Origin: Comamonas denitrificans
GTDB taxonomy: Bacteria; Pseudomonadota; Gammaproteobacteria; Burkholderiales; Burkholderiaceae_C
Length of the DNA stretch: 64,000 nucleotides
NCBI RefSeq assembly: GCF_017368815.1
Contig: NZ_JAFNME010000014.1
Location: 1-64,000, forward strand
Direction of reading: 5' to 3'
Shown here: positions 1 to 64,000 of the stretch, piece by piece
Layout of the letters: each line of letters begins with the position of its first letter
Numbering within the stretch: the first letter of the stretch is position 1
Position numbers and translations under genes: made by a program
Notes under the pieces: generated by a model
Seen by the model: only the letters and a program-made list of their open reading frames with translations
Databases searched by the model: none
What the model was told of the DNA's origin: nothing

Positions 1-112
1 CCTGATGACCATAGCGACCTGGAACCACTCCTTCCCATCCCGAACAGGACAGTGAAACAGGTCAGCGCCGATGATAGTGCGGGTTCCCGTGTGAAAGTAG
101 GTCATCGTCAGG
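1..112 (+). rRNA. rrf: 5S ribosomal RNA, left end at window edge
   Basis: The sequence has the conserved bacterial 5S segments CCTTCCCATCCCGAACAGG and GATGATAGTGCGGG, and its ends pair (CCTGATGACC near the start with GGTCATCGTCAGG at 100-112). The first one or two bases probably lie left of the window. It is the last gene of an rRNA operon transcribed rightward, so 23S and 16S should lie immediately to the left. A strong terminator follows at 129. Confidence 0.95.
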
Positions 113-128
113 CTCTTATAGCAAAGCA

Positions 129-165
129 AACCCCCAGTCCCAAAAGACTGGGGGTTTTGTTTTTG
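129..165 (+). terminator. Rho-independent terminator of the rRNA operon
   Basis: Perfect 11-bp stem, AACCCCCAGTC (129-139) with GACTGGGGGTT (146-156), six-base loop, followed by a T-rich tail (TTTTGTTTTTG). It closes the rRNA operon. The following 125 bp before rsuA show nothing else recognisable. Confidence 0.92.
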
Positions 166-290
166 TGTAGCTGCAGTCGCTGAAGAGCTGGGCATTGTTG
201 GCCGGTTTATGGCAAAAAGTGTCTTGTGTGCTGCGGCAGCAGCTATTGAAATGAGTGGTTTAGAAGTTTTGGTGGACGTTGGGTGATCTG

Positions 291-1043
291 ATGATGCAAC
301 TTCAGGATATTTTGTATTCGCAGGGCTTTGGTATTCGCCGGGTGTGCTCGGGCTTGGTACAGCAAGGTTGGGTTGAGATTTGGGATAGCGAGCAGCAGGC
401 GTTTGTGCCGGTGCGCGATTCGATGCTGGAGCTGGAGCCAGTGGGGTTGCGTTTTCGCGTGCAAGGTGTGGAGTGGCACTACCAAGCCAAGGGCTACATC
501 ATGCTGCACAAGCCGGCTGGAACGGAGTGTTCGCAAAAGCCTTCTGCCTGGCCGAGTATCTACACTTTGCTGCCGCAGCCGTTGCGCCAGCGGCCTTGCA
601 AGGGGGCCATCCAGGGCGTGCAAGCGGTGGGGCGGCTGGACCAGGATACGACTGGGCTGCTGCTGCTCAGTGATGATGGCCAGTTTATCCATCGCATGAG
701 TTCGCCCAAGAAACATGTGCCTAAGGTGTACCGGGTGACGGCCAAGCATCCAGTCACAGCGCACATGGTGGAGCGTTTGTGCGCGGGAGTTGTGTTGGAC
801 GATGACCCCCGGCCGGTGCGGGCTGCCGCCTGCGCATTGGTGTCGGACTGCGTCCTGGATCTGACGCTGACGGAGGGTAAATACCACCAGGTCAAGCGCA
901 TGCTGGCGGCGGTGGGTAACCGGGTGGAGGCGCTGCACCGTTGGAAGATTGGCGATCTGGTCTTGCCAGAGGATTTGCCTTTAGGGCAATGGCGTTGGCT
1001 GACGGAGAAGGATTTACAGATGCTGGGCTTCCAAGGTGCGTAA
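291..1043 (+). CDS. rsuA: 16S rRNA pseudouridine synthase, RsuA/RluB family
   Basis: Converts a uridine of ribosomal RNA to pseudouridine; RsuA modifies U516 of 16S rRNA. The 250-residue protein has an N-terminal S4-like RNA-binding part (about residues 1-60) and a catalytic domain with the family motif GRLDQDTTGLLLLS at 114-127, where D117 is the expected catalytic aspartate, and the later block GKYHQVKRMLAAVGN. I start at ATG 291 (ATG 294 is equally possible); an in-frame TTG at 279 would add only four residues. It stands alone between the rRNA operon and the minus-strand ylqF. Assignment to RsuA rather than RluB/RluE rests on size and position and is less certain than the family. Confidence 0.85.
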   Translation: MMQLQDILYSQGFGIRRVCSGLVQQGWVEIWDSEQQAFVPVRDSMLELEPVGLRFRVQGVEWHYQAKGYIMLHKPAGTECSQKPSAWPSIYTLLPQPLRQRPCKGAIQGVQAVGRLDQDTTGLLLLSDDGQFIHRMSSPKKHVPKVYRVTAKHPVTAHMVERLCAGVVLDDDPRPVRAAACALVSDCVLDLTLTEGKYHQVKRMLAAVGNRVEALHRWKIGDLVLPEDLPLGQWRWLTEKDLQMLGFQGA

Positions 1044-1112
1044 AGGCATGTTGTAGCCACGCTTCAGCCCCGTGATTGCCAGCGGGGGTTTGGAATTTTT
1101 GCGCAAGCTGGT

Positions 1113-2060
1113 TTAACGCGGCTTGCGCTTTTTCTTTTTGGCTTTGGCCAGGGCCTCTTTGCGGGCCAGGCGCTCGGCATCGGCAATGGCGGCGATGGCC
1201 GCCCATTCGGCAAATTCTTCTGGGGTTTCCAGGGTGATACGGCCCAGGGCGTGGGTGCGGTAATCGGTGATCACCAGCTCAGCCGCTTTTTGCATGTTTA
1301 CGTGGCCACCGGTCATGACGGCACCGCGTTTGCGGCCGATCAGCTCCAGCAGGGCATCGTCGTGCAGGGCGGCGATTTCTTCTGGACTGTGCTCGAGTTT
1401 GTAGCGCGCTTGCAGCTCTTTGGCGTAGTGTTTTTGCAGATAGAGCAGCAGCTCCAGGGCGACCAGCTCCTCATCGTAGGCATTGCGGCCAATGGAGCCG
1501 CTGGCCGCCAGATTAAAGCCGCTTTGGCTGATGGAGATGCGCGGCCAGAGCATGCCGGGGGTGTCCCACAGGTAGAAATCGTCGTCCAGCACGATGCGCT
1601 GCTCGTCTTTGGTGATGCCGGCTTCGTCAGCGGCTTTGGCTTGTTTTTTCCCCGTCATGGTGTTGATCAGGGTGGATTTGCCGACGTTGGGGACACCGCA
1701 GATTAAAACCCGCATGGGCCGGGACATCCCGCCGCGTTGGGGGGCCAGCTCGCGGCACAGGGGGATGAGGCGGCGAGCGGGGGCCGGGTCACTGGCATCC
1801 ATGGCGATGGCGCGGGTGTCCGCTTGGGCGTTGTACCACTGCAGCCAAGCCTGGGTTTGCACCGGGTCGGCCACGTCTTGCTTGTTGAGCAGCTTGACGC
1901 GTGGTTTGTGGCCGGTGAGGGTTTGCAGCAGGGGGTTGAAGCTGGAGCCTGGGATGCGGGCATCAAGCACTTCAATGACGACATCGATGGCCTTGATGCG
2001 CTCCTCAATCAGCTGGCGCGTGAGGTGCATGTGGCCGGGATACCACTGGATGAATGACAT
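1113..2060 (-). CDS. ylqF: Ribosome biogenesis GTPase YlqF/RbgA family
   Basis: A 315-residue circularly permuted GTPase. The G-motifs run in permuted order: NKQD (G4) at 59-62, the P-loop GVPNVGKST (G1) at 122-130 and DTPG (G3) at 166-169. The N-terminus IQWYPGHM is typical of YlqF/RbgA. In Bacillus the relative acts in late 50S assembly; the proteobacterial forms are less studied. The C-terminus ends in a basic tail (KAKKKKRKPR), plausible for rRNA contact. The gene points away from gshA across a gap that holds a dispersed palindrome. Confidence 0.9.
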   Translation of the reverse strand: MSFIQWYPGHMHLTRQLIEERIKAIDVVIEVLDARIPGSSFNPLLQTLTGHKPRVKLLNKQDVADPVQTQAWLQWYNAQADTRAIAMDASDPAPARRLIPLCRELAPQRGGMSRPMRVLICGVPNVGKSTLINTMTGKKQAKAADEAGITKDEQRIVLDDDFYLWDTPGMLWPRISISQSGFNLAASGSIGRNAYDEELVALELLLYLQKHYAKELQARYKLEHSPEEIAALHDDALLELIGRKRGAVMTGGHVNMQKAAELVITDYRTHALGRITLETPEEFAEWAAIAAIADAERLARKEALAKAKKKKRKPR

Positions 2061-2076
2061 GAAAATCCTTTATTTT

Positions 2077-2157
2077 AATAGCTGCTTCCGCTTTAAAACA
2101 AAGGGTTTCAGTGGTTTTTAGACTGGAAGTTGTTTGTTTATCCGCGGAAAGTGCTCG
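2077..2157. repeat. Dispersed Comamonadaceae-type palindrome, degenerate copy
   Basis: Left arm AATAGCTGCTTCCGCTTTAA at 2077-2096; a decayed right arm (GCGGAAAGTGCT) near 2143-2157. The inner AAAGGGTTTC is shared with the copy at 10942. It lies between the gshA end and the ylqF start. Confidence 0.6.
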
Positions 2158-2171
2158 AGAAAATTTTCTTC

Positions 2172-3740
2172 TTAGAGAAGATTGGCCACGTCCATGTAGC
2201 GCAGACGCCATTCTTCAAAGCTGCCAGTATCGGCTTTTTCAATCTCGCGCTGGGCTTGGATGGAGGCGCGGCTGAGCTGGGCGAAGGTTTTTTCCAGTGC
2301 GGCATTGCGCGGCAGGCCCAGCAGGTATTTTTTGCTGGCGTGGGTTTGGGCCAAGCCAAAGGATTGGAAGTTGTTGCTGTATGCGCGGGTGCCGTCCAAA
2401 ACACGCGCAGAGGGCGTGAGGTGGGGAAATTGCACGACATCGTGTGCGGCCAGGAGGGCTTGGCTGTAATCGTCGCTGCCATGGGTGGCATCCAGGGCTT
2501 GGGCGATGGGGTGGCAGGCGGTCAAAATTTCATGGGCCCACTCGGTTAAGAGAACTTCTTTTTTACCGCGCAGGATGCGCAAGCCTGGTTCGCGGCCACG
2601 TTCGGCAGTGCGCAGCTGGTTTTCTTTGAGCGCTTCAATTTCTTCCGGCGTATCCAAGGGGCTATCGGTGAGCAGGCAGTGCAGCAGGAAGATGTCGAGC
2701 ATGCGCATGGTGCTGGCGCTGATGCCGATGGGCTCAAAGGGGTTGATGTCCATCAGCCGCACTTCGACATATTCGACACCGCGTTCGCGCAGCGCGTGCA
2801 AGGGACGTTCGCCCCGGCGCACAGTGCGCTTGGCACGGATGGGGCTGTACAGCTCGTTTTCGATTTGCAGCAAGGTGGTAGCCAGCTGGTTGTAATCGCC
2901 ACCAGGGTTGCGCACGCCCAATTGCTCGTAGGCCGGGTAGGGGCGGGTGAGTGCCTCCTGCAGCGAGTTGGCGTACTCATCCAAATCGTTAAAGCTGGCG
3001 TTGATGCTGGACTGTGCCTCGCTTTGGTAGCCCAGACGGCCCATGCGCAGTGATGTCGCATGCGGCAGGTACAGTGCCTTGCCTTCGGTGCCCAGGGGTT
3101 GTAGGTGGTGTTGGCGCCCTTCCACGAAGCATGGGCACAGGGTGGGCGAGGCACCAAAAAGGTACAGCAGCAAGAATGCTTGGCGGCGGAAATTTCGGAT
3201 TAAGCCTAAATATTCAGCACTGCTGACACCTGGCAGCGACCAGTTGTAATGAATGCCTGAAATGGTCTGCATGCGCCGCCCATAGCGGTGGCCTAAACCC
3301 ATGCGGTAAATGCTTTTAGAGCGGCCGATGTGCGAGTTGCCATAGCGCCCCAGCGGGATGGTCTCATCCGTGGGCAGGGTGCAGGGCATGCTGGCGGCCC
3401 ACATCATTTCCTCGCCTTCAGCGGCCATGCTGCGGTACACGTATTGGTGGATGGCTTGCAGCTCGTCCAGGCAATCTTGCACACCCAGGTGGGCACCGGT
3501 AATCAGCTCTAGTTGCGATTCGCTGTAGTCGGTGGTGATCAGCGGGTGGGTCAGTGCTGAGCCCAGGGCTTGGGGGTGGGGGGTGAGTGCCAGAGCACCA
3601 TTGGGCAAGACCCGCAGGCCTTCTTTTTCAATTCCACGGCGAATTCCTGCCAAGCGTTCAGTTGCCAGAATAGAAAAAGAGGGTGTCTGCGCAATCATGC
3701 CGATAGATGAGAGAGTGGGAAAGAGGGGCGAAGTTACCAC
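2172..3740 (-). CDS. gshA: Glutamate-cysteine ligase
   Basis: Catalyses the first step of glutathione synthesis, ATP-dependent coupling of glutamate and cysteine. The 522-residue product has the proteobacterial type 1 pattern: GIEKEGLRV near the N-terminus, TDYSESQLELIT, a GRYGNSHIG segment and YVEVRLMDINPFEPIGI, all characteristic of E. coli-type GshA (518 residues). The longest frame starts at GTG 3740; an in-frame ATG thirteen codons later (3701) begins MIAQTPSFSIL and could be the true start (509 residues). gshB is not in the window. The upstream side faces the AT-rich, DnaA-box-bearing gap. Confidence 0.92.
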   Translation of the reverse strand: MVTSPLFPTLSSIGMIAQTPSFSILATERLAGIRRGIEKEGLRVLPNGALALTPHPQALGSALTHPLITTDYSESQLELITGAHLGVQDCLDELQAIHQYVYRSMAAEGEEMMWAASMPCTLPTDETIPLGRYGNSHIGRSKSIYRMGLGHRYGRRMQTISGIHYNWSLPGVSSAEYLGLIRNFRRQAFLLLYLFGASPTLCPCFVEGRQHHLQPLGTEGKALYLPHATSLRMGRLGYQSEAQSSINASFNDLDEYANSLQEALTRPYPAYEQLGVRNPGGDYNQLATTLLQIENELYSPIRAKRTVRRGERPLHALRERGVEYVEVRLMDINPFEPIGISASTMRMLDIFLLHCLLTDSPLDTPEEIEALKENQLRTAERGREPGLRILRGKKEVLLTEWAHEILTACHPIAQALDATHGSDDYSQALLAAHDVVQFPHLTPSARVLDGTRAYSNNFQSFGLAQTHASKKYLLGLPRNAALEKTFAQLSRASIQAQREIEKADTGSFEEWRLRYMDVANLL

Positions 3741-4311
3741 GCTCGGGCTAGGCTTGGCCTGCGCAGGGACTAGAAATGGGTGGATTTTTTGCGATTTTTT
3801 TCGGAGGTCGTCCGGCGATAGGTTTATCCCCGGCTGGGCGGCACAATGCTGTGGAAAACCCTGAACAACTGCGCAACAACTGGGGCAAAGGCTTGTTTTG
3901 CAATGAAAAAGAGAAATTGATTAAAAAATAGTCAATTTTAAAAAATACTGCCAACTTGTTCGTCTGAAGCCTGTACAAACTTGTGCATAAATACGCTGAA
4001 GTCTTTTAATTTGCTTATTAAGTTATTGAAATAAAACTAAAAAAACCAATCTGCTGAAAGTTTTGGCAGTGCTGGTGTCGGTTTGCTACTGGGCGGTAGG
4101 GATGTGCGCGTGCGATGGGAGGATCTGTGCTGGTGGCGGGATTATCCCCGTTCACTAGGGATAAACTTGTGGATAACTGTGGTGTGCCATGCACAGGGGC
4201 GCGTCAGCATTGGCTTTTTGGCGTTCAACCCTGGGGTGCGGAAAAAATGGGCAGCTCTGGTGCGTTGGAAAACAGGCACAATGCGCGGTTGTTTTGTTTT
4301 TTCTTGTTGGC
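3741..4311. promoter_or_regulatory. AT-rich intergenic gap with DnaA-box-like sites
   Basis: No convincing gene in this 571-bp gap. One perfect DnaA box, TTATCCACA, lies on the minus strand at 4168-4176. One-mismatch boxes on the minus strand are at 3850-3858 (TTTTCCACA) and 3982-3990 (TTATGCACA). Weaker TTATCCCC-type sites lie at 3824-3832 and 4142-4150 (plus) and 4156-4164 (minus). Between them, about 3895-4060 is strongly AT-rich, and GATTTTTT occurs twice near 3783-3800. This resembles an origin layout, but dnaA is absent and the rRNA operon to the left would run head-on to a fork leaving here. It also must contain the gshA and ferredoxin promoters, which I cannot pinpoint. Confidence 0.5.
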
Positions 4312-4608
4312 ATGGTTGCAGCTTCCTCTCCCGAATTTTTTACGGCCCAACTCGATCCTAGCGGTGAGCAATGCGATGCGTGGGCCAATCAACCACTGTT
4401 GCACTCTTTGGAAGCCGGTCGCATTGATTGGCCCAGTTCTTGCCGCAACGGCACCTGCCGCACCTGCTTGGGGCAGCTAAAAAGTGGTCGTGTGCGGTAT
4501 GAGATTGAATGGCCAGGCTTGACCACCGAAGAAATGGAAGAGGGCTGTGTTTTGCCCTGTGTGGCTTATCCCGAGAGCGATGTTGTCTTGCAAGACCCGG
4601 AAAATTAA
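4312..4608 (+). CDS. Small 2Fe-2S ferredoxin
   Basis: A 98-residue plant-type ferredoxin, an electron carrier with a [2Fe-2S] cluster. Ligand cysteines fit the pattern C44-x4-C49-x2-C52 (CRNGTCRTC) with the distant C83 in LPCVAYP. The sequence before C44 (LEAGRIDWPSSC) is the usual loop preceding the cluster. I start at ATG 4312; the frame stays open upstream to 4189, but that extension is not ferredoxin-like and falls in the regulatory gap. It is a stand-alone domain with no reductase fused or adjacent, so its redox partner cannot be inferred. Confidence 0.85.
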   Translation: MVAASSPEFFTAQLDPSGEQCDAWANQPLLHSLEAGRIDWPSSCRNGTCRTCLGQLKSGRVRYEIEWPGLTTEEMEEGCVLPCVAYPESDVVLQDPEN

Positions 4609-4696
4609 GGTGCTGCGCTGGGCCAGGGCTGCAAGCTCAGGTGGGAGCCATTAAAATCTGCAGCACTTGTGTTGTAAGTTATTTGCAAAATTCTCA

Positions 4697-4722
4697 GGGC
4701 CGGCAGCGGCCCGCATCTTTTT
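4697..4722 (+). promoter_or_regulatory. GC-rich hairpin with T-run in the ribBA leader
   Basis: A perfect 6-bp stem, GGGCCG with CGGCCC (4697-4712, loop GCAG), is followed five bases later by TTTTT. It could be a weak terminator of the ferredoxin transcript or an attenuator in the ribBA leader. The leader lacks the conserved FMN-riboswitch core, so no ligand is proposed. Confidence 0.3.
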
Positions 4723-4781
4723 ATGCAGCGCAGCGCTTGAAATCAAGTGCCGTGTGCTGTCACCGTTCTTAAGGAACAGTC

Positions 4782-5903
4782 ATGACAAGCCCTTTTACCC
4801 CTGTGGCAATTTCTCCAATTGAAGAAATTGTTGCTGATATGCGTGCTGGCCGCATGGTCATTTTGGTCGATGAAGAAGACCGCGAAAACGAGGGTGATCT
4901 GATTTTGGCTGCGGACCACGTCAGTGCCGAAGCCATTAACTTCATGGCCAAGTTTGGCCGTGGCCTGATTTGCCTGACGCTCACGCGTGAGCGTTGTGAG
5001 CACTTGCGCCTGCCTCCCATGGCCGCACGCAATGGCACGGTGTACAGCACGGCGTTTACGGTGTCGATTGAAGCGGCTGAAGGTGTCACCACCGGCATCA
5101 GTGCGGCAGACCGTGCCCGCACGGTGCAGGCAGCGGTTGCGCCCCAGGCTCAGGCCAGTGATTTGGTGCAACCAGGCCATATTTTTCCCCTGCAAGCGGT
5201 CGATGGCGGGGTGTTGATGCGTGCTGGGCATACTGAAGCGGGGTGTGACCTGGCTGCTTTGGCCGGGTGCAGCCCCTCTGCCGTGATTTGTGAAATCATG
5301 AAGGACGATGGCACCATGGCCCGCCTGCCTGATTTGCAGGTGTTCGCGGCCGAGCATGGCCTGAAGATTGGCACGATTGCCGATTTGATCCAGTACCGCA
5401 GCCGCACCGAATCGCTGCTAGAGCGTGTGGGCACCCGCGCCCTGCAAACGCACCATGGTGTGTTTACCGCTCATGCATTTGTGGATAAGCCCAGCCAGTC
5501 GGTGCACTTGGCTTTGGTGCGCGGCAACTGGACGGAAGCGACGGAGGTGGCTGTGCGCGTGCATGAGCCGTTGTCTGTTTTGGATGCCCTGGAAGTGCGC
5601 CGCTCGATGCACTCCTGGAGCCTGGATGAGAGCTTGTCTTATTTGGATAAAACCGGCAGTGGCGTGGCCGTGCTCCTGAACTGCGGGGAAAGCGCCGCCC
5701 AGCTGCTGGAGCAGTTTGAGGGCAAGGCCCGTTCCGCCCATGCCCCTGAGCGTGGACGGATGGATTTGCGCTCGTATGGCATTGGTGCCCAAATCCTGCG
5801 CGAGGTGGGGGTGCGCAAAATGCAGCTGCTAGGCCAGCCCCGGCGCATGCCCAGCATGGCTGGCTATGGGCTGGAAATTACCGGATACATCACGAAGGAA
5901 TAA
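4782..5903 (+). CDS. ribBA: 3,4-dihydroxy-2-butanone 4-phosphate synthase fused to a degenerate GTP cyclohydrolase II domain
   Basis: Residues 1 to about 205 are a complete RibB domain, which makes the four-carbon riboflavin precursor from ribulose 5-phosphate; the acidic loop DEEDRENEGDL (30-40) and GHTEAGCDLA (149-158) are intact. Residues from about 206 to 373 align in position with GTP cyclohydrolase II, but the zinc-binding cysteine cluster that follows the conserved RVH motif is missing: here it reads RVHEPLSVLDAL (259-270), with no cysteines. The second domain is therefore probably not a GTP cyclohydrolase. A separate ribA should exist elsewhere. It is followed 12 bp later by ribH. Confidence 0.9.
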   Translation: MTSPFTPVAISPIEEIVADMRAGRMVILVDEEDRENEGDLILAADHVSAEAINFMAKFGRGLICLTLTRERCEHLRLPPMAARNGTVYSTAFTVSIEAAEGVTTGISAADRARTVQAAVAPQAQASDLVQPGHIFPLQAVDGGVLMRAGHTEAGCDLAALAGCSPSAVICEIMKDDGTMARLPDLQVFAAEHGLKIGTIADLIQYRSRTESLLERVGTRALQTHHGVFTAHAFVDKPSQSVHLALVRGNWTEATEVAVRVHEPLSVLDALEVRRSMHSWSLDESLSYLDKTGSGVAVLLNCGESAAQLLEQFEGKARSAHAPERGRMDLRSYGIGAQILREVGVRKMQLLGQPRRMPSMAGYGLEITGYITKE

Positions 5904-5915
5904 AAGGATACCTCC

Positions 5916-6389
5916 ATGCAAAAAGCAGAAAAAGGCCAAGGGCCAGAACTAAGCGGTGTTGGCCTGCACATTGGGATTGTGCAAGCACGCTTTAATGCCG
6001 ACATTACCGATGCTTTGGCCGATGCCTGCAAAGAAGCGCTTTTGGATTTGGGCGTGCAAGAGGAAAACATCACCTTGGTGCAAGTGCCCGGTGCCTTGGA
6101 AGTGCCCATGGGCCTGATAGCCTTGGCCGAGCGCGATGAGTTTGATGCCTTGGTGGCCCTGGGTTGCATCATTCGCGGTGAAACCTACCACTTTGAATTG
6201 GTTGCCAATGAATCGGGGGCCGGTGTCACCCGTGTCGGGCTGGACTATGGCATTCCAATTGCCAACGCGATTTTGACGACCGAAGATTTAAGCCAAGCCA
6301 TTGCCCGCCAAACTGAAAAAGGCCGGGATGCGGCCTATGTTGCTGTGGAGATGGCGCAGCTATTGACGGATTTGGCCCCCAGCGAATAA
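5916..6389 (+). CDS. ribH: 6,7-dimethyl-8-ribityllumazine synthase
   Basis: Condenses the RibB product with the pyrimidine intermediate to form lumazine, the penultimate riboflavin step. At 157 residues it has the usual length. Diagnostic blocks are [12 protein letters not shown], the QVPGALEVP loop, [14 protein letters not shown] with the catalytic histidine, and [12 protein letters not shown]. The RBS AAAGGA precedes the ATG. It lies in an apparent operon ribBA-ribH-nusB, with gaps of 12 and 36 bp. Confidence 0.96.
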
Positions 6390-6425
6390 CGATAAAAAAA
6401 CAACAAAAAACAACCAAGCAACTCT

Positions 6426-6980
6426 ATGCAAGACGCAACCCCCTCGAAACGCCCCCCACGCCAACAGCGCAAGGGCTTGACCAGCACTGGCGTGCGCAAA
6501 GCCGCCTCTAAATCGGCCCGCAGCCGCTCGCGTGAATTTGCGTTGCAGGCGCTGTACCAGTATGTGGTTGGTGGCAACGATGTCGCCAGCATTGACCAAT
6601 TTACGCGTGAATTGATCGGTTTTCATAAGTGCGACGCAGCCCACTACGATGCGCTGGTGCATGGCTGTATTGAGCAGCAGGCCGATTTGGATGCGTTGAT
6701 CGCGCCCAAGCTGGACCGCAACCTTGGCGAGTTATCGCCGATTGAGCACATTTGCATGTGGATTGGCGCTTATGAGTTGCTGCATGCGCTGGATGTGCCT
6801 TGGCGCGTGGTGATGAATGAAGCCATTGAGCTGGCCAAAGAGTTTGGCGGCACCGACGGGCACAAATACGTCAATGGTGTCTTGGATGCCTTGGCGCCCG
6901 CGCTGCGCACTGCAGAAGTACAAGCTGATCTGGCGGCAAAAAATAAAACAGATCACAAAGTGGATAACACAGCAGATTAA
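6426..6980 (+). CDS. nusB: Transcription antitermination factor NusB
   Basis: NusB binds boxA RNA with NusE (S10) in rRNA antitermination. The 184-residue protein has a basic N-terminal extension (about residues 1-35, rich in K, R, P and S) before the all-helical NusB fold, which starts at [12 protein letters not shown] and contains [16 protein letters not shown] and [26 protein letters not shown], all family signatures. E. coli NusB has 139 residues, so both ends are extended here. Its place after ribH is conserved in many proteobacteria. Confidence 0.95.
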
Positions 6981-7012
6981 TTCTGCGGCAAAACTAGGGA
7001 TTGAGTGGTTTC

Positions 7013-8197
7013 ATGCAATTTGCTGCACGTACAGAAAAGATAGAGCCCTTTTATGTCATGGAGGTCGCAAAAGCGGCCCAAGCGCTGGCCGCTCAGGTGG
7101 CAGATAGCGCCAACCCCATGATTTTTTTGAATATTGGGGAGCCAGACTTCACTGCCGCGCCGCTCGTGCAGCAAGCCGCCCAAACCGCCATTGCCCAAGG
7201 GCAGACCCAGTACACCAGCGCCTTGGGCTTGCCTGCACTGCGCACGGCCATTGGCCAGTGGTATGCCGATCGCTTTGGCGTGCAGGTGGATGCCGGGCGC
7301 ATTGTGGTGACCGCCGGGGCCAGCGCTGCTTTGCAGTTGGCCTGTCTGGCTTTGGTGAATGCGGGCGATGAAGTGCTGATGCCCGACCCTAGCTACCCCT
7401 GCAACCGCCACTTTGTCAGCAGTGCCGATGGGGTGGCGCGCTTGATTGCCACCACGCCAGACCAGCGTTACCAACTCACCAGCGAGCAGGTGCAGGCCCA
7501 TTGGGGAGCCCAGACACGCGGTGTGTTGCTGGCCTCGCCCTCCAATCCCACGGGCACCTCGATTGCACCGGATGAATTGCAGCGCATCCACGCTGTCGTG
7601 CAAAGCAAAGGGGGATTCACCATTGTTGATGAGATTTACCTCGGCTTGTCGTACGAAGAGGCCTTTGGCCGCAGCGCCTTGGCTTTGGGCGAGGACATCA
7701 TCAGCATCAACAGCTTTAGCAAATACTTCAGCATGACCGGTTGGCGCTTGGGCTGGATGGTGTTGCCACCGGCCATGGTGCCGGTGGTGGAGCGCTTGGC
7801 GCAAAACCTGTTTATTTGCCCTTCGACCATTGCCCAGCATGCCGCCTTGGCCTGCTTTGCTCCAGAGAGCTTGGCCTTGTATGAGCAGCGCCGGGCGCAG
7901 TTCAAAGCGCGGCGGGACTTTTTTATTCCTGCGCTGCGCGAGCTGGGGTTTGGCGTACCTGTGATGCCTGATGGCGCGTTTTATGCCTGGGCCGATGGCC
8001 GGGCTTTGTTCCCCAAGCTGGGGGTGAGCAACAGCTGGGATTTTGCCTACGCCTTGATGGAGCGGGCCCACTTGGCGGTCACCCCAGGGCGGGACTTTGG
8101 CGCTAGCGATACGGGGTGCTACATACGTTTTTCAACGGCCAATTCCATGGAGCAGTTGCAAGAGGCGGTGCAGCGCATGCGCCGTTTGTTTGCCTGA
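7013..8197 (+). CDS. PLP-dependent aminotransferase, class I/II
   Basis: A fold-type I aminotransferase of 394 residues. The PLP lysine is K237 in NSFSKYFSMTGWRLGW; SNPTGTS and the FTIVDEIYLGLSYE strand hold other cofactor contacts, and the C-terminal arginine is in YIRFSTANS. I start at ATG 7013 rather than the in-frame TTG at 7001. Substrate is not decided by the sequence: aspartate/aromatic-type amino acids are likely. Its stop overlaps the ybgC start (TGATG), indicating co-translation. Confidence 0.87.
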   Translation: MQFAARTEKIEPFYVMEVAKAAQALAAQVADSANPMIFLNIGEPDFTAAPLVQQAAQTAIAQGQTQYTSALGLPALRTAIGQWYADRFGVQVDAGRIVVTAGASAALQLACLALVNAGDEVLMPDPSYPCNRHFVSSADGVARLIATTPDQRYQLTSEQVQAHWGAQTRGVLLASPSNPTGTSIAPDELQRIHAVVQSKGGFTIVDEIYLGLSYEEAFGRSALALGEDIISINSFSKYFSMTGWRLGWMVLPPAMVPVVERLAQNLFICPSTIAQHAALACFAPESLALYEQRRAQFKARRDFFIPALRELGFGVPVMPDGAFYAWADGRALFPKLGVSNSWDFAYALMERAHLAVTPGRDFGASDTGCYIRFSTANSMEQLQEAVQRMRRLFA

Positions 8198-8652
8198 TGC
8201 CCACTGTGCTGGCTGCCGACACCGCTATGCCAACCTTCTCTTTGCCGATCAGGGTGTATTGGGAAGACACCGATGCTGGCGGCATCGTTTTTTATGCCAA
8301 TTACCTGAAATTTTTTGAGCGGGCACGCACCGAATGGTTGCGCAGCTTAGGCTGGAATCAGCAGCAGCTGCGCGACACCGACGGCGGCATGTTTGTCGTC
8401 ACCCACGCCCAATTGGAATACCTGCGCCCGGCGCGGCTCGATGATGTGCTGCACGTGACGGCCAAGCTTGAAGCGGCAGGCCGTGCTTCGCTCACGCTGG
8501 CCCAGCAAGCTTTTTTACAGCCGCTGTCAGCCGATAGCGCTGCACAACTGTTATGCCAAGGCTCGGTGCGCTTGGGGTGGGTTGATGCAACCAGCCTGCG
8601 CCCGGCCCGTATCCCTTCTTCTTTGATTGAACAACTGTCCTCACTGCCATGA
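8197..8652 (+). CDS. ybgC: Acyl-CoA thioesterase of the Tol-Pal cluster, YbgC
   Basis: A hot-dog-fold thioesterase of 151 residues. The 4-hydroxybenzoyl-CoA thioesterase signature is clear: YWEDTDAGGIVFYANYLKFF (21-40), with the catalytic aspartate in DTDAGG. YbgC hydrolyses acyl-CoA or acyl-ACP and is conserved just upstream of tolQ, as here. ATG 8197 overlaps the preceding stop; ATG 8227 (MPTFSL) would give the more usual N-terminus. The gene overlaps tolQ by four bases (ATGA). Confidence 0.92.
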   Translation: MPTVLAADTAMPTFSLPIRVYWEDTDAGGIVFYANYLKFFERARTEWLRSLGWNQQQLRDTDGGMFVVTHAQLEYLRPARLDDVLHVTAKLEAAGRASLTLAQQAFLQPLSADSAAQLLCQGSVRLGWVDATSLRPARIPSSLIEQLSSLP

Positions 8653-9356
8653 ACCCTTCTCAAGACATGTCCATCCTCTCTCTTGTGCTGCAGGCCAGCT
8701 GGGTGGTGCAACTGGTGATGTTGATTTTGGTGGCAGGCTCGGTGGCCAGCTGGGCCACGATTTTTCGCAAAGCGGCCGCGCTCAAGCGCGTGCGCAAATT
8801 GAATGAAGAGTTTGAAGAGGATTTTTGGTCTGGCAACAGCCTGAATGACCTCTACACCCGCGCCACCCAAAATGCCAAAACGGGCGGCCCCATGGAGCGT
8901 ATTTTTGCCAGCGGCATGCGCGAATACCGCAAACTGCGCGAGCGCCAAATTCACGACGGCACCACCTTGCTTGACGGCACCCGCCGCGCGATGCGGGCCA
9001 GCTTTCAGCGGGAAATGGACCAGGTGGAGTCTGGCTTATCGTTTTTAGGCACCGTTGGCTCGGTATCGCCCTATATCGGCCTGTTTGGCACCGTTTGGGG
9101 GGTGATGCACGCTTTTACTGGCTTTGCGTCCATGGAGCAGCTCACCTTGGCCACCGTGGCCCCAGGGATTGCTGAAGCCTTGGTGGCTACTGCCATGGGC
9201 TTGTTCGCGGCCATTCCGGCGGTGACGGCTTACAACCGCTATGCCAACCACATTGACCGCGTGGCCAGCGCCCAGGAAACCTTTGTGGAGGAGTTTTCTA
9301 ACATCTTGCAGCGCAACATCAATAGCCCGGTGCAGGCCACGGCCTCGGGGCATTAA
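8649..9356 (+). CDS. tolQ: Tol-Pal system proton channel subunit TolQ
   Basis: An inner-membrane subunit of the TolQRA motor, which uses the proton gradient to keep the outer membrane constricted at division. The 235-residue protein has an N-terminal membrane helix (about 15-35), a cytoplasmic loop, and two more helices around 135-158 and 170-195. The segment GTVGSVSPYIGLFGTVWGVM matches the MotA/TolQ/ExbB core. It is translationally coupled to ybgC. Confidence 0.95.
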   Translation: MNPSQDMSILSLVLQASWVVQLVMLILVAGSVASWATIFRKAAALKRVRKLNEEFEEDFWSGNSLNDLYTRATQNAKTGGPMERIFASGMREYRKLRERQIHDGTTLLDGTRRAMRASFQREMDQVESGLSFLGTVGSVSPYIGLFGTVWGVMHAFTGFASMEQLTLATVAPGIAEALVATAMGLFAAIPAVTAYNRYANHIDRVASAQETFVEEFSNILQRNINSPVQATASGH

Positions 9357-9368
9357 GGCGCAGCCGCT

Positions 9369-9800
9369 ATGAGTACCGAAAGTTTTCGCAGTCCCCGCCG
9401 TCGGCGCACCGTCAATGAAATCAATATGGTGCCCTTTATTGATGTGATGCTGGTGCTGCTCATCATTTTTATGGTCACCGCCCCCATGCTGACCCCCGGC
9501 GCCATCAATGTGCCCAGTGCCGGCAAATCAACCAAGCCGCCCATGAAACATGTAGCCTATGTTTTGTTGTCAGAAGACGGCAGTATCCGGCTCAAAGCCG
9601 GGAAAAATGAACAAATCCTGAGTTTGCAAGACTTGGGTGCGGCTACTGCCAGCTGGCAGGCACAAGAAAGCGAAGAAAGTGCCGTTTTGATCCAGGCAGA
9701 CAAAACCCTGGCCTACGAACATGTGGTGGCCGCGATGGGAGAGCTGCAGCGTGCCGGGGTCAAGCGCATTGCTTTGGGCGTGAAATCAGCCGCCAAGTAG
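9369..9800 (+). CDS. tolR: Tol-Pal system proton channel subunit TolR
   Basis: A 143-residue ExbD/TolR protein with one N-terminal membrane helix, NMVPFIDVMLVLLIIFMVTA, in which D25 is the conserved membrane aspartate required for proton flow. The periplasmic domain (about 45-143) ends in ELQRAGVKRIALGV, as in other TolR proteins. Twelve bp separate it from tolQ and 35 bp from tolA. Confidence 0.95.
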   Translation: MSTESFRSPRRRRTVNEINMVPFIDVMLVLLIIFMVTAPMLTPGAINVPSAGKSTKPPMKHVAYVLLSEDGSIRLKAGKNEQILSLQDLGAATASWQAQESEESAVLIQADKTLAYEHVVAAMGELQRAGVKRIALGVKSAAK

Positions 9801-9835
9801 CCCCAGACCAACCTCACACGATAGAACCCCTGCGC

Positions 9836-10933
9836 ATGTCTGCCCACCTGGATCACGACCCTTTTGCCCCGCCCCGCGCTCAGCCCAAGTTGCTCAGCTG
9901 GGTTTTGGCGCTGCTGGCCCATGCGCTTTTGGTGGGGGCGTTTGTCTGGAAAATTACCCCGCCCCCCACAAGCAGTGAAGAAGCGGTAGAGGCGGAGCTG
10001 TGGGCCGAGCAGTTTGAGCAGGCGGCGCCCTTTGTGGCCCCCGCTTTACCCAAAATAGAACCCAAACCTGAGCCTAAGCCCGAGCCCGAGCCCAAGCCAG
10101 AACCAAAACCTGAGCCCAAACCTGAGCCCAAGCCAGAACCTGTGCGCCCCACGCCAGCAGAACTGCAAGCGCAGCGCGATGCCGAGCTGGCCCTGCAAGA
10201 GCAGAAAAAGCAACAAGAAAAGCGCAAAGCCGAAGAAAAAGCCGAGCAGCTAGAGCGCGAACGCAAAGAGCAGGAGCGCCAAGAAAAACTAGAAAAAGAA
10301 AAACTAGAAAAAGAAAAGCTGGAGCAAAAGCGCAAAGCCGAGCAGCTGGAGAAAGAAAAACGCGACAAGCTCAAAGCCGAACAAGCCGCTAAAGACAAGG
10401 CCGCCAAAGAAAAAGCGGAAAAAGAGCGGCTTGAAAAAGAGAAGCTCGAAAAAGAGAAGGCGGCCAAAGCCGAAGCTGCGAAAAAAGCCGCAGAAGACAA
10501 GCAAAAGAAAGAACAAGCTGCCAAAGAGGCCAAAGAATCTGAAGCCCGCCGCAAAGAGCAGATGGCACGCATGGCTGCCATGGCGGGCTCGGGGGGCACC
10601 GGCAGCGCGGCGCAAAGCAGTGGCCCCAATGGCGGCAAAGGCATCGGTGGCGGCACCGCCGGCACGTCCGCTGGGTACGGTGCCAAAGTGGCCGCCAAGG
10701 TCAAGCCCAACATCGTGTATCCGGACATGGTCAGCGGTAACCCCCGTGCCGAAGTGCGGGTGCGCGCGGCCCCCAGCGGAGCGATCTTGAGTGTGCAACT
10801 GACCCAGTCCAGCGGCAACCCCGCGTGGGATGAAGCCGTGGTGCGGGCGCTGCACAAAACCCAAACACTGCCGCCCGATGTGGGTGGGCGCGTCCCCAGC
10901 GATTTGCTGATTGGTTTCCGACCGAACGACTAG
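9836..10933 (+). CDS. tolA: Cell envelope integrity protein TolA
   Basis: Spans the periplasm and links TolQR to TolB and Pal. The 365-residue protein has a short cytoplasmic start, one membrane helix (LLSWVLALLAHALLVGAFVW), then a proline-rich stretch of PEPKPEP repeats (about 75-105), a very long K/E/A-rich helix (about 115-245), a glycine-rich hinge, and a C-terminal TolA/TonB-like domain (about 285-365) with VRVRAAPSGAILSVQL and AWDEAVVRAL. The coding DNA in the repeats is internally repetitive, so strain-to-strain length variation is likely. tolB, pal and cpoB are not adjacent; they lie at 42.2-44.9 kb. Confidence 0.93.
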   Translation: MSAHLDHDPFAPPRAQPKLLSWVLALLAHALLVGAFVWKITPPPTSSEEAVEAELWAEQFEQAAPFVAPALPKIEPKPEPKPEPEPKPEPKPEPKPEPKPEPVRPTPAELQAQRDAELALQEQKKQQEKRKAEEKAEQLERERKEQERQEKLEKEKLEKEKLEQKRKAEQLEKEKRDKLKAEQAAKDKAAKEKAEKERLEKEKLEKEKAAKAEAAKKAAEDKQKKEQAAKEAKESEARRKEQMARMAAMAGSGGTGSAAQSSGPNGGKGIGGGTAGTSAGYGAKVAAKVKPNIVYPDMVSGNPRAEVRVRAAPSGAILSVQLTQSSGNPAWDEAVVRALHKTQTLPPDVGGRVPSDLLIGFRPND

Positions 10934-10941
10934 GCTTTCTT

Positions 10942-11036
10942 AAAAATAAGAGCTGCTTGCGCTTTTAAATAAAGGGTTTCTTGGGGTTTTAATAAAAAAT
11001 TCCAATCTTTTAAAGCGCAAGCAGCTCTTTATTTTT
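10942..11036. repeat. Dispersed Comamonadaceae-type palindrome, near-perfect copy
   Basis: Arms of about 27 bp (10942-10969 and 11008-11036) are nearly perfectly complementary. The core AGCTGCTTGCGCTTTTAAA pairs with TTTAAAGCGCAAGCAGCT. The right arm ends in TTTATTTTT, so on the plus strand it could terminate the tolQRA transcript. The inner part contains AAAGGGTTTC, as in the 2077 copy. Confidence 0.88.
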
Positions 11037-11157
11037 GTTGATTGTTCTTGTTTTGGAAATAATGAAACCTGCTGGATGTGGTTTTTCTTATCGACCCAGA
11101 CCCCGACAATGCACGCCATGGATTCTTTATCTTGAATCTTTTTTTTGGAGATTGATC

Positions 11158-11790
11158 TTGAAACTGCTGCACATTGACTCATCCATCACCGGCCAAAATT
11201 CTGTTTCGCGCACTTTGAGCGCCAACATTGTTGCTGCTTTTAAAGCGTCCAACCCGGATGTGACGGTGGATTATTTGGACTTGGTCGCCGATGCCCCGGC
11301 ACACTTCACCATGGATGCGATGTGCCCCCGCACCGGCCAGACGGACAACTTAAGCCCTGCACAAGTGGCGGAAAATGCCGTCTCTGAAAAACTGGTTGAA
11401 CAATTTTTGGCGGCCGATGTGGTGGTCATTGGGGCACCGTTTTACAACTTCGGCATTCCATCCCAGTTGAAGGCGTGGATTGATCGCATTGCCCAGCCAG
11501 GGCGTACTTTCCACTACACCGCCCATGGCCCTGAGGGCTTGGCCGGTGGCAAGAAAGTGATCATCGCCTCTTCGCGCGGCGGGGTGTATTCCACCAGCCC
11601 CCAAGGCCAGGCCTTGGAGCACCAAGAAAGCTATTTGCAAACTGTGCTGGGCTTTTTTGGTGTGACCGATATTCAATTTATCCGTGCTGAAGGGGTTGCT
11701 TTAGGACAGGAAAGCAAGGACCAAGCCATGGCCCAGGCCGCACAAGCCATTGAACAATTGATGGAAGAGCAACTGGCCGCTGTGGCCTGA
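11158..11790 (+). CDS. azoR: FMN-dependent NADH:quinone oxidoreductase / azoreductase
   Basis: A flavodoxin-fold reductase that reduces quinones and azo dyes with NADH and FMN. The 210-residue product matches AzoR in length and motifs: [17 protein letters not shown] at the N-terminus, the FMN loop [20 protein letters not shown], and the SSRGGVYS phosphate/flavin loop. I choose TTG 11158 because GGAG lies seven bases upstream and the family begins at this point. An upstream extension to 11035 would run into the palindrome. It is an isolated gene. Confidence 0.9.
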
Positions 11791-11847
11791 TCTGGCACCA
11801 CCAGCCTGGGGGCCGGATTGGTGCAACCTGAGGTCATAATTCAGGCC

Positions 11848-12732
11848 ATGACTGATGCCCATCCTGCCTCTCATCCTGCCCCTTCTTCGTATGTGCTTGC
11901 CGCCCCTCGCCACCCGCACTATGTGCGGGTGTTGTCCATTGCGGGGTCTGACAGTGGCGGTGGAGCCGGCATCCAAGCCGATTTAAAGACGTTTTCTGCC
12001 CTGGGTTGCTATGGCATGACGGCCATTACCGCCATCACCGCGCAAAACACGCAAGGTGTGCGGGCCATTCATGGCATTCCCGCAGCCATGCTGGGTGCGC
12101 AAATCGATGCTGTTATGCAAGATATCGGGGTCGATGCCGTCAAAATCGGCATGTTGTCCACCCCGGATGCCGTGCGCGTGGTGGCCGACAGCATTCGGCG
12201 TTACGGTGTGACCCAGGTGGTACTGGATCCGGTGATGGTGGCCACCAGCGGCGATCGCTTGATTGCCGAAGAAACGGCCCAGGCCCTGGTGCAAGAGCTG
12301 TTTCCCCTGGCTTCTTTGATTACGCCCAACTTGGATGAAGCCGGGTGGTTGATCCAGCAAACCCTCAGCACCACCGAGGCCATGCAGGCTGCAGCGCAGC
12401 GGCTGCAGGCGATGGGGGCGGCCAATGTATTGATTAAAGGCGGGCATTTGCCGGGCGATGAGGTGGTCGATGTGCTGCTCTTGCAAGACGGTAGCACCCG
12501 GCAGCTGGCCAGCCCGCGTATTGCTACCCACAACGGCCACGGCACGGGTTGCACCCTGTCGTCGGCCATTGCGGCGTATTTGGCCCAAGGTGTTGCCTTG
12601 CCCGAGGCGGTGCAAGCCGGGCGCAACTACATCTTGGGGGCCATTGCCGCCGGTGCCCACGTTTACACCGGGCAAGGCCAGGGGCCGCTGAACCATGGCT
12701 TTGCCCCGTGTGTGCAACGGGTTTGCGCATAA
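11848..12732 (+). CDS. thiD: Bifunctional hydroxymethylpyrimidine kinase / phosphomethylpyrimidine kinase
   Basis: Phosphorylates HMP twice to give HMP-PP for thiamine synthesis. The 294-residue protein has the ribokinase-like fold: LSIAGSDSGGGAGIQADLKTF near residues 30-50, PNLDEAGWL, IKGGHL, and the anion-hole motif HGTGCTLSSAIAA. About 28 residues precede the core, rich in H, P and A. The leader shows no TPP-riboswitch core. Thirty-three bp downstream uvrC begins, in a different pathway. Confidence 0.94.
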   Translation: MTDAHPASHPAPSSYVLAAPRHPHYVRVLSIAGSDSGGGAGIQADLKTFSALGCYGMTAITAITAQNTQGVRAIHGIPAAMLGAQIDAVMQDIGVDAVKIGMLSTPDAVRVVADSIRRYGVTQVVLDPVMVATSGDRLIAEETAQALVQELFPLASLITPNLDEAGWLIQQTLSTTEAMQAAAQRLQAMGAANVLIKGGHLPGDEVVDVLLLQDGSTRQLASPRIATHNGHGTGCTLSSAIAAYLAQGVALPEAVQAGRNYILGAIAAGAHVYTGQGQGPLNHGFAPCVQRVCA

Positions 12733-12765
12733 AGCGCACCGGCAGGCGCTTGGATCGGGTTGGCC

Positions 12766-14757
12766 ATGGCTGAAAACAATCACGCCCCTGAATTGCTGGC
12801 ACAAGTAGCGGCGTTGCCCGGACTGCCGGGGGTTTATCGCTATTTTGATGCGCAAAATCAACTGCTGTATGTGGGGAAAGCTCGCAATTTAAAGCGGCGG
12901 GTGAGCAGCTATTTTCAAAAAGACCATGGCGGCACACGCATTGGGCACATGGTCAGCAAAATTGCTCGGCTGGAAACCACCGTGGTGCGCACGGAGGCCG
13001 AGGCGCTGCTGCTGGAAAACAACCTCATCAAAACCCAGCACCCCAAATACAACATCCTGTTTCGGGACGATAAAAGCTATCCCTACCTGAAAATTACCGG
13101 AGTCGCCGCACAAGACGGGCAAGGCGATGCGCCGGGCCAGTGCTTCCCGCGCATTGCCTACTACCGGGGCAGCACCGATAAAAAGCACCGCTACTTTGGC
13201 CCTTACCCCAGTGCCTGGGCGGTGAAGGAAACCATCGAGTTGCTCCAAAAAGTCTTTCGCTTGCGCACCTGTGAAGACACGGTATTTGTCCACCGCACCC
13301 GGCCCTGCTTGCTCTACCAAATTCGCCGCTGCACCGCCCCTTGCGTGGGGTACATCAGTGCGCAGGCCTATGCCGCCGATGTGGCCGATGCCCAGGCGCT
13401 GTTGGCAGGCGAAACCTCCACCTTGCTGGCCCAGTTGCAAGAGCGCATGCTGGCGCATTCTGAAAAGTTCGAATACGAGCAGGCTGCGCAAATTCGCAAT
13501 CAAATTGCCGCTTTGGCCAAGGTGCTGGAGCAGCAGGCAATGGAGTCGGCCGATGAGCGCGATGTAGACATCCTGGCCGTGCACGTGCACGGGGGCCGCG
13601 CCTGCGTGAATCTGGCCATGGTGCGCGGGGGCCGCCATTTGGGCGACCGGGCGTACTTCCCCAGCCAGTTGGAGGATGCCTTGGCCCTGGCCAGCGCCAG
13701 CGAGCAGGCCGGGGTTACCGAAGATGCCGATGGTGTGACCGTGGGAGAAGAAGGCCACAGCGGCTGGCACAGCGCCCAGGGGCAAATTTTGAGCGCCTTC
13801 ATGGCGCAGCACTACGCCGACCAAGCCTTGCCCAGCGCGATTGTTTTGAGTGATGCGGTCGATCCCGTGCTGCTACAGGCCTTGAGTGCGCAAGCGGGCC
13901 GCAAAATTCTCACCACCACCCAGCCGCGTGGCCAGCGGCGCATCTGGCTGGAGCTGGCCCAGCAGGGCGCGGCCCTGCAATTGACGCGTTTGCTGGCGGA
14001 AGAGGGCTCCCAGCAGCAGCGCACCCGCGCCTTGGCCCAAGCGCTGGATTTGCCCCAAGAGCAGCTCGATGCTTTGCGCATTGAGTGCTTTGATATCTCC
14101 CACACCGCGGGCGAAGCCACCCAGGCCTCCTGCGTGGTGTTTTCCCAGCACAAGCTGCAACCGAGCCAGTACCGACGCTTCACCATCCAGGGCATTACGG
14201 GGGGGGATGATTACGCGGCCATGCGCCAAGTGCTCACGCGCCGTTACCAGCCTGTGGCCAATGCCTTGCAGGCGGCCGGTGGTGCGCCACTGCCTGCCAA
14301 TGCGCCGCGCTTGCCCGATATTGTGCTGGTCGATGGTGGCAAGGGCCAGGTCAGCATGGCACGCGAAGTGTTTGAGTCCTTGGGCCTGGACATTGGCCGC
14401 ATCATTGGTGTGGAAAAAGGCGAGGGCCGAAAAGTAGGCCTTGAAGAGCTGGTTTTTGCCGATGGCCGCGCCAAGGTGTACCTGGGCCACGATTCGGCAG
14501 CGCTGATGCTGATTGCCCAAATCCGCGACGAGGCGCATCGCTTTGCCATCACCGGCATGCGTGCCGCCCGTGCCCGGGTGCGCACCGGGGGCAGCAGTTT
14601 GGAAGAAATTCCCGGCATCGGGCCCAAACGCCGCGCAAGCTTGTTGCAGCGTTTTGGTGGCGTGCGCGGTGTTGCCAATGCCAGTGTGCAGGAGCTGCAG
14701 ACGGTTGAAGGCATTTCAGCCCAATTGGCGCAAGAGATTTACCGGGCACTGCATTAG
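12766..14757 (+). CDS. uvrC: Excinuclease ABC subunit C
   Basis: Makes the dual incision in nucleotide excision repair. At 663 residues it carries the GIY-YIG nuclease domain at the N-terminus ([22 protein letters not shown]), a UVR helical segment around [18 protein letters not shown] that binds UvrB, a UvrC/RNase H-like endonuclease domain ([22 protein letters not shown]) and C-terminal helix-hairpin-helix motifs ([18 protein letters not shown]). It is longer than E. coli UvrC (610); the middle holds an added acidic segment around [12 protein letters not shown]. Start at ATG 12766. Confidence 0.96.
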
Positions 14758-14790
14758 GAATCCCCGGCCCACGTGCCACAATCTGGCCCC

Positions 14791-15360
14791 ATGTTTTTAA
14801 CCATTCCAACCGCCATGACGTGGACGCGCATTGTCGCGATCCCGCTAATTATTGGGGTGTTCTACTTGCCGCTGCCCATGGCCATGTGCAACACCATTGC
14901 TGCTATTTTGTTCATGGTGTTTGCCGCCACCGATTGGCTGGATGGTTTTTTGGCGCGGCGTTTGAACCAAACCTCTTCGTTTGGTGCTTTCTTGGACCCG
15001 GTTGCCGATAAATTTCTGGTGTGTGCCAGCCTGTTGGTGCTGGTGCATTTGCAGCGCACCGATGTTTTTGTCGCGCTGATCATCATTGGCCGAGAAATCG
15101 CCATCTCTGCCCTGCGCGAATGGATGGCGCAAATCGGTGCCAGTAAAAGCGTGGCCGTGCACATGTTGGGCAAACTCAAAACGGCAGTGCAAATGGTGGC
15201 CATCCCCTTTTTGCTCTACGACGGGGTGGTGTTCCAAGTGGTGGAAACCCATTTTTGGGGCCAAATTTTGATTTGGCTTGCTGCCGTGCTTACCATCTGG
15301 TCGATGGCGTACTACTTGCAAAAAGCAATCCCAGAAATTCGGGCCCGCGTCAAGCGTTAA
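14791..15360 (+). CDS. pgsA: CDP-diacylglycerol-glycerol-3-phosphate 3-phosphatidyltransferase
   Basis: Forms phosphatidylglycerol phosphate, the committed step to phosphatidylglycerol and cardiolipin. The 189-residue membrane protein contains the CDP-alcohol phosphatidyltransferase signature D-x2-DG-x2-AR-x8-G-x3-D-x3-D as DWLDGFLARR followed by GAFLDPVADK. About five to six hydrophobic helices. I use ATG 14791 (MFLTIPTAMTWTRI); GTG 14773 would add a non-conserved hexapeptide. uvrC-pgsA adjacency is common in proteobacteria. Confidence 0.95.
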   Translation: MFLTIPTAMTWTRIVAIPLIIGVFYLPLPMAMCNTIAAILFMVFAATDWLDGFLARRLNQTSSFGAFLDPVADKFLVCASLLVLVHLQRTDVFVALIIIGREIAISALREWMAQIGASKSVAVHMLGKLKTAVQMVAIPFLLYDGVVFQVVETHFWGQILIWLAAVLTIWSMAYYLQKAIPEIRARVKR

Positions 15361-15526
15361 AACCTTGGCACAGCCAGCCTGTGGCTCAAGGTATAAATGC
15401 AAGTTTTCCTAGCTCTAAAAAATTTTTATTTTTTCCTAAAAACTTGGCGAAAACCCATCTAGAATCTCGGCCATCGTGCAAACGACGGCTAAGACGCCAG
15501 GACAAAACCACTTTGAAAGGCATCTT

Positions 15527-15799
15527 GTGAACAAGACAGAATTAATCGAATACATCGCCAAGGATGCGGATATCTCCAAGGCCACCGCAACACGTGCTGT
15601 GGAATCAGCGATTGAAGCAGTCAAAAAAACCTTGAAACGCGGTGGTACGGTTTCTTTGGTTGGTTTTGGTACCTTCTCTGTCGGTAAACGCGCTGCCCGC
15701 ACTGGTCGCAATCCTCGCACTGGCGAGTCGATCAAAATCAAAGCAGCCAAAGTTCCTAAGTTCCGTCCTGGCAAAGCGTTGAAAGATGCAGTGAATTAA
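15527..15799 (+). CDS. hupB: Nucleoid DNA-binding protein HU-beta
   Basis: A 90-residue HU protein with the full signature: [33 protein letters not shown] and the DNA-binding arm [14 protein letters not shown]. It bends and compacts DNA. The GTG start has GAAAGG seven bases upstream. A plausible -10 element TAGAAT lies at 15460-15465, with no clear -35. tRNA-Val follows by 12 bp. Confidence 0.96.
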
Positions 15800-15811
15800 G
15801 TTTTTTCGAGT

Positions 15812-15887
15812 GGGTGCTTAGCTCAGTTGGTAGAGCGGCGCCCTTACAAGGCGTAGGTCAGCGGTTCGACCCCGTTAGCACCCACCA
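15812..15887 (+). tRNA. tRNA-Val (TAC)
   Basis: A 76-nt cloverleaf with encoded CCA. Acceptor GGGTGCT pairs with AGCACCC; the anticodon loop CTTACAA gives TAC, reading GUN valine codons; the T-loop is TTCGACC. It lies between hupB and a strong terminator. Confidence 0.97.
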
Positions 15888-15896
15888 CTCAAAATA

Positions 15897-15935
15897 AAAA
15901 AAGGGCTTAGATTTAATCTAAGCCCTTTTTCTTTG
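15897..15935 (+). terminator. Rho-independent terminator after tRNA-Val
   Basis: Perfect 16-bp stem, 15897-15912 (AAAAAGGGCTTAGATT) with 15915-15930, ending in TTTTT then CTTTG. It closes the hupB/tRNA-Val transcript; its A-run would let it work on the minus strand for argG also. Confidence 0.92.
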
Positions 15936-15960
15936 TCTGGTGATCTAGCAGTTTTTTTAT

Positions 15961-16005
15961 TGATAGCTGTCAATGCTTATCTGGTAAGCACTGACAGCCA
16001 TTTTT
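15961..16005. repeat. Short member of the dispersed palindrome family
   Basis: ATAGCTGTCAATGCTTA (15963-15979) is complementary to TAAGCACTGACAGCCAT (15985-16001) with two G-T/mismatch positions. It lies just past the argG stop and may serve as its terminator. Confidence 0.7.
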
Positions 16006-16017
16006 ACTGATGTTTGC

Positions 16018-17469
<1,452 letters not shown>

Positions 17470-17528
17470 TCAGCCCGGCATTTTAGGCCAGGGCTGGCCG
17501 CTGGGATGCCGCCGCCGTGGGCCATTGC

Positions 17529-18041
17529 CTAGTGTTTGGGGCGTGGGGCGGGTGTGGTGCCGGGGACGGTGATGGGCGCGGTGCGCAAATCCAGCACGAT
17601 GGGGATGTCTGGCTGGGGGCTGCGGTACTCGATGCTCTCGGTGCGCCCAGCCACCGGGGCAGAGCCATAGCTTTTGCGCCCGGGGTGTACGGTTTCGTGG
17701 TTGGGTTGCGAGCTGTACTGGTGGGTGGCGCGTGGTGGCTGCACGACGACGGTGGGGCCGGGGTCGTACGGCAGCTCGGTGGTAAAGCGCCGCCCCCGGT
17801 ATTCGTAAGTCACTTCGTAGCCTTGCGCCACTTCCTGTTGCACGGTAGTGGTTCGGCAGCGCTGGCGCTGCTGGGGCAGGTCAATGCAGTCTTCTTGGGG
17901 GACGGCCTCTTGCACCAGGATGGGCACCACCGAAATGACCTCGGCCAGCTCGGTGGGGGCAGGTTGTGCCCAGGCGGGGCTGATCGCCAGGCCCAAGCAA
18001 AGGCAAGTGGTGTAAAGGCAAGTGGTAGGGGCTAGGCGCAT
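17529..18041 (-). CDS. Small secreted protein with the C-terminal motif of glycine-zipper surface proteins
   Basis: Function unknown. The 170-residue protein begins with a signal peptide whose cleavage is likely after AWA at residue 25 (LGLAISPAWAQ). The mature part has two cysteines (CIDLPQQRQRC), then YEVTYEYRGRRFTTELPYDP, the block that ends many betaproteobacterial glycine-zipper (17 kDa antigen-like) proteins. The glycine zipper itself is absent. The tail is rich in P, T and S. Start at ATG 18041; the frame is open further upstream without conserved content. It shares orientation with yffB 44 bp away. Confidence 0.7.
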   Translation of the reverse strand: MRLAPTTCLYTTCLCLGLAISPAWAQPAPTELAEVISVVPILVQEAVPQEDCIDLPQQRQRCRTTTVQQEVAQGYEVTYEYRGRRFTTELPYDPGPTVVVQPPRATHQYSSQPNHETVHPGRKSYGSAPVAGRTESIEYRSPQPDIPIVLDLRTAPITVPGTTPAPRPKH

Positions 18042-18085
18042 GGCGCTCTCTCTGTTGCGTGCGGTGGATAGCGTGCGGTGGATAT

Positions 18086-18469
18086 TCAGCCCGCGTGGGT
18101 CAGTAGCTGCTGCCAGTCCTCGGGGTTGAAGCCGATGGTGATGTTGCCGCTGGGCCACTGCACGACAGGGCGTTTGATAGCGCTGGGCTGTTGCTGCAAA
18201 AAAGCGGCAGCACTGGCCGCGTCGGTGATGCTGGCCTGGGTGGCAGCATCGAGCTTGCGCCACGTTTGCCCTTGGCGGTTGAGCAGTTTTTCCCAGCCCA
18301 CGGCCTGTTGCCAGCGGGTGATGTCGGCGGCCTGCGGTGCGGCTTTTTTAAAGTCGTGAAATTGGTAATCCTGCCCTTGGTCGGTGAGCCATTGGCGGGC
18401 TTTTTTTACGGTGCTGCAGTTGGCAATGCCGTACACCTGCAAAGCGGGATCGGGAGTCAAGGTAGTCAT
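18086..18469 (-). CDS. yffB: ArsC/Spx-family thioredoxin-fold protein YffB
   Basis: A 127-residue protein of the ArsC/Spx/MgsR family. It resembles E. coli YffB: VYGIANCSTVKKARQWL with the single active-site-type cysteine C18, the conserved middle GQTWRKLD and TDAASAAAFL, and IKRPVV near the end. YffB-like proteins were proposed to be glutathione-dependent thiol reductases; the physiological role is not established. It diverges from folC over 44 bp. Confidence 0.88.
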   Translation of the reverse strand: MTTLTPDPALQVYGIANCSTVKKARQWLTDQGQDYQFHDFKKAAPQAADITRWQQAVGWEKLLNRQGQTWRKLDAATQASITDAASAAAFLQQQPSAIKRPVVQWPSGNITIGFNPEDWQQLLTHAG

Positions 18470-18513
18470 GCTTGCGATGATGGCATGCTTTGCTGCGTCA
18501 CAATCGCGGCCCT

Positions 18514-19947
18514 ATGCAAAGCACTTATTTCTCTACCTTGGCGCAGTGGCTGGAGCACTGCGAGCGCATTCATCCGGAAAACATCAGCTTGGGGCTTGAT
18601 CGGGTGCGCGAAGTGGCCCAGCGCCTGCAATTGACCATGCCGTGCCCGGTGATCACGGTGGCCGGCACCAACGGCAAAGGCTCCACCTGCGCCATGCTGG
18701 AGGCGGTGGCCCTGCAGGCCGGTTACCGGCCCGGGGTGTACACCTCGCCACACCTGGTGCATTTTGAGGAGCGCTGCCGCGTGCATGGCGAGATGGTTGC
18801 TGCCGATGCGTTGCTGCCGCACTTTGCCGCCGTGGAAGCGGCCCGCCTGGCGGGTGAGGAAGTGTTGCTGACTTATTTTGAATTCACCACACTGGCGATT
18901 TTGCGGCTGCTTAGTCAGGCCAAGCTGGATGTGGTGATTTTGGAAGTGGGGCTGGGCGGGCGGCTGGATGCCACCAACATCATTGACGCTGACTGCGCCA
19001 TCATCACCAGCGTGGATGTGGACCACACCGCGTTTTTGGGCTCTGACCGCGAAACCATTGGCCGCGAGAAGGCCGGCATCATGCGCGCAGGCCGCCCGGT
19101 GGTCGTCAGCGATCCGGTGCCGCCGCAAAGCGTGATCGACCATGCGCAGGCCATTGGTGCCGACCTGTGGCGTTTTGGCCAAGATTTCAACTACAGCGGT
19201 GATCCGCAGCAATGGGGCTGGGCCGGGCGCGGGCGGCGCTACGCCGGTCTGTCCTACCCCGCGCTGCGCGGTGCCAATCAGCTGGTGAATGCGGCCGGGG
19301 TGCTGGCCGCGTTTGAAGCCTTGCGCGACAAAGTGCCGGTCACGGCCCAGGCCGTGCGCACCGGCTTGGCGATGGTGGAGTTGCCCGGGCGCTTCCAGGT
19401 TTTGCCCGGCGAGCCGGTCTTGGTGCTGGATGTGGCCCACAACCCGCATTCGGTGGCGGCCTTGGCGGCCAATCTGGATTCGATGGGAGCGACTTTTCCC
19501 ACCACCCATGCCGTCTTTGGTGCCATGGCCGATAAAGACCTGGCCCCGATGCTGGAAAAAATCAGCCCCTTGATCAACCGCTGGTATTTCACCGATTTGC
19601 CCGTGCCCCGTGCCGCCAAGGCCGTCGATTTGCAACGCCAGTGGCGCAGTCTGGAAAAGAACGCCGCCCCGCACGATGCCGTGCCGCCCGAAGCCGTTTT
19701 CCCTGAAAAACCAGGCGCTGCCGTGCGCTTGAGCGTGCATCGCAATAAATCTGCCCAGTCGCCCCAAGGGCAGGCCCAGGCGGCCCAAAAATTTAGCCAA
19801 ACCTTTGCCCAGCCTGAGCACGCCTTGAAGGCCGCCCTGGCTGCGGCAGGCCCGGCTGATAGAATTGTCGTTTTTGGTTCCTTCTATACGGTAGGCGAAG
19901 TGGTCAAAGACGGGCCGCCGCGCCTGCATGCCAAACACTTAGGCTAA
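18514..19947 (+). CDS. folC: Bifunctional dihydrofolate synthase / folylpolyglutamate synthase
   Basis: Adds glutamate to dihydropteroate and to folates. The 477-residue protein has the Mur-ligase-like ATP site VITVAGTNGKGSTCAML (P-loop 51-58), HLVHFEERCRV, EVGLGGRLDATNII and LDVAHNPHS. It is longer than E. coli FolC (422): an insertion of some 40-50 residues, rich in A, P, Q and K, follows RQWRSLEKN and precedes the terminal block IVVFGSFYTVGEVV. The gene heads the conserved cluster folC-SPOR-cvpA-purF-metZ. Start ATG 18514. Confidence 0.94.
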   Translation: MQSTYFSTLAQWLEHCERIHPENISLGLDRVREVAQRLQLTMPCPVITVAGTNGKGSTCAMLEAVALQAGYRPGVYTSPHLVHFEERCRVHGEMVAADALLPHFAAVEAARLAGEEVLLTYFEFTTLAILRLLSQAKLDVVILEVGLGGRLDATNIIDADCAIITSVDVDHTAFLGSDRETIGREKAGIMRAGRPVVVSDPVPPQSVIDHAQAIGADLWRFGQDFNYSGDPQQWGWAGRGRRYAGLSYPALRGANQLVNAAGVLAAFEALRDKVPVTAQAVRTGLAMVELPGRFQVLPGEPVLVLDVAHNPHSVAALAANLDSMGATFPTTHAVFGAMADKDLAPMLEKISPLINRWYFTDLPVPRAAKAVDLQRQWRSLEKNAAPHDAVPPEAVFPEKPGAAVRLSVHRNKSAQSPQGQAQAAQKFSQTFAQPEHALKAALAAAGPADRIVVFGSFYTVGEVVKDGPPRLHAKHLG

Positions 19948-19968
19948 GGCCTGCCGACGCAGCATTTC

Positions 19969-20859
19969 ATGGCATTTTTCAAGTTTCCTTGGTTTGGCAA
20001 GCGCAGCGATGGCGCAGAGCCTGCGCCCCTGCGCCACTCCTCGCGGGCGGCGCAAGCCCAAAGCGTCGAACAATTGCGCCAACGGGCACGGCACCGGTTG
20101 ATGGGCGCTGCGGTCTTGATTGGCTTGGGGGTGATTGGCTTTCCCATGCTGTTTGACTCGCAGCCCCGGCCCATTCCGGTGGACATTCCAATTGAAATCC
20201 CCGATCGCAACCAGGTTGCGCCCTTGGTCGTGCCCGGTGAGCAGGCCACAACCCAAACGGACACCCCGGATATGCAGCGCGTGGCCAAAGCGCCAGGCCA
20301 AGAAGATCCAACCGATGATTCCTTGAGCGACAGCGAAGAGTGGGTGCCCCCGGTGGCACCGATTCCCCAGCCGCCGCGCATTGTTCCTGCCGCGCAGCCG
20401 CAAACCAATCCGGTGGAGGCCAAAGCACCCGCCCAGCCCAGCGTAAAAGCGGAACCCAAGCCTGAACCTAAACCAGAGCCCAAGCCTGAACCCAAGCCCG
20501 AGGCAAAGCCGACCCCCAAGCCTGCCCCCGCCACCCGCACGGTAGAGCAAGAAACCGCCCGCGCCAAAGCGATTTTGGAAGGCCGCACGCCGCCTGCCAC
20601 CGCACCTTCTGCACCGGCAGCCGCCTCCGGCGAGCGCTTTATTGTGCAAGTGGGGGCCTTTGCCGATGTGTTTGCCGCCAACGAGGTGCGCCGCAAGCTC
20701 GAAGGAATGGGGCTGAAAACCTATACCCAAGCCGTCAATACGAAAGATGGGCAGCGCATTCGCGTGCGTGTTGGCCCGTTTACCAGCCGTGACGAAGCGC
20801 AAAAAGCCGCCGATCGGGCCAAAAGCTTGGGCTTGGCCGGTGCGGTATTGACGCTGTAA
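19969..20859 (+). CDS. SPOR-domain cell-division protein, DedD/FtsN-like
   Basis: A bitopic inner-membrane protein of 296 residues: basic cytoplasmic N-terminus, one membrane helix at about 44-62 (MGAAVLIGLGVIGFPMLF), a long periplasmic linker with PEPKPEPK repeats, and a C-terminal SPOR domain in the last 80 residues (RFIVQVGAFADVFAANEVRR ... RVRVGPFTSRDEAQKAADRA). SPOR domains bind denuded septal peptidoglycan. Position between folC and cvpA is that of DedD in gammaproteobacteria, so DedD is the likeliest counterpart. Confidence 0.9.
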   Translation: MAFFKFPWFGKRSDGAEPAPLRHSSRAAQAQSVEQLRQRARHRLMGAAVLIGLGVIGFPMLFDSQPRPIPVDIPIEIPDRNQVAPLVVPGEQATTQTDTPDMQRVAKAPGQEDPTDDSLSDSEEWVPPVAPIPQPPRIVPAAQPQTNPVEAKAPAQPSVKAEPKPEPKPEPKPEPKPEAKPTPKPAPATRTVEQETARAKAILEGRTPPATAPSAPAAASGERFIVQVGAFADVFAANEVRRKLEGMGLKTYTQAVNTKDGQRIRVRVGPFTSRDEAQKAADRAKSLGLAGAVLTL

Positions 20860-20919
20860 CCCCCTCAGTAAAACACCTGGCCCCACAAGCGGCAAGATAA
20901 GCGGCAAGAACACACAAGC

Positions 20920-21450
20920 ATGCTGGCGATGGCAACTTTGGACTGGATCGTGCTGGGCGTGTTGGCCCTGTCGTTGGCCGTGGGCGCGTGGCGCGGCCTG
21001 GTGTATGAGTTGTTTTACGGCGTAGGCTGGGTGGTGGCGTTTTTTATTACGCGTTTGTTGGTGCCCCAGCTGGCCGCTGCTGTGCGCCCTTACGCCAGCA
21101 GCTGGAGTCCAACCGTGCTCTATGCCGCAGTGTTTATCGTGCTGTTTATTGCGCTGGTTTTTGCCTGGGGGCTGGTGGCAGTGCTGGCCAAAAAGCTGGT
21201 GCAAATGGCCGGGCTGCGTCCGGTGGATCGCGTGCTGGGCGCTTGCTTTGGGGCTGTGCGCGGCGTGGTGTTGCTGCTGGTGCTGACCTTGGCCGTGCAG
21301 GCCGGGCGCTGGCACAGCGATGGCTGGTGGAGCCAGTCGTATGCGGGCCCGCGGCTGCAGCAAGTGTTGGCCTATGCACTGCCGTATGGTGGCGGGCTGG
21401 GCGGCGCGGCGGGCTGGGATTGGCAGCGCTGGGTGCCCGGGCCGAGCTAG
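20920..21450 (+). CDS. cvpA: CvpA family membrane protein
   Basis: A 176-residue inner-membrane protein with about four hydrophobic helices (LDWIVLGVLALSLAVGAWRG, VGWVVAFFITRLLV, VLYAAVFIVLFIALVFAWGL, GVVLLLVLTLAVQAG). The RPVDRVLGACFGAVRG segment is the CvpA/colicin V production signature. Its neighbour purF is the classical partner. The precise biochemical role is unknown; in enterobacteria CvpA affects colicin V export and envelope homeostasis. Confidence 0.9.
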   Translation: MLAMATLDWIVLGVLALSLAVGAWRGLVYELFYGVGWVVAFFITRLLVPQLAAAVRPYASSWSPTVLYAAVFIVLFIALVFAWGLVAVLAKKLVQMAGLRPVDRVLGACFGAVRGVVLLLVLTLAVQAGRWHSDGWWSQSYAGPRLQQVLAYALPYGGGLGGAAGWDWQRWVPGPS

Positions 21451-21558
21451 CGCGGTGATGTGTGAGAAATTTCGGGTGGCTGGCCAGGCCTTGCGGCCGG
21501 GGCAGTTGCCCAACAACCCAACGCGGGGCGTGCCCCGCACAATGATGGAAAACTTCCT

Positions 21559-23064
<1,506 letters not shown>

Positions 23065-23083
23065 GCTACCTTGCAACTTCTGA

Positions 23084-23180
23084 TTAAAAAGTGAGCTTGT
23101 TGCGCTGAAGGTATAAAGATTTCAAAGTAATAAGCTTCTGAAATTATTTAAATACAAGCGGGATAAGCTCTTATTTTTTA
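23084..23180. repeat. Dispersed palindrome copy after purF
   Basis: The left arm (AAAAAGTGAGCTTGTTGCGCT, ending 23106) pairs imperfectly with the right arm (ACAAGCGGGATAAGCTC then TTATTTTTTA, 23154-23180). An inner TTTCA...TGAAA pair adds a second stem. It may end the cvpA-purF transcript before metZ. Confidence 0.75.
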
Positions 23181-23197
23181 GCATTCAAGGAACCGCC

Positions 23198-24409
23198 GTG
23201 ACCCACCAATCTTTGCCTGCGGGCCTGCATCCCGAAACCCTGGCCGTGCGCCAGGCCCAGCCGCGCAGCCACTGGGGCGAGCATTGCGAGGCGCTGTTCA
23301 TGACCAGCAGCTTCGTGCAGCCCGATTGCGCCACCGCCGCCGCGCGGTTTGCCAATCCGCAGGAAGGCTTCACCTACAGCCGCACCGGCAACCCCACGGT
23401 GGCCAGTTTTGAAGAGCGTCTGGCCGCCATGGAAGGCACCGAATGCGCCGTGGCCACCAGCACCGGCATGAGCGCCATCTTGCTGGTGGCGCTGACCGCC
23501 CTCAAAGCCGGCGACCACATCGTTGCCAGCCAGTCAATGTTTGGCTCCACCATGCGCCTGCTGGGCACCGAAATGGCCCGCTTTGGCATTGAAAGCACCT
23601 TTGTGCCGCAAACCGATGCCCAGGCGTGGGCTGCCGCCATCCGGCCCAACACCAAACTGCTGTTTGCCGAGACACCGACCAACCCGCTCACCGACCTGTG
23701 CGACATCCAGGCGCTGGCCGACATCGCCCACCACCATGGCGCTTTGTTGGTGGTGGACAACAGCTTTGCCACCCCGGTGCTGCAGCGCCCAGTTGAATTT
23801 GGCGCGGACATCGTCGTGCACTCTGGCACCAAGTTTTTGGATGGCCAGGGCCGCATCATGATTGGCGCGGTCTGCGGCACCACTGCCTTGGTCGATAAGG
23901 TCATGGGCACCTTTTTGCGCAGCGGCGGCCTGAACGCCGCCTCGTACAACGCCTGGACGGCGATGAAGGGGCTGGAGACGCTGGCCCTGCGCGTCAAGGC
24001 CCAAAGCGCCAGCGCCCTCACGCTGGCCGCGTGGCTGCAAGACCACCCCAAAGTGGCCCGCGTCTATTACCCCGGCCTCCAAAGCCATCCCCAGCACGCC
24101 CTGGCCATGCGCCAGCAAAACGGCATGGGCGGGGCCGTGCTGGCCTTTGACGTGGTGGGGCAGGGCGCAGAGCAATTGCGCCGCAACGCCTTTCACGTCA
24201 TCGACAGCACCCAAGTCTGCTCCATCACCGCCAACCTGGGCGATGTGAAAACCACCATCGTCCACCCGCCCACCACCTCGCATGGCCGCTTGACCGAAGA
24301 GCAGCGCCAGGCCGCTGGCATCCAGCAAGGGCTGATTCGCATCAGCGTTGGCCTGGAGCACCTTGACGACCTGAAGGCCGACCTGCTGCGTGGCCTGGAC
24401 AGCCTGTAA
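23198..24409 (+). CDS. metZ: O-succinylhomoserine sulfhydrylase
   Basis: A PLP enzyme of the Cys/Met metabolism family (403 residues), which makes homocysteine from O-succinylhomoserine and sulfide. The PLP lysine is K212 in [45 protein letters not shown] and the C-terminal [12 protein letters not shown] are family markers. The GTG start (23198) follows AAGGA by seven bases. purF-metZ adjacency is conserved in pseudomonads and Burkholderiales, which favours MetZ over MetB or MetY. Confidence 0.92.
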
Positions 24410-24428
24410 TTCCATTTCTGAAAAATCC

Positions 24429-25829
24429 ATGACTTCCAAAATTCGTACCCGTTTTGCCCCTTCGCCCACTGGCTTTATTCACTTGGGCAACATCCGCTCG
24501 GCCCTCTACCCCTGGGCCTTTGCCCGTGCCAACGGCGGTGACTTCATCCTGCGCATTGAAGACACCGACCTGGAGCGCTCCACCCAGGCCAGCGTGGATG
24601 TCATTTTGGAAGGCATGGCCTGGCTGCAACTCACGCATGACGAAGGCCCGTTCTACCAAATGGAGCGCATGGAACGCTACAAAGAGGTGCTGGCCCAGTT
24701 GCAAGCCAGCGGCCACGTTTACCCCTGCTATATGAGCATGGCCGAGCTGGACGCACTGCGCGAGCGCCAAATGGCGAACAAAGAAAAACCGCGCTACGAC
24801 GGCACCTGGCGACCCGAGCCCGGCAAAATCCTGCCGCCCGTGCCCGAAGGCGTGCAGCCCGTGCTGCGCTTTAAAACACCCAAAGACGGCATCGTCGCCT
24901 GGGACGACAAATGCAAAGGCCGCATCGAATTTCAAAACAGCGAGCTGGACGACCTGGTCATCGCCCGCCCGGATGGCACCCCCACCTACAACTTCTGTGT
25001 CTGCGTGGACGACATGGACATGCAGATCACCCATGTGATTCGTGGTGACGACCATGTGAACAACACGCCGCGCCAGATTCATATCTTTGAAGCCCTGGGT
25101 GCTGCCGTACCGGTCTTTGCCCACCTGCCCACCGTGCTCAATGAGCAGGGCGAGAAGATGAGCAAGCGAAACGGTGCCAAAGCCGTCACCCAGTACCGCG
25201 ACGAAGGCTACCTGCCCGATGCCATGGTCAATTACCTGGCCCGCCTGGGCTGGAGCCACGGGGACGATGAAATCTTCAGCCGCCAGCAGTTTTTGGAGTG
25301 GTTCAACCTGGATCACCTGGGCCGCAGCGCCGGCCAGTTCGACGAAGCCAAGCTGCGCTGGGTGAATGCCCAGCACATGAAGCTGACGGACGATGTCCAA
25401 CTGGCCACGCTGGCCACGCCCTTCATCGTTAAGGCCGGTGTGGCTGCCCAGGTGCTGGACGAACGCCTGCCGCACATCTGCGCCTTGTTCAAAGACCGCT
25501 GCGAAACCTTGGTCGATCTGGCCGCCTGGGTGCGCCGGTTCTACCTGGACAGCATCGAGCGCAACGCCGACGACTATGCCAAACACGTCACAGCTGAAGC
25601 CGCCCCTTTGCTCGATGCCTTCGCCGCGGCATTGCAAACCGTGGAGTGGAGCCAAGAAGCCATCGCTGCGGCCATCAAGCAAGTGCTGAAAGAGCAGGGC
25701 GTGAAAATGCCGCAACTGGCCATGCCGGTGCGCGTGCTGACACTGGGGACGGCACAGACGCCCTCGGTGGATGCCGTGCTGTTTTTGCTCGGAAAAGAAA
25801 AAGTTTTGGCGAGTTTGCAAAACCGCTAA
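24429..25829 (+). CDS. gltX: Glutamyl-tRNA synthetase
   Basis: Charges tRNA-Glu. A 466-residue class I synthetase with the HIGH-like motif [11 protein letters not shown] (9-19) and KMSKR at 243-247. The anticodon-binding C-terminal half is complete. Start at ATG 24429. It is followed immediately by a cluster holding two tRNA-Glu genes, and the tRNA promoter overlaps its last codons. Confidence 0.97.
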
Positions 25830-25844
25830 AAACCTGTCTATAAT
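25815..25844 (+). promoter_or_regulatory. Sigma-70 promoter of the tRNA Ala-Glu-Asp cluster
   Basis: TTGCAA (25815-25820), 18-bp spacer, TATAAT (25839-25844). The -35 lies in the end of gltX. Transcription would start about 40 bp before the first tRNA-Ala. The sequence after the -10 (TCGAGTCTTCGC) recurs as ATCGGTCTTCGC before the tRNA-Lys genes. Confidence 0.75.
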
Positions 25845-25891
25845 TCGAGTCTTCGCAAACAACGACAAATTAATTTGAAGTTGAATGCAAA

Positions 25892-25967
<76 letters not shown>

Positions 25968-26004
25968 AGATTTTTTGGAAACGAGAAATCGGTTCTTAGG
26001 TTTT

Positions 26005-26080
26005 GACCCTATCGTCTAGAGGCCTAGGACATCACCCTTTCACGGTGAGTACCGGGGTTCGAATCCCCGTAGGGTCGCCA
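26005..26080 (+). tRNA. tRNA-Glu (TTC), copy 1
   Basis: 76 nt with encoded CCA; acceptor GACCCTA/TAGGGTC; the anticodon loop CTTTCAC gives TTC. It is identical to the copy at 26334. Confidence 0.97.
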
Positions 26081-26128
26081 AGTTTGAAACGCTTGATGCT
26101 ACGAAAGTAGATGCAAAGTTTCCTGCCA

Positions 26129-26205
26129 GGAGTGGTAGTTCAGTTGGTTAGAATACCGGCCTGTCACGCCGGGGGTCGCGGGTTCGAGTCCCGTCCACTC
26201 CGCCA
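26129..26205 (+). tRNA. tRNA-Asp (GTC), copy 1
   Basis: 77 nt with encoded CCA; acceptor GGAGTGG/CCACTCC; the anticodon loop CTGTCAC gives GTC. It is identical to the copy at 26458. Confidence 0.97.
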
Positions 26206-26214
26206 CAGATTTTT

Positions 26215-26290
<76 letters not shown>

Positions 26291-26333
26291 AAACAAAGAC
26301 GCCAAGTTGCAAAACTTGTACCGTTCTAGGATT

Positions 26334-26409
26334 GACCCTATCGTCTAGAGGCCTAGGACATCACCCTTTCACGGTGAGTACCGGGGTTCGAATCCCCGTA
26401 GGGTCGCCA
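26334..26409 (+). tRNA. tRNA-Glu (TTC), copy 2
   Basis: Identical to the tRNA-Glu at 26005. The Ala-Glu spacer before it differs in length and sequence from that of the first triad (43 against 37 bp). Confidence 0.97.
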
Positions 26410-26457
26410 AGTTTGAAACGCTTGATGCTACGAAAGTAGATACAAAGTTTCCTGCCA

Positions 26458-26534
26458 GGAGTGGTAGTTCAGTTGGTTAGAATACCGGCCTGTCACGCCG
26501 GGGGTCGCGGGTTCGAGTCCCGTCCACTCCGCCA
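26458..26534 (+). tRNA. tRNA-Asp (GTC), copy 2
   Basis: Identical to the tRNA-Asp at 26129. The 48-bp Glu-Asp spacer before it differs from the first copy by one base. A terminator follows. Confidence 0.97.
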
Positions 26535-26541
26535 AATTTTG

Positions 26542-26572
26542 AAGGGACTGCATCACTGCAGTCCCTTTTTTA
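26542..26572 (+). terminator. Rho-independent terminator of the tRNA cluster
   Basis: The 11-bp stem AAGGGACTGCA (26542-26552) with TGCAGTCCCTT (26557-26567), loop TCAC, runs into TTTTTTA. Confidence 0.92.
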
Positions 26573-26616
26573 TTGCCGGTTTTGTCCACTTTTGCCTGTT
26601 TGCTGGAGACGTTGCC

Positions 26617-27519
26617 ATGGCCATCGCGCATTACATCAAAGAAATTGGCCGAGGTGCCCGGGGTGCCAAGGCGTTAGAGCGGGCGCAGGCTGCCGACCTC
26701 ATGGGGCAGCTGCTCGATGGCCAGTTAAACGACCTGGAAATCGGGGCTTTTTGTGTCGCTATGCGCATTAAGGGTGAAACGGTGGAAGAAATGTGCGGCT
26801 TTCTGGATGCCGTGCAAGCGCGCAGCCAGTTATTGCCCGCCACAACGCATCCGGTCATCGTGCTGCCCAGCTACAACGGTGCCCGCAAGTTGCCAGTGCT
26901 CACGCCGCTGCTGGCCCTGCTGTTGGCACGTGAGGGTTTTGCGGTGCTGTTGCACGGAATGTGCACCGAGGCACAGCGGGTGCTGGCCAGCGAGGTGCTC
27001 CAGCGGCTAGAGCTGCCGGCTTGGGAGCAGATGCAGCCGTTGGCGGTTGGCCAGGTGGCCCATGTTGCCACCGAAGTGCTGCACCCTGGCTTGGCCCGTT
27101 TGCTGGCGGTGCGAGAGGTGCTGGGCCTGCGCACGCCGGGGCATAGTTTGGTCAAACTGCTTGCGCCGTGCGCAGGCCCGGCAGTGCTGGTGGGCAGCTA
27201 CACCCATCCTGAATACAGCGTGTTGATGCGCGATGTGCTGGTTGCACGGCAGATGACGGGCCTGTTGTCGCGTGGGTTAGAAGGCGAAGTTGTCTGCGAC
27301 CCGCGCCGCCAGCCGCGCTACGACGCCGTTTGGCAAGGGCAGGCGTATTGCGTGGCAGAGCAGCAAGCGGGCACCTTGGCCACCGTGCCGGGGCTGCCGC
27401 AGGCGATTGATGCCCAAACCACCGCGGATTACACCCGTGCTGTGCTGGCAGGGCAGCTCCCTGTCCCCCAGGCGGTGGCCGCGCAGGTGGCCCATATCAC
27501 AGCACTGGCACAGCGCTGA
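26617..27519 (+). CDS. ybiB: YbiB/TrpD2 family DNA-binding protein
   Basis: A 300-residue homologue of anthranilate phosphoribosyltransferase. E. coli YbiB (TrpD2) keeps the fold but binds nucleic acid non-specifically instead of making tryptophan. MAIAHYIKEIGRGARGAKAL, the DLEIGAFCVAMRIKGETVEEM block and YNGARKLPVLTPLLALLLAREG match this subfamily; the glycine-rich PRPP loop of true TrpD is replaced by SYNGARK. Start ATG 26617 with GGAGA upstream. It stands alone after the tRNA cluster. Confidence 0.85.
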   Translation: MAIAHYIKEIGRGARGAKALERAQAADLMGQLLDGQLNDLEIGAFCVAMRIKGETVEEMCGFLDAVQARSQLLPATTHPVIVLPSYNGARKLPVLTPLLALLLAREGFAVLLHGMCTEAQRVLASEVLQRLELPAWEQMQPLAVGQVAHVATEVLHPGLARLLAVREVLGLRTPGHSLVKLLAPCAGPAVLVGSYTHPEYSVLMRDVLVARQMTGLLSRGLEGEVVCDPRRQPRYDAVWQGQAYCVAEQQAGTLATVPGLPQAIDAQTTADYTRAVLAGQLPVPQAVAAQVAHITALAQR

Positions 27520-27537
27520 ATCGGATATAAAAAGAGA

Positions 27538-27562
27538 TAAAAAAGGCCTATAACGTAGGCCT
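27538..27562 (-). terminator. Minus-strand terminator of slyX
   Basis: On the minus strand AGGCCTA (27562-27556) pairs with TAGGCCT (27550-27544) around a five-base loop, followed by TTTTTT. It lies between the convergent ybiB and slyX. Confidence 0.8.
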
Positions 27563-27585
27563 GATAAGCGGTGTTAGCTATCAAT
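27563..27585. repeat. Partial dispersed repeat arm
   Basis: Read on the minus strand, TGATAGCTAACACCGCTTAT is a single arm of the family. It covers the last codon region of slyX, whose stop lies at 27581-27583. Confidence 0.5.
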
Positions 27586-27808
27586 AATGGGGCGGTAGCT
27601 CATCACGCAGGTTGTGCTGGCCGGGTGGGCCGGCTTCGGGCATGCGCTCCCCCAGCTGGCGCACAGTGGCCTGCAAGCTGTCAATCAGCTGCTGTTGGCG
27701 GTAGAGTGTGAGGTTCAGGGTTTCGAGCAAATCCTCGTGAAAGCTGGCTTTGATCTCTAGCGCCTCTATGCGCGCTTGTAGCTGGGCGGGGGTGCTGGTG
27801 TCGTTCAT
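27581..27808 (-). CDS. slyX: SlyX family protein
   Basis: A 75-residue coiled-coil protein: RIEALEIKASFHEDLLETLN then LYRQQQLIDSLQATVRQL, the SlyX pattern, with a proline-rich end (DELPPHY). The molecular role is unknown; the name comes from linkage to slyD in enterobacteria. Its ATG overlaps the stop of the preceding aminotransferase by four bases, so it is co-translated with it. Confidence 0.9.
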   Translation of the reverse strand: MNDTSTPAQLQARIEALEIKASFHEDLLETLNLTLYRQQQLIDSLQATVRQLGERMPEAGPPGQHNLRDELPPHY

Positions 27809-29007
27809 GCCAGCGCCTTGGCAAGGCAGCGAACGCCTTCGCGTATTTTTTCTTCATTGACCGTGGCAAACGACAGGCGCAGGCTGGTGGGATCGGGGTT
27901 TTGGCTAAAGAAGGGGGCCCCCGGAACAAAGGCTACGCCCTGCTCAATGGCGCGTTTTGCCAGTTCTGCCGCATCGGTCAGTTTGCCGTTGGCACCGGTC
28001 AGGCGCAGCCACAAAAACAGGCCGCCTTGCGGGGCGGTAAACGCCACGGCATCGCCCAGTTCCTCACGCAGGGCCTGCATCATGACCTGGGCCCGCTGGG
28101 CGTACACCTTGCGCACCTTGGCCAGTGCGGCGGGCATGTGGCCGGCAGCCAGGTAGTGCGCTGCGGTGGCTTGGGCAAAGGTGCTGGTATGGGCATCGGA
28201 AAACTGTTTGCACATCACGGCTTTGGCCAGCAGGGCCGGGGGGGCGATCAGCCACCCAATGCGCAAACCGGGGGAGAGCACTTTGCTCAGGCTGCCGCAG
28301 TGCGCCAGAAAATCACGGCTGCCCGGGATTTGGGCGGACAGCGCCAGCAGGCTGGGTGGGGGCGGGGCATCAAAGTACAAATCGCCATACGGGTCGTCCT
28401 CTACGATCAGCACCTGGTAGCGCATGGCCAGTGCCAGCAGGCGTTGGCGCCGTTCCAGGCTCAAGGTGGCCCCGCTGGGGTTGCCAAAGGTGGGGATGGT
28501 GTAAATCAGCTTGGGGCGGTGTTCGATGATGAGCTGCTCCAGCTTATCGATCTGCATGCCTTCGGCATCAATCGGGGCGCTGATGACTTCAGCGCCGTAG
28601 AGCCGAAAGCATTGGATGGTGGCCAGAAAGGTGGGGCCTTCCACAATCACTTTATCGCCTTCATCAATCAGGCACTTGCCTATTAAATCGAGGGCTTGCT
28701 GGCTTCCTGTGGTGATGATCAAATCTTGTGCGGCCAGGGTTGGCACGCCCTTGGCTTGCATGAATTGGGCAATTTGCTCGCGCAGCGGTTGGTAGCCCTC
28801 GGTGGCACCGTATTGCAGGGCCGCGCTGGGTTCTTGCGCTAGGGCCTGCTGGCTGGCAGTTTGCAGGCCGGCTACGTCAAACAGGGCGCTGTCGGGAAAC
28901 CCTCCCGCGAAACTGATGATGCCGGGCTTGCCCAGAAGTTTGAAAAGTTCGCGAATCGCCGATGTTTCGACTTTGTTCAGGCGCTGGGCCAGTTGTCCCT
29001 CTTGCAT
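27805..29007 (-). CDS. PLP-dependent aminotransferase, 2-aminoadipate/MocR-like class
   Basis: A 400-residue fold-type I aminotransferase. K242 in SLSKVLSPGLRIGW is the PLP lysine, VEDDPYGDL (about 203-210) carries the ring-binding aspartate, and IPTFGNPSGATLS and RLSFATVNEE are also present. The overall pattern (KPGIISFAGGFPDSALF at the start) is that of LysN-type 2-aminoadipate aminotransferases and multi-substrate aspartate/aromatic enzymes. The substrate is not determined, but the lysine-to-aminoadipate operon at 46-49 kb makes 2-aminoadipate a possibility. Start ATG 29007 with AAGGAAG upstream; it diverges from nth. Confidence 0.87.
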   Translation of the reverse strand: MQEGQLAQRLNKVETSAIRELFKLLGKPGIISFAGGFPDSALFDVAGLQTASQQALAQEPSAALQYGATEGYQPLREQIAQFMQAKGVPTLAAQDLIITTGSQQALDLIGKCLIDEGDKVIVEGPTFLATIQCFRLYGAEVISAPIDAEGMQIDKLEQLIIEHRPKLIYTIPTFGNPSGATLSLERRQRLLALAMRYQVLIVEDDPYGDLYFDAPPPPSLLALSAQIPGSRDFLAHCGSLSKVLSPGLRIGWLIAPPALLAKAVMCKQFSDAHTSTFAQATAAHYLAAGHMPAALAKVRKVYAQRAQVMMQALREELGDAVAFTAPQGGLFLWLRLTGANGKLTDAAELAKRAIEQGVAFVPGAPFFSQNPDPTSLRLSFATVNEEKIREGVRCLAKALA

Positions 29008-29085
29008 ACCGCTTCCTTGTTTTGTCAAAGCGTGGAATCTTAAAGCGGTTGAGCCCTTTATTCTTTGTATGACAATCGCCCCCTT

Positions 29086-29748
29086 ATGAAGAAGTCCGAC
29101 ATCAGCGCTTTTTTTGCCATCTTGCAAGCGGCCAACCCACACCCGAAAACGGAGCTGGAATACTCCAGCCACTTTGAGCTGCTGGCGGCCGTGCTGCTGT
29201 CAGCCCAGGCCACGGATGTGGGGGTGAACAAGGCCACACGCAAGTTGTTTGCGGTGGCCAATACGCCGCAAGCGATGCTGGATTTGGGGCTGGAAGGCTT
29301 GGAGGGGTACATCCAGACCATTGGTCTGTACCGCAGCAAGGCCAAGCATTTGCTGCAAACCTGCCAAATTTTGCTCGAGCGTTTTGATGGCCAAGTGCCC
29401 AATAGCCGTGAGGCGCTGGAAACCCTGCCCGGCGTAGGGCGCAAAACGGCGAATGTGGTGCTGAACGTGGCGTTTGGCCAGCCGACCATGGCGGTGGATA
29501 CCCATATTTTCCGGGTGAGCAATCGCACCGGGCTGGCACCTGGGGCGACACCGTTGGCGGTGGAGCAGGCCCTGCTCAAACGTGTGCCCAAGGAATATTT
29601 GCAGCATGCCCACCATTGGCTGATTTTGCTGGGCCGTTATGTCTGCCAGGCCCGCAAACCACGCTGTTGGGAGTGCAGCGTGGCGGCGCACTGTGATTTC
29701 AAGCCAAAAACGCCGCTCAAAACGCCACTTAAAACGCCTGCGTCGTGA
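29086..29748 (+). CDS. nth: Endonuclease III
   Basis: DNA glycosylase/AP lyase for oxidised pyrimidines. The 220-residue protein keeps K120 in LPGVGRKTANVVLN and D138 in VDTHIFRV, both catalytic and with the same numbers as in E. coli. The [4Fe-4S] ligands C187, C194, C197 and C203 (C-x6-C-x2-C-x5-C) are intact. The C-terminus adds three KTPLKTP-like repeats. Start ATG 29086. Confidence 0.96.
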   Translation: MKKSDISAFFAILQAANPHPKTELEYSSHFELLAAVLLSAQATDVGVNKATRKLFAVANTPQAMLDLGLEGLEGYIQTIGLYRSKAKHLLQTCQILLERFDGQVPNSREALETLPGVGRKTANVVLNVAFGQPTMAVDTHIFRVSNRTGLAPGATPLAVEQALLKRVPKEYLQHAHHWLILLGRYVCQARKPRCWECSVAAHCDFKPKTPLKTPLKTPAS

Positions 29749-29794
29749 GCAAAGCAAGCGGGTGTGCTTGCGTGGCTACCACCGCCCCAATTGT

Positions 29795-30217
29795 TTAGTC
29801 GGCGTTTCTTAAGGGATCAGCGCCTGCGGTGGCGTTGGTTTGTATCAATTCGATTTTGTAGCCATCGGGATCGGTCACAAAGGCAATCACGGTGCTGCCG
29901 CCTTTGACGGGGCCGGGCTCCCGGGTGATTTGGCCTCCGGCGGCGCGAATTTTTTCGCAAGCGGCGTAGGCATCGGGCACACCCAGGGCAATGTGGCCGT
30001 AGGCGGTGCCCAGGTCGTAGTGGTCGGTGCCCCAGTTGTAGGTCAGCTCCAGTTCAGCCTGGGCCGGATTGCCGCCGCCAAAGCCTAAAAAGGCCAGCGA
30101 GTATTGGTATTGCGGGTTTTCCGAGGTGCGCAGCAGCTGCATGCCCAAGACCTGGGTGTAAAAATCAATCGAGCGTTGCAGGTTGCCAACGCGAAGCATG
30201 GTGTGAAGAAATTGCAT
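29795..30217 (-). CDS. gloA: Lactoylglutathione lyase (glyoxalase I)
   Basis: Isomerises the methylglyoxal-glutathione adduct, using glutathione made by GshA. The 140-residue protein begins [20 protein letters not shown]; the metal-ligand positions H5, E in [10 protein letters not shown] in YGHIALGV and E in YKIELIQ are present. Length matches the short proteobacterial Ni-type enzymes. Convergent with nth and divergent from the HDOD gene. Confidence 0.95.
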
Positions 30218-30285
30218 ACCCGCTATTGTCCAATACCGTGCGTGTTCGATGTGCGTAGCGCAGAAGAAACCGAAAATACCCTCCT

Positions 30286-31083
30286 ATGCACCTTCCTGAA
30301 AAACTTTCTTTGCCTTGCCAGCCCCGTGTGGTGGCCTTGCTCATGAATGAGTTGCGCAGCACCAACCCCAGTTTGCGCCGGCTCAATCAGCTGTTTGGCA
30401 GCGATCCGGTACTGGCCGCGTGGCTGCTGGAGCAGGCCAATGCCGGCATTTATCAGCTCAGCGGCATGGTGCAGACCATTCCGCAGGCGGTGGCTTTGCT
30501 GGGGGTGGCGCAGCTGCGCAATCTGCAAAAAAGGGCTTTGGGGCATATCGCCCAGAGAATCCCGGGCTTGGAGCAGCTGGGGCCGTTTAGCTGTGATTGC
30601 GCCCGCTTGGCCCGCAGCTTTGCCTCTGCGTTGTCGCTGGATGGCGGCCTGGCGTACACAGCGGGCTTGCTGCATGGCTTGGGGCAAATTGTTTTTCTGC
30701 AAACCCAGCCCCAGGTGCAGGCGGTGACCAAGATGGAGTCGTGGGCGATGGGGCCTTGGGATCCCTTGCGTGCGCAATGGGAGCGCAAACATTTTGGTTA
30801 CACCGCCACCCAAGCCTGTGCCAAGCTATTGGCGCAGTGGGGCATCCCCGCGCCGGTCACGCAGCTGATTGATGCGCTGGAGCAGCCTTTGGAGATGGCC
30901 GATTTCGATCCCTTGGTCGCCGTACTGCATTTGGCCGTCTGGGTGCAGCGTGGTCACTATTCGAAATGGACAGACCGGGAAATGGTGCGCAACTTCCCCA
31001 TTGAAGTGGCCTTGGCCATTGGCCTGGACATGGATGTGGTGCTGCAACAAGAAGCGCCCGATTGGTCGCAATCGGTTTATTAA
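30286..31083 (+). CDS. HDOD domain-containing protein
   Basis: A 265-residue stand-alone HDOD domain: a helical HD-related domain that usually lacks phosphohydrolase metal ligands. RRLNQLFGSDPVLAAWLLEQANA, the IPQAVALLGVAQLRNL turn and YTAGLLHGLGQIVF are diagnostic. Such proteins often work in signalling with c-di-GMP or two-component systems, but no partner domain is fused and no signalling gene is adjacent. The hydrolase gene starts 33 bp downstream in the same direction, so the two may be co-transcribed. Confidence 0.85.
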   Translation: MHLPEKLSLPCQPRVVALLMNELRSTNPSLRRLNQLFGSDPVLAAWLLEQANAGIYQLSGMVQTIPQAVALLGVAQLRNLQKRALGHIAQRIPGLEQLGPFSCDCARLARSFASALSLDGGLAYTAGLLHGLGQIVFLQTQPQVQAVTKMESWAMGPWDPLRAQWERKHFGYTATQACAKLLAQWGIPAPVTQLIDALEQPLEMADFDPLVAVLHLAVWVQRGHYSKWTDREMVRNFPIEVALAIGLDMDVVLQQEAPDWSQSVY

Positions 31084-31116
31084 CCTAACCCCCCCTCTTT
31101 TTCTTTATTTGCAGCG

Positions 31117-32154
31117 ATGGAAACCTTCCCTTTGACCTCGGCCATGGCCGGAGTTTTGCGGGGCCTGCACCGGGCCAAGCGCCCCGCGTTGCACAGCTTA
31201 AGCCCCGCGCAGGCCCGCATGGCCTATGCCGCAGGCAGCGATGTGCTGGAGCTGGGCAAGCCGGCGCTGCCGTGGGTTGAGGCCTTGCGCATCCCCGCGC
31301 GGGATGGCACGGCTTTGCCAGCGGTGCTGTTTGCGCCCCGCCAGGCCACAGAAACGGCGCATCTGCCCGTGCTGCTGTATTTGCACGGCGGAGGTTTTAC
31401 CGTGGGCAGCGTGCAAACGCACGAGGTGTTGTGCCGCAGACTGGCCCAGCAGGCCGATTGCGCGGTGGTATCGCTCGATTACCGTTTGGCACCGGAATTT
31501 AAATTTCCCACCGCACTGCACGATGCCTGGGATGCGTTGCAGTGGTTGTCTGTGCATGGCCCGGCCTTGGGCTTGGATACGGCGCGTTTGGCCGTTGGCG
31601 GCGATAGTGCGGGCGGCACGCTGGCGGCGGTGTGCGCAGCCTTGGCGCGGGATGCGGGGCTTGATTTGGCGTTGCAGCTGCTCATCTACCCTGGCACCAG
31701 CGCCCACCAAGACAGCCCCAGCCAGCAGCGTTATGCCCAGGGCTTGGTGCTGGAGCGGGCCGCCATTGACTGGTTTTTTGGCCACTATCTAAACACCCCG
31801 GCCGATCGGGAAGATTGGCGCTTTGCCCCCTTGCTGCTGCCCGATGCCCAGGGCCTGGCCCCAGCGCATGTTTGTCTGGCCGAGCTGGATCCCATGGTCG
31901 ATGAAGGCGTGGACTATGCCGACTTGCTGCGCATGGCCGGGGTGCCGGTCAGTTTGGAAATTTACAAAGGCGTGACCCACGAATTCATCAAAATGGGCCG
32001 CGCCATTCCTGAGGCACGGCAGGCCCAGCACGATATAGCGCAGGCACTGCGCCAAGCTTTTGCTATTGATCCGATGCGCGGCAAACCCTGCCGTTCAGGG
32101 CAGGGTCAAGAGCGCGGACGGCAAAGCCGTCCTGGTGGATTGGATTGGTTTTAA
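31117..32154 (+). CDS. Alpha/beta hydrolase (hormone-sensitive lipase family), C-terminus altered by an IS
   Basis: A carboxylesterase-like hydrolase. The oxyanion motif HGGG is at 90-93, the nucleophile S164 in GDSAGG, D258 in ELDPMVDEG and H288 in GVTHEFIKM complete the triad, so the catalytic core is whole. Its last 27 codons (from residue 319, PMRGKPC onward) are encoded by the left end of the IS605-type element. Joining TTGAT (32066-32070) directly to base 33904 gives an in-frame native ending, D318-FVIEQ-stop, for a 323-residue protein whose stop would overlap the GNAT start. The added tail probably leaves activity intact. Substrate unknown. Confidence 0.87.
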   Translation: METFPLTSAMAGVLRGLHRAKRPALHSLSPAQARMAYAAGSDVLELGKPALPWVEALRIPARDGTALPAVLFAPRQATETAHLPVLLYLHGGGFTVGSVQTHEVLCRRLAQQADCAVVSLDYRLAPEFKFPTALHDAWDALQWLSVHGPALGLDTARLAVGGDSAGGTLAAVCAALARDAGLDLALQLLIYPGTSAHQDSPSQQRYAQGLVLERAAIDWFFGHYLNTPADREDWRFAPLLLPDAQGLAPAHVCLAELDPMVDEGVDYADLLRMAGVPVSLEIYKGVTHEFIKMGRAIPEARQAQHDIAQALRQAFAIDPMRGKPCRSGQGQERGRQSRPGGLDWF

Positions 32155-32567
32155 TGCGGCGTCTGCTGCTGTTCGATGTACTGGCGAATGACAGCAATCG
32201 GTGCGCCACCACAGCTACCGGCAAAGTAGCTGGGCGACCACAGCGCTCCACCCCAAAGTTTTCTTTGGACACTGGGGTAATTTTTCTTGCGAATCATCCG
32301 GCTGGACACGCCCTTGAGGCTATTCACCAAAATCGATACCGAAACCTTGGGCGGGTAGTTCACAAGCAGGTGAACGTGGTCGTCTTCGCCATCGAACTCA
32401 ACCAGTTCCGCTTCAAAGTCTGTGCAAACGCTTTTGAAGACCTCGCGCAAGTCGTCAATCACCTCTTTTGTGAACACGCCACGGCGGTATTTGGTCACGA
32501 AGACCAAATGCACATGCATCAAGAAAAAACAGTGTCTACCGTGCCGAATCTCGTTGTTATTTCTCAT
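32151..32567 (-). CDS. tnpA: IS200-type transposase TnpA (Y1 HUH)
   Basis: A 138-residue single-strand transposase. HUH metal motif DHVHLLVNYP and the C-terminal catalytic tyrosine in VIRQYIEQQ are present, as are HLVFVTKYRRGVF and SYFAGSCGG, so it looks active. ATG 32567; a longer open frame upstream is antisense to tnpB. Its 5' end is 21 bp from the tnpB start. Confidence 0.93.
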   Translation of the reverse strand: MRNNNEIRHGRHCFFLMHVHLVFVTKYRRGVFTKEVIDDLREVFKSVCTDFEAELVEFDGEDDHVHLLVNYPPKVSVSILVNSLKGVSSRMIRKKNYPSVQRKLWGGALWSPSYFAGSCGGAPIAVIRQYIEQQQTPH

Positions 32568-32588
32568 AGACCAAAGTATAATTAAGCC

Positions 32589-33836
32589 ATGCAACGCCTG
32601 CAAGCCTTCAAATTTGAACTCATGCCTGACGGCGCTCAGCAGCGCGATATGCGCCGTTTCTCCGGGGCGTGCCGGTTCGTCTATAACAAGGCGCTGGCGT
32701 TGCAAAAAACCAATTACGAAGCCGGCGGCAAGTTCATTGGCTATGTGGCTTTGGCTAAGTCGCTGACCGATTGGCGCAAGGGGCCAGATACCCCGTGGCT
32801 CAAACAGGCGCCTTGCCATCCGTTGCAGCACGCACTGAAAGATTTGGAGCGGGCCTACAAAAACTTCTTTGCCAAACGTGCTGACTTTCCCCGCTTCAAA
32901 CGCAAGGGCAGCGGCGAAAGTTTCCGTTACCCCGACGCAAAACAGTTTGAAATCGACCAAGCCAACAGCCGGATCAAGTTGCCAAAGCTAGGCTGGATTC
33001 GGTATCGCAACAGCCGGGACGTTGTGGGCCAAGCCAAAAACATCACCATCAGCCAAACGAACGGCAAGTGGTACGCCAGCATCCAGACTGAGCGTGAGGT
33101 GCCCCAGTCACCTCCTGCGGCCACCACGGCCATTGGTATTGACGTGGGCATTGCCCGTTTTGCCACTTTCAGTGATGGCAGTTTCATCGCCCCACTCAAT
33201 AGCTTCAAGAAACACCAGCAGCGCCTAGCCCGCTACCAGCGGCGAATGAGCCGCAAAGTCAAATTCAGCAACAACTGGAAAAAGGAAAAAGCCAAGGTTC
33301 AAAAGATTCACAGCCGCATAGCCAACGCCCGCAAAGACTTTCTGCACAAGACCACCACAGCGATCAGCCAAAACCACGCGCTCGTTTGTGTTGAGGATTT
33401 GCAGGTCAGGAATATGTCCAAGTCTTCCAAGGGCAATAGTGAAAAGCACGGCAAACGGGTCAAGCAAAAGGCGGGGCTGAATCGCGCCATCCTCGATCAA
33501 GGGTGGGGCGAGTTTCGCCGCCAGTTGGAATACAAAATGGCTTGGGCTGGCGGGCTGTTTATTGCAGTGCCTGCGCACCACACTAGCCAGACTTGCCCCT
33601 GTTGCGGCCACGTTGACAAAGAGAATCGGCAAACACAAGCCAAGTTCTTGTGCGTCGATTGTGGCCATGCAGAAAACGCCGATGTGGTCGGCGCGATCAA
33701 TGTTTTAGAGCGCGGACAGCGCTTGTTAGCCTGTGGAGAGGACGGCTCTGGCCGGGGTCGAAAGACCCGGGCGAAACCAGCCTCGGTGAAGCAGGAACCC
33801 ACCGAAGCGACTATGCACGAGGTTTCTCATGCGTAG
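32589..33836 (+). CDS. tnpB: RNA-guided nuclease TnpB (IS605 OrfB)
   Basis: A 415-residue TnpB. The N-terminal helix-turn-helix region (RRFSGACRFVYNKALALQ) is followed by a RuvC-like nuclease with its three acidic residues in GIDVGIARFATFSDG, VCVEDLQVRNMSK and ENADVVGAINVLERG, and a zinc finger CPCCGHVDKENR ... CVDCGH. All catalytic positions are intact. TnpB of this family cuts DNA with a guide from an RNA overlapping the IS right end. The sequence next to that end (from 33904) would be the guide. Confidence 0.93.
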   Translation: MQRLQAFKFELMPDGAQQRDMRRFSGACRFVYNKALALQKTNYEAGGKFIGYVALAKSLTDWRKGPDTPWLKQAPCHPLQHALKDLERAYKNFFAKRADFPRFKRKGSGESFRYPDAKQFEIDQANSRIKLPKLGWIRYRNSRDVVGQAKNITISQTNGKWYASIQTEREVPQSPPAATTAIGIDVGIARFATFSDGSFIAPLNSFKKHQQRLARYQRRMSRKVKFSNNWKKEKAKVQKIHSRIANARKDFLHKTTTAISQNHALVCVEDLQVRNMSKSSKGNSEKHGKRVKQKAGLNRAILDQGWGEFRRQLEYKMAWAGGLFIAVPAHHTSQTCPCCGHVDKENRQTQAKFLCVDCGHAENADVVGAINVLERGQRLLACGEDGSGRGRKTRAKPASVKQEPTEATMHEVSHA

Positions 33837-33917
33837 CACCGTAGGAATCCCCCTCCTTCCCGCGCAAGCGGTGGCCGAAGGCTAAGGTGGGGGAGGATGT
33901 CAATTTGTGATTGAACA

Positions 33918-34373
33918 ATGATGCAGACAACACCTTCTTTTGAGATTCGCCAAGGTTCTTGGAACGATTTGGGGCGCATGGCCGGGGCCTTGCGCACGGC
34001 GGTTTTTGTGCGCGAACAAGGCGTGCCACCAGAGCTGGAGATGGATGTGCTGGACCCGCTGTGCCTGCATGTGCTGGCACTGGCTGCCGATGGCCAGGCC
34101 GTGGCCACCGGCCGCTTGGTGACAGAGGCCCCCGGCATTGCCCGCATTGGCCGCATGGCCGTGCGCCAAAGCGTGCGCGGGCAGGGCGTGGGGCGCTTGG
34201 TGTTGCACGCCTTGCTTAACGCCGCCCAGCAGCGCGGGGACCACGAAGCGGTGTTAAGCGCCCAGTTGCATGCCCAGGGGTTTTATACCCAGGCGGGATT
34301 TGTGGCCGAGGGCGATGTGTACGACGATGCGGGCATTCCCCACATCACCATGCGCAAAAAATTGCACGCTTAG
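33918..34373 (+). CDS. GNAT-family N-acetyltransferase, ElaA-like
   Basis: A 151-residue acetyltransferase. LRTAVFVREQGVPPELEMD is typical of the ElaA-like group; the acetyl-CoA loop is RMAVRQSVRGQGVGRLVL, and QLHAQGFYTQAGF follows. The substrate is unknown. The gene begins 15 bp past the IS right end, and its start would have overlapped the stop of the hydrolase gene before insertion (ATGA). The only GGAGG upstream is inside the IS end, 20 or so bases away. Its stop codon is now formed by the flanking TTA plus the first base of the MITE. Confidence 0.88.
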   Translation: MMQTTPSFEIRQGSWNDLGRMAGALRTAVFVREQGVPPELEMDVLDPLCLHVLALAADGQAVATGRLVTEAPGIARIGRMAVRQSVRGQGVGRLVLHALLNAAQQRGDHEAVLSAQLHAQGFYTQAGFVAEGDVYDDAGIPHITMRKKLHA

Positions 34374-34532
34374 AACGTGTTCATGATCTCGAATGAAGGT
34401 GTGGGGGATGCGGTTCGGGATGGGTTGCGAGGCGCAAACCACAGCAATAGCTTGGCTATTGCGAGGATTTGCAACGACGCAGACCGCCCGAAGCCGCGCC
34501 CGCACACCCATGAGGAGATCGTGAACACGTTC
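34373..34532. mobile_element. 160-bp palindromic MITE-like element
   Basis: The ends are inverted repeats: GAACGTGTTCATGATCTC at the left and the complement of GAGATCGTGAACACGTTC at the right (one mismatch in 18). Complementarity continues with interruptions through the whole element to a central hairpin CAATAGC...GCTATTG. TTA flanks both sides (34370-34372 and 34533-34535), consistent with a 3-bp target duplication. No coding capacity; the mobilising transposase is not in the window. Confidence 0.82.
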
Positions 34533-35435
34533 TTAAATATCGTCCAGCAACGGGTAGGGCAGGGGCAGCAGCGCCAGGGCCACCCCGTTGGCTTGCAGTG
34601 CTTGCGCTGCGGCCTTGGTTTGGATAGCTATTACCGCAGACCATTGGCCATTGTTACCAGGATTTGGTGCTGAAATGACGACCAATCCTGCGGGCTCATC
34701 TGCATTATTGATAGCAAATACTTCGTCCCCTGGGGCCACCGCCCCAGCCGCCTGGGCCAGGTAAGCGCGGCGTTTGAGCGTGCCGCGAAACTGGCTGCGC
34801 GCCACCACCTCTTGGCCGGGGTAGCAGCCCTTTTTAAAGTTCACGCCGCCCACCGATTCGTAATTGAGCATTTGGGGAACGAATTGCTCGTACACCGCCG
34901 CCGACACCAAGGGCACCGCGCTCATCACCTCCAGCCATTGCCAGGTGGCCGTGGGCAGCTGGGGGACTGGGGGTGGCGCAGTGTCGGCGGGGGCCAGCCA
35001 CAGGGCGCGGGCATGGTCGGCCCCTGGGGGCAGGCCAATGGTGTGCGCCGTGCCATCGCTGTGCACCTGCCAGGCGCTGGCGCAGGGGGCGGGCACGCTG
35101 GCACCGACCAGGCCCCACAGGGCAAAGGCCTCGCTGGCATCGTCGAGTTGGCATTGGGCGCGCAGTACAAACATGCGCAGGCGCTTGAGTGTTTGCGCCA
35201 AAAGGCTGCGCTCGCACACCAAAAGAATCGTCTGCGCATCGGGTTTGATGCCAATAAAACTGGCCTGCATGCGCCCTTTGGCGTTGCAAAACGCGGCCAG
35301 CCGGGCCTGGTCCGGCCCTAGCAACACAAAGTCTTGCGAGAGCTGGCCATGGATGAACTGGGCGGCATCGGCCCCCCGGGCACGGATAACGCCCCAATGG
35401 GGCAAAGGGCTTGCGCCTGAAAAAGTCTCGGTCAT
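34533..35435 (-). CDS. ygfZ: Folate-binding Fe-S cluster repair protein YgfZ
   Basis: A GcvT-like protein of 300 residues that helps maintain certain iron-sulfur enzymes with tetrahydrofolate. The signature KGCYPGQE lies at 202-209 (NFKKGCYPGQEVVARSQ). N-terminal GVIRARGADAAQFIHGQLSQDF fits the COG0354 group. Start ATG 35435; the frame extends upstream to 35498 with unconserved residues. The stop codon TAA coincides with the TTA flank of the MITE. Divergent from mltG over 45 bp. Confidence 0.92.
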   Translation of the reverse strand: MTETFSGASPLPHWGVIRARGADAAQFIHGQLSQDFVLLGPDQARLAAFCNAKGRMQASFIGIKPDAQTILLVCERSLLAQTLKRLRMFVLRAQCQLDDASEAFALWGLVGASVPAPCASAWQVHSDGTAHTIGLPPGADHARALWLAPADTAPPPVPQLPTATWQWLEVMSAVPLVSAAVYEQFVPQMLNYESVGGVNFKKGCYPGQEVVARSQFRGTLKRRAYLAQAAGAVAPGDEVFAINNADEPAGLVVISAPNPGNNGQWSAVIAIQTKAAAQALQANGVALALLPLPYPLLDDI

Positions 35436-35480
35436 GGGTGAATTATCATCCCGGCTCTTTCCCTTAAAAGGCATGGGTTT

Positions 35481-36497
35481 GTGCGACGTATTTTTCAATT
35501 TCTTTTCTTGAGCCTGGTGCTGCTGGCGTGCGCAGCAGGCGCAGCGGCGTGGTGGTTGAGCCAGCCGCTGACTTTGCGCAACCCCACGGTGGAGCTAGAG
35601 ATTGAGCCCGGCACCGCCCCGCGCGCCGTGGCCCAAACGGCAGTGGCTGCTGGGGTCCAGACCGATGCGCGGCTGCTGTACGCATGGTTTCGCCTTTCGG
35701 GCAAGGACCGCCAGATTCGCGCCGGCAATTACGAAATTTTGCCCGGCACCACGCCCTACAGCCTGCTGCAAAAACTGGTGCAAGGCGATGAAAGCCTGGT
35801 GGCCATCACCTTTGTGGAGGGCTGGACATTTCGCCAAATGCGTGCGGCCATCGCCAAAGAGGCCACCTTGAAGCCCGACACTGCAGAGCTGACCGAGGCG
35901 CAAATCATGGCCGCTTTGGGCAAGCCCGGTGTGCCGGCAGAGGGGCGCTTTTTCCCTGATACCTACACCTACGCCAAAGGCAGCAGCAGCCTGGCCGTGT
36001 TGCGCCGTGCGGCCGCAGCGATGGACAAGCGCCTGGCCCAAGCCTGGGAGCTGCGCGACCCCGCCATCCCCTTGAAAACGCCGGAAGAGGCGCTGATTTT
36101 GGCCAGCATTGTGGAAAAAGAAACCGGCCAAGCCAGCGATCGTGCGCAGGTGGCGGGCGTATTCACCAACCGCCTGCGCAAAGGCATGCTGCTGCAAACC
36201 GACCCCACGGTGATTTACGGTCTGGGCGAAAACTTTGACGGGCGGCTGCGCAAAGTGCATTTGCAAACCGACACGCCATGGAACACCTACACCCGCCCCG
36301 GCCTGCCGCCCACGCCCATTGCCATGCCGGGCAAGGCCGCGCTGCTGGCCGCCGTGCAGCCGGCCAGCACCCCGGCTTTTTATTTTGTTGCCCGGGGCGA
36401 TGGCAGCAGCCAATTTAGCGCCACCTTAGAGGAGCACAACCGGGCAGTGAACCGCTATATCCGGGGCAAGGGCGGCCCCGCCCCGGAAGCACCCTAA
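35481..36497 (+). CDS. mltG: Endolytic murein transglycosylase MltG
   Basis: Cleaves nascent glycan strands in the inner membrane and so helps end polymerisation. The 338-residue protein has a signal anchor (FLFLSLVLLACAAGAAAWWL), a LysM-like part around GTAPRAVAQTAVAAGV, and the YceG/MltG catalytic domain with E212 in ASIVEKETG, QTDPTVIYGLG, NTYTRPGLPPTPIAMPG. The GTG start (35481) is followed directly by the basic residues of the anchor. mltG-tmk-holB-pilZ-tatD is a conserved proteobacterial order. Confidence 0.95.
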   Translation: MRRIFQFLFLSLVLLACAAGAAAWWLSQPLTLRNPTVELEIEPGTAPRAVAQTAVAAGVQTDARLLYAWFRLSGKDRQIRAGNYEILPGTTPYSLLQKLVQGDESLVAITFVEGWTFRQMRAAIAKEATLKPDTAELTEAQIMAALGKPGVPAEGRFFPDTYTYAKGSSSLAVLRRAAAAMDKRLAQAWELRDPAIPLKTPEEALILASIVEKETGQASDRAQVAGVFTNRLRKGMLLQTDPTVIYGLGENFDGRLRKVHLQTDTPWNTYTRPGLPPTPIAMPGKAALLAAVQPASTPAFYFVARGDGSSQFSATLEEHNRAVNRYIRGKGGPAPEAP

Positions 36498-36557
36498 ATG
36501 CCCTGCATCCCCCGAATCCAGCATCGCCATGGGCCGTGCGCAACACCTAAGCAATGA

Positions 36558-37214
36558 ATGAGTAACACCGGTTTTTTTCTGAGTTTTGAAGGCATTGATG
36601 GCGCGGGCAAATCCTCGCACCTGGATGCCTTGGCCGCCGCCCTGCGCCAAGCGGGGCACACCGTCACCCTGACCCGTGAGCCTGGCGGAACGCCGTTGGC
36701 CGAGCAGCTGCGCCATTTGCTGCTGCACCACGCCATGGACGCGCACACCGAGGCCCTGCTGGCCTTTGCCGCGCGGCGCAACCACGTCTGCCAAGTCATC
36801 GCCCCGGCCCTGGCACGGGGCGAGGTGGTGATCAGCGACCGCTTTAGCGATGCCACCTTTGCCTACCAAGGGGCCGGGCGGGGGCTCGATTGGGATCTGC
36901 TCCTGCAATTAGAGCGCCTTACGCTGGCTGGGTTTGGGCTAAACCCCGATTTTGTTCTAAAACCAGACTTAACGCTGTGGTTTGACCTGCCCGCTGCGGT
37001 GGCCGCCCAGCGCCTGGCCAGCGCCCGCCTGCCCGATCGGTTTGAAGCGCAGCCAGCCCCATTTTTTGCTGCCGTTGCCGGAGGGTATGCCCGCCGCTGC
37101 GCGGAAGATGCGCCGCGCTTTGCCCGCATTGAGGCCGATGCCCCGCGCCCCGCCGTTTGGCAGCAGGTGCTGGCCGCCGTGCAAAGCCGGGGCTGGCTGA
37201 AGGAGGGCGCGTGA
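36558..37214 (+). CDS. tmk: Thymidylate kinase
   Basis: Phosphorylates dTMP to dTDP. 218 residues; P-loop [11 protein letters not shown] (11-21), [14 protein letters not shown], the [18 protein letters not shown] block and [16 protein letters not shown]. The lid region around residues 150-160 has a moderate number of basic residues. Its stop overlaps the holB GTG start. Confidence 0.96.
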
Positions 37215-38230
37215 CAAGCGCCAGCCGCACCGCGCCACTGCCCCCCTGGTTGGCCAGCCAACAAAGCGCTTTGCTGCGCCAGCGTGGCCATGCCTGGCTG
37301 CTGCAAGGCCCGGCCGGGCTGGGGCAGTGGGAGCTGGGCCTGGCCCTGGTGCGCGCCTGGCTGTGTGAAAGTGCCGGGGCCGCCACCGAGGGCGCGTGCG
37401 GCCAGTGCCCCAGCTGCCATGCCATTGCCGTGCATGCCCATGCCGATCTGCTGGTGCTGATGCCTGAAGTGCGCTTGCTGGCGCTGGGCTGGCCCTTGCC
37501 AGAAAAAGCCCAGGCCGAGATTGACGACAAAAAGCGCAAGCCCAGCAAAGAAATTCGCGTCGATGCGCTGCGCCAAGCGGTCGAGTTTTGCCAGCGCACC
37601 AGCGCCCGAGGGCGGGGCAAAGCCGTGTTGGTGTACCCGGCCGAAGACATGAACGCCATTGCCGCCAATACCCTGCTCAAAACCCTGGAAGAGCCAGCGG
37701 GCAGCGTGCGCTTTGTGCTGGCCACCGAAGCGGCCCACCAGCTGCTGCCCACCATTCGCAGCCGCTGCCTGGCCCACACCATGGTCTGGCCGCAGCCGCT
37801 GGCCGCCCAAACCTGGCTTGAAAGCCAAGGCCTGTCGGCCGCCGATGCCCAACTGGCCCTGCGCGCCATGGGCGGCAGCCCCCAGCAAGCCCTGGCCCTG
37901 GCACGCGCCCCCCAGGGCTTGCAGCTGGCCCAGGATTTTGCCCAGTGGGTGCGGGCGGGCGACATGGCGGCCCTGGGCAGTTTGGCCCCCCAAGAGCTGC
38001 TGGGTTGGTTGCAGAAGCTGTGCCACGATTTGATGTGCCTGGCCCAAGGCGCTGCGCCCCGCTATTTTTTGCCCGCCCATTTGCCCCCTGCGCCGCGCTT
38101 GGCCGTGCTGCTGCGCTGGTCGCAGGCGTTAAACCAAGAAATGCGGGTGGCCGAGCACCCTTTTCAGCCCGCTTTAACGGTGCAGGCGCTTGTCGTGCAG
38201 GCCCGTAGCGTCCTACACTCCAAAAACTAA
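37211..38230 (+). CDS. holB: DNA polymerase III subunit delta'
   Basis: A clamp-loader subunit of 339 residues. The AAA+ nucleotide loop is degenerate ([11 protein letters not shown], no GKT), as usual for delta'. The zinc-finger cysteines are in CESAG...[29 protein letters not shown] and LLPTIRSRC (sensor and SRC motifs) are present. GTG 37211 overlaps the tmk stop by three bases, implying translational coupling. Confidence 0.93.
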
Positions 38231-38254
38231 AGCATTGAGAGACTGTTTTCCCGT

Positions 38255-38608
38255 ATGAATGCACCTGCCACTCCCCGTCCCAGCGTATTGCAACAAAACT
38301 TGAAAGAAAAAGGGGCCTTGTATGCCGCCTATATCTCTTCGTTTGCGAACGGGGGTATTTTTATTGCCACGGACCGCGAGTTTCGCCTGGGCGACGATGT
38401 GTATTTGCTCTTGAGCTTGCCGGACGATGCCGTCAAACACCCGATTGCTGGCAAAGTCGGCTGGGTGAACCCGGCCGGGGCGGGGCACCGCTCGCAAGGC
38501 ATTGGGGTGGTTTTCCCGAAAGACCCAAAATGCGAGGAGCTCAAAGCCCGCATCGAAAATGAGCTGGGCACCTGGCTGGGCTCTGACCGCCCCACCCAAA
38601 CCATTTAA
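38255..38608 (+). CDS. PilZ domain-containing protein
   Basis: A 117-residue single PilZ domain. SFANGGIFIATDREFRLGDD and VYLLLSLPDD match the type IV pilus PilZ group, found between holB and tatD as here. The canonical c-di-GMP motif RxxxR at the N-terminus is not evident, so ligand binding is doubtful. In Pseudomonas and Xanthomonas the counterpart is needed for pilus assembly; no other pilus gene is in the window. Confidence 0.88.
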   Translation: MNAPATPRPSVLQQNLKEKGALYAAYISSFANGGIFIATDREFRLGDDVYLLLSLPDDAVKHPIAGKVGWVNPAGAGHRSQGIGVVFPKDPKCEELKARIENELGTWLGSDRPTQTI

Positions 38609-38658
38609 TTTTTTCTTCTGCCTACTCCAACAGCTCCGCAAGGGGCTGTTTTTACTGC

Positions 38659-39477
38659 ATGTTTACCGATTCGCACTGTCATTTGAATTTTCCTGAGCTG
38701 CACCACCAGCTGCCCGCCGTATTGCAGGCCATGCAAGCGGCACAAGTGACCCGCGCCCTGTGCATTGCCTGCACCATGGAAGACTTCCCCCAAGTACACG
38801 CCCTGGCACTGGAGCATCCCCATTTATGGGCCACGGTGGGCGTACACCCTGACACCGAGGGACTGCACGAGCCCAGTGTGGATGAGCTGCTGGCCGCCGC
38901 CGCCTTGCCCCGCGTGGTGGGCATTGGCGAGACGGGGCTGGACTACTACGGCATGCAAGAGCGCAAGGGCGGGCGCAGCATTGCCGATTTGGAGTGGCAG
39001 CGCCAGCGCTTTCGCACCCACATCCGTGCGGCCCAAGCCTGCCGCAAGCCTTTGGTGATTCATACCCGCGCCGCTGCCCAAGACACCTTGGCCATCTTGC
39101 GCGAAGAGGGCGAAGACGGCAGCCACCGCAGCGCTGGCGGGGTGTTTCACTGCTTTACTGAGAGTTTGGCCACCGCCAAGGCGGCGCTGGATTTGGGGTT
39201 TTTTATTTCGTTTTCCGGCATCGTGACCTTTAAAAACGCCCAGGATTTGCGCGATGTGGCCGCGTATGTGCCCTTGGATCGTTTGCTGATTGAAACCGAC
39301 AGCCCCTACCTGGCCCCCATGCCCTACCGGGGCAAGCTCAATAGCCCGGCCTATGTGCCTTACGTGGCCCAGTGCCTGGCCCAGCTGCGCGGTATGGCGG
39401 TAGAAGACATGGCTGCGCTGACGAGCCGCAATTTTGACCGCCTCTTTCCGTGCGTCACGCAAGGGGGCGGCGCATGA
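38659..39477 (+). CDS. TatD family metal-dependent hydrolase
   Basis: A 272-residue TIM-barrel hydrolase. The N-terminal DSHCHLNF has metal ligands H6 and H8; GIGETGLDYY, VIHTRAAAQDTL, GVFHCFTES and LIETDSPYLAP are the remaining TatD/YcfH signatures. Members act as 3'-5' exonucleases or DNases. Its end overlaps the ankyrin gene by four bases. Confidence 0.92.
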   Translation: MFTDSHCHLNFPELHHQLPAVLQAMQAAQVTRALCIACTMEDFPQVHALALEHPHLWATVGVHPDTEGLHEPSVDELLAAAALPRVVGIGETGLDYYGMQERKGGRSIADLEWQRQRFRTHIRAAQACRKPLVIHTRAAAQDTLAILREEGEDGSHRSAGGVFHCFTESLATAKAALDLGFFISFSGIVTFKNAQDLRDVAAYVPLDRLLIETDSPYLAPMPYRGKLNSPAYVPYVAQCLAQLRGMAVEDMAALTSRNFDRLFPCVTQGGGA

Positions 39478-40154
39478 TGGGGCGGCGGCCCCTGGTGCTG
39501 GGCTGTGCGCTGGGGCTGGCGCTGTCGGCGCTGTCTGCCCACGGTGGGGCTTTGGAAGACTTTCAAACCGCCATCGTGCGCGACAACGACCGGGCGATCG
39601 TCAATTTGCTGCTGCGCGGCATGGACCCCAACACCGTTGATGCCCAGGGCCAGCCCGCCTTGGTCAAAGCCTTGCGGCTGGAGTCGTGGCGGGTGGCCGA
39701 TGCCTTGCTGCTGGGCCCCAAACTGGATGTGAACAAGGCCAATCCCCAAGGCGAAACGCCGTTGATGCTGGCCTGCATCAAAGGGCGGTTGGATTTTGTC
39801 GAGCGCCTCTTGCAAAAAGGGGCCCAGGCCAACCGCCCCGGCTGGACTCCGCTGCACTACGCCGCCAGTGCCGACCACCCTGACAGCGTGGCCATTGCCC
39901 GGCTGCTGATTCAGGAGCATTACGCCTACATTGATGCCCAATCCCCCAATGGCAGCACCCCGCTGATGCTGGCGGCGCAATATGGCTCCCAAGCCATGGT
40001 GGAGTTGCTGCTGGAAGAGGGGGCCGATAGCCACGTGCGCAACCAGTTGGGCCTGGCGGCGCAGGATTTTGCCCAGCGCTCGCAGCGCGACTATTTGGTG
40101 GAGCTGTTGCAGGCGCAGCGGCGCAGCAGTCGGCGCGCGCCAGCGTCTTGGTAA
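39474..40154 (+). CDS. Exported ankyrin-repeat protein
   Basis: A 226-residue protein with an N-terminal signal peptide (PLVLGCALGLALSALSAHGG) and about four ankyrin repeats over residues 30-210: NPQGETPLMLACIKGRLDFV, PGWTPLHYAASADHPDSVA, NGSTPLMLAAQYGSQAMVE. Likely periplasmic and a protein-binding module. The start could be ATG 39474 or 39477; both overlap the tatD stop. The partner is unknown. The gene ends in a basic, serine-rich tail. Confidence 0.85.
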   Translation: MMGRRPLVLGCALGLALSALSAHGGALEDFQTAIVRDNDRAIVNLLLRGMDPNTVDAQGQPALVKALRLESWRVADALLLGPKLDVNKANPQGETPLMLACIKGRLDFVERLLQKGAQANRPGWTPLHYAASADHPDSVAIARLLIQEHYAYIDAQSPNGSTPLMLAAQYGSQAMVELLLEEGADSHVRNQLGLAAQDFAQRSQRDYLVELLQAQRRSSRRAPASW

Positions 40155-40162
40155 GACTTGTT

Positions 40163-40257
40163 TAAAAGAAGCTGGTTGCGCATAATTTATAACGGTTTTG
40201 AATTGTTTTTAATTCAAATTACTTGTAAATTATGCGCAAACAGCTCCCTTTTTTATA
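40163..40257. repeat. Dispersed palindrome between convergent genes
   Basis: AAGCTGGTTGCGCATAATTTA (40170-40190) pairs with TAAATTATGCGCAAACAGCT (40226-40245), with one or two mismatches. The right side ends CCCTTTTTT. An inner AATT-rich stem lies between. It separates the ankyrin gene from msbA and can terminate both. Confidence 0.86.
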
Positions 40258-40258
40258 G

Positions 40259-42058
40259 TTAGTGCTCGACGGCACCAAAAGCCTGCAAGCGGGCGTACAA
40301 GCCATCGTGGGCCAACAGCTCGGCATGCGTGCCTTGCTCCGCGATGCGGCCTTGCTGCATCACCACCACCCGGTCGGCATGCTCAATGGTGGAGAGCCGG
40401 TGGGCAATCACCAAGGTGGTGCGCCCTTGCATCAGGCGCTGCAGGGCTTGCTGCACCAGGCGTTCAGATTCGGTGTCCAGGGCGGAGGTGGCCTCGTCCA
40501 GAATCAAAATCGGCGCATCTTTGTACAACGCACGGGCAATGGCCAAGCGCTGGCGCTGGCCGCCGGACAACTGGCTGGCGTTGTGCCCCAGCGGGGTGTG
40601 AATGCCCTGGGGCAGGGCACGCACATGCTCGGCCAAATTAGCCGCCTCCAGGCACTGCCACACGCGCTCTTCGTTGATGGACGCACTGCCCAAAGCGACG
40701 TTGGCGGCCACGCTGTCATTGAACATCACCACGTCTTGGCTGACCATGGCAAATTGCTGGCGCAAATAGGCCAAATCCCACTGCGGCAGCGGCACGCCGT
40801 CAATCAAAACTTGCCCGCTATTGGGCTGCAAAAAGCGCGGTAGCAAATTCACCAAGGTGGTTTTTCCCGCCCCCGAGGGGCCCACCAGGGCCACCACCTG
40901 GCCGGGCTGCACATCCAGGTCAATGTGCTGCAGCGCAGGGGCCAGGTCGTCTCCAAACTGCAGGCCTACTTGCTGCAAAACAATGTGGCCGCGAACCGGC
41001 GTGGGCTGGGCGGTCCCGCCAGTCTCGGCCAGGCTGCCTTCGAGCAGGGCCAAGCCGCGCTCTAAAGCGGCAACGCCGTGCGTCAGGGGCTTGGCCACGT
41101 CGGCCACCCGGCGCAGCGGCGCAATCAGCATCAGCATGGCGCTGATAAAAGCCACAAAACTGCCCACCGACACCGGCTCGCCCGCGCTGCCCGCCTGGCG
41201 GCCCTGCCACAGGGCAATGCAAATGACCGCCGACAAGGCCATGGCAGCCAGCAGCTGGGTGGTGGGTGTCATAGCCGAAGAGGCAATCGTCGATTTAATG
41301 TTCAAGCTGCGCAATTGGCGGCTTAAATTCCAAAAGCGCTGGTTTTGCGCCGCTTGCGCCCCATGCAGGCGCACCATGCGGTGGGCCAGAACGTTTTCCT
41401 CCACCACATAGGCCAGCTCATCGGTGGCTTGTTGGCTGATTTTGGTAATGCGGTAGAGGCGCTTGGAGAGGGTTTTCATAATCCACGCCACGCCAGGCAC
41501 GATGACTGCGACAGACATCGTCAGCTGCCAATTGAGGTAGAGCAGGTAAGCGAGCAGGGCCACCAGGGTAAAACCATCGCGCGAGATCACCAAAAAGGCT
41601 TGCACCAACTGCTGCGCCCCGGTTTGCACCTCGTACACCACCGTGTTGGACAAGGCACTGGCCGAATGGCGTGCAAACAGCCCCATTTGGGCTTGCTGCA
41701 CCCGCTCAAACAAGTCTTTGCGCAGGGCCAGCATGCCATCATTGGCAACGCGGGCCAGCGCGTATTGCGCGATAAATTGCGCAACCCCACGCACAAAAAA
41801 CAAGCCAATGATGAATACCGGAACCAGCCACAGGTTGAGGTCACCCTGGGTAAACCCATTGTCCAACAAGGGTTTGAGCAGCGCGGGAATCAATGGCTCC
41901 GTGGCTGCGCCCACCAGCGTGGCCAACAGCGCGCCAGCCCAGGTCCAACGCAAATTACCCCAAAAGTAGGGGGCCACCCGGCGCAGGCGTTGGCGCAAAG
42001 GCAGGGATTGAATCCCCGAGAGGGCATTGCTGGGCACGGCGGCAGTGGGTTCAGGCAT
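40259..42058 (-). CDS. msbA: Lipid A export ATP-binding/permease protein MsbA
   Basis: A 599-residue half-transporter flipping lipid A-core across the inner membrane. Six-helix ABC type 1 membrane domain (about residues 30-330) and one nucleotide-binding domain with Walker A GPSGAGKTTL, the signature LSGGQRQRLAIARAL, Walker B ILILDEATSALD and the switch histidine in VIAHRLSTIEHAD. MsbA is the best name among ABC exporters of this class; a related lipid flippase cannot be fully excluded. Confidence 0.88.
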   Translation of the reverse strand: MPEPTAAVPSNALSGIQSLPLRQRLRRVAPYFWGNLRWTWAGALLATLVGAATEPLIPALLKPLLDNGFTQGDLNLWLVPVFIIGLFFVRGVAQFIAQYALARVANDGMLALRKDLFERVQQAQMGLFARHSASALSNTVVYEVQTGAQQLVQAFLVISRDGFTLVALLAYLLYLNWQLTMSVAVIVPGVAWIMKTLSKRLYRITKISQQATDELAYVVEENVLAHRMVRLHGAQAAQNQRFWNLSRQLRSLNIKSTIASSAMTPTTQLLAAMALSAVICIALWQGRQAGSAGEPVSVGSFVAFISAMLMLIAPLRRVADVAKPLTHGVAALERGLALLEGSLAETGGTAQPTPVRGHIVLQQVGLQFGDDLAPALQHIDLDVQPGQVVALVGPSGAGKTTLVNLLPRFLQPNSGQVLIDGVPLPQWDLAYLRQQFAMVSQDVVMFNDSVAANVALGSASINEERVWQCLEAANLAEHVRALPQGIHTPLGHNASQLSGGQRQRLAIARALYKDAPILILDEATSALDTESERLVQQALQRLMQGRTTLVIAHRLSTIEHADRVVVMQQGRIAEQGTHAELLAHDGLYARLQAFGAVEH

Positions 42059-42152
42059 GGCGCGGGATTCTAAGTGGTAACCCTTGATTTTTTCGGGTCA
42101 GGATGCAGTTGGATACGGGTTTGCCCAGGATGTTGGGCAGCAGAGGCGATAA

Positions 42153-42178
42153 CTATGTGTACCATCTATGTGTACCAT
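42153..42178 (+). repeat. 13-bp tandem duplication upstream of tolB
   Basis: CTATGTGTACCAT occurs twice head to tail, exactly, 44 bp before the tolB start. It may be a replication-slippage duplication or a paired protein site; nothing decides between these. Confidence 0.7.
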
Positions 42179-42221
42179 ATTCGGTGGTAGAGGCTTGCAA
42201 GCTTCTTTTGAGCGGATATTC

Positions 42222-43547
42222 ATGACACTCACTTCTCTTTCTTCTGTGCACTCCCCGGTTCTTTCTTCCAGCGTTGTAGCCACTTCGCGGCGCAGCGTGT
42301 TGGCCTTGCTGGCCGCAGCCCCAGCCGCTCCGGCGCTGGCGCAATTTCGGGTGGAAATTTCAGGCGTTGGCCTGCGCCAGCTGCCCATTGCCCTGCCTGC
42401 GTTGCGCGGTGAAGGCACGGCGCCGCAAAAAATCTCGCAAATCATTCAAGCCGATTTGGAGCGCAGCGGCCTGTTCCGTGGCGTGCCCGCAGGCGATGTG
42501 CAGCTTGATGAAAACTCGGTCCCCGATATGGCCCAGTGGCGCCAGCGTGCGGCGGATGCTTTGTCCTGCGGCAGCCTCACCAAACTGGCCGATGGCCGCT
42601 ATGACGTGCGCTTTCGGTTGTGGGATGTGGTCAAAGCCCAAGATTTGGGTGGCCAAGGCTTTGTGGTGGTGCAAGGCGACTTGCGCTTGGTAGCGCACCG
42701 AATTGCCGACTACATCTACGAAAAACTCACCGGCGAGCGCGGTGTTTTCTCCACCCGCATTGCCTATGTCACCAAAGGCGGCAGCCGCTATGTGCTGTGG
42801 GTGGCCGATGCCGATGGGGAAAATGCCCAGTCCGCCTTGGCCAGTGCCGAGCCGATTATTTCCCCCGCTTGGTCGCCCAACGGCACGCAGCTGGCCTATG
42901 TGTCGTTTGAATCGCGCAAGCCGGTGGTGTATGTGCACGATGTGGCCAGTGGCCAGCGGCGCATTGTGGCCAATTTCCGGGGCTCCAACAGTGCCCCAGC
43001 GTGGTCCCCCGACGGCAGCCAATTGGCCGTGACCCTGAGCCGCGATGGCTTGTCGCAGCTGTACCTGATTGATGCCCAAGGTGGTCAGCCACGCCGCTTG
43101 ATGCAAAACAGCGGCATTGATACCGAGGCTACTTTTGCCCCAGATGGGCAAAGCCTGTACTTTGTCAGCGATCGTGGTGGATCCCCCCAGATTTACAAAG
43201 TGGGAGTCGGTGGGGGCAATGCCCAGCGCGTGACGTTCAGTGGCAACTACAACATCTCGCCCAGCATCAGCCCAGACGGTAAAACCTTGGCCTATATCTC
43301 GCGCGTTGGCGGCGCGTTCAAGTTGCATGTGCTGGATCTGGACTCTGGCACTGTCACAGCCTTGACCGATACCTCTGACGATGAAAGCCCCAGCTTTGCG
43401 CCCAACAGCCGGTTGCTGGTGTACGCCACCCGCCAGGGCGGTGAAGCATTGATGACCACGACGCTGGACGGCAAGATCAAAGCCCGGCTGGCGGGCAAGG
43501 GTGGAGATATCCGTGAACCGGCCTGGGGCCCCTATCAAAAATATTGA
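42222..43547 (+). CDS. tolB: Tol-Pal system periplasmic protein TolB
   Basis: A 441-residue periplasmic beta-propeller linking TolA and Pal. An N-terminal secretion signal ends at PAAPALA; it contains SRRSVLALLA, a twin-arginine-like stretch. The N-terminal alpha/beta domain is followed by propeller blades with repeated SPDG-type motifs (PAWSPNGTQLAYVS, PAWSPDGSQLAV, SPDGKTLAYIS). Start ATG 42222. pal and cpoB follow, but tolQRA are 31 kb away. Confidence 0.94.
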   Translation: MTLTSLSSVHSPVLSSSVVATSRRSVLALLAAAPAAPALAQFRVEISGVGLRQLPIALPALRGEGTAPQKISQIIQADLERSGLFRGVPAGDVQLDENSVPDMAQWRQRAADALSCGSLTKLADGRYDVRFRLWDVVKAQDLGGQGFVVVQGDLRLVAHRIADYIYEKLTGERGVFSTRIAYVTKGGSRYVLWVADADGENAQSALASAEPIISPAWSPNGTQLAYVSFESRKPVVYVHDVASGQRRIVANFRGSNSAPAWSPDGSQLAVTLSRDGLSQLYLIDAQGGQPRRLMQNSGIDTEATFAPDGQSLYFVSDRGGSPQIYKVGVGGGNAQRVTFSGNYNISPSISPDGKTLAYISRVGGAFKLHVLDLDSGTVTALTDTSDDESPSFAPNSRLLVYATRQGGEALMTTTLDGKIKARLAGKGGDIREPAWGPYQKY

Positions 43548-43634
43548 AATTGCCCAGAATTTTTGCGTCAACCCTTTCCTCTGATTAACCGTTTTTTACT
43601 GTTCTAGGATTTTCTAGGCTTGGAGTAATTTTCT

Positions 43635-44150
43635 ATGAAAACTTTTCAACGTATCGCCTTGATGGCTGCTGCTGCAGCGGTGATGGCTGGCTGCAGCTCG
43701 GGGGTCAAACTCAATGATGCTTCGGTCGAAGATCGCAACGCCAATGCCAACGCCACCAGCGGTGTGACCGGTGTGGACTTGACTGGTAAAGACATCGCTC
43801 CCGATGGCGGCCCGGCCAACGTGGGCCGCGTGGTGTACTTTGACTTTGACAGCTATGTGGTCAAGGCCGATGCCCAAGGCTTGATCGATGGCAATGCCCG
43901 CTTCCTGAAAGCCGATGCCAACCGCAAAGTGGTGGTGGAAGGCCACACCGACGAGCGCGGTGGTCGTGAGTACAACTTGGCCCTGGGTCAAAAGCGTGCT
44001 GAAGCCGTGCGTCGCTCGCTCAATTTGTTGGGCGTGCAAGACAGCCAAGTCGAAGCCGTGAGCTTTGGCAAGGAAAAACCCGCTGTGGAAGGCGCGAATG
44101 AGGCCGCTTATTCGCAAAACCGCCGCGCTGAACTGTCTTACCGCCGTTAA
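43635..44150 (+). CDS. pal: Peptidoglycan-associated lipoprotein Pal
   Basis: An outer-membrane lipoprotein of 171 residues that binds peptidoglycan. The lipobox is VMAGC, acylated at C20. The OmpA-like domain (about 60-171) holds VYFDFDSYVVKADAQ and VEGHTDERGGREYNLALGQKRA, where the diaminopimelate-binding residues lie. It sits between tolB and cpoB. Confidence 0.97.
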   Translation: MKTFQRIALMAAAAAVMAGCSSGVKLNDASVEDRNANANATSGVTGVDLTGKDIAPDGGPANVGRVVYFDFDSYVVKADAQGLIDGNARFLKADANRKVVVEGHTDERGGREYNLALGQKRAEAVRRSLNLLGVQDSQVEAVSFGKEKPAVEGANEAAYSQNRRAELSYRR

Positions 44151-44163
44151 TTTTTCTTAACCG

Positions 44164-44916
44164 ATGCAGATGCTCATCCCCTCTTTCCATCCAATCATGC
44201 GTGCCATCGCTGTACTGGGAGCCAGTATGGCTTTCCTGCCCAGCGCCCATGCGCTGTTTGAAGATGCCGAAGCCCGTCGTGCCATTTTGGAGCTGCGCCA
44301 ACGCTTTGATGCTAGCGCCCAAGAAAATGCACAAATGCGCCGCAGCCTGCTCGATTTGCAAGCGCAAATCGAAACCTTGCGCGGCGATTTGGCCCAATTG
44401 CGTGGCCAAAACGAGCAGTTGGCCCGTGAAGCTTCGGAAATTCAGCGCACACAAAACGATTTGGCCCAGGGGGTGGATGAGCGTTTGAGCCGGTTTGAGC
44501 CGGGTGAAGTGCAGGTCGATGGCCTGCGCTTCATCGCTCAGCCGCAAGAGCGCAATGATTTCGAGGTGGCCTTGGAGCAGTTTCGCGCGGGCAATTTTGC
44601 CGCTGCACGCAAATCCTTTGCCGCCTTTATCAATACTTACAAGCAAAGTGGCTACCTGCCCTCAGCCCGGTTTTGGCTGGCCAACACCCAGTACGCTGAT
44701 CGCGACTATAAAAACGCCGTACAAAACTACCGGGCCGTGGTCAATGCAGGGCCCCAGCACGAAAAAGCGCCAGAAGCGGCCTTGTCTCTGGCGAACTGCC
44801 AATTGGAGTTGAAGGACAGCAAGTCGGCCCGCCAAACCTTGGAGGCCTTGCTGCGTGATTACCCCAGCAGCGATGCTGCCGCCACGGGCAAGTCATTGCT
44901 CAATAGCTTGAAATAA
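44164..44916 (+). CDS. cpoB: Cell division coordinator CpoB (YbgF)
   Basis: A periplasmic 250-residue protein linking Tol-Pal with peptidoglycan synthesis. A signal peptide ends near PSAHA; a trimerising coiled coil follows (about 40-105, LRQRFDASAQENAQMRRSL), then three TPR-like repeats in the C-terminal half (FEVALEQFRAGNFAAARKSF, YLPSARFWLANTQYADRDYK). ATG 44164; ATG 44170 is an alternative. It begins 14 bp after pal. Confidence 0.94.
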   Translation: MQMLIPSFHPIMRAIAVLGASMAFLPSAHALFEDAEARRAILELRQRFDASAQENAQMRRSLLDLQAQIETLRGDLAQLRGQNEQLAREASEIQRTQNDLAQGVDERLSRFEPGEVQVDGLRFIAQPQERNDFEVALEQFRAGNFAAARKSFAAFINTYKQSGYLPSARFWLANTQYADRDYKNAVQNYRAVVNAGPQHEKAPEAALSLANCQLELKDSKSARQTLEALLRDYPSSDAAATGKSLLNSLK

Positions 44917-44919
44917 AGC

Positions 44920-45792
44920 ATGGCTGGTTTTGCTCCTGCTATCGCCGACCCTGTCGGCGATTCTTTTTTAGCCAAACCCAGCCTTGATGCTGACGCTGCA
45001 GCGGATGCGCAGCGCCGGTTTGGTGGCCTGCAGCGTCTGTATGGACTGAATGGGGCCCAGCAGATCAGGGCCAGCCACGTGGTGGTCGTCGGTATTGGGG
45101 GGGTTGGGTCATGGGCCGCCGAGGCCCTGGCCCGCAGTGGCGTAGGGCGGCTGACGCTGATTGATATGGACCATATTGCGCCATCCAATATCAACCGCCA
45201 AATTCACGCGCTTACGCCCACCATTGGCCAGGCCAAGGTGCTGGCCATGCAAGAGCGCATTGCCAGCATTCATCCAAGCTGCCAAGTTATTACGGTTGAT
45301 GATTTTGTGACCCCTGAGAATTGGCCTGGCTTGCTCACCCATCCGGTGGATGCCGTCATCGATGCCTGTGACCAAATGAGCGCCAAATTAGCGATGGCAC
45401 AGTGGGCGCGCAAAACCGGGCAATGCTTTATCACCGTAGGGGCTGCGGGCGGCAAACGTTTGGCACACAAGGTCGATATTGATGATCTGGTAGCCACCAC
45501 CCATGACCCCTTGCTGGCCCAGTTGCGCTACCGTCTGCGCAAGCACGATGGAGCACCTCGCGGTGGCAAAAAAATCGGTGTACCGTGCGTTTTTAGCCGC
45601 GAGGCTGTAGCTGGCCCCGATGCCTCATGCCAGTTGGAGGCAGGCGGCAGCCCCGATGGCAGCCTTAATTGCCATGGTTACGGTTCAGTGGTGGCCGTGA
45701 CGGCCACTTTTGGGCAATGTGCCGCCGGTTGGGTGTTGGATCGATTGGCACACAACAAGCCGCAGCAGGAAAAAAATCATGGTTTTTCCTAG
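44920..45792 (+). CDS. tcdA: tRNA threonylcarbamoyladenosine dehydratase
   Basis: An E1/ThiF-like enzyme of 290 residues that cyclises the t6A37 modification of ANN-decoding tRNAs, such as tRNA-Lys. ATP loop VVVGIGGVGSWAAEALARSGVG, LIDMDHIAPSNINRQ, and the DACDQMSAKLAM stretch match TcdA/CsdL. It is placed immediately upstream of three tRNA-Lys genes, a natural substrate, although this neighbourhood may be chance. Confidence 0.93.
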   Translation: MAGFAPAIADPVGDSFLAKPSLDADAAADAQRRFGGLQRLYGLNGAQQIRASHVVVVGIGGVGSWAAEALARSGVGRLTLIDMDHIAPSNINRQIHALTPTIGQAKVLAMQERIASIHPSCQVITVDDFVTPENWPGLLTHPVDAVIDACDQMSAKLAMAQWARKTGQCFITVGAAGGKRLAHKVDIDDLVATTHDPLLAQLRYRLRKHDGAPRGGKKIGVPCVFSREAVAGPDASCQLEAGGSPDGSLNCHGYGSVVAVTATFGQCAAGWVLDRLAHNKPQQEKNHGFS

Positions 45793-45863
45793 GCACCAAA
45801 AAAATACTGCTAGAATATCGGTCTTCGCTGGTTAGGATGATTTTTAATTAACTTGATTAGCAT

Positions 45864-45939
45864 GGGTCTTTAGCTCAGCCGGTAGAGCAGCGGACTTTTA
45901 ATCCGTTGGTCGCGAGTTCGAATCTCGCAGGACCCACCA
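45864..45939 (+). tRNA. tRNA-Lys (TTT), copy 1
   Basis: 76 nt with encoded CCA; acceptor GGGTCTT pairs with the 3' AGGACCC side with one bulge-like mismatch; the anticodon loop CTTTTAA gives TTT. A -10 element TAGAAT lies at 45811-45816; no clear -35. Confidence 0.96.
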
Positions 45940-45977
45940 AACCATTTCTTTGCAATCGGGCGCATGCCCAGTTGCTT

Positions 45978-46053
45978 GGGTCTTTAGCTCAGCCGGTAGA
46001 GCAGCGGACTTTTAATCCGTTGGTCGCGAGTTCGAATCTCGCAGGACCCACCA
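45978..46053 (+). tRNA. tRNA-Lys (TTT), copy 2
   Basis: Identical to copy 1. The 114-bp period includes a 38-bp spacer with the small hairpin GGGCGCATGCCC. Confidence 0.96.
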
Positions 46054-46091
46054 AACTCTTTCTTTGCAATCGGGCGCATGCCCAGTTGCTT

Positions 46092-46167
46092 GGGTCTTTA
46101 GCTCAGCCGGTAGAGCAGCGGACTTTTAATCCGTTGGTCGCGAGTTCGAATCTCGCAGGACCCACCA
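46092..46167 (+). tRNA. tRNA-Lys (TTT), copy 3
   Basis: Identical to copies 1 and 2. The preceding spacer differs from the first one in three adjacent bases (CAT to CTC). A terminator follows. Confidence 0.96.
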
Positions 46168-46171
46168 AACC

Positions 46172-46207
46172 AAAAAGCATCTCAATCCACGGTTGAGATG
46201 CTTTTTT
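46172..46207 (+). terminator. Rho-independent terminator after tRNA-Lys
   Basis: The stem AAAAAGCATCTCAA (46172-46185) with TTGAGATGCTTTTT (46193-46206), seven-base loop, then more T residues. Confidence 0.93.
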
Positions 46208-46347
46208 TATGCCTATGCCCGGCATAGATGGTGCCGGTGCGCTGATGCCCCCTTTATGCGCGTAAAGCCGTATGGCGCATTTCTGACAGGAATTCAATAA
46301 TTTTTTATGGAATATCCGTTGGAAATAGCTGCTTTGGAGGGGACGCT

Positions 46348-47484
46348 ATGCAAAAAATCGCTGTTGTCGGGGCGGGGCGCATAGGCACAACGATTGCCAG
46401 TATGTTGGCGCATACTGGGGATTACCACGTTCATGTCCTGGATCCTCATGACCAGGCTTTGGCCGCTTTACCGAAGCATGCGGCGATTGTGCCGGTGCAG
46501 CTCACGCCGCAAATGGAGGGTGCTGATTTAGCAGCGCTGCTGGCGGGCAGTTTTGCCTTGTTGAGTGCCGCACCATTTCACCAAATGCAACGCTGGGCCC
46601 AGGCGGCGGTGGCCGTGGGGGCACATTACCTGGATTTGACCGAGGATATTCAATCGACCCAGGCAATTGCCGCGCTTAGTCAGCAGGCCAGCACGGCCTT
46701 GATTCCCCAGTGCGGGCTGGCGCCGGGCTTTGTCTCAATTGCTGCGCACCATTTGTGCCAAGCGTTTGACGCTTTGGATACTGTGCATTTGCGCGTCGGA
46801 GCGCTGCCGCGTTGTGCCGATAACAGCTTGGGCTACCAGCTGTCCTGGAGTACCGAGGGGGTCATTAACGAGTATTGCCAGCCGTGCGAGGCGATTGTGG
46901 ATGGTCAGCGGCAATCGCTGCCGGCCTTGCAAGGGTTGGAGCGGCTGCGGGTGCTGGGCCAAGATTACGAAGCCTTTAACACCTCGGGCGGCGTAGGCAG
47001 CTTGGTGCAAAGTTTGGCCGGGCAGGTGCGCGAACTCAATTACAAAACCTTGCGCTACCCCGGTCACGCTGAGCGCATGCGCTTTTTGCTGGATGAACTG
47101 CGGCTGCGCGATCAGCGGGCGTTACTGCGGCAAATTTTGGAGCAAGCCCTGCCAGCGACTGAGCAAGACGTGGTGGTGATTTTTATCAGCGTCAGTGGCC
47201 AGCAGGGTGGGCGTTTGCTGCAGCGCCATTACGCCCAAGAGATTTACGGTACCACCCTGCATGGGCGCGCGATCAGTGCGATCCAGAACAGCACAGCTTC
47301 GAGTATTTGCGCGGTGCTGGATTTGCTTGCCCAGGGGCAGCTGCCGCAAAGCGGTTGGGTCCGCCAAGAAGCGATTGCCTTGCCCCTGTTTCTGGCCAAC
47401 CGCTTTGGTGCGGTGTACGCCCCGAAGGTCGATTGCGCCCACTCTGCAAATGTTGCAGACCCTGCCCATTTCCGTTCACTCTAA
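46348..47484 (+). CDS. Saccharopine dehydrogenase-family oxidoreductase, likely lysine 6-dehydrogenase
   Basis: A 378-residue NAD(P)-dependent dehydrogenase with the N-terminal Rossmann loop AVVGAGRIGTTIASML. The middle LIPQCGLAPGFVSIAAHHL and the later NYKTLRYPGHAERMRFLLDEL fit the saccharopine dehydrogenase/lysine 6-dehydrogenase family. The next gene, 17 bp on, encodes an antiquitin-like aldehyde dehydrogenase. I infer oxidation of lysine (or saccharopine) to piperideine-6-carboxylate/aminoadipate semialdehyde, which the next enzyme oxidises. No saccharopine-forming reductase is adjacent, which favours direct lysine 6-dehydrogenation. Confidence 0.78.
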   Translation: MQKIAVVGAGRIGTTIASMLAHTGDYHVHVLDPHDQALAALPKHAAIVPVQLTPQMEGADLAALLAGSFALLSAAPFHQMQRWAQAAVAVGAHYLDLTEDIQSTQAIAALSQQASTALIPQCGLAPGFVSIAAHHLCQAFDALDTVHLRVGALPRCADNSLGYQLSWSTEGVINEYCQPCEAIVDGQRQSLPALQGLERLRVLGQDYEAFNTSGGVGSLVQSLAGQVRELNYKTLRYPGHAERMRFLLDELRLRDQRALLRQILEQALPATEQDVVVIFISVSGQQGGRLLQRHYAQEIYGTTLHGRAISAIQNSTASSICAVLDLLAQGQLPQSGWVRQEAIALPLFLANRFGAVYAPKVDCAHSANVADPAHFRSL

Positions 47485-47501
47485 GCTTTGGAGGTCACGC
47501 C

Positions 47502-49031
47502 ATGCCGCAGCAAACCATTCAATATTCAGAATATGCCAGCACCGCTGCCCATATTTTGCAAACTCTGGGGGTGGCGTTGCCACCGCTGGAGGCCGCAGGC
47601 CCCCATTTATTCATCCACAGCCCCATTGATGGCCAACGCCTGGCACTGCTGCAATGCACCACGGTTGCGCAAACGCGGCAGCAGGTGGCGCAAGCGCAAC
47701 AAGCCCAAGCGGTTTGGCAGCACGTCCCCGCCCCCCAGCGTGGGGCGGTGGTGCGGGTGTTGGGTGATTTGGTGCGCCAGCACAAGGCGGCATTGGCCGA
47801 GCTGATCAGTCTGGAAGTGGGCAAAATCCGCAGCGAAAGCCTGGGCGAGGTACAGGAAGTGATCGATATGTGCGATTTTGCCCAAGGCCTGTCGCGCCAG
47901 CTGTATGGACTGACCATGCCCAGCGAGCGCCCCGAACACCAACTGCGCGAGACTTGGCATCCGCTGGGCGTGGTGGGCATCATCACCGCATTTAACTTTC
48001 CCATGGCGGTGTGGGCGTGGAATGCGGCCTTGGCCCTGGTGTGCGGCAATGCCCTGGTGTGGAAACCGTCAGAGAAAACCCCGCTGTGCGCCCTGGCCTT
48101 GCACCAGTTGCTGCAGCAAGCGTTGCAAGCAGAAGGTCACGCGCCAGCCATTTCCAGTGTGGTGCTGGGCCATGCCGATGTGGGCCAGGCCTTGGTCGAA
48201 GCGCCTGCGGTGCGCTTGGTCAGTGCCACCGGCTCCACCCCAATGGGGCGGGTGGTGGGGCAAGCCTGTGCCCAGCGGTTTAAACGCAGCTTGCTGGAGT
48301 TGGGCGGCAACAATGCGGCTGTAGTGTGCGCCAGTGCTGATGTGGCCCTGGCTTTGCGGGCGGTGGTGTTCGCGGCGGTGGGCACGGCGGGGCAGCGCTG
48401 CACCACGCTGCGGCGTTTGTTCATTCACCGTTCCTTGTACGCCGATTTTGTGCAGCGCTTGCAAGCGGTGTACGAGCATTTGCCGGTGGGCAACCCGCTG
48501 GCCGCTGACACGCTGGTGGGGCCGTTGATTGATAGCCTGGCGTTGGAATCCATGCAGGTGGCCCTGCTGGAGGCCCAGGCGCTGGGGGCGCAGGTGTACG
48601 GTGGGGAGGTGCTCAGCCATGGCCGGGGCAGCTATGTGGATCCGGCCCTGGTTGAAATGCCCAGCCACAGTGGGCCTATGCTGCGCGAGACGTTTGCGCC
48701 GATTTTGTATGTCTTGCCCTTTGATACGCTGGCCGAGGCGATCGCTCTGGTGAATGCCAGCGAGCATGGCCTGTCGGCCTCCATCTTCACCCATGACTTG
48801 CGCGAGGCCGAACTGTTTTGCAGTGCCGCCGGGGCCGAGTGCGGCATTGTGAATGTGAACATTGGAACCTCCGGCGCAGAAATTGGCGGGGCTTTTGGTG
48901 GCGAAAAAGCCACCGGCGGCGGGCGCGAAGCGGGCTCAGACAGCTGGAAGGCGTATATGCGCCGCACCACCAACACCATCAATTACGGCCACAGCCTGCC
49001 ATTGGCCCAGGGTGTGCGGTTTGAGGTGTGA
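47502..49031 (+). CDS. Aminoadipate-semialdehyde (piperideine-6-carboxylate) dehydrogenase, ALDH7-like
   Basis: A 509-residue aldehyde dehydrogenase. General base E266 in LLELGGNNAAV and nucleophile C300 in GTAGQRCTTLRRL are present. GQRCTTLRRL, NVNIGTSGAEIGGAFGGEK and GREAGSDSWKAYMRRTTNTI are the distinguishing marks of the ALDH7/antiquitin group. The expected product is 2-aminoadipate, a candidate substrate of the LysN-like aminotransferase at 27.8 kb. Start ATG 47502 with GGAGG upstream. Confidence 0.87.
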   Translation: MPQQTIQYSEYASTAAHILQTLGVALPPLEAAGPHLFIHSPIDGQRLALLQCTTVAQTRQQVAQAQQAQAVWQHVPAPQRGAVVRVLGDLVRQHKAALAELISLEVGKIRSESLGEVQEVIDMCDFAQGLSRQLYGLTMPSERPEHQLRETWHPLGVVGIITAFNFPMAVWAWNAALALVCGNALVWKPSEKTPLCALALHQLLQQALQAEGHAPAISSVVLGHADVGQALVEAPAVRLVSATGSTPMGRVVGQACAQRFKRSLLELGGNNAAVVCASADVALALRAVVFAAVGTAGQRCTTLRRLFIHRSLYADFVQRLQAVYEHLPVGNPLAADTLVGPLIDSLALESMQVALLEAQALGAQVYGGEVLSHGRGSYVDPALVEMPSHSGPMLRETFAPILYVLPFDTLAEAIALVNASEHGLSASIFTHDLREAELFCSAAGAECGIVNVNIGTSGAEIGGAFGGEKATGGGREAGSDSWKAYMRRTTNTINYGHSLPLAQGVRFEV

Positions 49032-49049
49032 GAGAGGGAGGATTTTTGA

Positions 49050-49145
49050 TCAAATAAGGAGCTATTCCCGCTGTAATAGCAACAAATTCAAGCAATAAAT
49101 CTTGAAATTTGTTGTAGATAAAGCGGGAGTAGCTCTTTTATTTTT
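49050..49145. repeat. Dispersed palindrome overlapping the ispF stop
   Basis: Arms AAATAAGGAGCTATTCCCGCT (from 49052) and AAAGCGGGAGTAGCTCTTTT (49120-49139) pair well. An inner pair AACAAATTCAAG / CTTGAAATTTGTT makes a second stem. It separates convergent genes, and its right arm includes the stop codon of ispF (49138-49140). Confidence 0.87.
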
Positions 49146-49626
49146 TGATTAGCAGCGCAATGGCCCGCGCTTCCATGGAATGCCCTGCGCCCACGGGGCC
49201 CAGTTTTTCGGCGGTTTTGGCTTTGACGTTGATTTGGCTGATATCCACCCCCAAAGTCTGGGCAATGCAGGCGCACATGGCCGGGATGTGCGGGGCCAGT
49301 TTGGGTTTTTGGGCCACGATGGTGCTGTCCAGATTGATCAGCTCAAAACCTGCCGCACGCACGCGGCGCATGGCTTCGGCCAGCAGTACGACGGAGCTGG
49401 CACCGTAAAACTGCGCATCCGTATCGGGAAAATGGCGGCCAATATCGCCCAGGGCGGCCGCGCCCAGCACGGCATCGGTGATGGCGTGCAAGAGCACATC
49501 GGCATCCGAATGCCCCAGCAGGCCGTGGCTATGGGGCACGGGCACACCGCCCAGCAGCAAGGGGCGGCCGGGGACGAGGGCATGCACATCCCAGCCTTCG
49601 CCGATGCGTAAATGGAGTAGGTTCAT
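49138..49626 (-). CDS. ispF: 2-C-methyl-D-erythritol 2,4-cyclodiphosphate synthase
   Basis: A non-mevalonate isoprenoid enzyme of 162 residues. [22 protein letters not shown] with the metal ligands D and [30 protein letters not shown], and the C-terminal [14 protein letters not shown] are diagnostic. Start ATG 49626; an open extension to 49725 is not conserved. ispD, often adjacent, is not here. Confidence 0.96.
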
Positions 49627-49672
49627 TAAATGGATAGCTTTCTCGGCTGATGTATCAAGGCTTTGAGCGGTT

Positions 49673-50272
49673 TTAGATGTTTTCTTCCAGCGCCTGGCTT
49701 TCTGGGCTGGTGCCCGCCGCTTCAATCAAGTGGGCCAGCAGCTGCGGGATGTGCTCGCCGCTGTGCACCAATTCCATTTGCCAGTCGCCCATGAATTCGC
49801 TTTGCACCGTGCCCTGGAGGAACTGCAGCATGCTGTCGTAATAGCCTGCGACGTTGAGGATGCCAATGGGCTTGTCGTGGTAGCCCAGCTGGCGCCACGT
49901 CCACACCTCAAACAATTCTTCAAACGTGCCAATGCCGCCGGGCAGGGCCAAAAAAGCATGGCTGCGCTCGGCCATCATGGCTTTGCGCTGGTGCATGTTG
50001 GCGACGATGTGCAGCTCATCGCACAGCGGGTTGGCCACTTCGCGATCGACCAGCGCCTGCGGGATGATGCCCACCACGCGCCCGCCAGCTTGGCGGGTGG
50101 CCTCGGCCACCTGGCCCATCAAGCCGGTGCGCCCGCCGCCATAGACCAGTTGCCCGCCGTGGTGGCCAATCCATTGGCCCACGGCGGTGGCGGCATCCAG
50201 GTAGCGGGCATCGTTGCCAGGGCGCGAACCGCAGTAAACGCACAGGGAAAAAGTCGGTTCTGTGTTGAGCAT
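49673..50272 (-). CDS. LOG-family cytokinin riboside 5'-monophosphate phosphoribohydrolase
   Basis: A 199-residue TIGR00730/LOG protein that hydrolyses the N-glycosidic bond of nucleotide 5'-monophosphates. Motifs: [19 protein letters not shown] and the catalytic [21 protein letters not shown]. Bacterial members act on AMP or cytokinin nucleotides; the physiological substrate is unclear. Start ATG 50272. Between ispF and dgkA, minus strand. Confidence 0.9.
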
Positions 50273-50311
50273 GCGTGGTGGTGTGTTGGGAGCAATCAAT
50301 GGGCTGAAAAA

Positions 50312-50695
50312 TTAAACAACGAACCGGGCCAGCAAGGCGCTGCCCCAGGTCAGACTGAGCAGCACCAAGCTAACCAAGACGGCGGCGCTGCCCAGGTCTT
50401 TGGCTTTTTTGGACAGCGGGTGCAGCTCTGGGCCAATGCGGTCAATGGCCGCTTCGATGCCGCTATTGAGCAGCTCCACTATCAAAACCAGGAGCACACT
50501 GCCAGCCAGCAGCATGCGTTCTACCCAGTTTTGGCCTAAGAGAAAAGCGGCGGGCAGCAAGAGGATGGACAGCTGCACCTCTAGGCGAAAAGCCTTTTCT
50601 TGCCAGCCAGCGTGCAAGCCTTGCAAAGAATAGCCCGTGGCATGCCACAGGCGCGAGAGGCCTTGGCGGGCTTTGTGTGGGTGGGGGGCCGTCAT
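50312..50695 (-). CDS. dgkA: Diacylglycerol kinase
   Basis: A small integral-membrane kinase of 127 residues that recycles diacylglycerol to phosphatidic acid. Three hydrophobic helices; the signature VELLNSGIEAAIDRIG and the following HPLSKKAKDLGSAAVL are the active-site region. The FRLEVQLSILLLP segment is also typical. Start ATG 50695, overlapping the end of the RDD gene by four bases, so it is co-translated. Confidence 0.94.
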   Translation of the reverse strand: MTAPHPHKARQGLSRLWHATGYSLQGLHAGWQEKAFRLEVQLSILLLPAAFLLGQNWVERMLLAGSVLLVLIVELLNSGIEAAIDRIGPELHPLSKKAKDLGSAAVLVSLVLLSLTWGSALLARFVV

Positions 50696-51186
50696 GGGGC
50701 TTGCAGCAGTTGGGTTTTGGCCCAGGCATCGTGCCAAAACTGGCCTTGGGGGTGCAGGCGGCTGGCCAGCATCCACAGCACCACCCACACGCCCAGCACG
50801 ATGGACAAATGCGTCACCGCCAAAGGCCAGGGCGTGAGCTGCAGCAGCAGCGGCAGCCCCCAAATCCAGCTAAAAGCATAGCGGGTAAGGGCCCGGATGC
50901 GGGTGAGCCGGTAGCCTTGGGCATCGACGATGGTGATGCGCCAAGTCTTCATCGGCAGGGTTTGGCCACGTTGCCAAAAATAAACGAAGTAAGCGCCCCA
51001 CAGCGTCAAGGTGCTGGCTTGTAGCAGGGCTGGGTGGTTCAGGGCGGGCAGCACTATAGCTAGCGCACTTTGCAGCAGCACCGCCACCATCATCAAAGCA
51101 AACAGCACCAAGCCTTCATAGAGCCAGCAGGCCATGCGCCGGGCCAGACTGGCAGGAACCAAGGTGGGGGTGGGGGGAGTGGCCAT
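50692..51186 (-). CDS. RDD family membrane protein
   Basis: A 164-residue RDD protein. The family-defining R and D residues lie in LARRMACWLYEGLVLFALM and in QFWHDAWAKTQLL near the end; LPMKTWRITIVDAQG is the internal signature. About four membrane helices. Function unproven; some members act as ion exchangers. Terminal overlap with dgkA and a 27-bp gap from the DUF3106 gene place it in the sigma-factor operon. Confidence 0.88.
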   Translation of the reverse strand: MATPPTPTLVPASLARRMACWLYEGLVLFALMMVAVLLQSALAIVLPALNHPALLQASTLTLWGAYFVYFWQRGQTLPMKTWRITIVDAQGYRLTRIRALTRYAFSWIWGLPLLLQLTPWPLAVTHLSIVLGVWVVLWMLASRLHPQGQFWHDAWAKTQLLQAP

Positions 51187-51213
51187 GCCGCGCAAACGCT
51201 TCCTTTGGAAAAA

Positions 51214-52101
51214 TCAAGGTTGCGAGTGTAGGGCCTCTGGCGCGGGGGCGGGCGCTGCCGGGGTGGCCGGTGCTGGCAAGGCCGATAGCGGGGGCAGCTC
51301 CATGGTGTACATGGGCTGGGGAACTTCGACTGGAGCGGGGGCCGCTTCGACCAGCGGGGGCAATGGGGTGGCCTGCACGGGTTTGGAGGTGGTGACGGCG
51401 GAGGTGCTGGCACCAGAGGACGGGCTGGGCGGCGTTGGCAGAGGCGCGGTTTGGGCTGGCGGCAGCGGGGCTGGCGCTGGGGTGGGGGGCACAAACGGTT
51501 TGGGGCGGTTGAGCTTGCGGCGTGTGTTTTTGGCTTTGCGCTTTTGTTCTGCTTTCAGGCCTTCGGCCTTGAGGCGCTCTTTTTCAGCCGCCGTGAGGGC
51601 CTGGTATTCCTGCCATTTGAGCAGCAAATCGTCCGGGGTCAGGCGTTTGGCATTTTCAAAATTAAGCCGTGCCTGGTTGCGTTGTTGAGCGCTCAAACTG
51701 GCCCAGGAGAGCATGCGCTCGTGCAGCTTGGCCTGCTCTTTTTCGCTCATGCTGGGGTAGCGGTCGGCCAGCACCAGCCAGCGGCGCTTGGTCAGCGCAC
51801 CCATGGCAGGCCATTGCAGGTGCAAAGGGTCGAGAATTTGACGCTGCGCAGCAGTGATGTCTTGCCACTCGGGCCCGGCGCTGCTCAGGCGCAGCCGGTT
51901 GGGTGTATCGGTGGTGAGGCGAGGGCTGTTTTGGTCTTCATGCACCGCCAAGGCGGGGGGCACGGCGCTGGGGGCCATGGCCATATAGGGAATCAACCAC
52001 GCACCGATACCGGCCAGCACTGCCAGCACCGCCCCAGCAAAAACCAGGGGCAGGTGTGCAGTCTTTTTCTTGCAAGGCAAAGAGGAGGTAAGTGGCTGCA
52101 T
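51214..52101 (-). CDS. DUF3106 domain-containing membrane-anchored protein
   Basis: A 295-residue protein: a short cytoplasmic part, one membrane helix at about 18-40 (LPLVFAGAVLAVLAGIGAWL), then a helical periplasmic DUF3106 domain (about 65-175) with repeated L/I-T/S-x2-Q/D motifs (DITAAQRQIL, SLSAQQRNQA, RLTPDDLLLK), followed by a basic patch and about 90 residues of P/A/T-rich low complexity. The repeated motif recalls the LTxxQ helices of CpxP/Spy, but homology is not claimed. Biological role unknown. Start ATG 52101. Confidence 0.83.
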   Translation of the reverse strand: MQPLTSSLPCKKKTAHLPLVFAGAVLAVLAGIGAWLIPYMAMAPSAVPPALAVHEDQNSPRLTTDTPNRLRLSSAGPEWQDITAAQRQILDPLHLQWPAMGALTKRRWLVLADRYPSMSEKEQAKLHERMLSWASLSAQQRNQARLNFENAKRLTPDDLLLKWQEYQALTAAEKERLKAEGLKAEQKRKAKNTRRKLNRPKPFVPPTPAPAPLPPAQTAPLPTPPSPSSGASTSAVTTSKPVQATPLPPLVEAAPAPVEVPQPMYTMELPPLSALPAPATPAAPAPAPEALHSQP

Positions 52102-52163
52102 GCCGTGAAGAGGGGCCTTGTGCAATGGCAGGGGGTGAATCTGAGGCGTTAAGAGCAGGCCGG

Positions 52164-52634
52164 TTAAGGCGTGGTTTTTTGACTGGTTTCCAAGAAGTGC
52201 AAGAAGCCTGGGTCTGTGTAGGCATCCGGCGGCAAGGCACTGGTGAGCAGCTCGGCATCGACATTGGCCAAGCCAACGGTGGCGCGGCTGTCTTCTTGGA
52301 TGCCGATGGTGATCACGCCAATGGCCAGGATGAGCAGTGGCAAAAAGGTGAGCGCTTTGCGAATCCAGGATGCGGTGTTGTCGGGTAAATGGCCACCAAC
52401 ACCAGCCGTTTGCAACTGCGGGGCGCTCGCATATTGACGCAAGGGCGCTGCGCCGCGTTTGCGCTGGGCCACCGCCTGCTCGCGGGCGGCGCGCAGGCGT
52501 TCGGTGACAACATAGGGCAGCTCCTCTTGCGACTGGTTCAGGTGCGCTACCAAAGAGCGGGCAAAGCGCTCTTGGGCGTGTTCATCCAGCGGTGTGAAGT
52601 GTTGGGGCTGAAGGGGCGTGGTCGAGGGGGTCAT
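52164..52634 (-). CDS. DUF3619 protein, candidate anti-sigma factor
   Basis: A 156-residue protein with about 90 cytoplasmic residues, one membrane helix at about 94-112 (ALTFLPLLILAIGVITIGI) and a short periplasmic end. The N-terminal part LDEHAQERFARSLVAHLNQS is helical. Sigma factor and this gene overlap by four bases (ATGA), the usual arrangement of an ECF sigma factor with its membrane anti-sigma factor. The role as anti-sigma factor is inferred from topology and position only. Confidence 0.83.
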   Translation of the reverse strand: MTPSTTPLQPQHFTPLDEHAQERFARSLVAHLNQSQEELPYVVTERLRAAREQAVAQRKRGAAPLRQYASAPQLQTAGVGGHLPDNTASWIRKALTFLPLLILAIGVITIGIQEDSRATVGLANVDAELLTSALPPDAYTDPGFLHFLETSQKTTP

Positions 52635-53203
52635 AGTTCTATTCCTTGGGCTTTGAGGGCTTTGCTCAATGTTTGCACAGCCCGAAAGCAATGGGTCTTG
52701 ACGCTGCCTTCCGAGCAGCCCATGGCGGCAGCGGTTTCGGCAACGTCAAGCTCCTCCCAGTAACGCAAAAGAAAGGCTTCGCGTTGACGTGCAGGAAGCA
52801 TTTGGATTTCTTTTTCAATACTTTGCAACAACTGTTTGCGCTCTGTCAGCGTCTCGGCACTGCTTTCAACGTACTCGGGGTTGCTGCTGGCGTAGGTTTG
52901 CAGCCAGTCAAAGTCATCGCCATCGGCGTTGATGGCATGCTCCAGAGCCGATATGTTGGTAAAGAGCGCATTGCGTGTTTTTTGTCGCCGAAACCAGTCC
53001 AAGGTGCTGTTGGCCAGGATGCGGTGAAACAGCATGGGCAGCTCCTCGGGCGGTTTATCCCCGTAGTGGTGGCTGAGTTTGAGCATGCTGTCTTGGACGA
53101 TGTCCAGCGCGGCCTCCTCATCACGCACCTGATAAACCGTGCGTTTGAAAGCGCGTTTGTCCACGCTTTGGAGGAAGGAGTTGAGCTCTTGTGCGGTGGC
53201 CAA
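52631..53203 (-). CDS. ECF-type RNA polymerase sigma factor
   Basis: A sigma-70 family factor of 190 residues with region 2 (AALDIVQDSMLKLSHHYGD, LFHRILANSTLDWFRRQ) and region 4 (LPARQREAFLLRYWEELD, VAETAAAMGCSEGSVKTHCF). No ATG exists upstream of region 2. I take TTG 53203, giving MATAQELNSFLQSV, which fits the family N-terminus; TTG 53230 would add nine residues. Neither has a good RBS. It heads a four- to five-gene minus-strand operon: sigma, DUF3619, DUF3106, RDD, dgkA. Confidence 0.87.
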   Translation of the reverse strand: MATAQELNSFLQSVDKRAFKRTVYQVRDEEAALDIVQDSMLKLSHHYGDKPPEELPMLFHRILANSTLDWFRRQKTRNALFTNISALEHAINADGDDFDWLQTYASSNPEYVESSAETLTERKQLLQSIEKEIQMLPARQREAFLLRYWEELDVAETAAAMGCSEGSVKTHCFRAVQTLSKALKAQGIEL

Positions 53204-53304
53204 GGGGTGGCAAAGGAGAATGGACGACAAGTGTAGCGATCGCGGTAACGCTGTCGCCTACAGGAAAAGCAGGATTATCGCATTGCGTGGGCTGTGGCAG
53301 AAAA

Positions 53305-53370
53305 ATGCTCGGTGCGGCGATTGTTGCAGTGCCATAATAAATTCTTGCAGTGCAACATATCGCGCAGTGC
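53305..53370 (+). promoter_or_regulatory. Candidate short leader ORF and GCAGTGC direct repeats upstream of ilvI
   Basis: An 11-codon frame at 53305-53337 would encode MLGAAIVAVP, with leucine, isoleucine and two valines. GCAGTGC recurs at 53326, 53347 and 53364, the second as the palindrome TTGCAGTGCAA. No terminator hairpin follows, so a leader-peptide attenuator is not demonstrated; the repeats could be operator half-sites. Confidence 0.25.
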
Positions 53371-53525
53371 AAAAAAGGCAAACGGGTCACCGTTCGGCGT
53401 TCGTAGCTATTGGTAGCAGCGCCTATGGCGATGGCACAAAGTCCCAAGCCGGCCTCAAAAGGGCTGCGTGCAAGGGGCACCGAAGGTTTTTCGTTAGAGA
53501 AATTCACAAAGGTTGAATCACACAT

Positions 53526-55331
53526 ATGGAACTCTCCACATCCCAGGCAGCGCAGGCTGCCGATGCTTCTTTCTCCCCCGCTTCTTCCCCGGCCAATCTT
53601 GCCCCTGAATTGATGGGCGGAGAAATCCTGGTCAAAGCCTTGCAGGCCGAGGGCGTGCAATACCTGTGGGGTTATCCCGGCGGGGCGGTGCTTTATATCT
53701 ACGACGCGCTTTACAAACAAGACAGCATTCAGCATGTCCTGGTGCGCCATGAGCAGGCGGCGGTGCATGCGGCCGACGGCTTTGCCCGTGCCACCGGCGA
53801 GGTGGGCGTGGCGCTGGTGACTTCTGGCCCCGGGCTGACGAATGCGGTGACTGGCATTGCCACGGCGTACACCGACTCGATTCCGCTGGTGGTCATCAGC
53901 GGCCAGACAGCCACGGCGGCCATTGGCACCGATGCCTTTCAAGAGTGCGACACCGTGGGCATTACGCGCCCGGTGGTGAAGCACAATTTTTTGGTCAAAG
54001 ACGTGCGCGATTTGGCCATGACGGTCAAAAAAGCGTTTCACATTGCCCGCTCGGGCCGTCCTGGCCCGGTGGTGGTGGATATTCCCAAGGATGTGTCGTT
54101 CAAGAAGACCGCTTTTGCCGGCTACCCGCGCGAGCTGGAAATGCGCTCTTACAACCCGGTGAAAAAAGGCCACTCGGGCCAGATTCGCAAGGCCTTGCAA
54201 TTGCTGCTGGCGGCCAAGCGCCCGTATATCTACACCGGCGGCGGCGTGCTGCTGGGCAATGCCTGTGCCGAGTTGCGCGAGTTGGTGGACATGCTGGGCT
54301 ACCCCGTCACCCACACCTTGATGGGCCTGGGCGCTTACCCGGCCAGCGACAAGAAATACCTGGGCATGCTGGGCATGCATGGCACCGTGGAAGCGAACAA
54401 CACGATGCAGCATTGCGATGTGCTGCTGGCCCTGGGCGCGCGTTTTGATGACCGGGTGATTGGCAATCCCAAGCATTTTCAGGCGGCCGACCGCAAGATC
54501 ATTCATGTCGATGTTGATCCCTCCGTCATCGCCAAGCGCGTGAAGGTGGACATCCCCATTGTTGGTGATGTCAAGGAAGTCCTGGCCGAGCTGATCGCCA
54601 TGATCAAAGAAACCGATCAGCGCCCCGACAGCGGTGCCTTGACCGCCTGGTGGGCTCAAATTGAAGCTTGGCGTGGCCGCAATTGCTTGAAATACAGCAA
54701 AGGCCAGGGCGACGTGATCAAGCCCCAGCACGTGGTGGAAACCCTGTGGAATCTGACCAAGGACACGGACACCTACATCACCTCCGATGTCGGTCAGCAC
54801 CAGATGTGGGCGGCGCAGTATTACCGCTTTGACGAGCCGCGCCGTTGGATCAACTCCGGTGGCTTGGGCACCATGGGTGTGGGCCTGCCGTATGCCATGG
54901 GCATCAAGCTGGCCAAGCCCGATGCTGAGGTGTTTTGCATCACCGGCGAAGGCTCGATCCAGATGAACATTCAAGAGCTGGCCACCTGCTTTCAGTACAA
55001 CACACCGGTGGTGATTTGCGCCTTGAACAACCGCTTTTTGGGCATGGTGCGCCAGTGGCAAGAGATTGAATACTCTGGCCGCTACAGCCACAGCTACATG
55101 GATTCGCTGCCCGATTTTGTCAAACTGGCCGAGGCCTATGGCCATCGCGGCTTCAAGATCGAAGACCCGGCACTGATCGAATCGACCTTGCAGGAGGCGC
55201 GGCGCATCGTCCGTGAAGAAGGCAAAACCGTCTTCCTGGACTTCCGCACCGACCCGACCGAAAACGTCTTCCCCATGGTGCAGGCCGGCAAAGGCATTAC
55301 CGAAATGCTGCTGGGCAAGGACGATTTGTAA
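53526..55331 (+). CDS. ilvI: Acetolactate synthase, catalytic subunit
   Basis: A TPP- and FAD-dependent enzyme making acetolactate or acetohydroxybutyrate, first common step of valine, leucine and isoleucine synthesis. The 601-residue protein has the catalytic glutamate in LVRHEQAAVHAADGFAR, the FAD-binding middle domain (GARFDDRVIG) and the thiamine-binding motif beginning GEGSIQM and ending in ALNNRFLG. The first 25 residues are A/S-rich and not conserved. The regulatory subunit follows 220 bp later, across a dispersed palindrome. Confidence 0.95.
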   Translation: MELSTSQAAQAADASFSPASSPANLAPELMGGEILVKALQAEGVQYLWGYPGGAVLYIYDALYKQDSIQHVLVRHEQAAVHAADGFARATGEVGVALVTSGPGLTNAVTGIATAYTDSIPLVVISGQTATAAIGTDAFQECDTVGITRPVVKHNFLVKDVRDLAMTVKKAFHIARSGRPGPVVVDIPKDVSFKKTAFAGYPRELEMRSYNPVKKGHSGQIRKALQLLLAAKRPYIYTGGGVLLGNACAELRELVDMLGYPVTHTLMGLGAYPASDKKYLGMLGMHGTVEANNTMQHCDVLLALGARFDDRVIGNPKHFQAADRKIIHVDVDPSVIAKRVKVDIPIVGDVKEVLAELIAMIKETDQRPDSGALTAWWAQIEAWRGRNCLKYSKGQGDVIKPQHVVETLWNLTKDTDTYITSDVGQHQMWAAQYYRFDEPRRWINSGGLGTMGVGLPYAMGIKLAKPDAEVFCITGEGSIQMNIQELATCFQYNTPVVICALNNRFLGMVRQWQEIEYSGRYSHSYMDSLPDFVKLAEAYGHRGFKIEDPALIESTLQEARRIVREEGKTVFLDFRTDPTENVFPMVQAGKGITEMLLGKDDL

Positions 55332-55335
55332 GCCT

Positions 55336-55429
55336 TAAAACATAGCTTCTAGCGCTTTTATTTATTGGTTTTCAGGTATAAAACACGCTAAAAATCAATG
55401 ATTGAAAGCGCAACAAGCTCCTTATTTTG
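55336..55429. repeat. Dispersed palindrome inside the ilv operon
   Basis: The left arm CATAGCTTCTAGCGCTTTT (55341-55359) and the right arm GAAAGCGCAACAAGCTCCTT (55404-55423) pair apart from a three-base central mismatch. The right side ends in TTATTTT. It lies between ilvI and ilvH. Confidence 0.8.
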
Positions 55430-55551
55430 AAGAATCTATTGCCTGCCAAACCCGGTGCTTACCGGCGCCGGGGGAGGGCAGCGAAAAACAACAGTTTTCT
55501 GCGACCACTTTGGGATCGTGCTGTTGTCGCAAAAAGAGGAAACACCCCACC

Positions 55552-56043
55552 ATGAAACACATCATTGCCGTTCTGATTGAAAACGAAGCCGGGGCGCTGT
55601 CGCGCGTTGTCGGCCTGTTCTCCGCACGGGGCTACAACATTGAATCGCTCACTGTTGCCCCGACCGAGGACGCTTCGCTGTCGCGCATGACCATTCAAAC
55701 CACGGGCTCGGACGACGTGATTGAGCAAATCACCAAGCACCTGAACCGCCTGATTGAAGTGGTCAAAGTGGTCGATCTGACCGAAGGCGCGTACACCGAG
55801 CGCGAGCTGATGATGGTCAAAGTCCGCGCCGTTGGCAAAGAGCGCGAAGAGATGAAGCGCATGGCCGACATTTTCCGCGGCCGCATCATTGATGTCACCG
55901 ACAAGAGCTACACCATCGAAGTCACCGGTGATGCCAGCAAAAACGATGCCTTCCTGCAAGCCATTGACCGCAGCGCCATCCTGGAGACGGTGCGCACCGG
56001 CGCGTGCGGCATTGGCCGGGGTGAACGCATTTTGCGGGTGTAA
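55552..56043 (+). CDS. ilvH: Acetolactate synthase, regulatory small subunit
   Basis: A 163-residue subunit that activates IlvI and confers valine feedback. The N-terminal ACT domain (HIIAVLIENEAGALSRVVGL ... RGYNIESLTVAPTED) and the C-terminal domain (FRGRIIDVTDKSYTIEVTGD) are complete. I start at ATG 55552; an open extension upstream is not conserved. ilvC follows 118 bp later. Confidence 0.95.
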   Translation: MKHIIAVLIENEAGALSRVVGLFSARGYNIESLTVAPTEDASLSRMTIQTTGSDDVIEQITKHLNRLIEVVKVVDLTEGAYTERELMMVKVRAVGKEREEMKRMADIFRGRIIDVTDKSYTIEVTGDASKNDAFLQAIDRSAILETVRTGACGIGRGERILRV

Positions 56044-56092
56044 TAGCCGGTTTCGCGGGGGCTTTTGCGGTTGTAATAGCGCCCGGAAATAG

Positions 56093-57178
<1,086 letters not shown>

Positions 57179-57200
57179 ACAAAGCCCCCTGCTTTGTGAA

Positions 57201-57229
57201 GAAAGGCCACTGCGGTGGCCTTTTTTACG
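57201..57229 (+). terminator. Rho-independent terminator after ilvC
   Basis: AAAGGCCAC (57202-57210) pairs with GTGGCCTTT around the tetraloop TGCG and runs into TTTTTT. Confidence 0.9.
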
Positions 57230-57329
57230 TTGGGCCAGCTTGTGTGGCCCAAGCCAAAAGCCTGCTGCGTAGAATAAGCCGGTTTTAACAACGGCCCTTG
57301 CCGGGTCGTTTTCTAGAGAGAAAAATTCT

Positions 57330-58154
57330 ATGCAAGACAGTGACAGCGCCACTGACATCATCGTACGCAAGCGCCGCAAGGGCATTTACATCCTGCCCAA
57401 TCTGTTTACCTTGGCGGCCTTGTTTGGCGGGTTTTACTCTATCGTCATGGCCATGAATGGCAGTTTTACCCTGGCGGCCTATGGGGTGCTGTTTGCCATG
57501 TTGTTCGATAGTTTGGATGGCCGCGTGGCCCGCATGACGAATACGCAAAGCGCCTTTGGCGAGCAGATGGATTCGCTCTCGGACATGGTCTCCTTTGGCG
57601 TCGCCCCGGCGTTGATCGCGTATATCTGGGCGTTAAAAGGCTTGGGGCGTTGGGGCTGGATTGCTGCGTTTGTTTACTGCTCATGCGCTGCGCTGCGGCT
57701 GGCGCGGTTCAACGTCAATACCGGGGTGGTCGATAAGCGTTGGTTCCAAGGTCTGCCCTCGCCAGCAGCGGCCGCTTTGGTGGTGGGTTTTATCTGGGTG
57801 ATGGACGATTACGGCGTGGTGCGTGGCCAAGATGGCACGATTACTTGGTACGCCATGAGCTGGGTGATGTTTGCGCTGACCTTGTATGCCGGGCTGACGA
57901 TGGTGACCAATGCGCCGTTTTACAGCTTTAAAGACATCAACTTCAAGCGCAGCGTGCCTTTTGCGGTGGTGGTTTCGATCCCTTTGGTGATTGCTTTAAT
58001 CAATATCCATGCGCCTTCGGTGCTGTTTGCGGTGTTTGCGATTTATGGTTTTAGTGGTTATGGCGTGTACCTGTGGCGCAAGGCCAAGGGCCAGCCTACC
58101 AGTGTGATCAGCATCTCCAAAGACGAACCGGACGAGCGCGGTCTGCACCAGTAA
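57330..58154 (+). CDS. pssA: CDP-diacylglycerol-serine O-phosphatidyltransferase
   Basis: Makes phosphatidylserine, precursor of phosphatidylethanolamine. A membrane-embedded CDP-alcohol phosphotransferase of 274 residues: FDSLDGRVARMTNTQSAFGE followed by MDSLSDMVSFGVAP carries the D-x2-DG-x2-AR-x9-G-x3-D-x3-D motif. Six to eight membrane helices. This is the subclass II (B. subtilis-like) enzyme, not the E. coli phospholipase D type. Its position between ilvC and leuA is conserved in Burkholderiales. Confidence 0.93.
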   Translation: MQDSDSATDIIVRKRRKGIYILPNLFTLAALFGGFYSIVMAMNGSFTLAAYGVLFAMLFDSLDGRVARMTNTQSAFGEQMDSLSDMVSFGVAPALIAYIWALKGLGRWGWIAAFVYCSCAALRLARFNVNTGVVDKRWFQGLPSPAAAALVVGFIWVMDDYGVVRGQDGTITWYAMSWVMFALTLYAGLTMVTNAPFYSFKDINFKRSVPFAVVVSIPLVIALINIHAPSVLFAVFAIYGFSGYGVYLWRKAKGQPTSVISISKDEPDERGLHQ

Positions 58155-58247
58155 CGCAGCGGCCAAGGGGGGTGTTATTGAAATGCGTATGCAGCTTGCG
58201 CTAAGCGCGTTGGCAGTGGCCTGGGCAGATATGCTAGAGTGCAGACC

Positions 58248-58301
58248 ATGTTTACGCAGCAAATCACCCTACTACTACGCATGTCCTTTGGGCAGAGCTA
58301 G
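58248..58301 (+). CDS. leuL: Leucine leader peptide
   Basis: A 17-residue frame, [17 protein letters not shown], with codons 8-10 (58269-58277) all CTA, a rare leucine codon here against the prevailing CTG and TTG. It is followed by a terminator hairpin and leuA. Ribosome stalling at the CTA triplet when charged tRNA-Leu is short would alter folding of the leader: CTACTA can pair with TAGTAG at 58299-58304. There is no strong Shine-Dalgarno. A TTGGCA at 58210-58215 may be the -35 of its promoter. Confidence 0.8.
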
Positions 58302-58333
58302 TAGCGCACGCGTTTTCATTCCCCTACTTTCTT

Positions 58334-58366
58334 ACGGCCCGTAGCTTTCAGCGACGGGCCGTTTTT
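58334..58366 (+). terminator. Leucine attenuator terminator hairpin
   Basis: ACGGCCCGT (58334-58342) pairs perfectly with ACGGGCCGT (58354-58362) around an eleven-base loop, followed by TTTTTG. It lies 33 bp past the leader stop codon and 46 bp before leuA, the layout of a transcription attenuator. Confidence 0.85.
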
Positions 58367-58411
58367 GTTTTTTCGGGCCACAAGCCCTTTTTTCACCAGA
58401 GAGACACCACC

Positions 58412-60079
58412 ATGTTGCACAACCCTGCTAGCAAATACCGCCCCTTTGCCCCCGTGAACTTGCGTGACCGCACGTGGCCCGATGCGCAGATCACCCACCC
58501 ACCCATCTGGTGCAGCGTCGATTTGCGCGATGGCAACCAGGCCTTGATCGAGCCAATGGATGTGGAGCGCAAGATTCGCATGTTCGAGCAGTTGGTGAAG
58601 ATTGGCTTCAAGCAAATTGAAGTGGGCTTTCCCTCGGCCTCGCAGACCGAATTTGACTTCATGCGCAAGCTGATTGAGGAAAAGCGCATTCCCGAGGATG
58701 TGACGGTGCAGGTGCTGACCCAGGCTCGTGAGCATTTGATCCAGCGCACCTTTGAGGCGTTGGAGGGGGTGCCCCGTGCCATCGTGCACCTGTACAACGC
58801 CACGGCCCCGGTCATGCGCCGTGTGGTGCTGAATATGAGCGAGGATGAAATCGTTGATTTGGCCCGCACACACGCGCAGATGTTCAAAGATTTTGCGGCC
58901 CGCTACCCGCAAACCCAATGGCAGTTTGAATACTCGCCCGAAATGTATTCGGACACGGAGTTGGAATTTTCCACGCGCGTTATCGATGCCGTGACCGAAG
59001 TCTGGGAAGCCTCGCCCGAGAAGAAGTGCATCATCAACCTGCCTACGACGGTGGAGCATTCCAGCCCCAACGTATTTGCCGACATGGTCGAATGGACCTG
59101 CCGCAACATCCAGCGCCGCGATGGTGTGATTGTTTCGGTGCACCCGCACAACGACCGGGGTACGGGCACGGCAACGGCGGAATTGGCTTTGATGGCTGGG
59201 GCCGATCGCCTGGAAGGCTGTTTGTTCGGTAACGGCGAGCGCACAGGCAACCTGGATATCGTGAATGTGGCGCTGAATATGTACATCCAGGGCGTGAGCC
59301 CAGGCTTGGATTTTTCCAACATTGATGCCATTCGCGCCACGGTGGAGTATTGCAATCAGCTGCCCGTGCATCCGCGCCATCCGTATGTGGGCGATTTGGT
59401 CTATACCTCGTTCTCTGGGTCGCACCAGGACGCAATCAAGAAAGCCTTTGCGGCCCGCAAGGAGGGCGATATTTGGGATATGCCCTACCTGCCCATCGAC
59501 CCCAAAGACCTGGGCCGCAGCTACGAGGCGGTGATTCGCGTGAACAGCCAGTCTGGCAAGGGCGGGATTGCCTACCTGTTGGAGGCCGAATACGGCGTGC
59601 AATTGCCGCGCCGTTTGCAAATCGAATTCAGCCAGGTGGTGCAGCACGAAATGGATGCCCTGGGCACTGAATTTGCCGCTGCTGATTTGTGGAAGATTTT
59701 TGAGAAAGAGTATTGCCTGTTCAACGACCACGGCTTGCAGTACGCCATGCAGCAGGAAAAAGGTTTGGTCAAACTGCAAGGCAGCTTGCAGTGGCAGGGC
59801 CAGACTGTGCCGTTGCAAGGCAGTGGCAATGGTGCGATTGATGCCTTTGTGCAGGCGCTTTCCAATGGCTTGGGCTGCACTTTGCGCGTGCAAGATTACA
59901 GTGAGCATGCCATTGGGCAAGGGGCCAATGCCCAGGCGATGGCCTACGTGGAGTTGCGCGTGAATGATGACCAAACCATTTATGGCGTAGGGACTGATGC
60001 GAATATCGTCTCGGCCTCAATGCACGCTATTCTTTCCGGCTTGCAACGCTCCAAGCTGCAAGTGGCAGAGACCGCGTAA
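58412..60079 (+). CDS. leuA: 2-isopropylmalate synthase, long form
   Basis: Condenses acetyl-CoA with 2-ketoisovalerate, the committed leucine step. The 555-residue product is of the longer class ([20 protein letters not shown] at the start, [16 protein letters not shown]), as in actinobacteria and many proteobacteria. Metal-binding [10 protein letters not shown] and the C-terminal leucine-sensing domain (from about 430) are intact. It is governed directly by the leuL attenuator. A second, short-form enzyme follows 84 bp downstream. Confidence 0.93.
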
Positions 60080-60163
60080 ATTTAAGTCCATCGCGCAGCT
60101 TGTGCCAAGCAAGTCTTGCGCAATGGTGGTAACACGATGGCCCATCAGGGCCAAGGAGTTGGT

Positions 60164-61717
60164 ATGGGCAGCGAACGTTTGATTATTTTTGATACCACCT
60201 TGCGCGATGGCGAACAATCGCCCGGCGCATCCATGACGCGCGATGAAAAAGTGCGCATTGCCCGCCAGCTCGAACGCTTGCGGGTGGATGTGATTGAGGC
60301 GGGGTTTGCAGCGGCATCCAATGGCGATTTTGAATCGGTGCAGGCCATTGCCCGGGCGGTGAAAAACTCGACGGTGTGCTCGCTCTCGCGGGCCAATGAC
60401 CGGGATATTTCCCGCTCTGCCGAGGCACTGAAGGATGCCAGCCGGGCGCGCATTCATACCTTTATTGCCACCAGCCCGCTGCACATGGAGAAAAAACTGC
60501 GCATGAGCCCCGAAGAGGTGCTGGAGCAAGCCAAACGCAGCGTGCGTTTTGCCCGCAATTTGCTCGATGACATCGAGTTCAGCGCCGAGGATGGCTACCG
60601 CAGCGAACCGGACTTTTTGGCCCGTGTGGTCGAGGCGGTGATTGCCGAGGGGGCCACCACCATCAACATCCCGGACACCGTGGGCTATGGCATTCCGGAG
60701 CTGTACGGCAACTTCATCAAAAATCTGCGTGAGCGGGTGCCCAATTCGGACAAGGCCATCTGGAGCGTGCACTGCCACAACGACCTGGGCATGGCCGTGG
60801 CCAATAGCTTGGCCGGCGTGAAGATTGGTGGGGCGCGGCAGGTGGAATGCACCATCAACGGCCTGGGCGAGCGGGCGGGCAATTGCGCCCTTGAAGAAGT
60901 GGTGATGGCCATCAAAACCCGGCGCGATTATTTCAATTTGGACGTGAACATCGCCACCGAGCACATCGTGGCCAGCAGCCGCATGGTCAGCCAAATCACC
61001 GGCTTTGTGGTGCAACCCAACAAGGCCGTGGTGGGGGCCAACGCCTTTGCGCACGCCAGCGGCATCCACCAAGATGGCGTGCTCAAGGCGCGTGACACTT
61101 ACGAAATCATGCGCGCCGAAGATGTGGGCTGGGCCGCCAACAAAATCGTGCTGGGCAAGCTCTCGGGCCGCAATGCCTTCAAGCAACGCTTGCAAGAGCT
61201 GGGCGTGGCGCTGGAGAGTGAGGCGGCCATCAACACGGCGTTTGCCAGCTTTAAAGAGCTGGCCGATCGCAAGAGCGAAATTTTTGACGAAGACATCTTG
61301 GCCCTGGTGCAAATGGAAGGGGCCAAAACCGCCAAGGATATTTTTGACTTCGTCTCCCTGTCCCAGCACAGCGAAACGGGGGAGCCGCCGCACGCGGAAG
61401 TTGTCTTTCAACACCAGGGGCAAGAGGTCAAAGTCTGCGCCCTGGGCAATGGCCCGGTTGATGCCTGCTTTAAAGCCATTGAAAGCCATGTCAATAGTGG
61501 GGCAGAAATGCTGCTGTTCTCTATCAACGCCATCAGCACCTCGCCAGAGAGCCAGGGCGAAGTCACCGTGCGCCTGCAACGGGCTGGGCGCGTGGTCAAT
61601 GGTGTGGGGGCGGACCCGGACATCGTCGTGGCCTCGGCCAAGGCGTATTTGAATGCCCTGAATCGATTGTTTACCCTCAGCGAAAGTGTGGCGGCACAGG
61701 ACGGGGCCGCCATATAA
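60164..61717 (+). CDS. leuA: 2-isopropylmalate synthase, short form
   Basis: The same reaction as the preceding gene but the E. coli-like class of 517 residues: [20 protein letters not shown] at the start, [37 protein letters not shown] and [18 protein letters not shown], with a C-terminal regulatory domain. I start at ATG 60164, six bases after AGGAG; earlier in-frame codons at 60116-60137 lack conserved sequence. HMG-like relatives such as homocitrate or citramalate synthase are less likely given the leucine context, but substrate is inferred. Confidence 0.9.
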
Positions 61718-61790
61718 TTTTCAGCCGTGCCGCAGCCTGCGGCACTTAGTATTTTCTCGTGGGGCGATGATGGTTTCAGGGAGTTGTGCG

Positions 61791-62918
61791 ATGGGGCGTG
61801 CCAAGCGGGTAGGAATACCGGGGATCGGGCGCAAGCTCGGGCAAGTGTTGGCGATGGTGGTGCTGGGGGGGGCGCTGTTGGCCCCCAGCGCCTATGCGGC
61901 AAAAACCAAGACTGCTGCCTCCGCAGCGGTAGCGGCCAAAAAAGCTTCGGCCAAAAAAGCTTCGGGCAAAAAAGTTGCCACGCAGCGTGCCACGGCCAAA
62001 AAAGCAGCGGCCAAAACCTCGGCAAGGCGCAAAGCGGCAGTGGCCAAAGCGGCAAAAAGGCCCACAGGGCGACGCGCTGCGGTGGCCAAAGCTGCTGCAG
62101 CGGGCGTGGCCGTAGCAGCGGTGGCGCGGCCCTCGTTCGCGCAATTGGCGGGTTTGGACAAGGTCAGCGATCCGCTGGCGTTGGAGTCCAGCGTGGCCTT
62201 GGTCATGGACCAAGATACCAAAGAGGTGCTCTTGAGTAAAAACGAGCAGGCCGTGTTGCCCATTGCCTCGATCTCCAAACTCATGACCGGTTTGGTGGTG
62301 GCCAACGCCCAGCTGCCTTTGGATGAGGTGATCACCATCACCCAAGCCGATGTGGATACCGTCAAAGGCAGCCGCTCGCGCTTGGCCGTGGGGACGCAGC
62401 TGACGCGGGGCGAGTTGCTGCACCTGGCGCTGATGTCCAGTGAAAACCGCGCTGCCCACGCGCTGGGACGCACCTATCCGGGCGGCATGGACGAGTTTGT
62501 CAAGCAAATGAATGTCAAGGCCAAGCTGCTGGGCATGACGGCCACGCGCTTTGTGGAGCCTACGGGCCTGTCCAGCGGCAACCAATCGAGTGCCCGTGAT
62601 TTGGCCGCCTTGGTCAATGTGGCGCATGCAGAGCCCCTGCTGCGCTCGTTCTCGACCTCACCTGGCGCAGAGGTCGAAGTGGGCAAGCGCACCTTGCAAT
62701 TCAACAACACCAACCGCTTGGTCAAAAACGAAAATTGGGCGATTGGCTTGCAAAAAACTGGCTACATCTCTGAGGCCGGGCGCTGCCTGGTCATGCAAAC
62801 CGAGGTGGCCGGGCGCAAGCTGATCATGGTGTTTTTAGACTCGGTGGGCAAATACAGCCGCTTGGGCGATGCCCAGCGGGTGCGCGAATGGGTGGAATCG
62901 AGCAACCACCATTTGTAA
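61791..62918 (+). CDS. pbpG: D-alanyl-D-alanine endopeptidase PBP7-like, with a histone-like basic segment
   Basis: A peptidoglycan endopeptidase/carboxypeptidase of the S11 family, 375 residues. The catalytic S160 is in SISKLM (SxxK), with SSEN (SxN) and LQKTGYI (KTG). A signal peptide ends near APSAYA. Between it and the enzyme domain lie about 85 residues of K/A/R repeats (KKASAKKASGKK, AKKAAAKTSARRKAAVAKAA), resembling histone H1-like tails. Start ATG 61791, seven bases after CAGGGAG; ATGs at 61767 and 61770 are alternatives. Confidence 0.9.
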   Translation: MGRAKRVGIPGIGRKLGQVLAMVVLGGALLAPSAYAAKTKTAASAAVAAKKASAKKASGKKVATQRATAKKAAAKTSARRKAAVAKAAKRPTGRRAAVAKAAAAGVAVAAVARPSFAQLAGLDKVSDPLALESSVALVMDQDTKEVLLSKNEQAVLPIASISKLMTGLVVANAQLPLDEVITITQADVDTVKGSRSRLAVGTQLTRGELLHLALMSSENRAAHALGRTYPGGMDEFVKQMNVKAKLLGMTATRFVEPTGLSSGNQSSARDLAALVNVAHAEPLLRSFSTSPGAEVEVGKRTLQFNNTNRLVKNENWAIGLQKTGYISEAGRCLVMQTEVAGRKLIMVFLDSVGKYSRLGDAQRVREWVESSNHHL

Positions 62919-62937
62919 GCTACGGGCTTTCGTGCTT

Positions 62938-63035
62938 CTTTTAAAGGAGCTGTATCCGTTTATTTAAAGCTGTTTCAATGTTAAAAATGCATTGAAATCC
63001 TTTAAATTAAGCGGATACAGCTCCTTTTTTATTGA
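62938..63035. repeat. Dispersed palindrome, near-perfect copy
   Basis: TAAAGGAGCTGTATCCGTTT (62942-62961) pairs with AAGCGGATACAGCTCCTTTT (63009-63028), with an inner stem TTTCAATG / CATTGAAA. The right side ends in TTTTTTA, so it can terminate pbpG. Confidence 0.88.
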
Positions 63036-63114
63036 ATAGACAATGCAAGCCTTTTCCGCCACGGCATTGCCCGTGCGCTAAGAACGCCTTTTGTCGTTAC
63101 CCACAGGACAGACC

Positions 63115-63834
63115 ATGGATAACCCGATTCTTACGCTCGAAGAGCGCGAGGCCATTAACGCCGGGCGTTGGTTCTCGACCCTCTCGCCCACGTTGAAACA
63201 CGATATTTTGCGCTGTGCTTACGTCAAACGCTTCAAAGATGGTGCCTTGATCTGCGCCCGGGGCGAAGCCCCTGAGGATTGGATTGCCTGCGCCAAGGGT
63301 GCGGTGCGCGTCAGCTCAACGTCGATTTCGGGCAAGCAAATTACGCTGACCTATGTGGAGCCGGGTGTGTGGTTTGGCGAGGTGTCCATCTTCGATGGCG
63401 ACCGGCGCACCCACGATGCCTATGCCCATGGGGCCACCACGCTTTTGTGCGTGGCCAAGGCCGACTTCAAGCGTATTTTGAGCACCCATGTCGAGTTTTA
63501 CGAAGCCATGCTGTGGCTGCAGGCGCGGCGCATTCGGCAGTTGTATGGGCTGGTGGAAGACCTCAACACCCTGCCGCTGCGGGCGCGTTTGGCCAAGCAA
63601 CTGCTGCACTTGGTGCGCAGCTATGGCATTCCCTGCCTGGAAAACGGCAAGGAGGTGCGCATTGGCCTGCAACTGGCGCAGGAGGAGTTGGCCCAGCTGC
63701 TGGGGGCCTCGCGCCAGCGCGTGAACCAAGAGCTCAAAGCCATGGAGCGCGAGCAAGCCATCCGGATCGAGCCCGGTGGTCTGGTCGTGCGCGATAGCGC
63801 TGCGCTGCTGGGCATTGCCGGGGCTGCGGCGTAG
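63115..63834 (+). CDS. Crp/Fnr family transcriptional regulator
   Basis: A 239-residue regulator: cyclic-nucleotide-like beta-roll (about 30-140; GALICARGEAPEDWIACAKG, LTYVEPGVWFGEVSIFDGDRR) and a C-terminal winged helix (EELAQLLGASRQRVNQELKAMEREQAI). FNR-type cluster cysteines are lacking, so it is not an oxygen sensor of that kind. The ligand is unknown. ATG 63115 (a TTG at 63091 is also in frame). The gene at 63978 follows 143 bp later and may be a target. Confidence 0.9.
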   Translation: MDNPILTLEEREAINAGRWFSTLSPTLKHDILRCAYVKRFKDGALICARGEAPEDWIACAKGAVRVSSTSISGKQITLTYVEPGVWFGEVSIFDGDRRTHDAYAHGATTLLCVAKADFKRILSTHVEFYEAMLWLQARRIRQLYGLVEDLNTLPLRARLAKQLLHLVRSYGIPCLENGKEVRIGLQLAQEELAQLLGASRQRVNQELKAMEREQAIRIEPGGLVVRDSAALLGIAGAAA

Positions 63835-63977
63835 TCCCCATAAGCTGGCGCTGGGACGCGGCGCGTGGGTTCTGCAGGTCTCCAATCCGTAAAATCCCTT
63901 GAATACGAACGACCGTGCGTGTTTTACGATGCGCGGTTATTCCCGTCGGGGATGGAGCACCACTAAGGAGACGCTGA

Positions 63978-64000
63978 ATGCAAGGTTTGATGCAAAACCA
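63978..64000 (+). CDS. Start of a gene cut by the window edge
   Basis: ATG 63978 follows AAGGAG by seven bases. Only seven codons are seen (MQGLMQN). Many long-chain acyl-CoA ligase-type enzymes of this family begin in a similar way, but seven residues are too few to assign a product. Confidence 0.5.

Follow-up and report, generated by a model that had tools for sequence, protein, structure and literature searches.

An ECF sigma factor gene paired with DUF3619 and DUF3106: a candidate three-part transmembrane switch

In a stretch of Comamonas denitrificans DNA, a gene for an ECF sigma factor is followed on the same strand by genes for two families of unknown function, DUF3619 and DUF3106, and then by genes for an RDD membrane protein and DgkA. 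The locus raises the question of which of these genes belong together and what they could do jointly. The first-pass annotation of the window (the whole stretch analysed, 64,000 nucleotides) had read all five as one undescribed envelope-stress unit. Its description of five minus-strand genes in the order sigma, DUF3619, DUF3106, RDD and DgkA, from 53203 to 50312, is borne out by the gene calls and profile matches, including the overlaps: the DUF3619 start overlaps the sigma stop by four bases as ATGA, and the co-directional RDD and DgkA genes share a four-base overlap as well. The features of the locus are as follows.

53526: ilvB, divergent from the sigma operon
52631..53203, minus strand: sigma gene, 190 amino acids, TTG start, of the PRK09047 (NF006550) ECF family
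52164..52634, minus strand: DUF3619 gene, 156 amino acids, ATG at 52634, PF12279 at 112.4 bits; probable single-pass anti-sigma factor
52449..52583, minus strand: DUF3619 residues 18-62, two predicted helices with a conserved L...RL..AR..A motif; candidate sigma-binding part
52167..52298, minus strand: DUF3619 residues 113-156, acidic tail, presumably periplasmic, with a conserved D..LL...P..A..D.GF..(W/F)L end
51214..52101, minus strand: DUF3106 gene, ATG at 52101 and TTG at 52125, PF11304 at 83.2 bits; the protein has an N-terminal hydrophobic segment, a helical-repeat domain and a P/A-rich tail
51511..51867, minus strand: DUF3106 18-residue helical repeats, with predicted helices starting at residues 84, 102, 120, 138, 156 and 171
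50692..51186, minus strand: RDD membrane protein gene, ATG at 51186, PF06271 at 41.9 bits
50312..50695, minus strand: DgkA gene, PF01219 at 105.1 bits
50299-49673, minus strand: LOG-type gene (TIGR00730), next after dgkA

The sigma protein scores 255.6 bits against NF006550/PRK09047 (cut-off 173) and is also over the cut-off of TIGR02937. Its region 4 exceeds the Pfam cut-off and its region 2 is recognised below it, at 19.2 of 24 bits; with regions 2 and 4 only and a short linker, the protein falls among the ECF (group 4) sigma factors, and ECF sigma factors are also its best relatives in a sequence search of solved structures. The best 80 sigma relatives in named genomes, a set from which the window's own record may be left out, are mostly labelled Comamonadaceae, the top one coming from an uncultured Comamonas (87% identity). 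Variovorax paradoxus carries the locus as well.

The constancy of the neighbours was examined in a sample of 200 genomes from the order Burkholderiales. The sigma family is found over the cut-off in 148 of them, about three quarters; DUF3619 is matched in 146 (145 above the cut-off) and DUF3106 in 147, with the positions of 146 of the latter listed and used in the presence counts. In 144 of the 146 places, DUF3619 lies directly downstream of the sigma gene. One exception (G114) has a contig ending inside the sigma gene, and a sigma fragment precedes DUF3619 on a second contig; the other (G123) is the 146th match, below the cut-off, and by eye its gene looks like what we take to be yceD, beside plsX. 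Three sigma-positive genomes (G001, G004, G096) have no match to the Pfam DUF3619 model, and in these a broader profile finds a DUF3619-like gene behind the sigma gene. All 148 sigma-positive genomes then carry an adjoining DUF3619-like gene, one of them (G114) across the contig break. It should be mentioned that frequent occurrence of DUF3619 away from a sigma factor had been named beforehand as evidence that would speak against the pairing; among the 145 order genomes with DUF3619 over the cut-off, none is without the sigma gene, and the neighbourhood conservation anticipated for the Burkholderiales is plainly there.

The two genes are also coupled. At 97 of the 121 order loci, the window included, an in-frame start codon is located exactly four bases inside the sigma stop, the start nearest the overlap point being taken where several were possible. 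Like anti-sigma genes, the DUF3619 gene thus both adjoins a sigma gene and is coupled to it. Of the 148 sigma-positive genomes, 145 also carry DUF3106. By listed places, the 200 genomes divide into 143 with all three genes, 50 with none and 7 with part of the set; one genome counted among the 50 (G043) also matches DUF3106 (E 6.8e-5), at a position that the list does not give. Around the best 80 named relatives, DUF3619 follows the sigma gene at 80/80 loci and DUF3106 is found at 77/80, the three misses being short contig ends. With the four-base overlap this frequent and the triad all-or-none in most genomes, the gene arrangement is far beyond chance: sigma and DUF3619 genes form a coupled pair that is close to obligate, usually joined by DUF3106 as the third member.

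A few loci depart from the common pattern. At two of them (L066 in G063 and L254 in G183), the sigma gene and DUF3619 are present and DUF3106 is not detectable, which makes them a natural test of the need for DUF3106. At positions 2863-4609 of a third (L353 in G134), DUF3106 and an RDD-like gene, recognised by eye, lie beside ilv genes and no sigma gene was found; here the sigma factor has apparently been lost naturally.

The first-pass annotation had framed conservation in terms of the Burkholderiales. The arrangement holds there, and this scope proved too narrow. In a class sample of 229 Gammaproteobacteria genomes, which includes the genome of the window and two relatives from its family, DUF3106 is matched in 65 and DUF3619 in 20, the latter mostly by weak, N-terminal matches; in a phylum sample, DUF3106 is matched in 15/200 genomes, 11 of them of the same class. 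Beyond the window's genus there are 63 DUF3106 loci, of which we examined 40; the 23 omitted include all those under 72 bits. The order sigma, DUF3619-like, DUF3106 is found at 39 of these 40 loci outside the Burkholderiales; the exception (L162 in G290) has DUF3106 with neither a PRK09047-type sigma gene nor DUF3619 in the stretch examined. These loci were picked by DUF3106, the sigma family having been searched independently within the Burkholderiales alone. The middle gene was extracted by rule at 37 loci and by profile at two more (L275, L276); a narrower first DUF3619 profile had found it at 18/20 of the first loci. The middle proteins are homologous to DUF3619 over most of their length (hhalign 98.5%, E 1.5e-15, 113 columns; 96.9%, E 1.4e-10 in a second profile comparison), and PF12279 itself matches 29 of the 37 at E values up to 0.01.

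What, then, could DUF3619 do beside the sigma factor? From its N-terminus onward, the protein consists of a helical part, a linker that varies between members, a single hydrophobic segment and, at the end, an acidic tail of ~44 residues. Its conserved N-terminal motif reads L.....L......RL..AR..A in the longer form, and the aromatic end motif of the tail is recognised by a simple pattern in 205 of 241 DUF3619 relatives. The predicted model, of modest confidence (pLDDT 71, pTM 0.26), has helices at residues 18-38 and 41-62 and a long helix from residue 89. The hydrophobic segment is above threshold in 204 of the 241 relatives and a second segment in only 2, and the charge flanking the segment is more positive on the N-terminal side in 230, which by the charge rule predicts a cytoplasmic N-terminus. 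Judged by hydropathy and charge alone, DUF3619 is a protein with one transmembrane helix and a cytoplasmic N-terminus.

Comparison with known anti-sigma factors adds little to this picture. None of the Pfam anti-sigma families is matched by the 37 middle relatives or by the DUF3619 of the window. The curated anti-sigma model NF052375 gives weak matches in 3/37 middle relatives (best E 3.5e-6) and in 3 of 73 DUF3619 proteins (best 0.0028), and the RseA model matches 1/73 weakly (E 0.0066), which does not exceed what unrelated models give. Models for other functions, or for none that is known, do about as well: the CU044_5270 family model matches 7/37 relatives (best 7.9e-5), a LAXTG small protein model 4/73 DUF3619 proteins (best 0.0035) and a crotonyl-CoA reductase model 1/73 (0.007). 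The matches to these models that were viewed individually reach 14-15 bits against a cut-off of 100. Among solved structures, a sequence search returned no DUF3619 match with E <0.1, and Foldseek against the PDB gave a best E of 5.2 with nothing under 1, from which no new fold is claimed. VIA-align against 5 chains gave Z scores of at most 3.3, and none of the solved anti-sigma chains was matched by the DUF3619 sequence or by its modest-confidence model. Because the anti-sigma matches are weak and unrelated models equal them, we base the anti-sigma role on gene order and topology.

Coevolution was examined by direct coupling analysis of 241 trios (effective number ~200). The scores between the sigma factor and DUF3619 are not concentrated in the cytoplasmic part of DUF3619 relative to its membrane and tail part, and true pairs outscore near-neighbour swaps in each of the five DUF3619 segments, the membrane and tail segments included. 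Since the excess is found in every segment, no interface can be read from it. Considering the gene order and topology together, DUF3619 is probably the anti-sigma factor. The earlier proposal that DUF3619 holds the sigma factor gains from the near-obligate coupled pairing and the anti-sigma-like topology; the holding itself is what we infer from them.

DUF3106 is characterised by its repeats. The autocorrelation of its profile is 0.59 at a spacing of 18 residues and 0.53 at 36 (99th percentile of permutations, 0.235), and the block pLDDT over the repeat helices is 87-97 in the predicted model. By a crude rule, 79 of 120 DUF3106 proteins have an apparent cleavable signal peptide; 35 of the 120, with automatically chosen starts, have no hydrophobic N-terminal segment. 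The first-pass annotation had called DUF3106 membrane-anchored, with a P/A-rich tail. The hydrophobic N-terminal segment is present in the window protein and could be either a signal or a membrane anchor, so that the anchoring is uncertain when so many relatives carry an apparent signal peptide. The tail is likewise real in the window (P+A 0.48 in the last 60 residues) and is not a family trait (median 0.25). The idea of a periplasmic partner fares better, fitting both the conservation with the pair and the apparent export signal, and DUF3106 is probably such a partner, as far as sequence features indicate. A sequence search of solved structures gave no DUF3106 match with E <0.1; Foldseek against the PDB gave a best E of 1.4 with nothing under 1, again no basis for claiming a new fold, and VIA-align against 61 chains gave Z scores of at most 4.0.

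Homology of DUF3106 to CpxP, Spy and CnrX was considered and is not claimed, the signal (45% over 33 columns) exceeding the negative controls but being too weak. The DUF3106 profile reaches 45% and 11% against PF07813 and PF13801, respectively; in the controls, LTXXQ against Metal_resist reaches 99.7%, column shuffles at most 0.4% and the sigma profile 3.7%. LTXXQ is weakly matched by 2/41 DUF3106 members (best E 0.0016).

Whether DUF3106 regulates DUF3619 is, in our estimate, evenly poised. An alternative account leaves the sigma factor and DUF3619 as a sigma/anti-sigma pair and makes DUF3106 a co-transcribed target or effector, structural or chaperone-like, in place of a sensor. The repeat architecture of DUF3106 favours this account, as do the genomes in which DUF3106 is absent while the pair stays (G004, G063, G183) or in which it stays without the sigma gene in the stretches examined (G134, G290). 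However, retention in nearly every sigma-positive order genome suits a dedicated partner, and we consider the effector account rather unlikely. The loci outside the order were chosen by DUF3106, and for this reason their 39/40 is not counted against it. With DUF3106 as the periplasmic partner, its absence from three sigma-positive genomes implies that the switch may work without it.

The region upstream of the sigma gene bears on how the pair would be supplied. The extended -10 pattern TGnTAnnAT is found in 62 of 119 order upstream regions in the sense direction and in 10 in the antisense direction (shuffles 3.0, maximum 6). Two simple forms of a canonical ECF promoter before the sigma gene are found in 1 and 2 of the 119 regions (shuffles 0.5 and 4.1). 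This is a hint from the upstream sequences, not proof, that transcription of the operon depends on a sigma factor other than the one it encodes. None of the 79 upstream regions taken from near relatives of the window contains TGnTAnnAT; there another element is a candidate:

53274..53282, minus strand: TGCGATAAT, candidate extended -10 of the window's near relatives, by consensus match only

In the 79 regions, TGCGATAAT occurs 36 times sense and 34 times antisense, and because it is about as frequent antisense, the window's own promoter is less clear.

Other upstream elements are noted here. GGTCAAG, the word found most often upstream in the order set, was rejected as an element of the sigma operon, its reverse strand being a TTGACC -35 toward the divergent ilvB; in L048, L053 and L065, a -10-like element follows the TTGACC by ~17 bases on that strand, facing ilvB (by eye). 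Three tandem GCACTGC(AA)-type motifs, the third recognised by eye, lie at 53324-53371 between the sigma gene and ilvB. The exact 11-mer TTGCACTGCAA has four copies in the whole genome, and the other three share, by eye, no function that would link it to another regulon.

The promoter result also touches a second account, in which the sigma factor is always active and DUF3619, instead of inhibiting it, tethers it to the membrane or acts as its positive partner. The lack of an ECF-type autoregulatory promoter in the 119 order regions and of any Pfam anti-sigma family match would agree with it, contact with the sigma factor and inhibition being inferred steps. However, the gene order, the overlap and the topology agree with an ordinary inhibitor, and matches to anti-sigma models exist, weak as they are; we regard a tether as quite improbable and keep DUF3619 as the putative inhibitor.

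The remaining neighbours show how far the unit extends. The neighbour counts are lower bounds, as some loci stop at contig ends. RDD is a neighbour at no fewer than 100/121 order loci and 77/80 of the best 80 near relatives, and ilvB is divergent upstream at 84/121 and 77/80, respectively. DgkA adjoins at 3/121 order loci and 61/80 of the best 80 near relatives. None of RDD, DgkA and ilvB is a neighbour at 20 other gammaproteobacterial loci. The first reading of the five genes as a single functional envelope unit with RDD and DgkA as outputs, for which the shared direction, the RDD/DgkA overlap and the wide occurrence of RDD speak, is very unlikely given the rarity of DgkA in the order and the absence of both genes from those 20 loci. 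DgkA is an incidental neighbour, mainly in the window's family Comamonadaceae, and lies outside the conserved module, which leaves its proposed role as an output unsupported. RDD may be accessory within the order, as an optional member.

Taken together, we lean toward a three-part transmembrane switch, made of the coupled pair with DUF3619 as inhibitor, DUF3106 as partner and a sigma70-type supply. DUF3619 would span the inner membrane with a cytoplasmic N-terminus, and its two N-terminal helices (about residues 18-62) would keep the sigma factor from acting, much as the class II factor CnrY does. DUF3106, as an exported protein of 18-residue helical repeats, would read the short acidic periplasmic tail of DUF3619, which in most members has an aromatic F..WL-like end. 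A periplasmic change would then alter the contact between DUF3106 and the tail, and the sigma factor would be freed by a conformational change or by proteolysis. Basal expression would come from an ordinary sigma70-type promoter and not from a canonical ECF autoregulatory one, and for this reason the sigma/DUF3619 pair would be kept in stock. Envelope damage as the stimulus is a tentative suggestion, and 'envelope stress' as a label for the module is a guess. It is conceivable, at about the same tentative level, that a triad of this kind extends across the Gammaproteobacteria, with a two-helix anti-sigma family, made up of DUF3619 and diverged relatives in the class, whose acidic aromatic tail is read by DUF3106 as a new periplasmic helical-repeat sensor, the components being stocked through sigma70 transcription in place of ECF autoregulation.

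If the switch is real, DUF3619 and DUF3106, two families of unknown function, gain a joint and directly testable role, and the anti-sigma family reaches beyond the good coverage of its Pfam model. An ECF pathway would then be kept by about three quarters of the sampled Burkholderiales (148/200) and by many other Gammaproteobacteria. The literature search gave nothing for DUF3619, DUF3106, PF12279, PF11304 or PRK09047, the 2021 ECF re-classification lying outside its reach, and the signal and regulon of this pathway appear in none of the literature searched. No link to the triad was obtained for SbrI/SbrR of Pseudomonas aeruginosa, and the accessible text of PMC9045368 and PMC8103513 has nothing on it. 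The triad is not described as a system in the literature searched. DUF3106 is its more interesting member.

Among characterised sigma factors, ours is probably an ortholog of EcfD (BCAL2360) of Burkholderia cenocepacia, going only by a published primer. The reverse primer published for ecfD translates to DPLETL, which is the family's conserved linker, and it lies close to the corresponding position in the gene; in the 121 loci it is found in two sigma genes only (L082, L083), with two mismatches each. The forward primer is found in no sigma gene of the 121 loci; its single match, in L028, lies elsewhere and looks like chance. In 2007 EcfD was described as having no known function (PMC2194791), and ecfD was reported to be over 6 times up in Caenorhabditis elegans infection, which the authors link to iron limitation (PMC10175445). 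This probable ortholog is thus induced in a host, in the sole organism for which expression was found in the literature (accessible text of PMC10175445). The accessible text of these two papers (PMC2194791, PMC10175445) mentions neither an anti-sigma factor nor a DUF3106 partner.

With CpxP and Spy (LTXXQ), DUF3106 shares short helices with L(S/T)PEQ-like starts; unlike them, it has 18-residue repeats, and its profile similarity is far below that between LTXXQ and Metal_resist. In the RpoE-RseA-RseB system, a sigma factor, a single-pass anti-sigma factor and a periplasmic partner are encoded in one operon, and the triad similarly brings together a sigma factor, a single-pass putative anti-sigma factor and a candidate periplasmic partner, although no RseA or RseB Pfam model is matched by the window's two DUF proteins. 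In the Cnr system of Cupriavidus metallidurans, CnrY has a single-pass topology and CnrX acts as the periplasmic partner, with a gene order that differs from that of sigma, DUF3619 and DUF3106. CnrY, a class II anti-sigma factor, wraps CnrH with two helices (accessible text of PMC7406223). Unlike Cnr, the triad has a DUF3106 not clearly homologous to LTXXQ or Metal_resist proteins, no metal-resistance genes among the neighbours seen, and a sigma factor only distantly related to CnrH (E 4e-4). Like CnrH-CnrY-CnrX, it would combine an ECF sigma factor, an anti-sigma factor with a two-helix cytoplasmic part and a helical partner in the periplasm.
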